Origin: Tetrahymena thermophila SB210
Taxonomy: Eukaryota; Ciliophora; Oligohymenophorea; Hymenostomatida; Tetrahymenidae
Reading direction: 5' to 3'
DNA: 64,000 nucleotides
NCBI RefSeq assembly: GCF_000189635.1
Contig: NW_002476454.1
Location: 682,001-746,000, forward strand
Part shown: positions 1 through 64,000 of the stretch, in pieces
Numbering within the stretch: the stretch's first letter is position 1
How the letters are laid out: the number at the start of each line of letters is the position of its first letter
Position numbers and translations under genes: made by a program
The notes under the pieces: generated by a model
The model's input: the letters and a program-made list of their open reading frames with translations, nothing else
Database searches by the model: none
Told to the model about the DNA's origin: nothing

Positions 1-112
1 TTGTGCTTCCCTAATTATTTACAGGAGCAGATGGTACATTTTATGGTGCAACTGTTGCTCCTCTAGTTAAACCTAATGCTTAACCAATCATACCTCCACC
101 AAATAAACTCAT
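1..112 (-). CDS. 5' end of an unrecognised gene, cut by the left edge
   Basis: Thirty-seven codons are visible, reading leftward from an ATG at 112 to the window edge with no TGA. The peptide begins MSLFGGGMIGQALGLTRG and continues with Ala, Pro, Val and Asn-rich sequence. Three codons are TAA or TAG read as Gln. The Gly-rich start followed by a low-complexity stretch is seen in many unrelated proteins, so I assign no function. G+C is clearly higher than in the flanking DNA, which supports coding. The start is the only ATG available before the AT desert on its 5' side. Confidence 0.6.
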
Positions 113-1462
113 TGATCTAATAAAATTTTTGTTATCTTTACTTTATTGGAAGAAAATATTTTATTTAAATATAGCAAATACTAAGAAATAGCTATTCTTT
201 ACTTAATAATTTGAAAGAAAGAAATAAATGAGTGTTTATTATTAAAAAAATTATTTATATGTTTAATCTTTTATTTAGCTAACAAGAATAAAAATATAGT
301 ATTTGTCTCAAACAAAATATTAATTAATAAGATCAAGAAAAAGTTTATAATTAAATGCAAGCTATAGATCTATATCAATTTGTCTAATAACCTTTTCTTT
401 ACTTTTATCTAATCTATATATATGTGTGTGTTTATGTATATAAATGAATAAATATATTTATTTATTTATTTTATAAGGAAACCTAAAAGTCTAATATCTA
501 AGAGATAGATATTCTTAAGAATTTAACAAATAGCTCTTCTCATTTTCATTCAAATGATTGAATTTCACTCAATCTTATTTTTGAATAAAAAGGGATTAAA
601 AATAATTTGAAATTAGTGTTTGTTTGTCTCAGTTTATGTATACTCTACTTTATAATTCTAATATCTCTTTAAATAAGATTCATTAAAAGTAGAACTATAA
701 TTTTTAAAATTAAATTAATTTTATTTTTTTAGTAAGCTATCAATTAAGTAAATAGTGGATAAAATTATTTATTTTAGTAAGCTTTTAAAATATGATTTTG
801 ATTCTTTTCAAAATTTACAAAATATTTCCTATAAATTCTCATCGTTTTAAATTAAATTTTATTTACATTTTGATTATTCATTTTGTAAAATTTACTTTCT
901 TAAATTTTTTGATGATTATTAAATTTATTTTTGTAGATTATTTCTATTTTCTCTTACTAAGAATTAGCTATTTAATTTATTTTATAAATTTAAATATTGT
1001 TCTAAAAATAATGTTAGATATTTATTGTATATAGCCTTATTGATTATAAAAAATAATTTATAAAGTGGCATTCTATATCAAATCTTTGTAAATTAGAATT
1101 AATAAATATATTCTAATACAACCTTAGTTTTACTTTGATACACTATATTAAGGAAAAACTAATGTTGCCAATTTTCTAATATTCTAAATTTGATAATATA
1201 AAAGTGAATTTAAGAATGCTGGATTGATTGATTGAATAATTTCTGAAACAAAGTCAAACGAATCGATTAATTTTAAGTAGTGCATTATGTCAAGCATAAT
1301 TTTTCTATCGAATAGTTTTTGATTGTTTTGTTAATTACTGAAATATAAACTATTTCTTGTTAATTAATAAAATCTAATTCTAAAAAGCATCTAAATATAT
1401 ATATTAAAAACCTTATTGATTTAACAAAAAAAAAATTAATATTTTCTAAAATTCTCAAACAA
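113..1462. other. AT-rich intergenic region, divergent promoters
   Basis: This lies between two divergently read genes and must hold both promoters. I see only A/T runs, a short TA/TG microsat near 415-440 and a chance reading frame at 792-1034 that is almost all hydrophobic AT codons. No RNA gene or repeat is recognised. Confidence 0.6.
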
Positions 1463-4400
1463 ATGGACTTTAATTAGATGAGTAACATGAATAGTTCTTA
1501 GCAACTAAGTAGTTTCTAATGTTAAAATTTTAGGTATTTATATATTTTGTAATATAGATGATAGGTAGAGGACAGCTCAATTTGGGTTACAGGATTTGTT
1601 ATAAGAAGAATAATATTAATAATCTCCTGTCACCCATACAAAATCTTTAGCAGACGATTATTTGACCAGGCCTAGAAGCTAGAATTAAAATTAAATAAAT
1701 GCTAATAATAGCAATAATTTAATTGCTAGCTCAAAAAATAGCAATTAAAATACTAATTAGAGTATCAACGACAGCGCCAGCTAAAGTAGTGGATCTAATA
1801 ACATAGTATCAGCTTTAATTCCAAATATAGTTTATGATATCATACATCATTATTGGTAAAAAGAACCTATATAATAGAATGAATAATAATAGAAGTAGGT
1901 AATTAAAAAAATCTAGAAGGATGAAGCTCCTAAGTTTAAGCCATCACACTAAAATGATTATAGATAATAGCTTATCGATCTTGGTGTAAAAGATAAATAT
2001 ATTCTAAATGGAGAATAGTACATTAAAGATATCCAAGCCGGATTAAAATCAGCTACTTTTAGGCTAGAAGGAAAATTAATTTTAACTAATTTCAAAGTAA
2101 TTTTAGCCAAATTCAATTAAATTTTAAATATTTTGACAGCAATTAAGCAGCAATGTGGATTAAAAAATAATCTAATTTATGATTTTTATTGATTTCTGTT
2201 GTGAAAACAATATTTTTATTTTAATACAGCTAATTTATGTAGTAACAAATGGTAAATATGAGAGTCTTGGTAGTCCAGATTTTTACTAAATCTAGTTGAT
2301 GATGATTTAGAGCTGTGAGAGAACAGTAGAGAAAAAAGGGAATCAATTTTCTTACATTGATATCGAATGTAAAGATGTAAGGAAATATTAATTTAGATTT
2401 AATTTCGATTAGAATGAGGAGTCACAGGAATTTATGGGTTTGCTAATCGACAATGCCTTTAATAAAGAGATATATAAATATCCTGCTTTTGTTTACAAGA
2501 AATACAACGATGAGGAGCAATAATTTAATGGTTGGAATATTTATAATATAAAAAAAGAGTTCGAAAGAATGAGAATCAACATTTACGATCCAACTTAACA
2601 AAATTCTAACTCAAATTAAGAGCAAGTAACTTATTTAGATTTTTATAATATAGTAAAACATTAAAAAATATCAGGAATTATCATTTAGAAATCAAAATAA
2701 GACCCACTATTCTCTTTTTTTCTTTTCTAATTTATTTAATTAATTGTAATAGAGGAATTCAAAAATCTATTTTTTCATTCAGCAAATAAATAAACAAATA
2801 GAAAGATAAATAGATACATTCAGTATTTATTCCATGTTACATTAAATTATTTTTAATATACGACTAGTTTTACTACAAATATCTCAACAATGAACTTAAG
2901 GATATATGTGACACATATCCTCCTTACCTAGTAGTCCCATATTTTATGTAGGAAGAAACGATTAAAAAGTGCTCGAAATTCAGATCAAGAGAGCGTCTTC
3001 CAGTTTTAACATTTGGATTCAAAAGCTCAAATGAATAAAAATTACCAGTCACTCTTTGGAGGTGCTCACAATGTAGAACTGGATTTAGCAGCCGTTCTAC
3101 AGAAGATGAATAGATGCTAAGATTGATAGGAGACCCTACTAATAAAGATAATAGGAGTAAATAACTCTTTTTAATATTATTTTTATTTGTTTATTTATTT
3201 ACTTATTTACTTAGGTTCAAACAATGTGAATGTCCATATTTATGATGCCAGACCTTTTATGAATGCAGTAGGTAATAAATTAGCTGGAAAAGGGTATGAG
3301 AGTAATAGCTGTTACAAAAATTGTGATATTTAGTTTTTAGATATACACAATATTCATAAAGTTAGAGATTCATATAACAAGTTAGTTTCTGTATGTCTTT
3401 CTTCAGATTAGCAGATAAAGTGGTTTAAAGAAGTTGATTCTAGCTAATGGCTAGAACATATTTCTTCAATAATTTAGGGAGCTGTAAGAATCTGCTAATC
3501 TATGCTGGCAAATAATCATGTTGTTGTCCATTGTTCTGATGGATGGGATAGAACTTCTTAACTGTGTTCCTTGGCTCAAATATTCTTAGATCCTTATTAT
3601 AGGTATTATTTTAATTTTTATGATGAGGTATTAATCAATCAATCAATTTAATGTTTTTAGAACAATTGAAGGATTCTGCTCTCTAATATAGAAGGATTGG
3701 GTTTATTTTGGTCATTAATTTAATTTAAGGTAAGGGCACGGGTAAAGAAATCAAAGTGAGGAAACTTCACCTATATTTTTATAATTTTTAGACTGTGTAC
3801 ACTAAGTTTAGAATTACTATCCCCTTTCATTTGAATTTAATGAATAATTTTTAGTTGATTTAGCTTTTAGCTCCTATAACTGCTAATATGGTACTTTCCT
3901 TGCTAACTCATATTAAGTAAATTTATGACTAACACATTATGTATGTATCACTAATAACATTTTATCTTAAAAGGAACTTGTTAAATAAGACATAATAAAA
4001 TAAACTATTTCTGTTTGGAGCTTTCTTCTTTCAAAAAGGCACATTTATGAAAATCCCTTCTATAAAAAAGATGATTAAATTCAAACTTTAAAGCCAGATT
4101 TCTAACAGAGATCTCTCAAAATATGGAATAGATATTTCTTTTTTTATCAATTTTAAAGACTAGATGAATACAAGATAGAACAGTAAAAATGCAGATTTAA
4201 TGAGTAATTTAAAATTCTTAATATTAAAAATTTTATTTAAACTTTTTTAAATATCAGGGATAACATTTAAAACTAACATAAAAAATCTTAAGAAGCACTA
4301 TAATTTTATGAATCCCTTTTAAAAGAATTAAAAATATAAATACCAAAGTAAAGAGTAACACCAAAAGATCTAGCAAACTTAGTTAAACAATCCATAATTA

Positions 4401-4519
4401 AAGATTACGAAGCTTAGTAAGTTTTTAAATAAGACTCTGAGTATAATGAAGAAGATTATGATATAATACTAAAGCAGTCATCACATATAGTAAATTAAAA
4501 CAGCAGATAGATGAACTGA
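1463..4519 (+). CDS. myotubularin-family phosphoinositide 3-phosphatase
   Basis: Myotubularins remove the 3-phosphate of PtdIns(3)P and PtdIns(3,5)P2 on endosomal membranes. In order I see an Asn/Gln/Ser-rich N-terminus, a PH-GRAM domain (LILTNFKLIYVV after splicing out about 2095-2228), the family block with NGWNIYN, a block with RLPVLTFG near 3000, and the active site VHCSDGWDRTSQ near 3530-3565. The CX5R signature is intact, so this is a predicted active phosphatase rather than a dead homologue. Later blocks RTIEGFCSLIQKDW, FGHQF and SPIFLQFLDCV also match. At least seven introns are needed. TGA at 4517-4519 ends the frame. The ATG at 1463 is the best start but requires a very short first intron (31 nt at 1534-1564, or 37 nt at 1521-1557), so the first exon is less sure. 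Confidence 0.93.
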
Positions 4520-5718
4520 CTTCAAATTAATTTGCTACAAAATTTAACAAAAAAAAATACTTTAACTTTATAATATTTGATATAAAATCTACTAACATAA
4601 AAAACCATATATCAAGAAATAAATATGAAAATAATATAATTAATTTATAAAATTAAAATTAATTGAGCTTTTACTTAAATTAAAGTATTTGTCGTATATT
4701 AACATTTCATACATAATTTAATAGTAAAAGTATAAATTTAACTAATTTGTAAAAGTAATAAATGTAAAGACTCATAATTAATAATAACTCGACTTTGTAT
4801 TATTTTGGCTTGAAATTTAATCTTAATTAATTCAATTTTAACTAAAGAACATCTATTAAAAAATCATAAGTAATTTAATAGTAAAAAATTTAATAATTTA
4901 TAAAAGTAAGTAATAAATTTAAAAATTTTATGAAAATGAAAAAAACTAATTTAAATTAATTGAAATTTTATTAAAATTAATTCATTTTTTATTTATTCAT
5001 TTAATTTAATAACTAAAATATAAATATAAAGCTTAAAAAATAAAATTTAAAGATAATTTATTAATAATAATCCAAGTTCAAATTTTTAACTTATTAAGTA
5101 TTTAAAAATTAATTAAATTTCTTCTAAAATTAAAGTATTTATTTGCCATTAATCGTAGTTCATGCATAATTTAATAGTAAAAATTAAACTTGTTTAACTT
5201 ATTCACTACTTAAAAATGAAGTTTAATTTATTAAATTTATTCCAAAATCAAAGCACTTTCAATTTAATCGTAGAAGTTTTACTTAATTTAATAGTAAAAT
5301 ATAAATTAAAAATATTTTAAATAATTAATTTAAGGATATTAAATAATAATAATTATATTTTATTTTATTTGAACTAATTATTTTTCAAATTAAATTGAAA
5401 TTAAACTGACTTTTAATAAATTATCTTAACAAATATATTAAAAAAATTAGCTGATTTATTTATTCAAAATTTAGAAATTTTTTTCATTAAAATATGTATG
5501 TATCTATCTATCAATATATCCATCTATCTTTCATAAAACTTTGAAAACAGTAAAAGATATTGATTTCTTATTAATTTTTTAATTGTTTCTAATATCAATT
5601 ATTTAAGATTTGATTTTTTCAAAAAGAAAACTTAAATAGATAGATAATTTTTGGATTATTAATTAACTAATAAAATTTTAAATAAAAAAAGATAAAGGGA
5701 ATAAATAGATATAAAAAT
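4520..5718. other. intergenic DNA with degenerate repeats
   Basis: No gene is seen. The element ATAATTTAATAGTAAAA or close variants recurs near 4712, 4870, 5166 and 5285, within longer related stretches described as a separate repeat. The rest is A/T-rich filler plus the promoter side of the next gene. Confidence 0.5.
5083..5305. repeat. two diverged tandem copies of an about 110-bp unit
   Basis: Copy one (5083-5192) and copy two (5193-5305) both start with TTTAACTTATT. Both carry an AAAATTAAAG or AAAATCAAAG block and TTAATCGTAG in the same order, and both end with AATTTAATAGTAAAA. Weaker relatives lie at about 4640-4745 and 4800-4900. The copies are too diverged to be recent. Confidence 0.5.
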
Positions 5719-6210
5719 ATGCAAGAGATAGAATCCAAATAATATATTGGAGCAAAAGAAGGAGCCCATATAATTTATACTGTCTGCTTCTTAGCAGCAA
5801 CAAGCATCATTGAAAATAAATACAGCGAAAAGCAATGCGAAGGAGTCAATTTATTGCTTTTAGTCAATTTAGTTTTTTACGGTTTAATAATTTGGGCAAC
5901 TTACTAAGTTATAACGATATTACCAAAATACAAAAATGCTGCTATTAAATAATTCTTTAGCTTTATGCATGGCGTTTTTGGAATTTACATGCTTGCAGTT
6001 TTTGCTTATGCTAATTTACTCTATTTTGATGATGCTTTTGTAAAAAATAACTGTACAAAGAACACTCCTATCCTTGCTTTCTTCACAACTTTATTTATTA
6101 TTGTTGGATATGTGATTCTCATAATATTTTCTATGTCATTCTTTTCTTCAATATTTAGACGTTTTTCTAAATAAAATAACGATGAAACTGGAGCTATTGA
6201 AGAACTCTGA
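5719..6210 (+). CDS. small four-helix membrane protein, function unknown
   Basis: A single exon of 163 codons runs from ATG 5719 to TGA 6208-6210, with four internal TAA codons read as Gln. Four hydrophobic segments stand out at about residues 15-30, 46-70, 90-112 and 125-150. A short loop with Cys and acidic residues lies between segments three and four, and the tail is polar and acidic, ending AIEELSTOP. The size and topology resemble generic tetraspanning ciliate membrane proteins, but no family motif is recognised. A partial start inside the gene at 5965 would remove two helices and is not favoured. Confidence 0.8.
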
Positions 6211-7127
6211 GCGTTCTTAATATTCAAGATAAAAATGTTTAAATATCATTTTTAAAAAGTCTTAACATAAAATAGCATAATATACAACATATAGATAAAA
6301 TCAAGATATTGAATATCTTCAAATATTATACTAATATAACAATAAATAAATAAATAATTCACTGCTTTCTATGTATTTTTTGTTATTGATACTTTTTGCC
6401 ATAAAACTCATATTAATAAAATAAAAAAATCACAAATAAAAATTAACAATCCATAAAATAAAGTACAATAAACAATTTTTTGAAAACATTCGTTAATGAG
6501 GGTAGTTTTTAAAAATAAATCCTAAGCTTATAAAGATTATAGTTATCAGTTAAAATAGAATTTTATTTAATGATTTTAATTATTTTATAATAAAATATTT
6601 TTTTAATTTTAATAAAATAAATTTTAATCATAAATCAAAAAAAAGATAAAGAATATAAAATAGTGAATATATTGTATTTATTACTTACTTGAATTATTAA
6701 ACAATTTAATTTGCTAAGAAAGTTCTAAGTATAAAATTTTACTTTGAAATAAAAAAATTTTACAATTCAAAATTATTTTAAAATGTTATATATAATTAAT
6801 TAACTAATTCTGTATCAAATATTTCAAGAAATTAATTATAATAATTCTTTTGGAGTGAATCTATTTAGCATAATTCTTATAATCTTGATTCAATCTAGAT
6901 GTCATTCAATATTATTTTTAAAAAGTACTTGTCTTGAATTATTTATATGAGTGGCTTTCTTTCTTTTTAATAAATAAAAAAACATAGATTGATTTACAAT
7001 ATAATTGTGAAATTTATTTAAATTAGGCAAGATTTATTATTTTTGATATAAAGATTAAAATAATAAGATTAATATATTTAATTTTTTAGGCAGAATTTAA
7101 TAGAAGAAAAAAGGCAAATAAAGTAGA
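6211..7127. other. intergenic region between two plus-strand genes
   Basis: About 0.9 kb of A/T-rich DNA with no supported gene or RNA. It must contain the 3' processing signal of the membrane-protein gene and the promoter of the ASC-1 gene, but nothing specific can be pointed to. Confidence 0.5.
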
Positions 7128-9722
7128 ATGATTGAAAATAACTTGGTCATAACAACTAAAAAAGGCAAAAAGAAAATTAATTTAGAAGCTCCTTTACTTC
7201 CAGGCAGATAATATTGCTAATGCCATGCTTAAGTCCATAATTTGATTAATAATTGTTTAGTATGCGGCCGTGTTATTTGTGAATAAGAAGGAGCTGGTCC
7301 ATGCTTCTTTTGTGGTAATGATGTTTTAGCTAAAGGATAAAGAGCTGAATTCGGATAAGATGAGGAGGCTTTTCCTGAATTTTAAGATCCTAACAGTGAT
7401 ATATAGAAGGCAATATAGCATAAAAACAAAATGATTGAATTTGATAAGAGCAACTTTATTCAAAAGAATGTTTTTGATGAATAAACAGATTGGTAAATTA
7501 TTTTAATGAGCAAATCTTTATTAATAGTTTATTTTAGAAGCGATAAGAATTATAGTCTTTATTGTGATAAAAATAATTTCAATAGTTTTATTAAAAATTC
7601 GTTATAAGTTTAATAATGATATTGGCTATATTTAATTTGTACCTTTAATATTTAATTTTAGGTATTCAATTGCAGACGATGTTTGGTAGGATAAAAAAGC
7701 CAGAAAGCAAGCCATAGAATAGTTAGTAGCTAGATAAGAAGAAATTTAAGAAAATGATAAATACATTCACGTCTAGTATGATGTAACTTAAGGAAAGTGG
7801 ATAGAAAATAAACCAATTTTCGATGAACAAAAATTCAAATAAAAAGCACAAGAATTTTAAAATCAAATTGACGATTTTGATAAATAAAGAGGAAGCGATG
7901 ACAGTGATGATGATAGTAACTATACAAGCGACAGTGAAGGTGAGGAAAGAGGAAAAAGAAGAAAAAAAACAAATAAAGTTATTAAAGCTTCTGCTAATAA
8001 ATCACTTAAATAAGAGTAGTAGAATTTATATGATGAAATTAAATAAGAGTTAGAAATAATAAAATAATCTAGTTTCAAGGTTTAAGGTGATAGTAATAAA
8101 TAAAATTAAAATGCTGAGTCTAAAAAGTAAGCAGATCCCAAAAAAAATATAAAAATTAGCTCTATTGTAAAAACAGATGAGTTTTTAGAATTTTAAAAAG
8201 AAGTTTAATCTTAAATGATGAAAGAAATAGAATAAAATAATTAATAAAATTTCAATGGAGAAACTCCATATGATGAAGCATTGTATAATATGTAATTAGA
8301 TGACGAAGGAAAATGCCTATCTATGCTATAGCCTTGGGCTTCTTTGCTTGTTGAAGGTTTCAAAAGATTCGAAGTAAGAATAAAATATAGCATTTAATTA
8401 TAAATTTTCATTAATTATTTTTATTTAGGGAAGATTTTGGACTACTGATTACAAAGGACCTCTATATATTCACGCTGGAGCTACTCCACCAACCTAATAG
8501 TTGATTGATGAAATAGAAAGTTAGTATAAAGAACATTACAAAGGAGTTAAGAATATGCCTCCTTTCCCCAAAAGATATCCTACTGGATGCTTAATTGGTT
8601 GTGTTGACTTACAGGGAGTATTAACTAAGGATGAGTATATTGCTAATATTCCTGAAAAGTATAGAGAAGACAGTTAATGTGACCACATATTTGTCGTAAG
8701 AAATCCTCGTAAATTGTTTTACCCTATCAAATTAAAGGGATCTAAAAATATATTTGATATCCCAAATGATATTCGTATAAACAGCAAGAACTAGCTAATA
8801 AAGGTATGTATAATATTTTGATATAATTTATTAACATAAATTTAAACTTTAGGTTCCATCTACTTGGTATGAATGGTGTGCTAAAGATATTGATATAGAC
8901 CTCATTCAGGGTAAATATGATTAGCAAGAAGAAGGATAAGAAGAACAAAAATAACTATCAGAAAATGAAAAATTTAATATGAACTACCCTACTCTTGGCG
9001 ATAAGTAAGGTAGCTAACAAAATAGAAAGGCAAGTGAGGAGATACCAGCTATTTAAAAGAAGCGCTCAAATTAGAAAAAAGACTTTATGCAATCAGCTGA
9101 AATTCATAATAAATTGAGAGGTTTTGCTTCAGAAATTAAGGTTAAGATGGAAGGTTTCGGTTTTATGCTTGCCCCGTTCTTAGATTTGCAAGAATAAACT
9201 CAGATAGCTGACTACTTTTTGCAAAAGAGTGGAGGATCATATAAAATTGGTATCACAAACGTAGACTCTTTCTAAGTTGATAACACATTCCCTTTCTTGG
9301 AAAAAATTTAAGAATTTGTAATTAAATCTTTCTGCTATTTTACAGAGGGCAAAAAATCAGATTGCATGAATCAGTAATTTTCTTGAATCAAAAAAAAGAT
9401 TTTAAAATATTATTAAATATTAATTAGATTGAAGCAAATTGAATACTTTTACTTAAATTAAAAATAAAAACGTTTTGCATACAATCAAGAGTATTTCTTA
9501 ATTCTTATGTTAGGCTGTGACTATGAAATTGTTGTCTAAAATAATTAGACATACAAGACTAAGTAAGTTAAAGTAGCTAATGCAACTGTTTTAATGCAGC
9601 TCTATGACGAGCATACATCTATTATTTATGAAAGCGTCGATTTAAATACAAAAAAGTAAGCTAAGGATATAAATCTCAAAGATACTATCACAAACTTGGT
9701 AATCTGTTTTAAGTCCAAATGA
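7128..9722 (+). CDS. TRIP4: ASC-1/TRIP4 homologue (C2HC5 zinc finger plus ASCH domain)
   Basis: In animals and fungi TRIP4 is a subunit of the ASC-1 complex, which splits collided ribosomes and assists alkylation repair. The N-terminus carries the C2HC5 zinc finger: YCQCHAQVHNLINNC, then CGRVICEQEGAGPCFFCG (about residues 28-70). A Lys/Asp/Glu-rich linker follows, then the ASCH domain, opening with QPWASLLVEGFKRFEG and continuing with RFWTTDYKGPLYIHAGA and YPTGCLIGCVDL. The C-terminal third is conserved only in outline. Introns at 7494-7661, about 8371-8429, about 8804-8852 and about 9379-9433 restore one frame to TGA 9720-9722. The full domain set in the usual order makes the identification firm. 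Exact exon borders near the C-terminus are inferred. Confidence 0.92.
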
Positions 9723-10142
9723 TTTAATTGATTAAAACTATTTAAACATAACATTTAAATATTATAATATATGTTAATTAACAAAATATAATTATTTATA
9801 ATTGAGAATTAGAATTTACTTTATTAAATTTTAATTTTTCTATTTTAAATTGTAAATATGTGGTATTTGTTTTCAGCAATTAAATATTATGCTTTATTTC
9901 TACTTTAAATTATGATAACCAATTATAAATTATGAATGCTCAGTTTATTATTTTAGTTGCTTGTTATTAAAATTTAACTAGCTGAATCTTGCTGGCATAT
10001 ATAATTTAAAAAAGAAACTGGCATTGTTTGATTATGTATTAATTAATAGAATTCAAGATCTTTTTATATATTATTAATAGAAACTTGCAAACAATTTTTG
10101 AATAAGCTAAAATAGAATTTATTTTCAAGGCTTATTAAGTAA
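9723..10142. other. intergenic region, no feature seen
   Basis: About 420 bases of A/T-rich DNA between two head-to-tail plus-strand genes. No RNA gene or repeat is recognised. Confidence 0.5.
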
Positions 10143-13100
10143 ATGAGTTCCTTTAAGTAATATCTAAGGATCAGACCTATTGATTATGAGTCTGATATGA
10201 TATAAATAGAGGACAATAAAGTAACGATCAAAGACACTTCATTTAAAATGAACTAAAGCGTTGCTTTGTCTGGCATGCAAGCAGAAGATCAAAGCTTCAA
10301 GTTTAACAAGATCCTTAATTAAGGTGTAAATCAAGATAGATTATTTTAAGAAATTGGGGCTCCTTCAGTAGATAAAGTACTTCAAGGAGTTAATTCTCTT
10401 ATTATAAGTTATGGTTAGACGGGAAGTGGAAAGACATATTCAATATTTGGCTAGCACCCAGAATATTTATTAGATCAGCATTAAACAATAGATGAATAAT
10501 TAGGGAAAGCAAGAACAGATTAGCGAGGTTTAGTTCCTAAATCAGTAGATTATTTATTAAAAAAAGTGGTTGAATTGCAAGATACAAAAGAAATAGTAAT
10601 TACGATGAGCTTTGCTGAAGTGTATCTTGATAAAATTCATGATATAGGAAAATTTTATCTCTTATAAGGTATTTATATTTTGTTAAGATTTGCATTAAAA
10701 TAATAATTAATGTATTTTTTGCTAATTATATAGATGGAGGAAAGAAAATTTTGAATATAGGTATCTTAAAATATAAAAAAAAGACAATTTAAAGAATAGT
10801 TTTTATTATAATATTGCAAATATAGATAGAGTTATCAAAGAGTAAGAAAATGAAAATCTTACAATGTACGAAAATACAAATGGGTAAATTGTGGTTAAGG
10901 ATTTAACACTTATAACCTTAGAAAGTATAGAGTAACTCTATGGAGTTTTGAAATCATGTGTATATTAATTATAAGTCTAATGTTTTGTATTTAAAGGGAT
11001 TTTCTTTAAAATTTTAGTTTTAAATAAGAGATCAACTAGAATTAAAAGGCATTTCAATATGGGAGAGAGCACATACTGTAATATGCTAATTACTGTTGTT
11101 TATTTAACTATTTTTGTTTATAATAGATATTTACAATTAATGTCATTCAGAAGGATAAAGAAAATGAAAATATACCTTTCTCTAATTGTTTCCTTTAATT
11201 TGTTGATTTAGCTGGCTCAGAAAGAATAGCTAAAAGCTTAACAGAAGGTCACAAATACTAAGAATCGATAATAATTAATTAAAATTTGTCAGTACTATGC
11301 AAAGTAGATATTCTCTTTATAAGATTTTATAATTTTGATTTTAATTTTTTTTTTTTGAAGTGTCTGCAATCAATCTCTTTGAAAGGCAAGTCAATACCTC
11401 ACAAAGAGTCAAAACTATCTAGAATTTTGCAGAATACTTTATAGCCAAGGAGTTTTATAACTTTAATTGGTAACATAAATCCTAGTGAAAGTAATTACGA
11501 AGAATGCTTAGCAACACTGTAATACATAGAAAGATGCTCAAAGGATGCTCCTAAAACTCTTCCAATTTCATCAAATAATAGTAACATAAATAATCTAACA
11601 AATAGTAGTGTAGTAAACGATAAGGTTGTTTAAAAATTGTAAAGAGATAATTAAGAATTAAAAGAAAAATTAGAAAAAGTATAAAATGATCATAAAAAAA
11701 GGCTACATGATATATAAATGATATTAGGTATAGAAGTTGAGCTTGATAAATTATTTTTAAAAAGCTCAATCAGAGAATTGAATCATTTAAAGCAGTAAAA
11801 AGAGGCGATGATGAAAGCAGAAAATTTACAAAAGCAGAACGAAGAACTAGAAAAAACAATAGATAATCTTCATAAGCACATTGATGAAATAAAAAGAACT
11901 GAGCATAGAAAGTGGGAATCATAAAAATGTTAAATTATAGAACTGAAAGAATCACTTGTAAACCTAAAATGTAAATACTTCAAATAATAAATAGAATATT
12001 TAAGTTTTTTATTTGAAATAGAATAAATAAGCTCAAAAGAAATGAATTCAAAAAGTGACATCAAACAGTTTCAAAAAGAAAAAGAATAAGACTTGAAAAA
12101 TTTAATAGATAGAAGCAACGCACTTTTAGAAGAAAGGAATAATTTAGTTTTCAATCTTCCAACATTTGTGTAAAATAAAACTTAAGAAAATTAAAAAGTA
12201 AATGATCTAAAGAAAGCAACTAAATACGAAGCTGAAAAAGAACACAAATCATAGATCGAAACTTTAAAAAAAGAATATCAGTAACTACTAGAAAACTCTA
12301 AAACGCAAGTAAGAATTATTTACTAGCCTTATAATATGATTTAAACAAAAAAGATAACTTTTATTATGTTAAGATAGATAAGCTATTTATTAAAAATGAT
12401 TCTAATTTTATATTATCATATTCAAATAGTTTGAGTTCTACCTTAAGCAAAAGAATGAATAAATTGATCAATATGTATAAGATTCTAAAAAATACAGAGA
12501 AGAAAAAAAAAAGTAAATAGATGAAATGAAATTAGAAATGAGTGAAATGTACGAAGTTATCACAAGGCTGAGCAGTATCTTGTAAAAAGTTGAAGTAAGC
12601 TAACCACAATTAAGAAGGATATTGTTTTAATTTAAAATTCAAAAAAAAGATGGGACATTATAGTGGAGGCATCAAATCAGTAAATATCCCTGAGAAAGAA
12701 AAACCTATTTTACCAGTCAGATAAAAATATAAACAGTATTAAAATTTTTAAGCTTATATTGAGTTAAATTTTAAATTTTTTTTTATCTTAGCTTATTTAA
12801 AGTTTTAGATTTAAAGCATTTACGCTAAGGGAGCATGAGATAAAGTGATGCTGGTTTAAGAAAGAGTGCTTCTGTGGCATCTGCAATAAGCTAAAACTAA
12901 GATATTAAAAAAACTAAATCAGGTGTTTCCTATCCTCCTGAAGAAGAATAAGCTAAGGATGATATAGATAATGAAAAACAAATGCAGAATGAAAAAGATT
13001 TGAAGGAACAAGAAAATAATAGAATTGACATAAATATAAATCTTAATTAATTTAAAAATAAGGATGACTTTATTCATATTAAAAATTTTGCAGAGAGATT

Positions 13101-13474
13101 GAAAAATTCATTATAGTAAGCAATTAATAAATCTTTACTTTATAAGAAAATAAAAAATTATTTTTTTTATTTATAGAAAATCTTTGTTAAGAGAAAAAGA
13201 ACTTCAGCAGAGGGTAGAAGATTTCTAAAAAATAAATAATAATATAGATATAACAGCTTTGCTAAAAGAAAGAGAAGAATTTAAATAGCTCTATTAGTAG
13301 CAATTAAAAAAGTATAACTAAGCCAGAATAGTACTAGAATCTTAAAAAAGGTTATTAAATATGCCAAAGTATAATCAAAGTATGTAAATATAAGTACGTC
13401 CAACAACAGCTTCAAACAATAATAAATCTATACTAAGACTACCAATGACAACCACTCATAAAAATTAATATTGA
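10143..13474 (+). CDS. divergent kinesin motor protein
   Basis: The motor domain starts almost at the N-terminus (MSSFKQYLRIRP). The P-loop SYGQTGSGKT is intact near 10415, and FAEVYLDKIHDI and the switch II motif VDLAGSERIAKS follow. Switch I is unusual: with the intron set that keeps one frame, the usual N-x2-SSRSH reads I-x2-WERAH before TIFTI, losing Asn and both key serines. Motor end motifs (SKLSRILQNTL, then ATLQYIERC) are followed by long Lys/Glu-rich coiled coils to about 12600. A polar tail (ASVASAISQ, KSGVSYPPEEEQ) and a second short coiled coil complete the protein. About ten introns are needed; TGA is at 13472-13474. The kinesin subfamily cannot be fixed by eye. Confidence 0.9.
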
Positions 13475-14897
13475 TAAAATCATAAAGCAAACATAATGAT
13501 TCATATAAAATTGCAACTCAATGCTGAAATTGCCTTTTTGATAAAAGAAAAATTTTTGAGTTAAATTTTATCGAATAAATTTAAGTTTAAAGCTCTTTGT
13601 AAAGCTAGTTTTTCTTAATTTCTTAATAAAGAGTTGTAAAAAATTTTCTTAGCAAACATATTAAAAGCTAATTCAATTAAATTAATAAAGAGAAAAATAA
13701 TTTGAAAGTAAAATTAATAAATAAATAAATAAATTGATATTACTTATACATATTAAAAAAATGTATCAATTATTTTTTTTAAAGAATTTGCAATAAAATT
13801 AGTTTTTATGAAAAGCAATTTAACTTTGCTTTAGAATACTATTTATGTGTAGAATAATAAATAAACTTTTTAAAAATTTTTCATTTAAAGATATTTTCTT
13901 AATTTTTTTCAAATTTATATTATTAAAATCAAGCTAGTATTCAAAAGAAATTATTTTTTTAAAAATTTTTTTATTTTATCAAATAGTTAAATTTTTTTAA
14001 GATAAATATATTGTATCTATTATTTTTTTTAAACAACTTGTAACAAAATTAGTTTTTATGAAAAATAATTGAATTTTGCTTTAGAAAATCATTTATATAA
14101 AAAAAGTTTAATACACTTTCTAAAAATATTAATTTTAAAAAATTTCTTAGTTTTAATTCAAATTAGTTATCAAACGAATTAATTTAGAAAAAAAATTGCA
14201 AACTTTATCTTTAACTAAGGTATTATGATTAATTTATTCAGTTTGATAAAATAGATTAAATTATTTTTATAGTTAATAAATTTATCTTATTTAATAAAAA
14301 TAAATTTATTAATTAATCTTTCTTTTTATTTTTTATAAAAATAAATTTGCAAAATATGCAACAAAATAAAATTGAATGACACTTATTAAAATTTAATTAT
14401 GTTTTTCATTTTAAAAAAATAAAAGTAGAATTTTTAAAATTTATTTATAATTTATTAATTTCCATAATTTTTTTTTAATTAATTTAGAAATTTATTTTGA
14501 GGCATTTGATAATTAATTTCCAAAAATTCGATTTTGAAGATAAAATTGATCAGATTAAGGTTATTCTATTTAAGTATTTAGATTGTAAGCTTAACATATG
14601 AATTTTTTAATTTATCAAATAGAAAGATATTTTTCCAATTTTAATCATTAAAAACAATAATTTGTGAGAAATTTATAATTAAACTTTTTTCATAAAATTT
14701 AAGATATTTATTTATTTACAAACAAACAAATAAACAAAAATAAATTAAAATTACTATTTTACTTATCAGCCTCATAAAAAATAAAGAATTTATTTTATTT
14801 ATTTATAAAATTGATAATTTAAACAAATACTCTAAAAGCCTACTTAATAAATATTTAAATTTAGGAAGTTATTAACATATTAAAATTAAGTTCTTGT
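13475..14897. other. convergent intergenic region
   Basis: This separates the 3' ends of the kinesin and phosphotransferase genes, so no promoter is expected here. Contents are A/T runs and a pair of direct repeats (listed separately). No coding sequence is seen. Confidence 0.55.
13761..14099. repeat. pair of about 88-bp direct repeats, 250 bp apart
   Basis: Copy one is 13761-13848 and copy two 14011-14099. They share the blocks TATTTTTTTTAAA, AAAATTAGTTTTTATGAAAA and TTTTGCTTTAGAA (or CTTTGCTTTAGAA) in the same order, with roughly four of five bases matching. The intervening DNA is unrelated A/T-rich sequence. Origin is unknown. Confidence 0.55.
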
Positions 14898-16256
14898 TCA
14901 GCTAGATTTTTTTTCTACAATCTTAGGAGTAATACGGAATATTTTTATTTTTAAGACGTCTGCCATGGTGTTTGTAACTTCATATACTAAGTGACAGTAA
15001 CATACGAATGAATTGATTAATACGCCACAAATTATATATGTCTAGTATTATTAAAGACCGAAAATACCCATTGATATAAGAGCAAGGCATGAAAGAATAA
15101 AACTGACTCTCCATTAGTTATATTTTTCTTTAGTGATATGTGCTATTTAAATGTGAGAAGTTACCTTACTCCAACCTAAGCTTATTCCATAGAAGTATAA
15201 AACTAATAGATATTTATGTTGATATACGTCAGTGTAAGCATAGACAACAGAGTGAGTTATCAATAGTAACACTACACAAAGCAAACTTTCTAAAGTTGAA
15301 ATGAAGCTCTTCTTTTACTTCTTGCATTCAATATAAGTGTCAATAATAAATTAGAAGAATTAACCACATCCCATAATGCTTACTATCAATATAAAGAAAG
15401 AACCTATTTCGAGACCAAATGGACCTTCAGTTCTCCAAATTTATTAACCAAAAATAGCACTGATTAAGAAGACAAGCTAAACTAAGATCAAGCCTTCATC
15501 TATAGCATTAATTCTACCTATTTTTTTTAAATGGGAACAATAAGTTTCTATGCTTTAATAATTATTATATTGATAAAGTATAATTAATAATTTTTCAATT
15601 GATTGTATTCTCTTATTTATTGCTATTATGTTGAAATCCTAAATAAGTAAATAAATATTTTGCTTCTTTGTAAAAATATCTCTTTATTTTATAAACTCTT
15701 ATTTGAATTATAAAATATATTAAAAATTACCTAACTTAAAGACACCTACGTGATATTGAGACCATTAGGCTGTGTAGAATGGGATTAAGGCAAGTATGAG
15801 AACTGCCCAATATATAAGACGCTTATCAGAAATATGGAATGCATTTGCAACGCACATACCAAACATCCAAGTTACTACGGAGTCACACCCATGATCAAAA
15901 AGCATACCTAAAGGACTAGATGATCCAGTGGCTCTAGCTTATTTACCATCACAGTTGTCAAGGATCTAGTATTATAATACAGCTATGAACATAACAAAAG
16001 AAACCCAAGAAGGTATTTCTTGTGAGAAGTCAGGAGAATGATACATCATATTTAAATGTGCGAGAAATACGATAATGGATGCTGTTAGAGTTATAGTATT
16101 TGGGGCTATGTTAGAGGGGATAAACTTCTTGACAATCCAATCGCATAATGGAGACCAAAAATACTCATAAACAATTGATACAGATCCTCCTTTATACTTG
16201 AATTCTTTTATTCCTTATTTACCTTCTTCGGAAATGTATTGCTTAAAGAAACCCAT
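14898..16256 (-). CDS. CDP-alcohol phosphotransferase (ethanolamine/choline phosphotransferase)
   Basis: The enzyme joins CDP-ethanolamine or CDP-choline to diacylglycerol in the ER, the last step of the Kennedy pathway. The catalytic CDP-alcohol motif D-G-x2-A-R-x8-G-x3-D-x3-D is complete: DNCDGKQARATG then SSSPLGMLFDHGCD at about residues 102-127. Several hydrophobic helices follow, as expected for this family. Two exons (15731-16256 and 14898-15517) flank a 213-nt intron with GT/AG ends; joining them gives GVFKLGRINAIDEG, the family's usual sequence at that point. The product is 381 residues, the normal size for eukaryotic members. The start ATG precedes MGFFKQYISEEGKQG. Substrate preference (ethanolamine or choline) cannot be told from the sequence. 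Confidence 0.95.
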
Positions 16257-17754
16257 TTATTTTAATTAAAGTTCTAGGATTTTGATATTTCAATAATTTA
16301 ATTTTTTTTTCTTAAAAAAATTTTATAACAAAAATTATTTGTTTCTTTGATAGATTTAATAAATTAATTTGAGGTAATAGAGTGTGTTTCGATGATAAAG
16401 ATTTAACAAAATTATAATTCAATCAAGCAAAGTAAATATTATAAGCATTACGTATTAGATATCGTAATTTTTTGCTGCTGATCAAAAATAGAAAAAAGAA
16501 AAACAATTATTCTTTACTATATCAGCAAAAGAGCTTATTAAATAAATAAGCAAACAAATTATCAACAATACTTCATTTCAAGCTTTATACGAAAACAAAA
16601 ATTAATTCCAACTCAAAGATTCTTAGATTATAATCAGAATAATTAATTTGGATCTTTTATGAAAATGTTCATTTGATAATCTTATTCTGAGAAAGGTGGA
16701 GTGCAATTATAAATCAAAAAGAACCTTTAATTATAGCTTTGTACAATTTTAAGCTTTAATATTTTTCATAAAATAGGGTTTTAAAGCTAAATTACTTTAA
16801 TTGATTGTGAGAATGATCAAAAATTAATAATTTAATTTTTCTTTGTTCCAAATTAAAAATTGTCAATCTTCTCAAAAATTTACACATAGTGATATCCTAA
16901 ATAATTCATCATTTATGATTTTTTATAAAAAATTATTATGCAATATACCTGAATTTAAAAATATTTGACCGTATCTACCTAAATTGTTCCTAGCAACTCA
17001 TATTCACACAATATTTTTTATTGCAATAAGGTAAACTTTTCGTGAGGAGAATATTAGCTATTACTAATCCATTTATTAACATATTATATGAATCAAATCT
17101 AGATTTTTAATTTTTAAGTACTTATATATAAAAAATTATTATACATATAAAAGCTTTTTCTACTTAATTAGTGCGTATCTCTTTTAGTACGTAAGCAAAC
17201 AAAATTTTAAATAAACTGAAATTAAAATAATGTTAATTTCTATTTTACTTTATTCTTTCTAAAAGTTTCTATTCAAAGTTATCTATTATAAATAAATAAA
17301 TCAGTGAATCAATAAATAAACTAATAAATAATGGTTTGTTTTTTTAACATTTTTTAACCCCAACAGAAAAATAATTTTTAAATATAAAAAGTTTATAAAT
17401 TTATTATTTTTGGTGATAAGATATTGCTTAATTTAAACTTATAGATATTTATTTTCCAAAAAATTATCTCAACAATTTAAATATTTTTAAAAATTATTAT
17501 ATTAACTAAAATATGTCTTTATCATAAATGAATTAAATTTAATCAAACAATAAAAAAGCTATTTCAAAATATCACATTATATAATATAAAAATTATATTT
17601 ATCTAATTTAAATATTAACGAATTAAAATGCTTTTGGATTAATATTCTATTGAAAATTTATTTGTGGCTGGATATAATCAAAAGATATTTAATTTCAAAA
17701 CTGTTTAAAAAAGTTATACTAAATTTAATTCAGGTATTAAAACTATAAAATAAA
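16257..17754. other. divergent intergenic region, probable promoters
   Basis: About 1.5 kb between two divergent genes. A few patches with more G/C stand out (16680-16710, 17036-17060). A possible small hairpin GTGCGTA...TACGTAAGC lies at about 17172-17200. None matches an RNA family I recognise. Confidence 0.5.
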
Positions 17755-20700
17755 ATGTCAAGCTATAACAGGTGCGATAAATGCTCAGAGCATAAAGAAA
17801 AAAATCTTTTGTATGAATTTAAATTTTTTAATTTTGTAGTAAAAATATTTTACTGATAACACTGCAGATGTTTAAATGAAAAGTGTGGTAGAAATAAGTT
17901 GTTCCAATAAATATGCATCTAATGTCATAGATTATAACACAGAGATTCAAGTTAAAAAATAACTGAAGATGATATTGACTTAGTATTGAGTTCAATAAAA
18001 AGCTCTGCATAAGGCAATTTAAAATAAATAGCTGTAAAGATTTTAGATAAAGGTATGGTTGATACTATTAATAACTTGTTAGCAAATATCAATGATGTGA
18101 TTGAGCAATTACAATCTGTAATCATTCATTCATTAAATATGAATATTTTAAATAAATAAAAAATATTAATCAATATAGATTAAAACTGTATTCAATAAAA
18201 TTGTTGAGCTTTCTAATTCATCACATATTGAATATGAAAATATTGTAAAGAGGATAGACTCTATTACAAGCAGAAAAGATGAAGATAGTCATATTGCAAG
18301 GTAATTGAGTATTTTAAAAGAAAAAATTGTTTATAATCCAGAAGGTAAAATATAATTTATTCATGAGTTAAATAAGACTTTAATCAAGCAGAACTCTTCA
18401 AGTTTTACATAGCACTGTAAAAAGTAGATGGAAAAGATTAATATTTCTTTACAAGAAATAGTAAATTATTACATCATATTGAGATGCATTCTTTCTAATA
18501 TTAAGGATTTCAAATTTTCTATCTAAACAGTTCTAATTCGACACGCTCATATTAGATACCTTTGTCAAAAAGAAAGGAACTCCTGATACTGAAGATCTTT
18601 CGGATTTAATAAAACCCTAGTAGCCACAGATAGAAGAAGTTTAAGGATAAGATGAATAAGAGAAATGCGAAAAAAACTAAATTTTAAATGAGATAAATGT
18701 ACTTATAAAAAGAAAAAAATTAAAAAATTTATAATTAATACTTTATTTAGAATATCAAGCAAAGTTCATTAAGCACTATTAATGATTTGATATCGACCTT
18801 GCTGGGAAAAAGCTTTAATGTAAAATATTTTTGAATTAAATAAATTCTAACTTGCTTTTTTTAAAAATAGTACAATTCATATGTAAAAATAAATACCTTT
18901 TTTATCAAGAAAACATTTATAAAAATTATAAATTTAAATTAATTAAAGGAAGATATAGTAAAATAAATTGATTGTTATAGTTTAAATATGATTTCATCAA
19001 ATAAATTATAAAAATAGAAAGTAATAAATATTCTTACTTTAAAATGTAAATTAAAACAATTATTTAATAAATAAATTAAAGATTGTAAAATTATTAATGA
19101 GTCAATAAAGTTTAAATTTAACTTTTAATAGTTTGTAAGTTAATTTCGATAGCATTACTATTTTAATGAATCATCTTTGCAATTTTATAGAAAGTATAAA
19201 TTAAAATTAAATTAATTAAATTAAATTTAATAATTTTTTATTAAAAGGACGTAGGATATAATTTTTAAGATTTTTATAAAAATGTAATCTTCTTATAAAT
19301 TTATAGAGTGTAATTTTTAATTTTCTTCTTAAAAAAAATATTTAAATTGTCAACTTATAAATAGGGCGTAATTAATAAAATGATACAACAATACTGAATA
19401 CAAAAATATTTTAAAAATAAAGATTGTATGATAAATTTTATTTATTACTTATTAATATAAGTTAAAGTTTTTTCCATTTTATAATAAAAGAGAGTAAAAT
19501 TTAAATGAATGGGAAACATTTTTCAAAATTTTTCAGATTGTAAGCATAAATAAATAATAAAAATTTTTAAATTTAACTGATTTTTTATTGTAGGAAGTAA
19601 ATATCTTAGAAAGGATAAATTTAAAGAAAATCTATTAAATAAATTGTAGTAGGTAATTAGTTATGAGCAAATGCTAGTGTGATTTAATAGAATTAACCAT
19701 TTAAATAAAAAAGGGAGTAATTATTTGTATATTATTTAAATTAATTTACAGTTTTTTAAATTAAAAAAGTTAGTAAAATATTAAAAATGTTATTCCAAAA
19801 AAACTGTTTTTATCTGATAAAAAGGAAGTAAATATAATTTTTAACTTTATTATTAAGATTACCATTATTATTATTTAAATTTATTAAAAGGTCGTAAAGA
19901 TTTATTAGCTTATTTTCATATTTATTAATGGTATTTCCTAAAAAAGTTGGTAAAAATATTATCATTTTTTATTTTGGTTTATTTTTAAAAATTTTGTTAA
20001 TTTAAAATAAAGAAAGTAATCTTATATTATTAGCCTTTTATCATGAAATTAAAACATAAACTACTAATATAAGCACGTAAATTAATCTATATGATGACTC
20101 TTTTCTAAAATAAATGATTTAATTAGGTGGTAAAATTAGCTAATTACTATTTTGGATATTAAGTATATTTTAAATTAAGGAAGTAACATATTACTCATCA
20201 TCATTATTTGATCTTCTTAGCTCATATTTATTTATGTTAAATAAAGGAAGTAAAAATATAAACTTTGATTAAACTAGATAATATATGAATAACATTTTAA
20301 ATCTATAGGGAGTAATAAAATAAAATTTAATAAGATGCCATACAATTAGCTTTATTCTTAAAAAAATAGGAGGTATTAAATTTATTTATAAGAGAGATTA
20401 AAGATATTTACTATTTATTTAAAAAAGAGAGTAAAGGAAAAACTTATTTATTTTTAAACAATTTGTTTAAATTTAACTTATTATTTAACGAAATAAGGAT
20501 GTAAGATATATATTTTTATTTTTTATTTGATATAAATATTCTATTATTATCAAAAAGTGGGTATGAAGACTTATTGGAATACAAATATTAATTTGATTAA
20601 TATTTATAGGAAGTAATTTAGTTGTCATTTACATATTTTTGATACAAATATTTTTATAAATTGAAGATGTCATCAAGGATTTACAATACCTACTAAGAAA

Positions 20701-20927
20701 AGAACAATATAATATTGTCTTTATAAAAAAAAATGTTGTGAACATTAAAAATCAATAGACGATAATAATTAAATTAATTAATTAAATTATTTTGCTTGAG
20801 TTCATGTTATGTGTTTTTTTGTAGAAGGAAGACATTAAAAAATAATTATTACATCAAAAAATTAAAAATTAAAGATTTAGTAAAATCTTAAATTGAAAAA
20901 TAAGATTTCTAATAAATTTAACTATGA
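17755..20927 (+). CDS. B-box zinc-finger protein with a run of single-codon exons
   Basis: Exons 17755-17810, 17868-18117, 18179-18460, 18531-18698 and 18751-18819 join in one frame. The N-terminus RCDKCSEHKEKNLLC, with later Cys and His residues up to H43, is a B-box-like zinc finger, here often followed by helical, coiled-coil sequence as in TRIM-like ciliate proteins. After exon five the frame passes through exons of 12 nt (18871-18882) and 9 nt (18949-18957), 28 exons of 3 nt (19018-20612), then 20667 to about 20737 and a last exon from 20825. TGA at 20925-20927 ends this model at about 367 residues. An apparent stop at 18832 lies inside the intron 18820-18870. Alternatively the last exon splices at 20880 into 20978 and the gene continues as the FHA gene. 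Function is unknown. Confidence 0.75.
18871..18957 (+). other. 12-nt and 9-nt microexons leading into the array
   Basis: Exon 18871-18882 (Tyr-Asn-Ser-Tyr) lies between AAAAATAG and GTAAAAATAA; exon 18949-18957 (Glu-Asp-Ile) lies between AATTAAAG and GTAAAATAAA. Both are phase 0. Their introns are 51 nt (18820-18870), 66 nt (18883-18948) and 60 nt (18958-19017), like those of the 3-nt array. They connect the ordinary exons of the B-box gene to the single-codon exons. Confidence 0.72.
19018..19539 (+). other. 3-nt exons 1-10 of the microexon array
   Basis: Each exon is one codon between an AG and a GTA. Start positions and codons: 19018 AAA, 19082 ATT, 19132 TTT, 19191 AAA, 19248 GAC, 19307 AGT, 19365 GGC, 19423 ATT, 19491 AGA, 19537 ATT. 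They encode KIFKDSGIRI. Intron lengths between them are 61, 47, 56, 54, 56, 55, 55, 65 and 43 nt. The introns do not look like copies of one another. Confidence 0.82.
19594..20129 (+). other. 3-nt exons 11-20 of the microexon array
   Basis: Start positions and codons: 19594 GAA, 19650 TAG (Gln in this code), 19714 GGA, 19770 TTA, 19825 GAA, 19891 GTC, 19947 TTG, 20013 AAA, 20074 CAC, 20127 GTG. They encode EQGLEVLKHV. Introns between exons 11 and 20 are 53, 61, 53, 52, 63, 53, 63, 58 and 50 nt; the intron before exon 11 is 54 nt. GTC, CAC and GTG are unlike the surrounding A/T-only DNA, which argues for selection on these triplets. Confidence 0.82.
20180..20612 (+). other. 3-nt exons 21-28 of the microexon array
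   Basis: Start positions and codons: 20180 GAA, 20247 GAA, 20309 GGA, 20370 GAG, 20428 AGA, 20498 GAT, 20558 TGG, 20610 GAA. They encode EEGERDWE. The intron before exon 21 is 50 nt; introns between them are 64, 59, 58, 55, 67, 57 and 49 nt, and the last intron (20613-20666) is 54 nt. It opens into a normal exon starting ATGTCATCAAGG (MSSR...) in the same frame. Confidence 0.82.
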
Positions 20928-23657
20928 TAAACAACGGAAAATTAAATTTAACACCAACATAAATAGCTTATATTAAGGTAACTTCAAACCCGAATCCAAT
21001 ATCTTGGTCTGTTGAAGATCTCTAGCTTGCTCTAAACTAAAAAATTCCAAATAAATTTACAGATTTAATTACTGAGCTTGGATTCATCGGCAATGATTTG
21101 GTTTCTAATAATTATGATATATTCTTATAAGCAATTTTAGAAATAAAATAGTAATTAACTTCAGTGGATAAAATGAAGTTCAAATCTTTTTATGATGAGC
21201 TCATAATTTTAAAAGATTTATATTAGTAAAAAGGTGATTTATTAGAGTAAATAAAATTGGAATAGCAATAAAATAGTAATTAACAAATTAATAGTTAGAA
21301 TAATAATCCAAGATGTACTTAAAGTTTACAAAGTGGTAAACAAATTACTCAATTTTTATGATAGACATTTAAAAAAACAATTATTTTATAATATTTCAAT
21401 AGGAATTTAGTAAAATCAAGAAATTATATAAAAACCACCTAATTATTCAGAATGTAAATTCTTTTTATAGTTAACAAATAAGTTTAATGCTTTCCAAATT
21501 TGTAATATAAGTAATAACAGCTAAAATAGCTTCTCCAAATAATTAAGGCAGTAAAGCTGAACTTGGATAAATCCAAGGTATGTTTTTAAGATTAATGCAA
21601 ATATTTTAGATTTTAATTTATTTTCATATAAAACAAATAGAAAGTTTAGTTGAAGAAATGTTGATAAACGAATAATGTAATTAATTAATTTTATATTTAT
21701 TTATAATAACTTTTAATAACTTTATATCAATAAGAAATACAAATATTAGATTAATAACATGTTCCAAAAAAAAATGAGAGCCAAATATCTTATTATAGTG
21801 ATAACAATCTTGCACCTTTTAAGAAAAATTATGATTAAAATTGTTTCAATGTTTTCCTTGATGCTTAAGTATATGATTTAAAATAAAATGATTAATCGGA
21901 GGAGGATGAAAGTGATGACGATGTTAACATTTAATAAGTTGATTAACCTTCAAATATAAAAACGTAATTAATTAATCATTTTATTTTAAAATATAAATAT
22001 ATTTTGTTAAAAAAATAGGGATTTTAAAAGCATTTTAAATTAAAATACTGTTTTATAGAATCTCAAGGATCAATAAATTTAAATTAACGATGGTAAGAAA
22101 TTAATTAATCCTTACAGTAAAAATACTGACAAAGATGATAATGATGAGGAAGATGATGAAGAAGATGATGATGAAGATGATGATGATGATGAAGAGGACG
22201 ATGAAGATAATTATGTTTAAGAAGTTGATCCTTATGGGGGAAAAAAATTTGAGATAACACCTCAAAATAAGGATGAAGGTAGAATGAATTTTAAGAATTA
22301 AAATAAAGTTGATTAAAAAGATGAATTTACAATTTTTAAATAAAAACCAAGCTAAGTTTAATAACAGGCCTAAATACTTAACTAAACATCACCATATTAA
22401 ATAATTTAGGCGTAATTCGATTAAAAAGGAAATAATACTACATCAGAGTAGCAGTAAATAACTAATGGTTATGAGTAATTAATTACAATAAATAACCCAA
22501 ACCTTATACATAAATAAGCTACTGAATAATTAATGAAAAATAAATAAGATGAAGAAGAAACACAATAGTATATGAAATTACCTAACAATTAGATTTCAGA
22601 ATAAACTAAAACACTCAATTTATTTAATTTTCCAAAATTACCTTTAGACTTTAAGAGTTTTGATTACACTATTTCAATACAATCAAAAGACTAAGAACCG
22701 AATATTTAATTTGCAAAGGAGGTTTACTTTTTAAAGTAATCAGAGGAACCTCTTAATTTTATAATAAACATTTCTAGAATTAGAGATGAAACTATTAAAA
22801 ATAATTACCTTATAAATGCATAAGACTGCTCTAGAAATCACATATAGATCTTATGTGATTAATAGTATAGGTTTTATTTAGGTAATAATAAAGGTAGAAA
22901 TGGTACATTTATTAAAAGTAGAGAATACGAAGAAATCTTTAGTAATACTGAACTATAAGTTGGTAATATATTTTTAGAGTTTAAGGTAGTTGAGATTAAG
23001 GCAAATGAAAAAAAGGCTCGTTTGGTAATAAATGCATTTAGTATTAACTAGTAAGAATAATAAAACGAATAAACAATTTTTTTAGAATATAATTCTAATT
23101 AGAATTTTATGATAGGCAGAAATAATTCTACATATTTCTCAGATTTATTTTAAAAAGATACTCAGCTTAGTCGCAAGCATGGAGAAATTTATTTAAATGA
23201 ACTTAATGTATTCGACCCCAAAGAAAATAAATATATTTAATAATTAAAGGTTATCTTCTAACAATTTAGTCCAAGAAATGGTTCTTGGATTAAAATTAAA
23301 GGTAAATAATATATAGGAAATGATTCTGTAATCAAAGTAGGAGTTTAAAATTTTTTATAAATCAGTATATAAGCAAAAAAACCTAATAAATACACAATAA
23401 ATACATAATAATAACACTAAGACAAATTTTTAAATCTTAACGAAATAGGACCAAATTTCTTGCTTAATTGTAAAAGGTTAAACAAAGATCACTCTATAAG
23501 TGAAAATTTAATGGGTTTAGGATGTGGTCACACTTTTTGTAAGGACTGCGAAAACAGATATTTTTTGGATATGATTAAATGTAGAGATAGTAAATATTTA
23601 AAAAAAATATGCCCTATTTGTTATGAAGAATTATAATCTTGCAGTTTAAAAATATGA
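20924..23657 (+). CDS. protein with two FHA domains and a C-terminal RING-like finger
   Basis: FHA domains bind phosphothreonine peptides and RING fingers recruit ubiquitin-conjugating enzymes, so a phospho-directed ubiquitin ligase is a reasonable inference. After a helical N-terminal part comes a long Asp/Glu run at about 22130-22210, then a Gln-rich linker. FHA one contains CSRNHIQI and GNNKGRNGTFIK (about 22820-22920); FHA two contains FMIGRNNSTYF, LSRKHGEIYL and SPRNGSWIKI (about 23100-23290). The finger GCGHTFCKDC...CPICYEEL ends the protein, but its first Cys pair is degenerate (only NCKRLN). About five introns are needed before 22080; the rest is one exon to TGA 23655-23657. The ATG at 20924 overlaps the previous gene's stop, so it may be internal to a larger gene. 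Confidence 0.8.
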
Positions 23658-24244
23658 ATAAAATTAATATTTTGTAAAAAAATTTCTAGCTTGTAAATTA
23701 ATATGTTTTAGTATCAAAAGAACTAGACAGACTAATTACTGTCATGCATTAAATTACTTTATTAATCTATAGGCATTAATGCTTAAGATTAAAAATGATG
23801 CAAACTTCTAAGTTTTAAAATTATTATTTAGATTTTTAGTTATGAATATTATCAAATCGGTTGCCTAAATTATAAGTAACTATAAATTTATTTGAAAGAA
23901 ATTCATAAAATAATTTTGTTAATTTCCATTTTATGTTTATGATTTTTATTTAGATTTTTAATTATGAATACTATAAAATCGGTTGCCTAAATTATAAGTA
24001 ACTAACTATTAAGTTATTTGAAAGAAATTCATAATATAATTTTGTTAATTTCCATTTTATGTTTATGATTTTAAAAATTATTTTTATTCAAAAAATCTTT
24101 ATTTTTCAATAATTAAATTAAATTTAATCATTAAATACTGAAAAAAGACTAGACACAGAACCTTTAAAAGGATTAATTCTAAATAAATTATATTTAAATA
24201 TCAAAACATTTAACTTGTACATTAAAAAAAATATATAAAGAAAA
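23658..24244. other. intergenic region containing a tandem duplication
   Basis: About 590 bases hold the 3' end of the FHA gene and the promoter of the triphosphatase gene. The middle is a 122-bp tandem duplication, listed separately. Confidence 0.55.
23824..24071. repeat. 122-bp tandem duplication
   Basis: Copy one runs 23824-23945 and copy two from 23946 to about 24071. Both contain AAATCGGTTGCCTAAATTAT and TTTGAAAGAAATTCATAA and end in TTTCCATTTTATGTTTATGA. They differ at only a handful of positions plus a short insertion in copy two, so the duplication is fairly young. No function is apparent. Confidence 0.85.
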
Positions 24245-25459
24245 ATGGCTGAACAAAGATAAAATTTTAGAAAATAGCTAGTTCCTGTTAATCCTTTGCA
24301 AGACATTAAATTGAACGCAGCTCCTTTGTAGGAATTAGTAGATTTCATTTATGGTTTCTTAAAATAGATCATCTACGAAAATAAATCTATTGAAATTGAA
24401 GGCAAATTAGGTAGATTTAAATCAAGAAGTACTCAAAGGGAAACATTTTTCTAGGATGAATTAAGGCTGGATACAATCAATAGGATATCAAAATCTAATC
24501 TAGTTCTAATGAGACCATTTTAAGAGTTTTAATTTGAAAGTTGTGTTTAGGTAAAAGATTAATAAAACTAGATCAAATATTATGACTTGCTAAATGAAAT
24601 TTCAAAGTCCAATAAAGAGTAAAAGGGTGATAGCAATAATTGTTAATAAAAAAAATGGTTTGAGAAAAAATGTGCAATTAAAGAAATTATTGATTTAAAC
24701 ACCTTTTATTGCTGTCAGAATGATATAGAAGTAGATTTTTCCTTTGAAGATGGAACAAGACTTAAAGTTCCATTAAAAGTCGATGAACCAATTGTATTAG
24801 ATAAAAAAAACAGAGATTTATCTAACAACATAGATTTTGTGTTCAATGATAAGCATTATAGAATCAGTGCTAGAGAGGAAGATGTAATTAACGATGTAAA
24901 TGAAATTAACAAAAAAAAACTAGAAGTTAGAGAGGGCAAATATTAAAGTGTTCGTATGAAATATCGTAAAGCATATAGATACCTCTTTATGGAATATGCA
25001 TTTACAAGAGTATTTTAATTTTCAAACTATTCTAAAAAAAAAGTTATTGAGGGTGATCAGTAGTTTATTCATTAAACTTATGAAGAATTTAATGAAGAAG
25101 TTGGTTCAAAAATTTTAAATAGAAAATAATTCAGCAAAAATGCTTTAAAATTTTTCTAAAAATCTTTTTCAGTTAACTTTGCTATGTTGACAAAGTTTGA
25201 ATCAGAAATAGAAATTAAAGATGTCAAAAATTATTTTAAGAATGAATTTGATACTGATAACCATGGTATGATTTAGAGTCATATTAGATCTTTTATTAGA
25301 AACATCATTTATCTAAATAGTATTTCTGATTTCTTTGTAAGTGTGTATGAAAAGCAACTTTTAGAATTGAAGAAACAGAAAAATATTGAATCACCCAATT
25401 ATTATTATGATGGAATATTAGGATAATATCTTGATTCCCATTTATTTCAAACAGATTGA
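24245..25459 (+). CDS. mRNA-capping RNA 5'-triphosphatase, Cet1-like tunnel fold
   Basis: This enzyme removes the gamma phosphate of nascent mRNA as the first step of capping in the nucleus. The intronless gene has 404 codons from ATG 24245 to TGA 25457-25459. The metal-binding Glu motif of the first strand appears as IEIEGKLGRF (about residue 50). The last metal-binding strand is FESEIEIKD (about residue 323). Basic strands such as SVRMKYRKAYRYLF sit between them, as in fungal and protist Cet1-type enzymes. Vertebrates use an unrelated cysteine-phosphatase fold, so a tunnel-type enzyme fits a protist. Overall similarity outside the motifs is low; an inorganic polyphosphatase of the same superfamily is the main alternative. 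Confidence 0.8.
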
Positions 25460-25820
25460 TTAAATAGTAAATAAAGCTTTATTAATAAGAACTTAACTTT
25501 ATTTTGCTTCATAAAATATCAAATTTACTAATTTACGTAAAGTAAATTAGTTAATTATTAAATTTTTAATTTAAAGGTAAACTATACTATTATTTAGTTT
25601 GTTTTATTTTTGTTAAAGATATGTGCATATGTATAATTTATTTTACTTTGCTTGATATTCCATTTAAAACTAACTAATAAAAAGACTCATTTGTAAAGTT
25701 AGATAAATTAATAATCAAATTTAGCTTGTTTTTTTTTTTGAAAAAGTTTTATTTATCTAAGATTATCATCAAATTAAGGTTATATGCTTATTTTCATATA
25801 AATTACTTTAAAAATATTTA
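25460..25820. other. intergenic region
   Basis: About 360 bases of A/T-rich DNA between a plus-strand gene and the minus-strand tRNA. No feature is recognised. Confidence 0.5.
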
Positions 25821-25829
25821 GAAAAAAAA
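25821..25829 (-). terminator. RNA polymerase III T-run after tRNA-Gly
   Basis: Directly after the tRNA 3' end the RNA-like strand reads ATTTTTTTTC, a run of eight T that is a normal pol III stop. Confidence 0.85.
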
Positions 25830-25900
25830 TGCTGCGTCCGGGAATCGAACCCGAGCCGATTGCTTGGAAGGCAATAATCCTGCCACTAGACCAACGCAGC
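25830..25900 (-). tRNA. tRNA-Gly, anticodon UCC
   Basis: The minus strand folds into a full cloverleaf of 71 nt. The acceptor stem is GCTGCGT paired with ACGCAGC with discriminator A. The D arm contains GGTCTAGTGGCAGGA, and the anticodon arm is ATTGC/GCAAT around loop CTTCCAA, so the anticodon is TCC. The T arm carries GGGTTCGATTCCC. The D and T arms hold the usual A-box and B-box promoter elements. No intron is present and CCA is not encoded. Confidence 0.97.
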
Positions 25901-26667
25901 TCTGATGAAATAATCCTAAAATATGAATCATTAATAAGTTGATTAATTTACACATATTTAATCAATATCATAAAAAAATATTTGAAGATACCATATAACT
26001 AACTATAAAAGAAATTTTGTAAAATTAAGTGATAAATTTTACATATCTAGAGCTAGCTAAGCAGATTAGTTTTCTTAAAATTTATTTAAGGTAAGTATAA
26101 AAGAATATTTGTAAATCGCAACTTTTTAGGTTTAACTGTAATCAATAAAATTTATTTAAAATGCGCATTCTAAAATCATTTCAATATATTCTATTATTCG
26201 TATTAGAATTCTTTCGAGTTAGTTAAATATAAAATTATTCAGCAGAATGCATAAATTTATCAAATGAATTTATTGAATAAATGTATACCAATATATCTAT
26301 CTATCTATTTATATATACTTATATGTTTTTTATTACTAAAAATAATGTTTAAAATCATTCGAATTAATTTAAAAAGATTCCAAATTTATTATTTTAAACA
26401 CGAATTCAATTGTGATTATTTCTTCTCTGAATTATTTACCAATCATATTGTGTTTTATGCGGGTCTTTACAATAATACTAAAATAAATTTCAACCCTTCA
26501 AAAATGACTCTTGTTTATCTTTTTAGTTCTATCCGGATTAGAGTTTGAGATATATCCAGATTTCCTGTTCATTAAATAAAAATTAAACAAAAAAAAATTA
26601 CCAACAAAAAAAAGAAGAAAATCAATAATTTTATTAAAGCATTTAATTAAGCGGACATTCATTAAAA
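25901..26667. other. divergent intergenic region (tRNA-Gly and coronin)
   Basis: This holds the upstream side of both the tRNA gene and the coronin gene. A reading frame at 26264-26548 has poor composition and no family features, so I treat it as chance. Confidence 0.5.
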
Positions 26668-28973
26668 ATGGCTCAAAAGTTTAGATTTAGAAATCTTTTC
26701 GCAAAATCTCACACAAAGTGGGAGGACATTTAACCTTTAGGTGGTGCTACTGATGGTTATATAATAGCAGGTAACTCTAAGTTCATAGCTTTCCCCCTTC
26801 AAGGTGGTATGGGAAGCACTTTAGGTGTATTAAGCTATAAGCAATCTGGAAGAGTCAAACAAATTTCTTAAATTAGGGCCCATACTTCTCACATTACTGA
26901 TTTCAAGTTTTTGCCTTACTAAGAAAACACTGTAGCTACTGCTTCTTAAGATGCAACCATTAAGTTTTGGCACATTGATGATGATAATAGCAAAGATATT
27001 GACACTCCATTAACTACACTATCTGGACATGCTCTTAAAATCAATTTGATTGCTCCCCATAACTCAGCTAAAGGTATATTAGCCTCTGCATCGTATGACA
27101 AGACTATCAAGGTAAATACTTTAAATTCTTTTTTTAAAATCAGTCATTAATATTACTCTTATAACCTAACATTTTTAAAATAGCTAATTAACTTTTTTAA
27201 ATATTAATTTAGGTTTGGAATACTGAAGAAAGCAAAGATGTACTTACTATTAACTAAGGTAGTAACTATGCTCTTTGCTTAGAGTGGTCCCACGATGGAT
27301 CAATCCTAGGTTCTACATGGAATGATAAACAAGTAATATTATTATTTAAAGTTGACTCCTTCATTAATATTAAGAAGCTAGACTTTTATAAGACTTTTAT
27401 GATGGAATTGATTATTCTTTAATGCAGACTATTGATTTAAGGTTAATAAAAATTCTTTTATTTTAAAATAAAAATAGGTAAGAATTATTGATCCTAGGTA
27501 ATAAACATTTGTTAAAGAATTCGGAGCTCATCAAAGCACCAGAGCATAAAAAATGGCCTTTTTAGGTAATACAAGTTACTTCGTAACTACAGGTTTTGAC
27601 CAAGTATAAAAGAGATAGCTTTTCCTTTGGGATATTCGTAATACCTCAAGCAATATCAAAGTAGAAGGCTGTTCTTAAGCTTAAGGTGTTCTCCATCCCT
27701 ACTATGATAGCGATTTAGGTATTTTATATCTAAATGGTAAAGGTGAAGGCTTAGTCCGCTTATTTGAATACCAAAACGGAACTCTCACAACTCATTAAAA
27801 TGATGTCATGGTTACTGATACTACTAAGGTAAAATATCTTATCAAATTTTATAATAAGAAGATATATCTTAATTGAGAATTTAAAGTACTTTAGGATTTT
27901 ATCAATGCTTTTAATATAAAATGAATGAAAACTTATTAGCAATAATTAATCCTTCAAAGTTTTATATAAATGAATTTAGTTATTTTTGAATGATGAAAAT
28001 AAATAATCTAAATTTATAACATGTATACTAACTAATTGCAAATTTATTAAAATTAAAGGGATATGGTTTCTTACCTAAGTATGCTGTAGACACACATTAG
28101 AATGAAGTTTGTAGATTAGTAAAATTATGTAGCAAATACGCTGAAGCAGTTTCTATCATTTATCCTAGAAGAAGTTAAGACTTTTAAGAAGATCTCTATC
28201 CAGATTGCTCTATTGACTTTAGCTTGACAGCTCAATAATGGCTTGAAGGTTAAAATGCTTAACCTAAAGTTGCTGCCATGAAGGATTTAAAGTTGTCTAA
28301 CCACACTCATCATAGTAAGCCTGCTACTACCACTCACAATTAAACTCTTTCTCATCAAGTTCACCATACTACTACCACTACTAATGTTACCCAACCTCAA
28401 AGAAAATCAAGTAATACTTAAACTAGTCATACTACCCATCATGTTAAGACTGAAGCTAAGGTAGAAGCTATTTCAGAAAAAGAAAATAGTCATCCAAACA
28501 ATCAACAAGATGTAGAACACTAATAATTACAAAAAGCAATCGAAGAAAACAAAGATTATTTAGCTAAAAATGAAAACTTAAAGAGTGATTTAGCTCAAAA
28601 AGATGCCGAAATTACTGAATTAAAGAGCTAAGTTGAGTATTTACATCTTTAAGTTTAGGAAAGAATATAGAATGAGTAAAGTGTTAGTGTTTTGACTTAA
28701 GAAGTAGAATAATTAAAACAAAACTTGGTTTAAAGTGAAACCTAAAATACTGAGCTTAAAGAATAATTGCAAGCATAAACAGTTACTTTCTAATAAGAAA
28801 AAGAATTGCTTAACTTGCAAATTCAAGAATTTAAATAAAAATATTAAGACTGCATTCAATTAGTATAAACTTTAAGCCAATAAGAAGTAAGTCTTGAAGG
28901 ACTTGAGCATGATTAACTTCTTTAATCTCTCAGATCTCTTGCTGAAAAAGGCGAATAGAACTCTTAACTTTGA
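26668..28973 (+). CDS. coronin, actin-binding WD-repeat protein
   Basis: Coronins bind F-actin and regulate Arp2/3 and cofilin at the cell cortex and on phagosomes. The start MAQKFRFRNLFAKS is the classic coronin opening (basic signature, then WD repeats). WD-like repeats end in IKFWHID, IKVWNTE and LFLWDIR. The conserved block YLNGKGEGLVRLFEY is present. After a variable His/Thr-rich linker (about 28300-28460) comes a long C-terminal coiled coil for oligomerisation, ending at TGA 28971-28973. Three introns (about 27112-27211, 27331-27478 and 27829-28058) have GTA/AG ends. The length of about 610 residues is somewhat longer than the usual 450-500 because of the extended coiled coil. Confidence 0.96.
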
Positions 28974-29582
28974 GTGATTTTTTTGATTTATTCTTTTGAA
29001 ATAATCTTGATAAAATAAATATTATTGTTAGTTTAAATTACATTTAAATGAATTTGTTTATTCATAATTTATTTGAATATATTGTATCTTATATTAAATT
29101 CAATTTTCATTATTTGATAAAAAATAATTTTAATTAAGTAATAAACAAATTTTTCTTTTTTGATTTATTAAATATAAATTAAACTATAATTAATATATTT
29201 AATGTTTGTTTATTAAGCTTTTATTGATTGAATTAAGATTGAAATTCAACCAATAAAATTTTAATAAAAAAATAAAAAGAATTGAGTATCCACGCGGAAA
29301 ATTATTTGTTAATATTAAAAAAAATAAATAAATAACTATTTCATTCAATTATTAATTAAATAGCAAAGGCATTATTTTTGATACAAAATATAAGTTTTAT
29401 GATAAATAATTGTTTCATTAAAAGTAAAAATGATGTAAAATGTTTATATAAATAAATAGGAAAATCAAATAAAAATGAAGTATTTCAACTTTTTAATTAC
29501 AAACAAAATTTACAATGAATATTTATTTAAATTAGTTACACCATCTATAGTTACTTAACATAAATTAATATTATATATAATA
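28974..29582. other. convergent intergenic region
   Basis: About 600 bases separating two converging genes. Only A/T-rich sequence is seen. Confidence 0.55.
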
Positions 29583-30933
29583 TCAGTTATTGGCTAAATC
29601 TGATTTTTTATTAAGAATAGATTCTTTCATTCTAGTGACATCCTTGGCTCCAGGATATTCACTGGCCTTTAAGCTAATATTACTAGTAACCTTATCCCAA
29701 GAATTTTTCTGTTTTAAAAGAATAAGTTAAGAAAAATATTTTTTAAATGATAAATTTTGATAAACTAAAAAAATTTTTACATAAGTTTGCTACTTTCTTG
29801 ATTCAACTAAAACTTCTTCTTCTTAAAGACAAGCTTATTTTCTTTTTTGAATATTTTATTCTCTCTCACTATTTGTTAATAAAAAATGAATTTATAAATT
29901 TATTTCTTTTACATAAATTATTTATTTATTTATTCTTACGATTTCCAGTTAGCAAGATATGTTTTAGCAGCAGAAATTCTTTAGCTCTTCAAACTATTTT
30001 CTTCAGACTATATTTGCATATAGAAAAACACATTATTATTTGCTGAAATATTCCAATAAATTGTAAAAATCTAGTATTTATTTATATTACTTGCTTTTAA
30101 ATTAACTTTTAAGTTCTTTCTTGTTCATCTTTTTAGAGTTTAAGTTTTCTTTCTTCGTGTTCGCTAATCTGTTTGATAAAAAAATCAAAAGTTAATACTA
30201 AAAAATTGTTTGTTAAAAAACTATGAAGAATGAAAATGTTCAAAAAATTCAGGTTAAATTAAAATTTTATTGTTACTTGTTAAGGAGTGTGTTCAGTAGG
30301 ATCAAACATATCAAAGTTTTATTGAGGTTAGCTGCTGCTTCCAAAATTATTGTTAAAAGCACCATATTAGCCTAATATTGTAAAATTAAAAACGTTAAAA
30401 TTTTAATACTCGAAAAATATTTTTGATTACTTTGAGTATTTTATTCAAAATTTGTAGCTTATTAAACTGGTTATCCACCACCGAAGAAGTCATCTTATTC
30501 TTGATGTTCAGGTTATGTTTATTAGGGTTATCCTTAGCTTTAATCACCAAAGAAGTTATCAAACTGATCACCGCCAGCAGCTTATTAATGTGCTTCTTAG
30601 TTGGGTTCTTATTAGAAAACATCTTTAAAAATAAAAATATAATTAACATCATGAAATTAATATTAAAAATTTAAAGCAAAATAATTTTCTTTTTTATTTA
30701 TTAGCTGCTTTTTTATAAAATATTAGTAAATTTTTTCATATAATTCTCTATCATATTATGATTGTTTCTTTCAACAATAAAAAAATATGCTTAACAAGCT
30801 ATCTGTCACTACTTATTTTCATTTTATTTAAAGCTAATAAAGTTATTTTTTCTAAGTTTTTGTAATATATTTTAATGTATTATCAATTACCTTGATGATT
30901 ATGAGTTTCGTCTTCAAAAAAGTGATCGTCCAT
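29583..30933 (-). CDS. clathrin light chain
   Basis: Light chains bind the clathrin heavy-chain hub and tune coat assembly. The N-terminus MDDHFFEDETHNH leads to short repeats of FF-G in a Gln-rich stretch (NFFGD, DDFFGGG). The conserved pre-helix segment is ISEHEERKLKLQKDEQER, followed by the heavy-chain-binding helix. The C-terminus W-D-K-V-x18-KDVTRMKESILNKK matches the family's W..V....KD..RMK. Six small exons are needed, with introns of roughly 55-290 nt. TGA is the complement of 29583-29585 and the start is 30933. The middle of the helix (RISAAKTYLANWKS) depends on my intron choice. Length is about 200 residues, normal for the family. Confidence 0.9.
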
Positions 30934-32613
30934 TTTTATTTGCTTATTTGTTGTTGAATTATCTTTGTTTTTTATTTTATTTCGGATATCTTCTTTCTTC
31001 CTTAATTGTTTAATTTTTATTTAAATAATAATTATTTCAAAATTGAAGGAAACCTATTTTTTACTATCTTTTATTAATTGAAGTTATTAAGGAATTTAAG
31101 ATAGATGAACACTTTGTTATTTAATATGACTTTTCTTCTAATATGCCTATTTTATTCTTTCCAAAAATAAAAGTTATTGTTTGTTTGCTTGCTTGCTTGA
31201 TTTATTGATAGTTTGTTTTTTATATTATTGCTTCATTGATTCATTCGAAAGCATAAATAATATTTTGATATAAAATTTCTATGCAATTCTTTTGTTATAT
31301 ATTTTAAATTTTAATATGTATGTATGTAATATTCTGGTTAGTATTATTTTGAAATTTATTATAAACTAATAAATATGGATTCAAAATAACTTAAATTATC
31401 AGTCTTAAATTTAATAAAATTTTTATATTTAAAATGACAAAATATATAATTAGTTAATTTATAATAGATTTCTGAATATATTTTAATTTTTTTATTTATA
31501 AAATTAATTAAAAAAGAAATATTTAAAATATCATAATAAAAATCCATTTTAGATAAGATGATTGATTATATAATTTAATCTAAAATGTGAAATTATAGCT
31601 TTATGTTATATACTGATTTTATATATTTTAAGATTTACTGAATTTTATAAATCTATTCAATCGTAAATATAAATTAAAATTAAAAAAATTATTTTACTTT
31701 TGAAAATTGAACAATAAATCTAAGTTAGAAAATTTATAAATACATCCCTTATTAATAAAATTAAAAAATCTATGCTTCAAATATATATCATATGTAAATA
31801 TTATAGTTATTTCTCTCAAAGAATATTTTATAAATTTATGTTAATTTGGTAATATATTGATTGTATTTTTATATTTTATTATATTCTTTTACATAAATTT
31901 AAAAATATTTTACAAGAATGAATTATATTTTTATCATTTAAAAAAAATTGGATTTGTTCTTATTTTTATTAGTAAAAATGAAAATATAAATTAGTAAAAT
32001 TTTATTATGATTAATTTGAAAAAAAAATATTTAATAATAAATACTAATTAGATAAATAATATTAAATTTAACTTCGAAATAATTAAAAACTTAAATATGG
32101 GTTTTCTATTTTGTTTTTAATTTAAAGATTTAATTACAAGCTAAAGTTTTTGATGCTCATTTTAATGGCTAAATATTTCATAAATATAAAATTAATTTTT
32201 TTTATCAAATTTTTTGTAAAATTTATCAAATTTCTAATATCTTTTGTAATTTTTTTGGGAGTAATTTATTAAAGATATAAATAAATATTATGTAAATAAT
32301 ATAATAGATAAGCAAGGTTAGGGTGATATTAGCCCTATTAAGAGAATCTATTAGAAGGATACATTTAACAGTTTTAATAGAAAGTTTATCTAAAATGTAT
32401 GATCAAAAATAAAAAAAAATAATTAATAAGCATTAAAATTAATATGGATATTCTATATATTTCCAATCAATTAATTTGTAATCAAATTTAATTGTTACTA
32501 TCTTTGAAATTAATTATTTATAATCAAAATAGCAAAATAGTTTGAAAAGTTTGTTTTGATAACCATTAAATTACATCAAAAGTGTGAAATATAGATTTAA
32601 AAAATTGTAACTG
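30934..32613. other. divergent intergenic region, no gene seen
   Basis: About 1.7 kb of extreme A/T content between two divergent genes. I see no RNA gene and no convincing coding sequence on either strand. Confidence 0.5.
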
Positions 32614-35600
32614 ATGGAGAAGTCTTATGCAAAAGAAACAGAAAATCTAAAGAAATCGCTTGCAAATCATTTAGCATAGTTTGAAAAAAGTAATGAGTGG
32701 GCAGATTCAAGTAACTGGTTAATTAAAGCTGCATAAATTTTAGATGAAAACAAAACACCTCATATTCCTCACAAGGAAATTTTTGCTAAAAGGCTTGCTC
32801 AATGCCTTTATCCCTCATTACCTTCTAAAGTGCATGGATTAGCATTGACAACTTATGATAAGATTTTTTAAAATTTAAAGCTTTTAAAGTTAGGTGGTGA
32901 TAACAAAAAATATGTTAATCAGCTCTCATCTGATTTAGCCTTATATGCTATTGGCCTCTTTCCCTTCTTTCAATTTGCTTCTTTGCAAGTAATGCTTAAT
33001 GAAATGATTTACATAAAAGTCTATTTTATATTCATATTTAGTGAATTTTACTTTAAAAATATAAAAAGATTAAACCATAATTTTTGAAGCTTATTTAAGA
33101 TTACATTACTGAGCTGCAAGTATAACTCATTCCTTGCCTTCCTGGGCTTATTGCTTGCGTTTTACCAGGATTAGAAGATAACGATGAATCAGTATAAAGA
33201 TAAACTATAAAATTATTAGACACAGTTTAAGAGGGAGTTGGCTAAAAATATTTTTTTGCAGCTTTATGGATGACTATTCTAAGAATTCCTAGAATAAGGA
33301 TAGGTGGATTCAAGTATTTAAATAAGAAAACTAAGCCTTTTAAGCAGATAGAAGCTGAATAAATTGATTATGAATTTTAGAATTTTGAATAAAAAGTAGT
33401 TTATTTATTCACTTGATATATTTTTTATTTCAGTTAATGTTATAAAGAGCGAGGATTCATTATATGGAGATAGCAAATAAAGTAACAGCAATAACTCCTT
33501 AAGAATTAAAAAAAATTCTGAATATAGTATAAAAGATGAGAATATTAATTTTACTGGTCAGCAAAGTTTTGATTAAGAGGTTGAAGGAGAAATAAGGATT
33601 TCTTATGACCACTTTTAGGATCCAATAGCTTAGCTTTAAGTCTAACTAATGAAACAAATAAGTATAATCTAAATTTATATTTCAATAGTAGAATTTCAAA
33701 AAAACCTCTTATTATGAAATAAAATGTAGATGCCATAAAAGACTTAAAGAGTGAAGAGAATTTCTATCCTAATAAATCAAATTTAATTATTAATGCTTTA
33801 CTAAGTGTTTTATAAGATGAAAATATATTAACTCGTAAGTTCGGATTAGATTACATTACCTCACATTTTCCAATTGAAGAAGACATACTCTCTGACACAG
33901 ATAAGCAGCTTTTAGTTTAGCAATGTCTGTATTAATTTCATTTAAATGAGTTCACTGTCATGAGAAAAATTAACATTTGGCTCTTTGGTCCTCCTGACAA
34001 TGACAATAAATTCAGTGTATAAGATGATGAAAGAGGGATTAAACTGTTAAAATTCATTAAAAAATCCATAGTTAATTTGTTCTCACTGCCTTTAAGTAAA
34101 TAAATAAATAATATAATTAATTTCCAATAATTTAACTTAAAATATATTTGTAATAATTAGTTGATAAAAATATTCCCTTGAAGGTTCTGTAAAATTTTTA
34201 CAGAGAACATGATCACTTGATAGAACTTACTTTAGATGAGATTGCTTTTGAGATGATAAAGTTTATGTTTAACGTTAAAGAAGACTAAAATTTGTTCCTC
34301 TCTACTTAGCGTCTTCTTCAAAGTATTTCTAACCACATGGACTTGGTATTCAAGTAGCTGAGTAAAGATATTTTAATTAAATAAAATATTGAATATATTA
34401 TAATCTATTCATTATAGGTTTAAAGTTATCAGAAGCAATGGATCAAAGAAATGAGACAAATGCATTGCAATCAATTGAATTGATTGAATTTACAATTTCT
34501 ATGTAGCATAATGATATTTCTGAAGAAAATCAAATAGATTACTCATAGATTAGCGAAAGTTTTCAACCTATAATATAATAAATTTTGTAAACTTTTGTTA
34601 AGATTGGACCTAAAACTATAACTAAAACAACCTACAGAGGTCCTGCCTTACATTTAGTTTTAGAACTTCTAAAATAGCTTACAGTAAATAATTAAATAAA
34701 TAAATAAACAAACAAATAAAAAAACAAGCAAATACTTTTTTTAATAAAATTTAATTTAAAAATAATTAATTAGAATAATAATGTGTCTGTGACTTTGTCA
34801 GAGTAGCATAAAGAGAATATTGTTAAGTTTAGTGATTATTATTGCGAATATGTTTCATATATTTTGTAAACGGATGATGATTTTGGTATTTTAGACTATT
34901 CTTCCAAAATTCTGCTTTCTCTAAATAAAATAATGGCTATTCACTCTGAAAAATAAGAAAAAACATTGATTCCTAATTGGCTAGCTTCTCTAATATCATG
35001 CCTTAATTCTAAATCTACAAGAATTCTCTATTTTTCTGTTATAAATCTTTATGATTTGTTAGAAAATCCAAACGAATTTAGAGGATATATCAGCAAAAAT
35101 GAGGAGACCCTCTTAAAGATTCTCCATTGTTTATACTATATATTAGATGAAGAATCTATATCTTCTTCTGAGATCATCAATAAAATTTTACATTTTAAAA
35201 ATTATTATTCCTAAATATTCTACTAATTCATATAGCAAGATCTCAAGATTTCTCCTTCATTAGAATAATCAATAAGGTAAATAATTAATTAAGTTACTTA
35301 CTTATTTTTTAATTCTAGTTTTTATTTTATAAAAAATTATTTTTTTCCAAAATTCTAAAAGACGCTATTCAAAGTATTTCCGCCTAACAAATGACTACTT
35401 CTTAGAGAATTCAATATAAAATAATGGTGTGGGAATCTACGAATTGTTAAATTATTTATAAGATGATAATCCTCTTATACGTTACACTTCAAGAAGCTGG
35501 TTAAATGACAATTTAAGTTACCTTTCTCGGTAAATTTTAAATAATTTACAAAATATAAAATTATTTATTCCTTGTCTTAAAGTATCATAGATCCTTTGAT

Positions 35601-38600
35601 TAGTGATTTACTAGATGAATACAAATAAGCTGAATACTTTTTAACAAATAATAAGAAAGTATTATTCAAAAACGAATATAACTAAGATAAAGTATAGAAT
35701 TTATATAAATAAATTAAATCAATAGTTAGCATTCTAAGAGAGAAATTTGTTTTGTATTGCTTCAACTAAACTATTTCTTTTAAGATTTAGTAGTAGATCG
35801 CTTCTATTAATAATATGGTTTCTTAGTTTGATATAAATAAATGCAGTTACCTTGAAATAATTATTTTTCTTTCACTCAAGCTGATGTAAGGATAAACTTC
35901 AAACTCTTTTTCTTATTAATTTTAATCTAAAAATGCAACAATTAACGCAAACTTTTGTGATTTCTTAGAATCAATTATGAATGAGATATAAGACCAAGAA
36001 ATATTGATGAAGTCAATTACTTTTATGCTTGAGAATATTCTAATTTGTATATCTAATTTGATAGATTAAAACAATTAGGTTATGCAAGTTTAAGTTCTCA
36101 ATTTATTCAATATAATCCTTTAAAAAATCAAAGATAATATCTCAAACCTTAAATCAGATGATAAAAAGCTTATTAGTGAAATTTTAACTTCATATTTTTG
36201 TTTTCCTACCTTGCTTCTTGGATTAAGCAGTACAAAGACATATTATGTTAACTAGACTTACCTGAAAACAATAAACAGTACTGTTTTCTACTGCTCTCAG
36301 CTTATATAACCAGATAGCAAATCACATAGCAATCTTATTTCTACACTTACTAAATATGTTGAGTAGATTACTAACACTTATGTAGATTTGATAAAAGATA
36401 CTCAAGTCACAAACTTCTAAGAAGAAAGTTTGAATTTGACCCAGATTTCAAGGATAAGAACTTCTAATTCAAGGTCTTTATCTATAAGATAAAATTTTAA
36501 ACTAAAAACTAAAAACAATGGTAGTATTTAGCATTTAGATGTTTCTGCTCTTTTCTTATAAGAAACAACTACTTTACCAGCTTCTCAATAAGATCAGCTT
36601 GTAAAATATATAACATTTTTTAATTTTAAATTTAACCCTTCATTTTAAAAAATAGATCTTGTTTGATGCATTAAATAAACTAATGAACTATTTTCTAAAG
36701 TTTAAGAAGCAAGAAGTGCAACAAAACACAGAAAGAAAAAGACTAAAGTCTTTATTTACTATGCATTCACATAATGAAAAAAAAGAAGCCTAAACAGCAT
36801 AGTTTGGTTAATTTTAATAAATTAATAGAAATATCTTAGATAATTTACCAAGCATAATAGAAGCATTTTTGCATTGCTGGCCGTTATCAAATAGTTTTTA
36901 AAATTATTAAAATAAATTAACAAGCAAAGGCATACTGCAATACAAATATGATTCCTTTGTTGAATTTAATCAGGTAAACATTTCAATACATTTTATTCAA
37001 TTAATTTAAAAAATTATTTTAATAAAAAAGTAATATTAACAAGAGCTTAAAAATAACAGCCTTAACTAAAAAGATTCTTTAAGGTAAAAGATCATAGCTA
37101 TTATGAAACCAATTTTTACTTAATTTAGTGTTGACACTATGCATGCACTATTTAAGCTCTACACAAATAATATTTGCAATGAATGGTATAATGAAGAAGA
37201 GTATCCTATCAATTTGTATAAATTAATGGATCTCATAATTTCTCTTGATATAAACTTGGTTGATTTTATTAATGTATGCTTAAAAAGTGATATGGTACTA
37301 CAAATCACAAACTTTTATAATACTAGAATATCTATTCCCAAGAATACATTTCCTTTCAGTAGATAAATAGCTATAAACGAAATCAACGTTCTCAGCTTCA
37401 CCTATATAATATTTTCAATCTATCCTATTGATGACACGAAAATGCCTGATAATTACTTACAAGATATTTGGATTCCTGCAAATAAATTCTTTTAGTAATT
37501 ATTAAAAGATAATTTTATAAATTTAAAAATCAATTTAACTTAAAAATATTATTTTTAATCATTAAATAAATAATATTTTATCTTGGTTTTTTAAATAAAT
37601 ATAATTCATATTAAATAGACAATTCAAAAGTTCCAAGCACTCATAAAGCTTAGTTTGGTTGGTTGAAAGTATATTTATGATGAGTCAAAAGTTTTCTCCT
37701 AATCAAGCTATGGTAGATCGTACTTTTAGGAAAGAATTAAGAAGGCTAGTTAAGGGAATTCTTTTAACTCTTTCTTAAATAGCTGCAAATAAAATATAAT
37801 TCACTAGTGTTGTACCTACAGCTGTAATTAAAAGTACATCAGATGCTGTTCGCCGCCTTTCTGAAATTAATGACTTTACCTTGATAGCACCTATGTCTCC
37901 AATAATATATTAAATGTGCCTAGACAAGCCTGATTTTATGATATTCTAACTACCAAAAATAGATGTAGTTTTTCAAATTAATTTTAAATTAATAATTAAA
38001 TAAATTTATATTATAAGGAACTTAAAGACATAGGAGATGAGTAGTTTATTCTTTACAATTAGATTATTTGTTATAAGGTCCTAAGTGATTTAAGCTATGA
38101 ACTACTTTAAAATATTTACGCAAGTGACGAAAGAATCACAAAGATTACACAAAACTTTTTATTTGATTTATTTAAAGCAATAGAGAAAAAGAAATTAGAT
38201 AATAACTAAATTATTCATGAAATATATGCATCTTAGCTTATTAATTCTTTACTTAAAAATAGCGGATAGCTATTAGCAAAAGAGATCAGAAAAAATATAA
38301 TTGAGCTTTTTAATAGCTAAGTAAATTTAAAAAATAAATAATAAAGTAAATCAATATTTTTCGAATAAACTAATTAGGATTTCTTTAACTGCGACTTTTA
38401 AACTTTAAGAAATTGGAAGGACATTATAGATAGAATTTCAGACCAAGGTGATCTCTTTAAAGAATTCTTGACTAAGTAAGTTTGTTTAAATAAATAAAAT
38501 TGAATTAAAACTTTTTTTATAAATTACTGCAGAGATGGGTTATTCTAAAATTTAGTATCAAAAAACCACGAGTAAAGTCATAGAATTAAAAAATTGTTTA

Positions 38601-39516
38601 GAGTTTGCTTTATAATTTACTCAGGAAATGTTGATAAATATTCTAAAAAGTTACTCGATATTTTAGAAGCTTTAAATGAAATAATTATTAATTACGAAGA
38701 TTCTCATTAACCAAACATCTATATTCTTGTATAATTTTTTTCTTGACAAAAAAATAAATTTAATCTTTTATTTATCATTTTTAGATCCTATTTTGTTTTA
38801 GAATCCTTGTACTCAGAATGTCTAAGCAAACATTAAATGATTAATTTAGAATAGTATGGCCTGCTATTTTAACATTCTTAATGAAAATATTTAATGATAA
38901 AAGAAAAAAAACTAATACTAGTCTCAATCTAGTTTTAGCAGCTATTAAATTCATTGAATTGCTATCAATTGTTTAATTAGAGGAATTTTATTTTTATGAG
39001 TGGATGTTTGCTTTTGACTGTAAAATCATTTGATAACTTAATTGATCATGGATTTTTAATTTATAATATTTTGTTTTTTTAATCAGTTTTAGGAGTTAAA
39101 ATTGAAAAGATAAAAGTTCCTAGCGATGGAATGAGTTTAAATATGAGTATGAGTTGTGTTGTTACACCATTTTAATATAAATAGCCACTAGCTTGCTATT
39201 TTGGAGAGCCTTACTAACTTGATTATATAAATTCAATAAATGATAATGAAATATAAACCAATTTTGAAAAAGATTAAAGAAAAATCATTGTCACAGAATC
39301 CTGTGTAAAATCAAATATTTTATTTATCAAAAGTAATTAAATTTTATGTCTGAATAGGTTGAAAACGAAGGAGAGTTAAACTCAAAAGTTCTTTACTTAT
39401 GCTAATATTTAATTGATATTAACCATAAAAGATTGAGTATAGATAATGAACTACTTGAACAAGTTATAGAATAAGACTTTATAGAATTAAATAAAATCTT
39501 TTTTGAGATAAAATGA
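32614..39516 (+). CDS. DOP1: DOP1/DOPEY family protein, endosome-Golgi traffic
   Basis: DOP1 proteins are very large leucine-zipper-like proteins that act with the MON2 scaffold and flippases on endosome-to-Golgi membranes. The N-terminal signature is clear: EKSNEWADSSNWL, then IPHKEIFAKRLAQCLYPSLP, SKVHGLALTTYDKIF and LALYAIGLFPFFQFAS. The next family block is LPGLEDNDESVQRQT with FFAALWMTILRIPRIRIGG. The rest is a long run of helical segments, as in the family. More than ten introns are needed to reach TGA 39514-39516, giving about 1,950 residues, the normal size. Internal exon borders past 35000 were followed only roughly. Confidence 0.9.
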
Positions 39517-40083
39517 AACTTTTGAATTTATTTTAAGTAAGAAAATCTACCCATTTATAATTATTGTAATATTTTATTTATTATACCACTTTATATAATC
39601 ATAAATGTAAAAATATAATAATCAAATTTAATTAACAAATAAACTATTAATATAAATAAACTCATCAATATTTATAACTATCAAAATTTAGATTAAAGTT
39701 TTTAAAAAATTAAAAAAAACTTAAAAATGTCATGAATTAATAATGATTTAATTTTTGTTTTTTTCACAGAATTTTCTTAACTTTGATTTATTTTTTTATT
39801 ATTTATTAATATAAATTATAAAAATAAAATACTAAACAAAATTCAAATTTTTCTTTCAATTTTTAAAGGATTAAGTTTTCTAATTTTGTCATAAATCAGT
39901 TGCTATTAGGATTTTGTTCTTAGATATTGCGTTAATAAAATTCAATAGAACAAATAAAATAGAAAATAATAATTTATTTTAAATAATTTTTAGAAAAATT
40001 GAATAAATTGAAAAAAGAGAATTAATTTGAAGTCAATTTACAAAATATTAAATATGATGCAATTTATTTATAAGAAATGAATT
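39517..40083. other. convergent intergenic region
   Basis: About 570 bases between the 3' ends of the DOP1 and leucine-rich-repeat genes. Nothing is recognised. Confidence 0.55.
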
Positions 40084-42262
40084 TCATATATATTGTGATG
40101 ATTTAAAAATTTTTAATTAAAAATAATTTATAAATGCATTTGTTTATTAATTGAGTTAGTTATTTTTTGTAGCTTCAGCTTTAGTTTTTAATGTATGTAA
40201 GTCTCTTAGATTTGTGCATAATATCAATAAATAATTATGAATCTGGGCTTCTAAAAATACAGAAAATTAAATAATTAAATGAAAGAAACATTTTAAAATT
40301 TACAATCTAAATAAGAAATAAACTATCATTAATTTTTAACATTTGTTGAGTCTTTTTGCTAATTTTATGATTCCTAACTTTTCTACTTTATTTTAACTTA
40401 TAATAATAAAAGTCAAAAAACAATTAAATGATCTAATTAATTACATTCCTATAATTAAATCTAAAAAATTTAAATGTTTCAGATTTTTCAAACCATTTCC
40501 TATTCCTTCCATACCATCTACACCTATGTTACATCCACTTTTTAAATTAAAATAAATATAATGCCAAGTTTTATGATTTTAATTAACTTTCCAATTGTAA
40601 GATATAGTCTTTGTAGATGGCGACAAAATTTTAAACCTTAACCTAAATATTTAGCACCCTCAGATCCTGATTGTTTGTAAAATAAATATTGTACGATTTA
40701 TCATAGAATTACTTAATATTACCTATTTCATTTCTAATAAATTTAAAAGTAAATAAAAATGATTAAAAATATATTAGTTAATTAATTACCTTACTATAGT
40801 TAAGTCGAGTAATATTAAATGATAACATTTTGAGAGACTTTCTGCAAAAAATTTTATGCCTACATGATCTATTTAATTTTCTCTTTTAAAAGTTTTGAAG
40901 AAATAAAAAAACAAGTTTTAACATATTTTAAAAATAGAGTGAGTAATAAATTACTGTCCTATCCTAAGATATAATTTTTTTAGTATGCCCAACTTTTCTA
41001 ATCCTCTAGATAATTATTTAAGTCCTTCATTTTCAATATAATTGCCTCTGTTTAATTAAATAGTACGAAATTTATTTTTAAAAATATAACTTAAATTTTT
41101 TAATTTTATAAATTACATTCCAAATGAAATAGATAAATTAGTTATCTTTGAGCAGCTATTCAAAGCATTTTCTAAGTAATAGCACACTTTCTTAGAGTAC
41201 TAGTTATCGCTAATTATTATTAAAATAATATAATTCTAATAATTTTGTTCTTCAAATACTTTAATATTTCTATAGTAAATTCCTTTAAAAAGCTGAGCTA
41301 TGATACTGTTTCAATTATTTACTAAAGTGGATTATCATCAATGTGCATTTAACTATTTTGAAATAAAAAACTATAAGCAAAATAATTTAATGAATTATAA
41401 GCTTCTACTTTCCTAAAATAAGAGTTAAACTCCTGAGTACCACACATTTTTTTAGAGCTTGGGATACTTCCAAAAATTCATTTTATTGCAACTCTTTACT
41501 ATATTGTAAATATATATTTTAGTCTAAAAAAATTAATTTATTTAAATAATTTAAACCTTTGTACAATAATCTTGATTTCTTACAGTTTATCTAAAGTAGG
41601 AATACTTGAAAGTAAATAGAAGATACATAGAGAAGAATAACTTTAAAGTTAGTTTTTACTTTATTTTATAAAAAACTTAAATTAAAAAATTTTTATAAGC
41701 AAAAGTACTCTTAAATTTCAAGTGAATATTTTTTGATCTCTTTACATTGCAAAAGAGACTTTCCTATTTCTTTGATTCCCTACATTCCCACAAAATTACC
41801 TCTATTCAAAAGATTTTATAATTTGTTATCATATTTAAAATAAAAAAATTGAATTTAATAAAAAATATGAAAAGAGTAATTTATTTTTAGCGATCAATCA
41901 ACATACTCGCTTATTTCTAACTATAGATCTTCAATTTTAGTATTTCTTAAAATATCTTATCCTAGTTTTTTAGCTCCATCTATTCCTTTAGATTTTCCAC
42001 TATAAATTTTAATATAATAATGATACATAAAGTAGTTATTAATTCAATAAAAAGTTAATGAAGAAAGTAAATTTTGTTTCATTTTAAAACGATTTCTTAT
42101 TGTTTATCTTTTCTCTTTTTTCTATTTAACAAAAAATATTTTATTTATATAATGATTACATCCCTAAACTTAGAATTTGTTTCATTATTTTTGAATAGAT
42201 ATATATCTTTAAATAAAAGATCTATCTAGATTTGTTCAACTGGAGTTAATACTATACTAAAT
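40084..42262 (-). CDS. leucine-rich-repeat protein, start unresolved
   Basis: The minus strand encodes a row of LRRs of the ciliate type with a Gly core: CNIGVDGMEGIGNGLKNLKH (about 40470-40545), NYIENEGLKQLSRGLEKLG (about 40985-41060), CYYLENALNSCSKITNLSI (about 41125-41195), RGNFVGMQGIKEIGKSL (about 41750-41810) and GKSKGIDGAKKLGQDIL (about 41950-42005). Such repeats form an RNase-inhibitor-like horseshoe for protein binding. Introns fall between most repeats, so each repeat sits on about one exon. The last exon ends at TGA, complement of 40084-40086. The 5'-most exon I can see ends near 42170 and extends back to about 42262, without a clear ATG. Binding partner is unknown. Confidence 0.75.
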
Positions 42263-43253
42263 GATAATAAATACACACTTAATTATATTGATGAAAACCA
42301 AAATATTATTATTATTATTATTGATGTTTGTTGGTAAAAATTAAATTATTAAACTATTCAACAATAAATAAAATAATTCATCAAATATTTAAAATTTAAT
42401 TATTTAAATTGTAAAATAAAGCTATTTACTTAATGATCACAACTAAATTCTTCATAATTAATCCATACTTTTATTACTTTTTCATTCAAAATTATTTTTT
42501 TAATAACCTAATTATTATTTTTACTCAAATAAAAATTAATAAACATTTCTTGTAATTCTAAATAAATTATGAAAATAATTTTATTTTTTTTGTTACAAAT
42601 AAAAACACATTTATAAAGGGTCATCAAGCAAATAAACTTATAAAATTTATTAATTGGGAGCTAATTTTTAGTTTCATTAAATATAATTGTAAAAATAATA
42701 AAAAATACTTTGTATTTTTACATATTTAATCATGATAATAAATTAATTTAAAACCATGAGAAATGATTTTGAAATTTTGAAATATTTTATTTTTCTATTA
42801 AGAAAATGGCATAAACAAACAACTATTCACAACTTAAAAATTAGGTAAATTGAGTGATTGAAGTGAATATTGCTGAAGTTAATAAAATTTTGTATATCTT
42901 AAATGTAGCGATAAGAAATAATTGAAAAAAAATATAAAATCTTCTGAAATTTTAAGAAAAATAAATAAATAATTAATTAATTAATTATCCCTAACATAAA
43001 TAAGTGATAAAAGCTTATTGAAAAATAATAAAGTTTTCATCAATATTTTGCTTAATTGATTGATTGATTGACTGACTGACTGATAAAAATAAAAAGATAA
43101 TTAATTATTTGTATTATTTTATTGTAAAAAACAAGTAGCAAGAAACAATCAAACAAACAAACAAAACATAAATAAATAAATAAACAAAGAAGAAAGGTAT
43201 AACAAAAAACTAACCTTTTTACAAGAAAAAATTCTTAATTATATAGAGTTTAT
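42263..43253. other. divergent intergenic region with simple repeats
   Basis: A/T-rich DNA with short simple repeats: (ATT)n near 42305-42325, (AATT)n near 42970-42990, and GATT units changing to GACT at 43046-43082. The first exon of the LRR gene may lie at the left end. Confidence 0.5.
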
Positions 43254-44035
43254 ATGAGCAATAATAAATCAAATAAGTAGATTATGTTGGATCTACTGAG
43301 GTAATCCAACAAGCAATTAGACTTGATACCTAACAGTAATCTCGAATTAACATTGGAAGAATTAAGCGAGCTCAATTAGATTAAAAATAAGCTGAACACA
43401 CTGAAGATAATAAACGATTTCTATCCTTAAAAGAAGAAGCACATGTAATATATGATATTTATTAACTAAAGAATATAAATAATGTTTTAAACTTTTTCTT
43501 AAGTTGTTGAAAGTAATTAAAAGCATTTAAAGCGAGGAAATCAATTTAAAAACTTTCAGTAGCTAATAGCAGAAAAAACAGATGATAGCCTATCAATGCT
43601 TAATTCTCTAATTTGTTTTTTTTTTAAAATAATAGAAATGGTTCAGTTTAAAATGGAATACATTTGCACAATATGGAGCAGAATTTATTTAACGACTTAG
43701 AAGAAAGGATATAGGCTTTCAAGGTATGGCATTGAATAATTAAATTAACAAATTGCTAAGAATTGTGAGAAAATACATTTAAGAATCAACACAAATTTAC
43801 ATATTGAATATTTACAATAATAAATCTTAAGCATTTTTTTTATAAACTTATAGCAAAAAATAAGATCAATAGATAAATATCGAATCTATATACTAAATTA
43901 AAAAGCGCTGACAAAAGAGAGATCCCTTTATTTACTAAGAAGCCTAATAAACATGGCTTTCTAATCGTCAAACTTATCGATTATCTATAACTCTAAAAAG
44001 AACTAAGAATAGGTTCATTTATTTACTACGACTGA
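43254..44035 (+). CDS. small helical protein of unknown function
   Basis: The gene opens MSNNKSNKQIMLDLLRQS from ATG 43254 and encodes helical, Leu/Lys/Gln-rich sequence (LTLEELSELNQIKNKLNTLK). Further exons give KHLKRGNQFKNFQQLIAEK, then HNMEQNLFNDLEERIQAFK (about 43630-43722). The last exon gives NRQISNLYTKLKSADKREIP and ends GSFIYYD at TGA 44033-44035. Three introns are inferred (about 43443-43512, one near 43600-43632, and 43723-43855). I recognise no family. Because only TGA stops, other frames stay open here, so exon joins are uncertain while the exons themselves read well. Confidence 0.6.
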
Positions 44036-44620
44036 ACACTTCAATGTAACTGCAGTTTATTTAGCATTATAAATTTTTGATTATTTTTTTATCAAATCTT
44101 CAATAGCGAGTGTGTGTTACACCTAAGCTCTTTCTTTTTTTTTAGTACGCAAGAAAAATTTTGATTATTAAATAATCACATTATATAACTTATTTTCTTA
44201 ATTTTATTTTTCTTTAATTATGAGCGCAAAATAATTTATAAAAATTACAAATCAAAAATCTTCAAATTAATTAACACTAATTGATTGATTTTTTTCAAAT
44301 TGAATAAATTATCAAGCCAAAACATTTTCACAATGCTCTTTTTATAAAATATTTACTGAAAGTATTCTAATCTATTAAATTTGCCAGTAACAAAATTCTC
44401 ATTCAAGTATTTTAACTGAGCTCATTCACTTTACATTTTTAATTAAACCTGAAAGAAAATATCTTGCTTAACCTTTTATATCCTAATTAAATAAGATATT
44501 GCAAATTAATTATTATTTATTTATTAGCTTTAATGTAGTTAGATAAAAAAATTTGAATATTAATAAAATAAATAATATCTAATTGTTAATTTTTACATTT
44601 ATTTTTTATATAAAAAATAG
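44036..44620. other. intergenic region, probably including an unseen first exon
   Basis: About 580 bases. The stretch near 44332-44560 contains an open frame reading ALFIKYLLKVFQSIKF that could belong to the phosphodiesterase N-terminus, but I cannot join it with confidence. Confidence 0.4.
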
Positions 44621-47600
44621 ATTCCAAACGATGACTTAAAAAAAATTTCTTGTGAATTAAAAGCTTTTTTAACAGGAGAAAATAAAAAAGAAATAATTGA
44701 AAACTCAAACGAAAGACCAGATTTAGAATGCTTTTCATAATATTTTGGAAACAAAAAATACTTTTTCTTAAAATTAAACAATTCAAATTTTTTCATATTT
44801 GAAATGGAATCTATCTTATTTTCATACTTCCTTAAGCTACCCTTCAAGAGCTGCTTTTTGATATTTAATTTTATGATAGACATTGTCAATGATATTTAAA
44901 ACTCTAAAATTGTTAAAGAAAACCTCCTTTCAATTCTTCACATGACTAAATTTTAGTATCTAAGATTTTCTTATGAAATTTTGAAATCTATTATGTGTGA
45001 ACTCATCAGATATCATCTGCAGTCAGATTGGTAAAATAATTAGTTCTGATTATCAGCATTTTATCTAGTTTAATAAATATATAGTGACATTTTAAATAAT
45101 GGAGATTCTGATAGTGAAAATTAGTGGGATATCATCACTGACCAAGATAAAATCTATATACCAATAGGAGATTCTAAATTTGTTTAGTTTATTTTATGCA
45201 TTAAAAGCTTTAAATTGAATCTGTTTACTTTTGTTGAAAGAGTAAATAATTTAAAAATCCATTTCGTTAAATTAACTTAAATTTAAATATTTCTCAAAGC
45301 TAACAAAGTAATGGAGATATTTTATAAGTATGGTTTCAAATTTCAGTTCAAAAGAATATACGATGGAAATTATTGATTCTAAGAACTAAAATAGTCTTTT
45401 CTTTTTATTTGACAAAAAGAGATAGCTCATTTATTAGCCTCATCCTATTCCCATTGAATTTGAGTAATGATTTTATTTGTAAATACTCAAAAATTAAAGT
45501 TTATAAAAATAATTATCAATTTAGTCTTTTTCATATTCCTGATAATTATCAACTTGGCGAATAGCTCCTTCTAGATGATTTGATTTTCGAAGAAGAAAAT
45601 AAGAGACTGATTGGTAAAGTTATTGATGAGCTAGAGCTTGGAGAGAAAAACTTTGGAAATGTAGATCAAAAATAATATCAAATTGATATAATCCCTCTGA
45701 GAAACTAATTTAATTAAATTGATTCCTATTTGATACTGACAGAGGATAAAAAGTAAGGGCATTAGAATTTGTAAATTCTAAATAATTTTTTACTGTGAGA
45801 TTAAACCAATCAATATATACAAATAGGAATTAAGATGAAAAAGCAAAAACTGGAAAAAGTAGGAAAAACATCTATTAAGAAATAGAAAAGTATTGCTAAA
45901 ATTTGATAGAGCATTATAGCTTGTAGGAAAACTTTACTCCTTAAGATTTGATGAATTTTTTGAAGGACAAATCAATAGAATATAAGATTTCAACATAACT
46001 CGATGTAGTATATTATAGATTTATTTTTTGGTTTTCTTAATTTTGAGTTTTTGTACAAAAAATAGATAACTGAAGAACAGTACAAGGATTCTTACGTAGT
46101 TGAGTATTATCACACTGATTTGCCTATGTAATTATTTACATTAATATATTTATTTTACAACAAATTAAAATCTATTTTTTTTAGAAAATTTAAGCCAAGA
46201 ATGCTTACCTTGATACCTAAATTTTAAGAGAGCATTACTAGATAAGGTAGTTTTTCTTCCTTGTAGCACCAAACAATAGTAAATGGTAATTCAACTTAAA
46301 TAAAAAAAAAACTAAAATACTAAATTTATTTAAATTGTAAATAGTACCAAAAGAACTATTTAAAGTAAACGATATGGATGTAGATGAACTTTCTCATTGG
46401 GACTTCCCATATAACTAAGTTTCCACAACTGAAGATAAGCTTAGATACGCTTGGTCTATGTTCCATCTAGCTGGTTTTATGGATAAATTAAAGATAGATA
46501 AAGAAGTTTTCTTAAAATTTTTACAATTATTACAGCATAAATATGATAAAAGACAAAACCCATTCCACAATTTCTAGCACGCTATAGCTGGTATACTTAC
46601 TATTATAATTATTAATTTAGATTCAAATTATAATAAATTTTAACTTATTATTTAATATAAATCATTAATAAATAGTATCTCATGCAACTTACTTCTTTAT
46701 TAATGCTAAGTTCTTAGCAAGGTATTTAGACTATTTAGAGTAGTTCACTCTTCTCTTTTCTTCTTTAGGTCATGATGTATCACATACAGGTAGGACTAAC
46801 GCCTTTGAAGTTGCTACACTCTCAAAATTAGCTATTAAATTTAATGATGAATCAGTAATTAATTTCAACTTATAAAAATATGATTATTTATTTAACTTAA
46901 ATATTTAAATAAAAAGGTTTTAGAAAATCATCACTCATCCACACTATTTAAAATAATTTAAAAACATAACATATTTGAATAACTTTCAAACGAAGATGTT
47001 AAAAATATCAGAAAATATTGCATTTCAAACATCTTATCTACAGATATGAAAAAGCATTAAGAATTAACCAAGCAATTTGAAATAAAACTCACCTATCTTA
47101 AATAGGAAGGAACTGACTTGAGTAACATTATTTTTCTTAAAATTTATATCAATTTATATGAATATAAATTTAGTAAAAAGCGAAGCAGATAAAAAGTTGA
47201 TGTGTGGCTTTTTAGTCCATGTTGCAGATCTTACAGGTCCTACAAAGTGTTTTGAACTTGCAAAAGAATGGAGTATGAGAATATGCAAAGAATTCACTCT
47301 TTAAGTAAATTTTTAAAAGTTAATATTTTGAGATTTGCTAAATTAAAAAATAGGTACAAGAAGAAGAGCATTTAGGATTACCAGTGACACCTTACCTAGT
47401 AGGTTTAGAATCTATGGAGATAATATCTAAACAAGAAGGAAACTTTGCCAAAATAATTGTACTACCTCTGTATAGTGTATTATCTGAATTTGCAGGACCA
47501 GAATTTAAGTAAATGGTCAAAAACTGTGAAAATAATATATCTTAATGGGAAAAAATACATTAAGAAGAAAAATAAAAAAAAGAAACAATACTCACGGAAT

Positions 47601-47629
47601 CAATAAATAATGTAAATGGAACTAAGTGA
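44621..47629 (+). CDS. 3',5'-cyclic nucleotide phosphodiesterase, N-terminus incomplete
   Basis: Class I phosphodiesterases hydrolyse cAMP or cGMP. The catalytic domain shows NPFHNFQHAIAG (near 46560), the metal site SLGHDVSHTGRTNAF (near 46765), ESV followed by LENHHSSTLFK (near 46850 and 46920), HVADLTGPTKCFELAKEW (near 47220) and EEEHLGLPVTPY (near 47355). The His and Asp metal ligands are all in place; the motif usually HD-hydrophobic-(D/N)-H has Ser before the last His. TGA is at 47627-47629. The preceding region (44621-46200) is a long helical, possibly regulatory part with many introns, including one of 32 nt at 45795-45826. The first exon begins at an acceptor, so the true start lies upstream. 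Confidence 0.88.
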
Positions 47630-48388
47630 AAACTTATACTAACCAAGCTCTTTATATCTCTCTCATTCTTTAAAAATATAACAATTAGCGAAAAAAGTAT
47701 AGATAGAGAGGATATTTATAAAAATTATTTTACCTTTCTTATTAACTAACTTATTTGCTAATTAAGTTTAATAATATATTAGAAAAAATATATTCAAAAA
47801 TGCTGTATATCAATAAATAAATCAATCAATCAATCACTTCAAAAGTTTACGTTATTTAATACCTATCCGAGCTTAATTTAGTTATTATAATTAATATGAA
47901 ATTCGCTTACTTGTCTTGGTAAATTGCAATAAACTCCAAAACATTAGTCAGCTATCATCAATCAATCAATAATACAACAAAAAATAAATAAGTAAATAAA
48001 TAAATAAACAACAAATAAATCTTTCTTCTTTATGAAAAATTTTTTGCCTAAAATAATAAATAATAAAAATAATAATAATTTTCCTTTTTCGTTTTAAAAG
48101 TATGAAAACCATACAAACAAATATCACCTATAATTATCAAATTTAAAATATTAATTTTGTAAATGGAATTTTTGTTTATCTTTGAGATCCATGTAAGCAT
48201 TTATTGTGTTCTTAAACCACAACATTTTTTCCTTATTTTTTATGAGATGTTTATTTTAATTTTAATTATTTAAATCTAAATTCTTTTTTTAATTTTAAAG
48301 TTTTGAGAAAATTAATAGAACATTTCAAAAATAATTTACAAAACAAGAAAATATATAAATAATTCAATATGAAACATTCATTCTAAAA
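47630..48388. other. convergent intergenic region
   Basis: About 760 bases between converging genes, with CAAT/AAAT simple runs near 47812-47835 and 47970-48020. No feature is supported. Confidence 0.5.
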
Positions 48389-49624
48389 TCATTTAAAAGC
48401 TTTTTAGTTTTAAAGTAAGAAATCAATTTGTAATTCATTGAATTTATCATCAAAGATATTATTATAGTGCTGTATAAATTTTTCAAACTGTTACTAACTA
48501 TAACTGAGGTTTTTATTTCCAAAAAATAAGCTGATGATGCTTGTTGTGACGGGATGAGAAATTGAATATTTTTCTTTAAATTAATCATAATTACTTTAAT
48601 TAAAAATTGTTGATTTCTTATCTTCAAGAATTAAATACTATATTGTTCTACACGCGCAAAATAACTCATTGAAAAAAATAGTGTCTATATCAAGCATTTA
48701 ATCTTAATACACCATTTCAATTATAGATTTATGGCAGTAAGCCTTCGTGTAGTAGTTACAATAATCAAAGGTATTGTAAGAAGAAGCTCCAAAATCTAAT
48801 AATATTAGCTCTAATTTATTATTCCTAATTCCAAATGCAGTGTTCTGAGGTTTAATATCGCCATGTATTAAGTTAGTTTTAATTAATCCTACAATTCTGT
48901 TCATTAATCTTATTAAGAGAGAAGCCATAAACTAATCGTTCTTTAAATACATATTATTTGGTATTAAACAAAAGTCTTCTAAGGTACAAATACAAAATTC
49001 CATGCAAATTACTTAATTTTAAAAATCAGCATAGATAAATTTTGGCTGATATTCATAACATAACTGTTAAACTATCATAACCTCTCTCTTAAATTAATCA
49101 CTATCGTCAATATATTTTAGTGCTACTGGAATAAACTATTTTGTTAATTAGTTTTAGCAAATATAAGCATCTTAATATTAAAGTTGCATCAAATCCAAAC
49201 AAACCTTCCCTTAGGATCCTTATCCAACCAATTAAGACCAACCTAGTAGTTAGAGGTTTGGTCTTTTTTATTAACTTAATAGAAGCCATTGAAATAATAT
49301 TTATTATGATTTTATATAATTTTTAGGATCAGCAAATTGTTAAACTATATTTTAAGTTTATCTAAAATAAAAATCTTTCACCTCTGGTTCATTTATATTA
49401 TTCTATGAAGTTATACTGCCTCCTAGAGTTGTAGCTCGTGAGTTAAAATTTGTTGTGCTCTATTATGTGGTATAAAAAGAGTTTGCTTTTTCTTGAAATG
49501 AAAATTTTTTATCTTATTTAATTAGCTCAATTGTAATTTGTTCATATTCCTCCTCTTCTTAAATTCTGTATTATACCATGTTAGTATTAGGAATTAATTT
49601 TACAAATGATTCGCTCATATCCAT
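48389..49624 (-). CDS. protein kinase, non-RD type
   Basis: An intronless frame of 411 codons runs from ATG (complement of 49622-49624) to TGA (complement of 48389-48391). The kinase domain begins around residue 130 with the glycine loop LVGQGSQGKV and the ATP-binding lysine in VALKYIDD. The catalytic loop is IHGDIKPQNTAFG, with Gly instead of Arg before the catalytic Asp, and LLDFGASS supplies the metal-binding Asp. All catalytic residues are present, so activity is expected. The N-terminal part is Gln-rich and the C-terminal end is helical. No close subfamily is recognised. Confidence 0.88.
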
Positions 49625-50248
49625 TTTTAATTTAGATTTCATCATAGAATTCATACACAACATTAATACTTTCGTAATTAAATAAAAGAAAATAGATTAT
49701 TCAAATAAATAAAATCTGAAGTTAAATTTTGAGAAAAGAGCTGATTATTCCCTACACACACAGAGATATTAATATTACTTCAAAATATTCAGATATTAAA
49801 ATACTATCAAAAATCTGATAAAATGAATTATTTATTATTAATAATTAATAATTTAAAAATGAAAATGTAAAAGATAAAAGCAATTTTAATATTCTAAAAA
49901 CTGAGAAATTATTTATTTATTTAGTAAATAAAAGTATTCTTGTAAAATAGATAAATAAATAAATTGATAGATAGATAGATAAATGCAAAAAACAAAATAA
50001 TTGATGTATTAATCAGTTTTTTTATTTTTATCAGTAAGTAAGTAATTGATTGATTACTAATTTTAGTATTTTTTATAAGTTTATTACTCATTTTTAATTT
50101 TGAGATAGATTAGATAGATAGATAAATTGATAGACAGATTAATTTAAACATGCCATTTAAATATTGTTAATTACTACTTAGTAAACTTAATTTAATTAAT
50201 TTTTAGAAAATCATATTAATTTAAAATAAATCTAATTTTGCTATTTTT
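49625..50248. other. intergenic region with GATA-type simple repeats
   Basis: About 620 bases. Short GATA/TAGA runs occur at 49965-49982 and 50105-50135. Otherwise A/T-rich, with the kinase promoter on its left side. Confidence 0.5.
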
Positions 50249-53169
50249 TCATTCTTATATATTCTCTTAAGCTTTTTAAACTATGTTTTCATCCCAGCTA
50301 TCAGCCATTTTATTTCTTACTCTTTGTACGAATAACCTAATAATCTGTTTTTATATTTTTTAATATTTCTATTCAATCATCTTAAAAAAATTAATTACAG
50401 TTTCATCGTCATTGTTTGAGTCTTTATTTTCTTCTAAGATTTGGTTCCATTAAAAGATTAAAGTTTAGAAGAAGACTTGAGTAGGAATGATCAAACTTTT
50501 AGATAAATAAAAACATTTAACATCCTTAAAATATCAAAATTAGTTTTTTACTTTTCACTCCATTTATTTCCAAGATTTTGTTTGGTTTTTTCCAAAAAAT
50601 CTTTGAATTGAATCTATTTTTTTTTAAATAATTAATTAAATCTCTTTTTCTAATTTATAAAATAATAAATTTACATTAGTGTAATTATTAGATTTAAAAA
50701 GAATATATGTTTCCATTAACTGATTATAAAATTCTTAGGCTGGTTATAAAAATCTAATCTTCATATTATTTGCATATTCTTATATATCATTGTATTTAAG
50801 TTCAATTATATTTGTAACAAATCCTCTAGCTACTTGCCATTATTTATTTGTATTATTTACTATATTTTACAAATAATTTTATGCGAACTTCACTACAGCA
50901 CCATTAAGAGCCTTTTCTGATATTTTCTTAAGTGTGACTTCTTATGGCTGCTACTACTATTGTTGCTACTACTAATCACTCAATTTATCTTCAGCTATGG
51001 TCAGTTATTTCATTTTCTCCAATAACATTTCTTCTTCTATTTTTAATAAACAGTCAATTATAGTTCATATATGCTAAAACATACAAAAGCTCAAAACAAA
51101 TAATTAATTAATTTATCTTTTTGCAAGTAAGAAAGAATTAGAAATTTTCTTTTTTTTTTCTTTCTTAGTTGAGGTTAAGAAATAAAAAGTTAAGCAATTT
51201 AATTTACCATTATGAATATTTTTTTAAAAGTTAGAAAAAGATCTAAATTAGCTTTCACTGAGCTCACTTATTTTATTGATAGGTTGGTCTTACTTTTAAG
51301 AACCAAAATATCCTGTAATCTTTTATGAAACAACCATAATTGGCTTAATAATCCTGTTTGAGTTTAGATTAAAAAATCTTTAATATAAATAATAAAACTG
51401 CAAAAAATAAATAAATAAGTATATAGATAGATATATAAATAGATAAATTATTTGATTGTTTACTTTTTTTTGTAGTCATCAATTACTTATTTAAATGAGT
51501 CAGAGCGATTTCTTTTTTTAACTGGATTTCTAAGTATGTAATTCCATGTTTCAATTGCACTTAAAAAGAAGCCATGTAGCACAGCTTTGTATGTCATAGA
51601 TTCTATATTGTGTTTAGAAAAAATAAATATATTTTAAAATTAGGCTTTCAAGTTGTAAAGTTATAATATTTAATGAAAAGTAAATATAAGTGAAAAGGAT
51701 ATTTGTATTTTTCTCAAAAATTAATACAAGAAAAAAAACATATTTTTCATCTGTTCTCTCTTATGCGTGTAAAAAAAAGATAAATTTCTTTTAATTGGTT
51801 ATTACGTCACAATAAACCAAATAAAAGTAGTTGAAATGCAATTTCCCCCCACTAATTGATTGATTGATTAATTTTATGATTTATTCTGTATGTAAAATAA
51901 AATTGACAATAACTATTTTAGGATAGATAGATAGTAAATGCTAACTACAATAGAATATATTCTTCTATTATGATTTAGTTGCTTCCACTTTTTTCTGAAA
52001 TCTTTTTATGATTTTTTAAAAAACTTATTTGTTTAAATTGATCATTTTTACAATTGTTTTAAATGTTTAAGCTTGATATCAATCACGACTTCAGTCACAA
52101 AAAGAATTTTTATTTTTGAGATTATACGAAGTTGATTAATTCTAACGAAATACTTGGATTGCCTAATAAGAAAACTAGCAAAATCAAATATTAATCTAAA
52201 TTATTTCTTTTTAAAAGTTAAACAATTTTTTACCCATTTTAAAATCTGCAAAAAAGGATGAAAATTTTTTGCTGAATTCTTCAAACATCTCATTCTCTTC
52301 AAACATAGAAAAATTAATTTCTTATAGCTTTGATTATTCTGCTTCTTCTAACACTTATTAATTTTATTATTATTATTACTATTATTCTTGTTATTGTTGT
52401 TGTGATTGTTAACCATCTTCAACACTCATTTCAGATTCTTTTCTTACAACTTTTTCTTCTTAAATAGAATTTCTTCTTTCTTTATTAAATTGACGTCTCA
52501 TTTAAAGCCATATTTCTAAACATGCCTCAAAAATATATTAACTATCTAAAAAATATTTTTTGCCCTAAGGATCCTACTTGTAGCAAACTTGATTAGCGTA
52601 TATTACCCAGTCAGGACCTATTAAGATTTAAAATAAATGCAATTAGTTAAATAGCTGACCAAAATTAATATAAAATAAAAAAAAACAAAAGTATTTAACA
52701 CTCTCTTAAGATTTTATGTGATTCAAAAAAATTCTGAAAATATAAAGTAAAATTTTGCTATCACTTTAAAAAAATGGCTAGATAAAATAATTTTAAAAGT
52801 GTTATAATTTTCTTTGTGTTTTGAGATTATTTTTGAGTCTAAAAAGCAAATAATTTAACAGGTGGCAAAATACATTTTTTTTCGCAAAATATCCAATAAT
52901 ATTCTTAATTAATAAAGCTTACCTAAGTAGTGTTGAAGTTTTTTGATAAACCTTCTATATTTTAAAAATGCAGCGTTCTATTCGTTTTCAAATAAATCGA
53001 AGGAAGAATAGTAATATGTCAAAGAATTAGAAGATCCAAATCCATTTGAACCATCTAAATTATTATTTTATTTCGAAGCTGTAGAATTTTCATTTGTTGA
53101 AAGTTAATCAGAATTGTCCTAATTATATATTTGTTAAGATTGTTTATCTGTAGATAGTTCTTCCTCCAT
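50249..53169 (-). CDS. Gln-rich protein of unknown function (possibly two genes)
   Basis: Reading leftward from ATG at 53169, exon one encodes MEEELSTDKQSQQIYNQDNS, then YYYSSFDLFENEQNAAFLKY. Exon two begins GPDWVIYANQVCYKQDPQGKK and continues with helices and a Gln tract near 52350-52410. Later exons read well too: AVLHGFFLSAIETWNYILRN (near 51560), KPIMVVSQKITGYFGSQK (near 51310), a Gln tract with PQEVTLKKISEKALNG (near 50930), KDFLEKTKQNLGNKWSEK (near 50590) and NKMADSWDENIVQKAQENIQ before TGA (complement of 50249-50251). Introns lie between all of these. Joining across 51610-52230 is unclear, so a second gene starting near 51600 is possible. No family is recognised. Confidence 0.6.
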
Positions 53170-55354
53170 TTAATTTATATTTTGTTCAACTTTTTTTCTG
53201 TATTATCTTTACTCCTAAATGGATTACACTAAAAAGCTGTAGTTTTAAAACTTTTCCCTTAAATAATCTTTATTACTGACTTTGAAAATACCAAACTTTA
53301 GTGAATTTTTTTGCTATTCTAGCCAATTTTGTTGTAAAAATATTTATTAAATAGCTAAGACTTTAATTTATTATTAATTATTAATATGAATTAGCAAGAA
53401 GTTTATTTATTACTTTGATTTATATATTTCTTATTTTATTTTTTGATTTAACAAACAAACAAAAAAATACATAAACAACTAAATGAATCAATGAATGAAT
53501 ATACTCTTTAATTAATTTACTTTCTTTATTTTTCTATTAAGAAATTTTTGATGTCTTCATTAGCATGATTTTACTTGATTGAAATATTATAAATTTCACT
53601 CTGTATTTACAATTTAAAGAATGACTATTATTTATCAATTTTAAGACGTAATCGATTACGCACTAAAAAATTAGAATCTAATCATGGATTGCTTTAGGTT
53701 GGTCATATTATATAAAAACAAAACATTTAAATTACAAAATAAACGATTTCTCATCAATTAAATTCACCAAATTAATCTTATTTCAAGCATTTTCATTTAA
53801 AAGAACGTACACTTCGTCATTATTTGCTGACATTTTAAATAATATATTTGTTCTCATTTAATAATAAAACAATTTTGAATATTTAAAACATATCAAATTT
53901 AAGCTGCAATCCGTATTAAAATTTATGTATTAATTAAAATATTCTTACATTTTATTTTCTGCTAAATTTTGCATAAAATTTAATGATGATCACACATAAA
54001 AGTATCCAAAAAATATGAAACCCCACTTTAAATAATTGAAATTCCATTAAATTTATGAATTTCAATTAATCTGTTTACGTAATTTATTATTTCGTCATAA
54101 ACATTTTATTGAATGTCAAAAACTAGTGAATTTATAAATAAGTTAAGCCTATTATAAACTTAACTCAATTCAAATAACTTAACTAATTATTTAATTATAC
54201 TACTAATCTAAAAACTACAACAAATAAATAAAATATTTAAAAAACAGACATCTTAAAAATCTAATTTTTAAATTAATTTTCATACTTTGATTATTAATTA
54301 TTATCACAATATATAAATTATGTGTGTTTAGTTTTAAATTATTTCTATTTATTTAAATAGCAATCAAGATTTAAAAAAAATCTAATTAAATTTAAGTGGT
54401 AGTTTATTTAATTTAATTTTTAAATAATTCATTCATTAATTAATTAAAAGTAGCTTATTTCAGATTTGTATTTTGTTAGTATAAAATATTCAAATCAAAC
54501 ATTTCTAAATTTAAAAAAAATAAACTGATAAAAAAAATACCTAGACAATTTGTATTTGTTTTATATTTAATAGAAAAAAATATGAAAAGATAGTTATTTT
54601 AGAGAAATAAAGCATTAACTTCAAAATAATATATTTTAGTTGGGTGGATAAATTTATCAATCATTTTATTTACTAATTTAAAAATAAGAATTCCACAATT
54701 TAAGATATCCTTTGATAAAAGAAATAAAAAGATATTTTTACTATCAGATTTTTATAAAAAACTACTTAAAATTCTTTCGATAAAGATAAAAAAATCTTAT
54801 TAATAATCTTTAAATCTGAATACGAGAAAATTTTCTTTTATATAACTAAAATAAATTTGAAAAAAATATATTTAATTTATATTTTAAACAAATTAATCCA
54901 TCTTATTGTTTGTTTATTTAAAAATATATAAATGAAATTTAGAATAAATAATTAATAGATGGGCTACTTACATAAAGATTAGATTATAATTAGGTATATA
55001 ACATATGAGATTCCATAAGTGCATTATTATTGCTTAAATAATTAATATTAATATATTTTTTTTGTTTAAATTTATCTATAAATTTATTATTTTTAAAAAT
55101 TGTTTTGGAGTTTTCAAAATTAGTATTTGTTTAGTTTAGTTAATTTTGTTTACTGAAGATTGTTAGTTTTTTATTTATTAATAATTAAAGTTAGTATGAA
55201 TTATAATTTATTTTATTTTTGTAATTCTAGCTTTACTTTCTTTTTAATTGAATATATTTAGTAAGATTTTAGTTCATTTTTATATAAGATGTATTTTTAC
55301 TTTAATTAAGAACGTTTGGTTTGGTTGGTTTAAATTTATCTTAATTTTTCATTT
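53170..55354. other. long A/T-rich intergenic region
   Basis: About 2.2 kb with no supported gene. It contains a perfect 14-bp palindrome (separate entry) and a 16-codon frame at 53783-53833 (minus) opening MSANNDEVYVLLNENA that could be a first exon but lacks a partner. A frame at 55248-55442 is chance. Confidence 0.5.
53647..53660. other. perfect 14-bp palindrome CGTAATCGATTACG
   Basis: The sequence equals its own reverse complement and carries most of the G/C in its neighbourhood. It lies about 480 bp upstream of the start of the Gln-rich gene, so a binding site for a dimeric protein is possible. This is inference from symmetry only. Confidence 0.5.
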
Positions 55355-57467
55355 TCAAAGAAGCTTCGACATAGCCATGTCATGCCTGTATTTAGAAGGA
55401 ACTTTTGAAAATATATTACTATTTAGGGTTCTCATTTTTTAATTTAAAGTTTCAAATCCATTATTATTTTCCTCATATATTCTACTAGAATTATTCGGAC
55501 CGTTTTCACCTCTTCTATAAAATAAATCTTATCTACTACTAACTTCAACTATTTCACTTGACCTTTCTTAAATTGTTGATAATGTAGGCATTCCATAAAA
55601 ATTATTTCTCATTCTTCCATCTTCTCCTCTATTCTTCATGTTAATAAACCAAGTGTGGTTAATCAGTTAAAAAGCGTTTGCCCTTTAAAAAATATAATTT
55701 TATTAAAGAAAATATATAATAAAAAGACAATAAATATATTTATCTAAAATTATGTAAATCTAAGTATTACCTTTAGCTAGGATCTTTATTTAACATTTTT
55801 TTTAAAAGGTCAATAGCAGATGATGTGCATTTTATAGCACAATCATTTGAAGTAAAATCAATCTCACATTATTCATTTAGCTATAATATTTAGTCAACTG
55901 TGGGAGCATCAAAAGGCATCTTCCCAAACATCAAAATGTAAAAAACTATTCCTAAAGAGAAAATATCTATTTTTTAATCATAATGTTTAGATTTAAATAT
56001 CTCAGGAGCTATAAAACCAGCAGTGCCACATTTTTTATATGTTTATTTGCCTTTTGGATCTACAAAATCTGCCATATAAAAATTAGTTAAGCATACATCA
56101 GTGATATTTTGTGAATTTCTAAATTGAATGTTTTCCAACTTTATATCTCTATGAAAGATTCCTTTTGAATGCATATGGTGTAATCCTTACAGCAATCTCC
56201 CTATTTATTTGTAACAAATAATATGAACAAATTCTTCTAAATAAAAATTAAATTAAGCTTTAAGAAAAAAATAATAAATAATTAAATAAATAAATAAATA
56301 CACATAATTTCTGAAATAGTCTTTTCGTCTAAAATTAAACAGTCACTAAGTTTTGATTTCATATCTTTGCCTTAAAAAAGTTCAGTAATTAAATAAATAT
56401 TATTTTCATCTTCATATATTTCATATAGCCTGCAAAGGAAAGGATTATCCAATTTTCGTAAAATTTATATTTCTTTTAATAAGGCTTATTTATTAGAATC
56501 CGAAAGAGAATATTTTTCTACCACTCTAACACAATACTGACTGGAGTCGCTATATCTAATTAATTCATAATAAATAAATATTTATTTTCTAATTAAAAAT
56601 CAATTTTTATAAAATTATTGGCTTTCTTTCTTTCTTTCTTTCTTTCTTTTTATTTATTATTTTCTTTCTATGGTTTGTTTGTTTGTTTGTTTAAAATGAA
56701 ATACCCAAATTATAATAACATTTTTTAATCAAATATCAAATTTATTTTAAATAGAATTTTTGCTAATTAGTTAATTATTTTCTTTAGATTATGCTTAATT
56801 TTGTGGTAAAAATCTAATGCAAATACCTAAAACATTTGAAGAATTATGTCGAATTAGGCATTAAAGTTTATATTTTAAGCTTTGTTAGGCATTTATATTT
56901 CTTTGTAAATTTAGGTAGAATACAAAATCTTTTTATTTCGTCATGCCACTTATTAAAAGTGTCAGAGTTTTCTGTAAATAGCTCACTTTTGTGCTCTCCC
57001 CTCTACAATCTTATACCATATTTGTAATTGCTGTACGAATTATCTGAATACTTTATTTTCTTTAAAAAGCAGGAATTTATAGGTATATATTCTGCAACTA
57101 CCCCTTCTTCTGGTTAGTTTGGTTATTATATTGATTAGTTGCTATTTGGAGTTTGAGTTTAATTATTTGCATCTGGATTCTTTGCTTACATGGCTGCTTG
57201 GTCCTTTTTAGCATCCGCATTGTTCGTTTTTAGCTGTGTTAAATCAAATCTTATTAATTTATCAGAATACAACTCAAAGTGATAGGCTGTCCATTTCTTA
57301 TGCTTTCCTGCTTTTTAATAGAGTCTACCTTAAAAAATAATTTAATCTTCATCAGGTTTATCACCATCATTTAATTTAATCCAAAATTCTTGTGGATTAT
57401 AAAAATCGTCGTAAAAGAATGAATCATCAGTTTCTCTGTATTGTTTTTGGTAAACACCACCTTTCAT
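55355..57467 (-). CDS. PH-domain protein with a probable pseudokinase domain
   Basis: The start MKGGVYQKQYRETDDSFF leads into a PH-like domain: QGRLYQKAGKHKKWTAYHFEL, a Gln/Asn-rich insert, then SELFTENSDTFNKWHDEIKR. The kinase domain follows, CAMK-like in layout, with HRDIKLENIQF and AGFIAPEIFKSK intact. Three key elements are altered. The glycine loop region (TKLKIQTLMPNSTQFF) has no glycine, the ATP-binding Lys is Arg (YCVRVVEK where YAVKxxEK is usual) and DFG reads DFV. A polar C-terminal tail ends MAMSKLL at TGA, complement of 55355-55357. Introns include one at about 56540-56830 that holds microsatellites. The changes suggest a catalytically weak or inactive scaffold, provided the exon join next to the loop is right. 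Confidence 0.82.
56623..56692. repeat. TTTC and GTTT microsatellites inside an intron
   Basis: About seven TTTC units (56623-56650) and five GTTT units (56673-56692) lie in the intron before the kinase N-lobe exon. They are probably length-variable. Confidence 0.9.
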
Positions 57468-59238
57468 TATTTATTTGATATTTTTTACTATTCTATTTAG
57501 AAAAAATGATAATTTAGTCTCTTTTCAATGATAATTTCTAATAAAGGCAATAGCTTAAATTTAGATAGGAAACTATCTTTTATCAATTAGCTAATGAAAA
57601 TATGATGTTTATAATCTCCAAATTTCTTTTTTATATTGTATAAGCTTTGCTTGGATTGCTAAAATTATTTTGCCTAAAGTACAATTTAATTTAAAAAACA
57701 ATATAATTGTCTTTTGTTTTAACTCTATTATAATTATTTAGTGTTATTGCTTTTTATTAAATTACAACAGTAATTAATTGAGTTAGTTAATCACACAATA
57801 AATGTTATTCACAAGTTTTAAAGATATATATATCAGCATTAATTTCTTTTTCAGTGTTAGGAAAATAGACATTATAATCAAAACAAACTAGCACTGATTT
57901 ATTATAAAGCAATATCAAAAATAACTTTATAAAATAGGTCTTTTAATTTAATCACTAATCAAAGCAAACACCCTTCCATTAAATTTTTATTCCCATTTTA
58001 TAATAATTAAATAGAATATTAAAAATATCAAAAATTAATTAGTTTGATTTTCGTTCATACAATTTTTTGTAATAAAAAAATAGAATTTATTTTTTGAAGT
58101 TTTGTTAAAATTGAATCATACATACCTATTATTTAATATTATTAAAATTATTTTTCTTTTGAATTTACATATTAATCTTTAAAATTTAATTAAATAAAAT
58201 ATCAATAACTATTATATTATCTTTAACAATTTATCTTATTATTAGATAAACAAAAAAATAGGTTATTTAATATAATAAATTCCTTATATTAAATACAATT
58301 TTGATAAAATTAAATTAATAACTGTTAAAACTAAATATAAATTTAAAAACGATTAAAATTAATTACATTAATTTTTCTAAATTAATAAAATAAAAATATG
58401 AATTGTTATCTAAAATTATATCTCTCATAATTTTTGAGAAAATAAAATTAAAATTGTAACAAGAATATAATACCGATTAAAAATTCTATATAATAATAAA
58501 AAAGAATATTTTATGTATCTCAATACTCAAATACTATATAAAGATATTTAATCTTTCACTATAATTCAAGAAATTATAAAAAAATATGATTTGAGCAATT
58601 TAAAAAATTTTATTATATTTTGTATTTTTTTAGTGTACTTAAATTGAATTAAACTTATAGTATATGTATGTCTGTCTTTAATATATAAATATTTTTTAAA
58701 CTTGGATATTTTTTAAATTGAGATTTTCTTAATATTAATGATAATTATAAAGTGGACATATTTTTGAGAAGAATGAAATTTAATAACTAACTTATATTAT
58801 TATAATTAATAAAAATAATTTTAATTTCGAGCAGATAATTATTTGGAAAGGAGTTTTAATTAAAGAAAGTGTTTTTATTTGTAAGAATTATAGATAGCTC
58901 TTTTACTAGAATGAATATGATTCTAAAAACATCATTAATCATTTATAAATAAAATTTTTTTTATATGCTAGATTAAATAAGTGATTATTTCTAATGAGTT
59001 GACTATTTAAAATTTAAAGGCTATTATGAGCCTATCAAAATAAATGAAGAGATAAAAATATAAAATAAACACTTATTTATGTACTAATTGATTGTATCTG
59101 TCTGTATTTGAATAAAAAAGATACAAAGAGACTTAATAGAAGTAAATATAAAATTTAGAATCTTCATATTAAGCAATTAATAATAAGTAGATATTTCATA
59201 TATCAAATAAAATTAAAACAATCAATAAATTAGCAAAA
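57468..59238. other. divergent intergenic region, no gene seen
   Basis: About 1.8 kb of very A/T-rich DNA upstream of two divergent genes. No repeat or RNA gene is recognised. Confidence 0.5.
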
Positions 59239-62200
59239 ATGATTAGAAATTTATTAAGAATAGGAAGAAAGGGATTTTGCACTTAAGCCACTGCTGATGC
59301 AGCAAGCAAAGTAGCCTTTAGCTAATCTATGAAGCCAAAATGGATGAAATTCTTTGAAGGATAAGAACCTATTAAAATAGATCTAGAACGTTCGATGAAG
59401 TCTGACAATATTGATTTAATTTAAAATTACATTAAGAATAACTACCTCTAATTTGAAGATTAGCAACTTGTATAAGTTATTCCCAAAGTAAGCAGAAGTA
59501 ATATTATAGACCGCGTAAAAAATGAAATTAGAGTGAGAATTATTTAGAATAATTTTAATTTGAATGTGAGCTAAAATTTTACTCTACTTGAGTATATGGA
59601 AGATATCAGTTAGGCAGATCGTCTATTAGTTTTATATACATTGACTAAATGCAGTGAGAGCTTCAAAGAATATAATCATTTTTAACATTATAAAATAATA
59701 TAATTAGCTATTAAATTTAATAGATTGTCTGTTCCTTTAACTCTTTAATTCCTTGATTACTTCAATGAAAATAAAGAATTGTTTGCTTAGCCTGATTAAG
59801 TTAAAAACTTGTATTTTGAAAAACTTGATTTTGTTCAATTCACACAATATATGCTTGTCTTGAGCAATCTCAAGCTTTTATTAGTTCCTGAAGAATTCAA
59901 TTCCAGGATTAGTGATGAAACTATTAGGATAATTTCAGAAATAGTAATTTTTCTTTGTTTTAGTTACTAAAAAATAAATAATTTATCAAAATAAATTTAT
60001 AGTACATCGAAAAGCTAAACACTTTTGAAAGTAACTGCGAAAACTACTACCTAATTCATTTGGATAAGGTCTTTAACCCAGATGTACTCAAAATATTACC
60101 TTAAGATTTAAAAATTAGTTACAAAAAGGCACTTGTAAGGATGTAAACATTCAACTTAATCAAGTAGAAATAATTATTCTTTAACTTTAATGCTTATTTA
60201 TCAAAAGTTTGGAGCTTAAATTTGATACTGAAACACAACTAGGAAAATTCAGCTATTTCAAAAATGATAGAGGAGTAATTATTTTTGTTTAGAAATAAAT
60301 TTATTTTAAGTTAATTTAAAATAATATAGTCACATTAGTAAAAAGCTCTTGCTATCTTAAGATCTATTGTTTAAACAAACGAAAGAGAATTAGTTGGAAA
60401 GATTCTCATCTTAATAGGAAACTAAATCATGAGCAGAGAAATTAGTGATTTTAAGTTTGACTTCAGATTATTTTCTTACATGACAAAATATCAATATGCA
60501 TATAAATATTACATTGACGAATCCTTCATTTCTATGAAGAGTTTGCTTAGATCTCTCATATTTAACACAAAGAAATTCAATGAAGAAAATGAAATTAATG
60601 CTTATCACATCTTACTATAAAAGTATAAGTCTTATAATGAACTCAACTATCCTAGCATAATTAAATAATCTGAAGTAATTAATATATATTCAAAATTAAA
60701 ATTTAATGTATGAATGTTAATATAAATAGGATTTTTATTCAAGAAAAGTTGATTTTAGTGATACTATGGTTAATTAATGGAATTAATTACAAAAAGACAT
60801 ACAATAGTGTCTTAGAGATTATATAAATTAACAAGTTGCTTCAGGATTCTTCACTAAATTACTGCACAAAATACCATCACCTGTTGATAAAGAAGAAGAT
60901 GAAATCATAGCTTAAGAAGATAGTGAAATGGATCTTTTGGCAGTAATATTTAAAATGTATATATGTTAGCTAATATTTTTTAAATTTATAGATAGAAGAA
61001 GCAAATGAAGTAATCGCTGATGCTAAAGAAGATGATGATGAATTAAAAAAGAATGGAGAAAATGTAGATGAAAGTGTAAATTAAGAAAAACTTAAAGATG
61101 AAGATTTCAAAAAATAGCAAGGATACAAAATAATAGAATTATAATCTAATCTCTAATAACTCAAGTATGTAAAGACTATCACATATAATTCTCGTATTTA
61201 ATTTAATTAGACTATCCTCTTAAGAAATTTCATCAACACCATTGAATGTGTTGCTTAGAACTTATACTTAAGTGAACCAGATGAAGAGTAATTAATTAAA
61301 GACATTGAAAATTATTAAAAATTAAATTTTTCTTTAAAATGTAAAGGTACATTCATTCCATCAAGTTATTAGTTAAGCAAGATAAATTAATTGAAGTTTT
61401 TGATCATTTTTGTATGATTCCTTCTTTCCTTGAAAGCTTAATTATGATAGAAGCTTATGGAAAGATTAAAAAAGGATAGTCATGGTTGAGTCCAGAACTT
61501 AGCAACAAAGTTCTAAAAATGAAATTCTTTATGGAAGATTTCTTTAATAAGGATTAAAATTATAAAGATAAAGCTCCTTCTAAATATATCAAATAAATAG
61601 AGTAAGAAGTGCAAAGTCTCCCAACTCAGAACCTTCCATTTGGTAAATAATTATTTAAAAAGATTTTTAAATTCTTAATTTTCTTTTATAAATTTAAATA
61701 GACAACGCATATGATTAGCATAATTTCATTTATGAAATCATTAGCAACTCCTTTTAGGTTTCTAATACACTTTTTGAGATTGAAAAATAAAAGACAAGCG
61801 TTATAGCAGAAAATAAAATAAATATGTAAAGAAAAAGAGATTTCTTGACAGAGCAATTCGTCTATAATAAAGAGAATCTATTAAGAAAGATAATCCATTC
61901 TTAAATTTATAGTTATTTTATCAATGAATCTCATTTAAAAAAATATACTGGTGAAATCTTATTCTCAATTAGTAATTAAGTATAAAAGAATGTTGTCTTC
62001 TATCCATTCTTTGCTGATTATGTGCTTCCTTAAAAGAAGATTGCTATATAGGTAATTAATTATTATTTATCTCAAAACAAAAGTTTATTTAATGTATTTA
62101 TGAATAAAATTTATTTAAAAATAAAAGATACTCGAAAAAAATAGAATGATCGATGGTGTTGAAAATACAATCTCTGGATTTAATTAATTAAATGAATTGT

Positions 62201-62319
62201 ACTTAAAGCAAATAGGCTACTCTGTAATTTATATAGACTATAATGATTTTGAAATCGACTATAAAGGCTTCCAAACAAATATCTTAAAAAAATTCAGTAA
62301 ACTCATCAATAATAACTGA
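59239..62319 (+). CDS. mitochondrial helical-repeat protein with C-terminal RAP-like domain
   Basis: The N-terminus MIRNLLRIGRKGFCTQATAD is a strong mitochondrial presequence (Arg-rich, amphipathic, no acidic residue before residue 20). The body is a series of helical segments (for example DRLLVLYTLTKCSESFKEY and DFVQFTQYMLVLSNLK), resembling the octotricopeptide-like repeats of organelle RNA-binding proteins. An acidic stretch lies near 60890-61080. The end reads FFADYVLPQKKIAIQ, then LNELYLKQIGYSVIYIDYND and a final helix, matching the pattern of a RAP domain (a nuclease-like RNA-binding fold). A role in mitochondrial RNA processing or translation is inferred. About ten introns are needed; TGA is at 62317-62319. 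Confidence 0.78.
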
Positions 62320-63956
62320 TAGAATTTTATTTATTATTTCAGAACTAAAAAAATAAAATAATAAAGAACTCATATTTAAAACCAATATAATAATTAAATA
62401 AATACCTTCAGCTTCATACTTAATCATTAAATTAATCCTAAAATTTAATGCTCATTATATATTATAAAATTATTCTTATTAATATAATTAATTTTTATTA
62501 TTTATATTTTCTATATCAACTATTTTTTTCTCATATAAAATCTATTTAATTCCTAAATATAAATATAAATTTTATATATAAATAATTTAATCAGTGCTAA
62601 AAAAAGGTAGTTCATTTACTTCAATCGTACAAATTAGTCAATTTACTTTGAAAAGCTATATATTCTAAAATTATAATTAAGTATTGCACTTACTCATAAA
62701 TATAAAATTGGGTATAAAACTTTTAAATATGGGCACAATATAAAATTTATGAAATGTTTAAAATTGCACACTAAAATACTTGAAACAATTTAAAAATATT
62801 TGAGAAAGAAGTGTTTTTTTGAATGTAAACAAATATTTATTTTATTAAAAATCCCAAACTTAATGAGGGAATCCCTTGAGTTAGGGTTTTTGTTGAGGTA
62901 AGGAATGGGTTGGATTTTATAGAAAGATATAAAAGTTTTGTTTAATATTTAAAGTTAAAATGAGTGTTATATTTTACTTATATTAATCTAAAATTTTATG
63001 ATAAAAAATAAAAAAGTATTTATTTTAAGATCATTAGATATTTTAAAGTGTAAAAAATACATAAAAATATAAAATAAAAAGAGAATCACTAAATAAATAT
63101 TTATAAATAAAATTCAATTAAATTTTTGTTTGAACTATATAAATGCATGACAATAATCTGTACACGATGCAGTAATTTTTGTAAATTTAAAAAAATTGCA
63201 CTCAAAGTTTTAAAGTTCACTAATTCCGCACATATATCCCTATTTTACTAAGAACTCATCCCTCTCTACAACCTAAAAATAGCAAGAATTTAGAAACAAA
63301 AAATTATTCTCACAATTCCACTTTATAATATTTCCATTAAAACATAATAATCAAAAATTTCATTAAATTTAGATCTATTGATTTTATCCAAGTTATATTT
63401 TATTTTATTAACAAAATGTTTACATGATAGAAAATATTTTACATTTATCAGAGAAAATATTTTTTTATTGCTACTAATTTTGTTTTTGAAAATTCATACT
63501 TTTATTAATCCACAATATATATATATTTTTTAACATTTCTGAAGCAACTAAATAAAATTTGATTATTTAATATTTAAATTTGAAAAAGAAATAAAATGCA
63601 TTTAAAACCTAAATAAGTAAGACTAATTACAAAAAACTTGCATTATATTAATAAATGTATAGATAGATACATATTTAATTTTTAAATAATTCTAAAATTA
63701 ACTTAAATAAAAACAATTTATTTCTAAAGTTTAATTTTGTAAAATTGGAATTAAAATTTATTTGCTTAATTTACTAAAATTTTTGTGGAAATGAATTTGG
63801 ATTATTAAATTAATAGGAAATCAACTTAAATTAATTATTTATTTATTTATAAATATTATGAACATTTATTAAATTACATATTTTTTATTACGATTATTTT
63901 GTTTTTTAGTTTAAACTCTTTCAAACTTAGTAATCATTCCAATTGCAGACCTTTTG
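62320..63956. other. intergenic region with a G/C-richer patch
   Basis: About 1.6 kb, mostly A/T. The patch at 62847-62925 is unusually rich in G and forms a hairpin (separate entry). Another less marked patch lies at 63140-63290. No gene is supported. Confidence 0.5.
62847..62891. other. hairpin-forming G/C-rich patch
   Basis: The arm AAAAATCCCAAACT (62847-62860) can pair with AGTTAGGGTTTTT (62879-62891). The inner AGGGAATCCCT (62866-62876) is itself a short palindrome. A G-rich stretch follows to about 62925. It could be part of a small RNA or a protein-binding site; no family is recognised. Confidence 0.5.
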
Positions 63957-64000
63957 ATGGAGGCAAGAGTTGAAAATAGACTCAATCAAAACACAGTCAA
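63957..64000 (+). CDS. possible 5' end of a gene at the right edge, strand uncertain
   Basis: G/C content rises at the edge. On the plus strand ATG 63957 opens MEARVENRLNQNTV without a stop. On the minus strand a frame reading LFSTLASIKRSAIGMITKFE is also plausible as the 3' end of a gene entering from the right. About 40-100 bases are too few to decide. Confidence 0.3.
   Translation, partial: MEARVENRLNQNTV

Follow-up and report, generated by a model that had tools for sequence, protein, structure and literature searches.

The closest precedent for the locus described here comes from Tetrahymena itself, where tandem exons of one exact length, 90 bp, with introns of a single phase, phase 2, encode an LRR protein, and growth of these arrays by unequal crossing over was proposed (PMC6564038). 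The present array is likewise built of exons of one exact length and one intron phase, but its exons are 3 nt, the phase is 0 and the protein has no LRR match; similarity between units, described as still visible in the youngest group of the 90-bp arrays (PMC6564038), is hardly visible here. Single tiny exons have been described as a 1-nt exon in Arabidopsis APC11 (PMC4674806), a 1-nt exon in plant VPS55 (PMC8831610) and a 3-bp exon in Drosophila homothorax (PMC7392893). Like the array exons they are too small for exon definition, although there is one per gene in those cases and 28 in a row here, and for the two plant genes sequential removal of the flanking introns has been suggested. Consecutive micro-exons, including a “3-bp exon”, are reported from human RPS24 (PMC12686416, PMC11162997), three in number compared with 30 here. 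In Schistosoma micro-exon genes, many short, mostly in-frame exons likewise make up much of the protein; the abstract of the report gives exon sizes of 3-81 bp and its text 6-81 bp, mostly 15 bp, with 10-20 exons and introns that range from 100 bp up to nearly 5000 bp (PMC10526429), while the introns of the array are only 43-67 nt long. Very small exons also follow one another in long series in aphid bicycle and megacycle genes; megacycle has over 100 of them, with 118 exons for 2092 residues, approximately 53 nt each, in about 100 kb of DNA; these exons are phase 2, not phase 0 as here, and the products are putative salivary effectors (PMC9168663).

Single exons of 1-3 nt and short micro-exon runs are already known, while a run of 28 single codons is, as far as we found, new: a literature search on tiny-exon runs, Tetrahymena exons and exon arrays, with most subscription papers outside its coverage, gave no run of 3-nt exons among the matches listed. 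In recursive splicing the intermediate AG|GT points have zero length, and no base is retained from them. The array would resemble it in that a long stretch is removed stepwise, but three bases are kept at each step. If the 28 one-codon exons are real, the array is to our knowledge the most finely split coding stretch known, and it would put any account of how exons are located in splicing to a hard test.

The window analysed here is the whole stretch of 64,000 nt of Tetrahymena thermophila DNA; its code 6 reading and exon array likewise point to Tetrahymena. We consider it likely, with good confidence, that in this window the C-terminal region of a ciliate gene is carried by 30 consecutive phase-0 micro-exons of 12, 9 and 28 x 3 nt, separated by introns of 43-67 nt. 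The predicted gene lies on the plus strand. Exon 1 (17755-17810), with the ATG start and a Cys/His-rich stretch, CDKCSEH, exon 2 (17868-18117) and exon 3 (18179-18460) were all placed by our gene finder. Exon 4 (18531-18698) was returned at intron priors from 1/80 to 1/20 and in a whole-window run, and at 1/150 it reads through to a stop at 18785; exon 5 (18751-18819, encoding NIKQSSLSTINDLISTLLGKSFN) was returned at priors from 1/80 to 1/20, and is replaced in the whole-window run by an 84-nt last exon. Both sequence scan and gene finder placed the 12-nt exon (YNSY) at 18871-18882 and the 9-nt exon (EDI) at 18949-18957, preceding the run just as the initial annotation had them. A script applied to 18820-20700 recovered 28 AGNNNGTA sites, the same number as previously counted, with triplets from 19018-19020 to 20610-20612. 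In order, the 3-nt exons from this motif scan are AAA (K) at 19018-19020, ATT (I) at 19082-19084, TTT (F) at 19132-19134, AAA (K) at 19191-19193, GAC (D) at 19248-19250, AGT (S) at 19307-19309, GGC (G) at 19365-19367, ATT (I) at 19423-19425, AGA (R) at 19491-19493, ATT (I) at 19537-19539, GAA (E) at 19594-19596, TAG (Q in code 6) at 19650-19652, GGA (G) at 19714-19716, TTA (L) at 19770-19772, GAA (E) at 19825-19827, GTC (V) at 19891-19893, TTG (L) at 19947-19949, AAA (K) at 20013-20015, CAC (H) at 20074-20076, GTG (V) at 20127-20129, GAA (E) at 20180-20182, GAA (E) at 20247-20249, GGA (G) at 20309-20311, GAG (E) at 20370-20372, AGA (R) at 20428-20430, GAT (D) at 20498-20500, TGG (W) at 20558-20560 and GAA (E) at 20610-20612. 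The last exon (20667-20741), encoding MSSRIYNTYQEKNNIILSLQKKML and ending with a TGA stop, was returned at priors 1/40 and 1/20.

The flanking AG and GTA are invariant in the 28 units, and the central triplet is variable. The 27 introns between the 3-nt exons have a mean length of 56.0 nt (s.d. 5.6) and the range of 43-67 nt given before; five of them have lengths that are multiples of three, with no clear avoidance. From exon 5 on all introns are phase 0, and 3-nt exons 11-20 do read EQGLEVLKHV, so these parts of the initial annotation hold. At sequence level the units are micro-exons in the usual sense, i.e., internal exons of up to 30 nt with splice-site flanks, showing AG|3 nt|GTA in 28 of 28 cases plus AG exclusion at the acceptors. 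Two arguments of the initial annotation are correct as observations and weak as evidence. There is indeed no TGA among the 28 triplets, which include one TAG, and a single frame does run from the ATG through the five exons, the 12-nt, 9-nt and 28 3-nt exons to the exon with the TGA, giving 334 residues. This continuity says little, because every part of the array is a multiple of three and removal of the whole array would also be in frame.

The claim that 28 such sites lie far above chance was well founded. Markov models of orders 1, 2 and 3, built on the array region and run for 1000 simulations per order, gave means of 1.2, 1.9 and 3.4 sites and maxima of 7, 7 and 10. When AG and GTA separated by k = 0-24 nt were counted, k = 3 was seen 28 times, where the rest of the window predicts 1.25; the runner-up, k = 1, was seen three times against 0.98, and all three cases overlap 3-nt units. 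The array units do not have the zero-length form of recursive splice sites: AGGTA occurred twice in the region, where 1.85 were expected, and each copy overlaps a 3-nt unit. At a spacing of 35-75 nt, the longest chain of AG|NNN|GTA contained 28 members in the array and one elsewhere in the window, with both strands included, and never more than four in order-3 simulations (n=2000). For fixed exon lengths of 0-129 nt on both strands, spaced by 35-110 nt, the second-best chain in the window consisted of four 93-nt exons. As a viral control we used 120 contig pieces among the matches listed, comprising 1.1 Mb and chosen for carrying two AGNNNGTAA units downstream of a donor at array-like spacing; their longest chain was 2 in 92 pieces, 3 in 24 and 4 in four, the maximum being 4.

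Splice-site signals were compared over 31 introns, i.e., the 27 inside the 3-nt run, three before it and one after. Three features considered here, AG exclusion, depletion of decoy GTA and intron size, lie outside the motif that was searched for. Not a single AG was found within 15 nt upstream of the acceptor in the 31 introns, compared with 9.85 expected from intron rotation, and 0 of 5000 rotations reached this value; 72 short introns of nine predicted genes, picked for high scores, had 8 AGs in the same 15 nt. Internal decoy GTA was depleted in the array introns, 5 against 18.0 +/- 3.8 in base shuffles. The corresponding numbers were 35 against 45.7 (base shuffles) for 82 other predicted introns from ten high-scoring genes and 87 against 106.9 for 164 low-GC blocks. 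In length the array introns match the sizes most often seen in 215 introns predicted for other parts of the window, a rough set with overlapping predictions on both strands. According to PMC5014332, Tetrahymena introns of 45-70 bp carry the strongest splice sites, and the same report records no conservation of exon bases beside ciliate introns. The acceptors speak against our preferred reading, with AAG in 18 of 31, TAG in 12 and CAG in one, compared with TAG 46, AAG 17 and CAG 9 among the 72 other short introns. No branch-point motif stood out in the array introns.

The triplets were scored as codons by contrasting codon use in nine open frames from other parts of the window (2820 codons) with noncoding triplets, the latter taken from low-GC stretches, assumed to be noncoding, and from the array's own introns. 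The 28 triplets scored +19.4 bits. Six pools of noncoding or other-site controls had means of -10.3, -1.9, -17.9, -4.2, -7.7 and -12.4 bits, and 0, 2, 0, 0, 0 and 0 of 20000 draws, respectively, reached 19.4. Real codons had a mean of 7.8 bits, with 260 of 20000 draws reaching the array score. The triplets are, then, more codon-like than usual codons, chiefly through G in first position; this base occurs in 13 of 28 triplets against a codon norm of 22%, which counts against the preferred reading. With the first base fixed as observed, noncoding triplets from outside the array gave a mean of 11.9 bits (151 of 20000 reached the score) and real codons 18.7 bits (8209 of 20000). At exon edges, first-base G was found in 22% of 94 junctions and in 29% of the 41 phase-0 ones, with no strong edge preference. 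Second-position C is absent from all 28 codons.

Together, AG exclusion, GTA depletion and codon-like triplets speak for genuine splice sites with true codons between them, and the depletion of decoy donors suggests that splicing accuracy is under selection. The one-codon-exon reading proposed in the initial annotation gains support from these features and from the common intron size, all of which had been left untested there.

Performance of the gene finder depended on the price of an intron. The program is small, takes its codon scores from elsewhere, has hand-set splice matrices and was written after the array had been seen. At an intron prior of 1/20 its model ran in one frame from exons 1-5 through the 12-nt and 9-nt exons and the array to the last exon; 24 of the 28 3-nt exons were exact, three were stretched and one was dropped. 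Fewer 3-nt exons were kept at 1/40 and 1/80, and at 1/150 the gene stopped at 18785. A whole-window run at 1/120, retrained on predicted introns outside the array, ended the gene with the 84-nt fifth exon and omitted the array. With retrained matrices and priors of 1/150, 1/60, 1/20 and 1/5, the array model scored 6.8, 38.9, 77.3 and 125.9, a model with one large intron 32.7, 37.3, 42.8 and 49.8, and a model stopping at 18785 39.1, 41.8, 45.1 and 49.3, respectively. The array model is thus behind at 1/150, near parity at 1/60 and ahead only at 1/20 or cheaper. The array would escape an ordinary gene finder, and the case is built on sequence statistics. The array may also represent a hidden class of coding sequence: as a gene finder at usual settings omits the whole stretch, similar tails may be absent from ciliate gene models.

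Several other explanations were weighed. That the pattern is due to chance and was picked out by eye is statistically refuted, as no simulation or control sequence approached 28. A diverged tandem DNA repeat, or an array of protein-binding sites with the core AGNNNGTA, unrelated to splicing, would agree with the even spacing near 58 nt, with the occurrence of AGGAAGTA at 5 of 28 units and with a gapped similarity of introns slightly above shuffles. We regard it as very improbable: within 17000-22000 Tandem Repeats Finder reported no repeat of about 58 nt, introns aligned at their acceptors are no more alike than permuted columns, the centre of the motif is variable with both flanks invariant, and neither the codon-like triplets nor the AG exclusion zone is predicted by it. 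Somewhat less remote, yet still improbable, is the explanation that 18820-20666 is one large in-frame GT...AG intron, or that the gene ends before the array, so that the internal sites, whether stepping stones or exons that have decayed, contribute nothing to the mRNA. The frame is identical with or without the array, the prior of 1/150 favours both versions (32.7 for one intron and 39.1 for the end at 18785, against 6.8), and the whole-window run at 1/120 also stops the gene early. However, the triplets are codon-like, and AG exclusion and GTA depletion are intact. Pure stepping stones would moreover be made more simply from zero-length AG|GT; two such sites with GTA are present in the region, and each overlaps a 3-nt unit.

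The micro-exons could also be real and optional, any subset being skipped in frame to give a tail variable in both length and sequence, a combinatorial peptide. All exons in the run are 3 nt and phase 0, so every skip would be in frame, and cassette skipping does occur in Tetrahymena, though it is rarer than retention (PMC3274533). Against this, skipping would need longer introns, and the depletion of decoy GTA suggests selection for accuracy. We find it unlikely, if less so than the large intron or early end.

In the preferred reading, each array intron would be recognised individually by intron definition, and most or all of the 28 codons would enter mRNA. Intron definition has been suggested for Tetrahymena, where intron retention was nearly six times commoner than exon skipping, 832 retention events compared with 139 of cassette skipping (PMC3274533). 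Neighbouring introns would not be handled simultaneously, because donor and acceptor overlap around a 3-nt exon, and the introns would therefore be removed one after another. Introns flanking plant micro-exons seem to be removed sequentially (PMC8831610), and in the array, where acceptor and donor are three bases apart, removal should likewise be sequential. Removal from 5' to 3' would give every donor a normal long upstream exon; what counts against this order is that splicing beside plant micro-exons more often begins with the downstream intron (PMC8831610), and we hold 5' to 3' and the reverse about equally probable. On balance, we lean slightly towards a protein segment built codon by codon, in about 30 successive splicing reactions that each extend the mRNA by the codon for one amino acid. 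If so, a eukaryotic spliceosome needs no exon larger than one codon, and there is no practical lower limit to exon size under intron definition. The array would then be a natural extreme that decides between splicing models. Exon definition would be impossible in it, steric constraints would make it unlikely that neighbouring introns are recognised at once, and partly spliced RNA would show directly in which order they are removed.

As to the origin, we propose with low confidence, belief and doubt being roughly in balance, an old tandem duplication of an (intron + codon) unit, after which the introns drifted beyond recognition and coding selection began to act on the codons. Duplication of a unit is favoured because all 28 exons share one exact length, as proposed for the Tetrahymena 90-bp arrays (PMC6564038). 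Gradual tiling of a long intron by tiny exons appears a weaker possibility, and predicts neither a single exact length nor codon-like triplets. No tandem repeat with a period near 58 nt was found by Tandem Repeats Finder in 17000-22000. Gapped scores between pairs of the 27 introns averaged 4.55 against 3.86 +/- 0.30 in 60 dinucleotide shuffles, a small excess; adjacent pairs scored 4.75 against 3.48 +/- 0.68, and the best pair 19.0 against 17.4 +/- 1.6. Ungapped identity of adjacent introns aligned at their acceptors (31 introns) equalled the column-permuted null, 0.394 against 0.392 +/- 0.013. Given how little the similarity of the introns exceeds that of shuffles, any duplication would have to be old.

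The window holds a second set of equal exons. A predicted 13-exon gene on the minus strand (40175-42028) has six exons of exactly 93 nt with phase 2 introns, at 41709-41801, 41260-41352, 41117-41209, 40955-41047, 40790-40882 and 40445-40537, four of them consecutive. They are interspersed with predicted exons of other sizes and were read as leucine-rich-repeat-like units, with Pfam LRR_6 found only at E 0.46. These exons resemble the Tetrahymena 90-bp LRR exon arrays but are 3 bp longer.

The predicted protein of 334 residues has a Cys/His-rich start, a long middle and a tail that reads YNSY-EDI-KIFKDSGIRIEQGLEVLKHVEEGERDWE followed by MSSRIYNTYQEKNNIILSLQKKML. It had been labelled a B-box protein, for which Pfam gave no B-box match, neither over the full length with E allowed up to 1 nor over residues 1-60 with E allowed up to 10; the Cys/His spacing of the start is B-box-like only by eye, and we treat the likeness as presumptive. 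At the same limit of E 1, the full-length protein matched only YabA (E 0.32) and CAP_N (E 0.33), both weak, with no LRR, and a PDB search gave one weak match, YabA, at E 0.21. Nor did the description of the segment as helix-like find support, since permutation tests of amphipathicity over all 28 residues gave p 0.13; the best stretch of 18 residues had p 0.12, and sub-stretches 0.40-0.50. Zinc binding and a helical middle would be only a guess at the protein's function. Searches for relatives returned 4 pattern stretches in viral contigs and 22 in prokaryote genomes, none of which was confirmed; this says little, because no such relatives are expected for a ciliate gene. Within the window no paralogue was found beyond two weak tblastn matches (E 2.9 and 8.5).

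Several further genes were noted in the window. A kinesin motor domain (Pfam E 7e-22) is found at 10854-12431 on the plus strand, and a CDP-alcohol phosphatidyltransferase (Pfam E 1e-7) at 14901-16289 on the minus strand. The plus-strand region 21654-23654 encodes an FHA domain protein according to Pfam, with a C-terminal Cys-rich stretch that is RING-like by eye. A tRNA-Gly (tcc) is located at 25830-25900 on the minus strand, and the gene at 26431-28970 on the plus strand, with Pfam matches to DUF1899, WD40 and WD40_4, is one that we take to be coronin-like.
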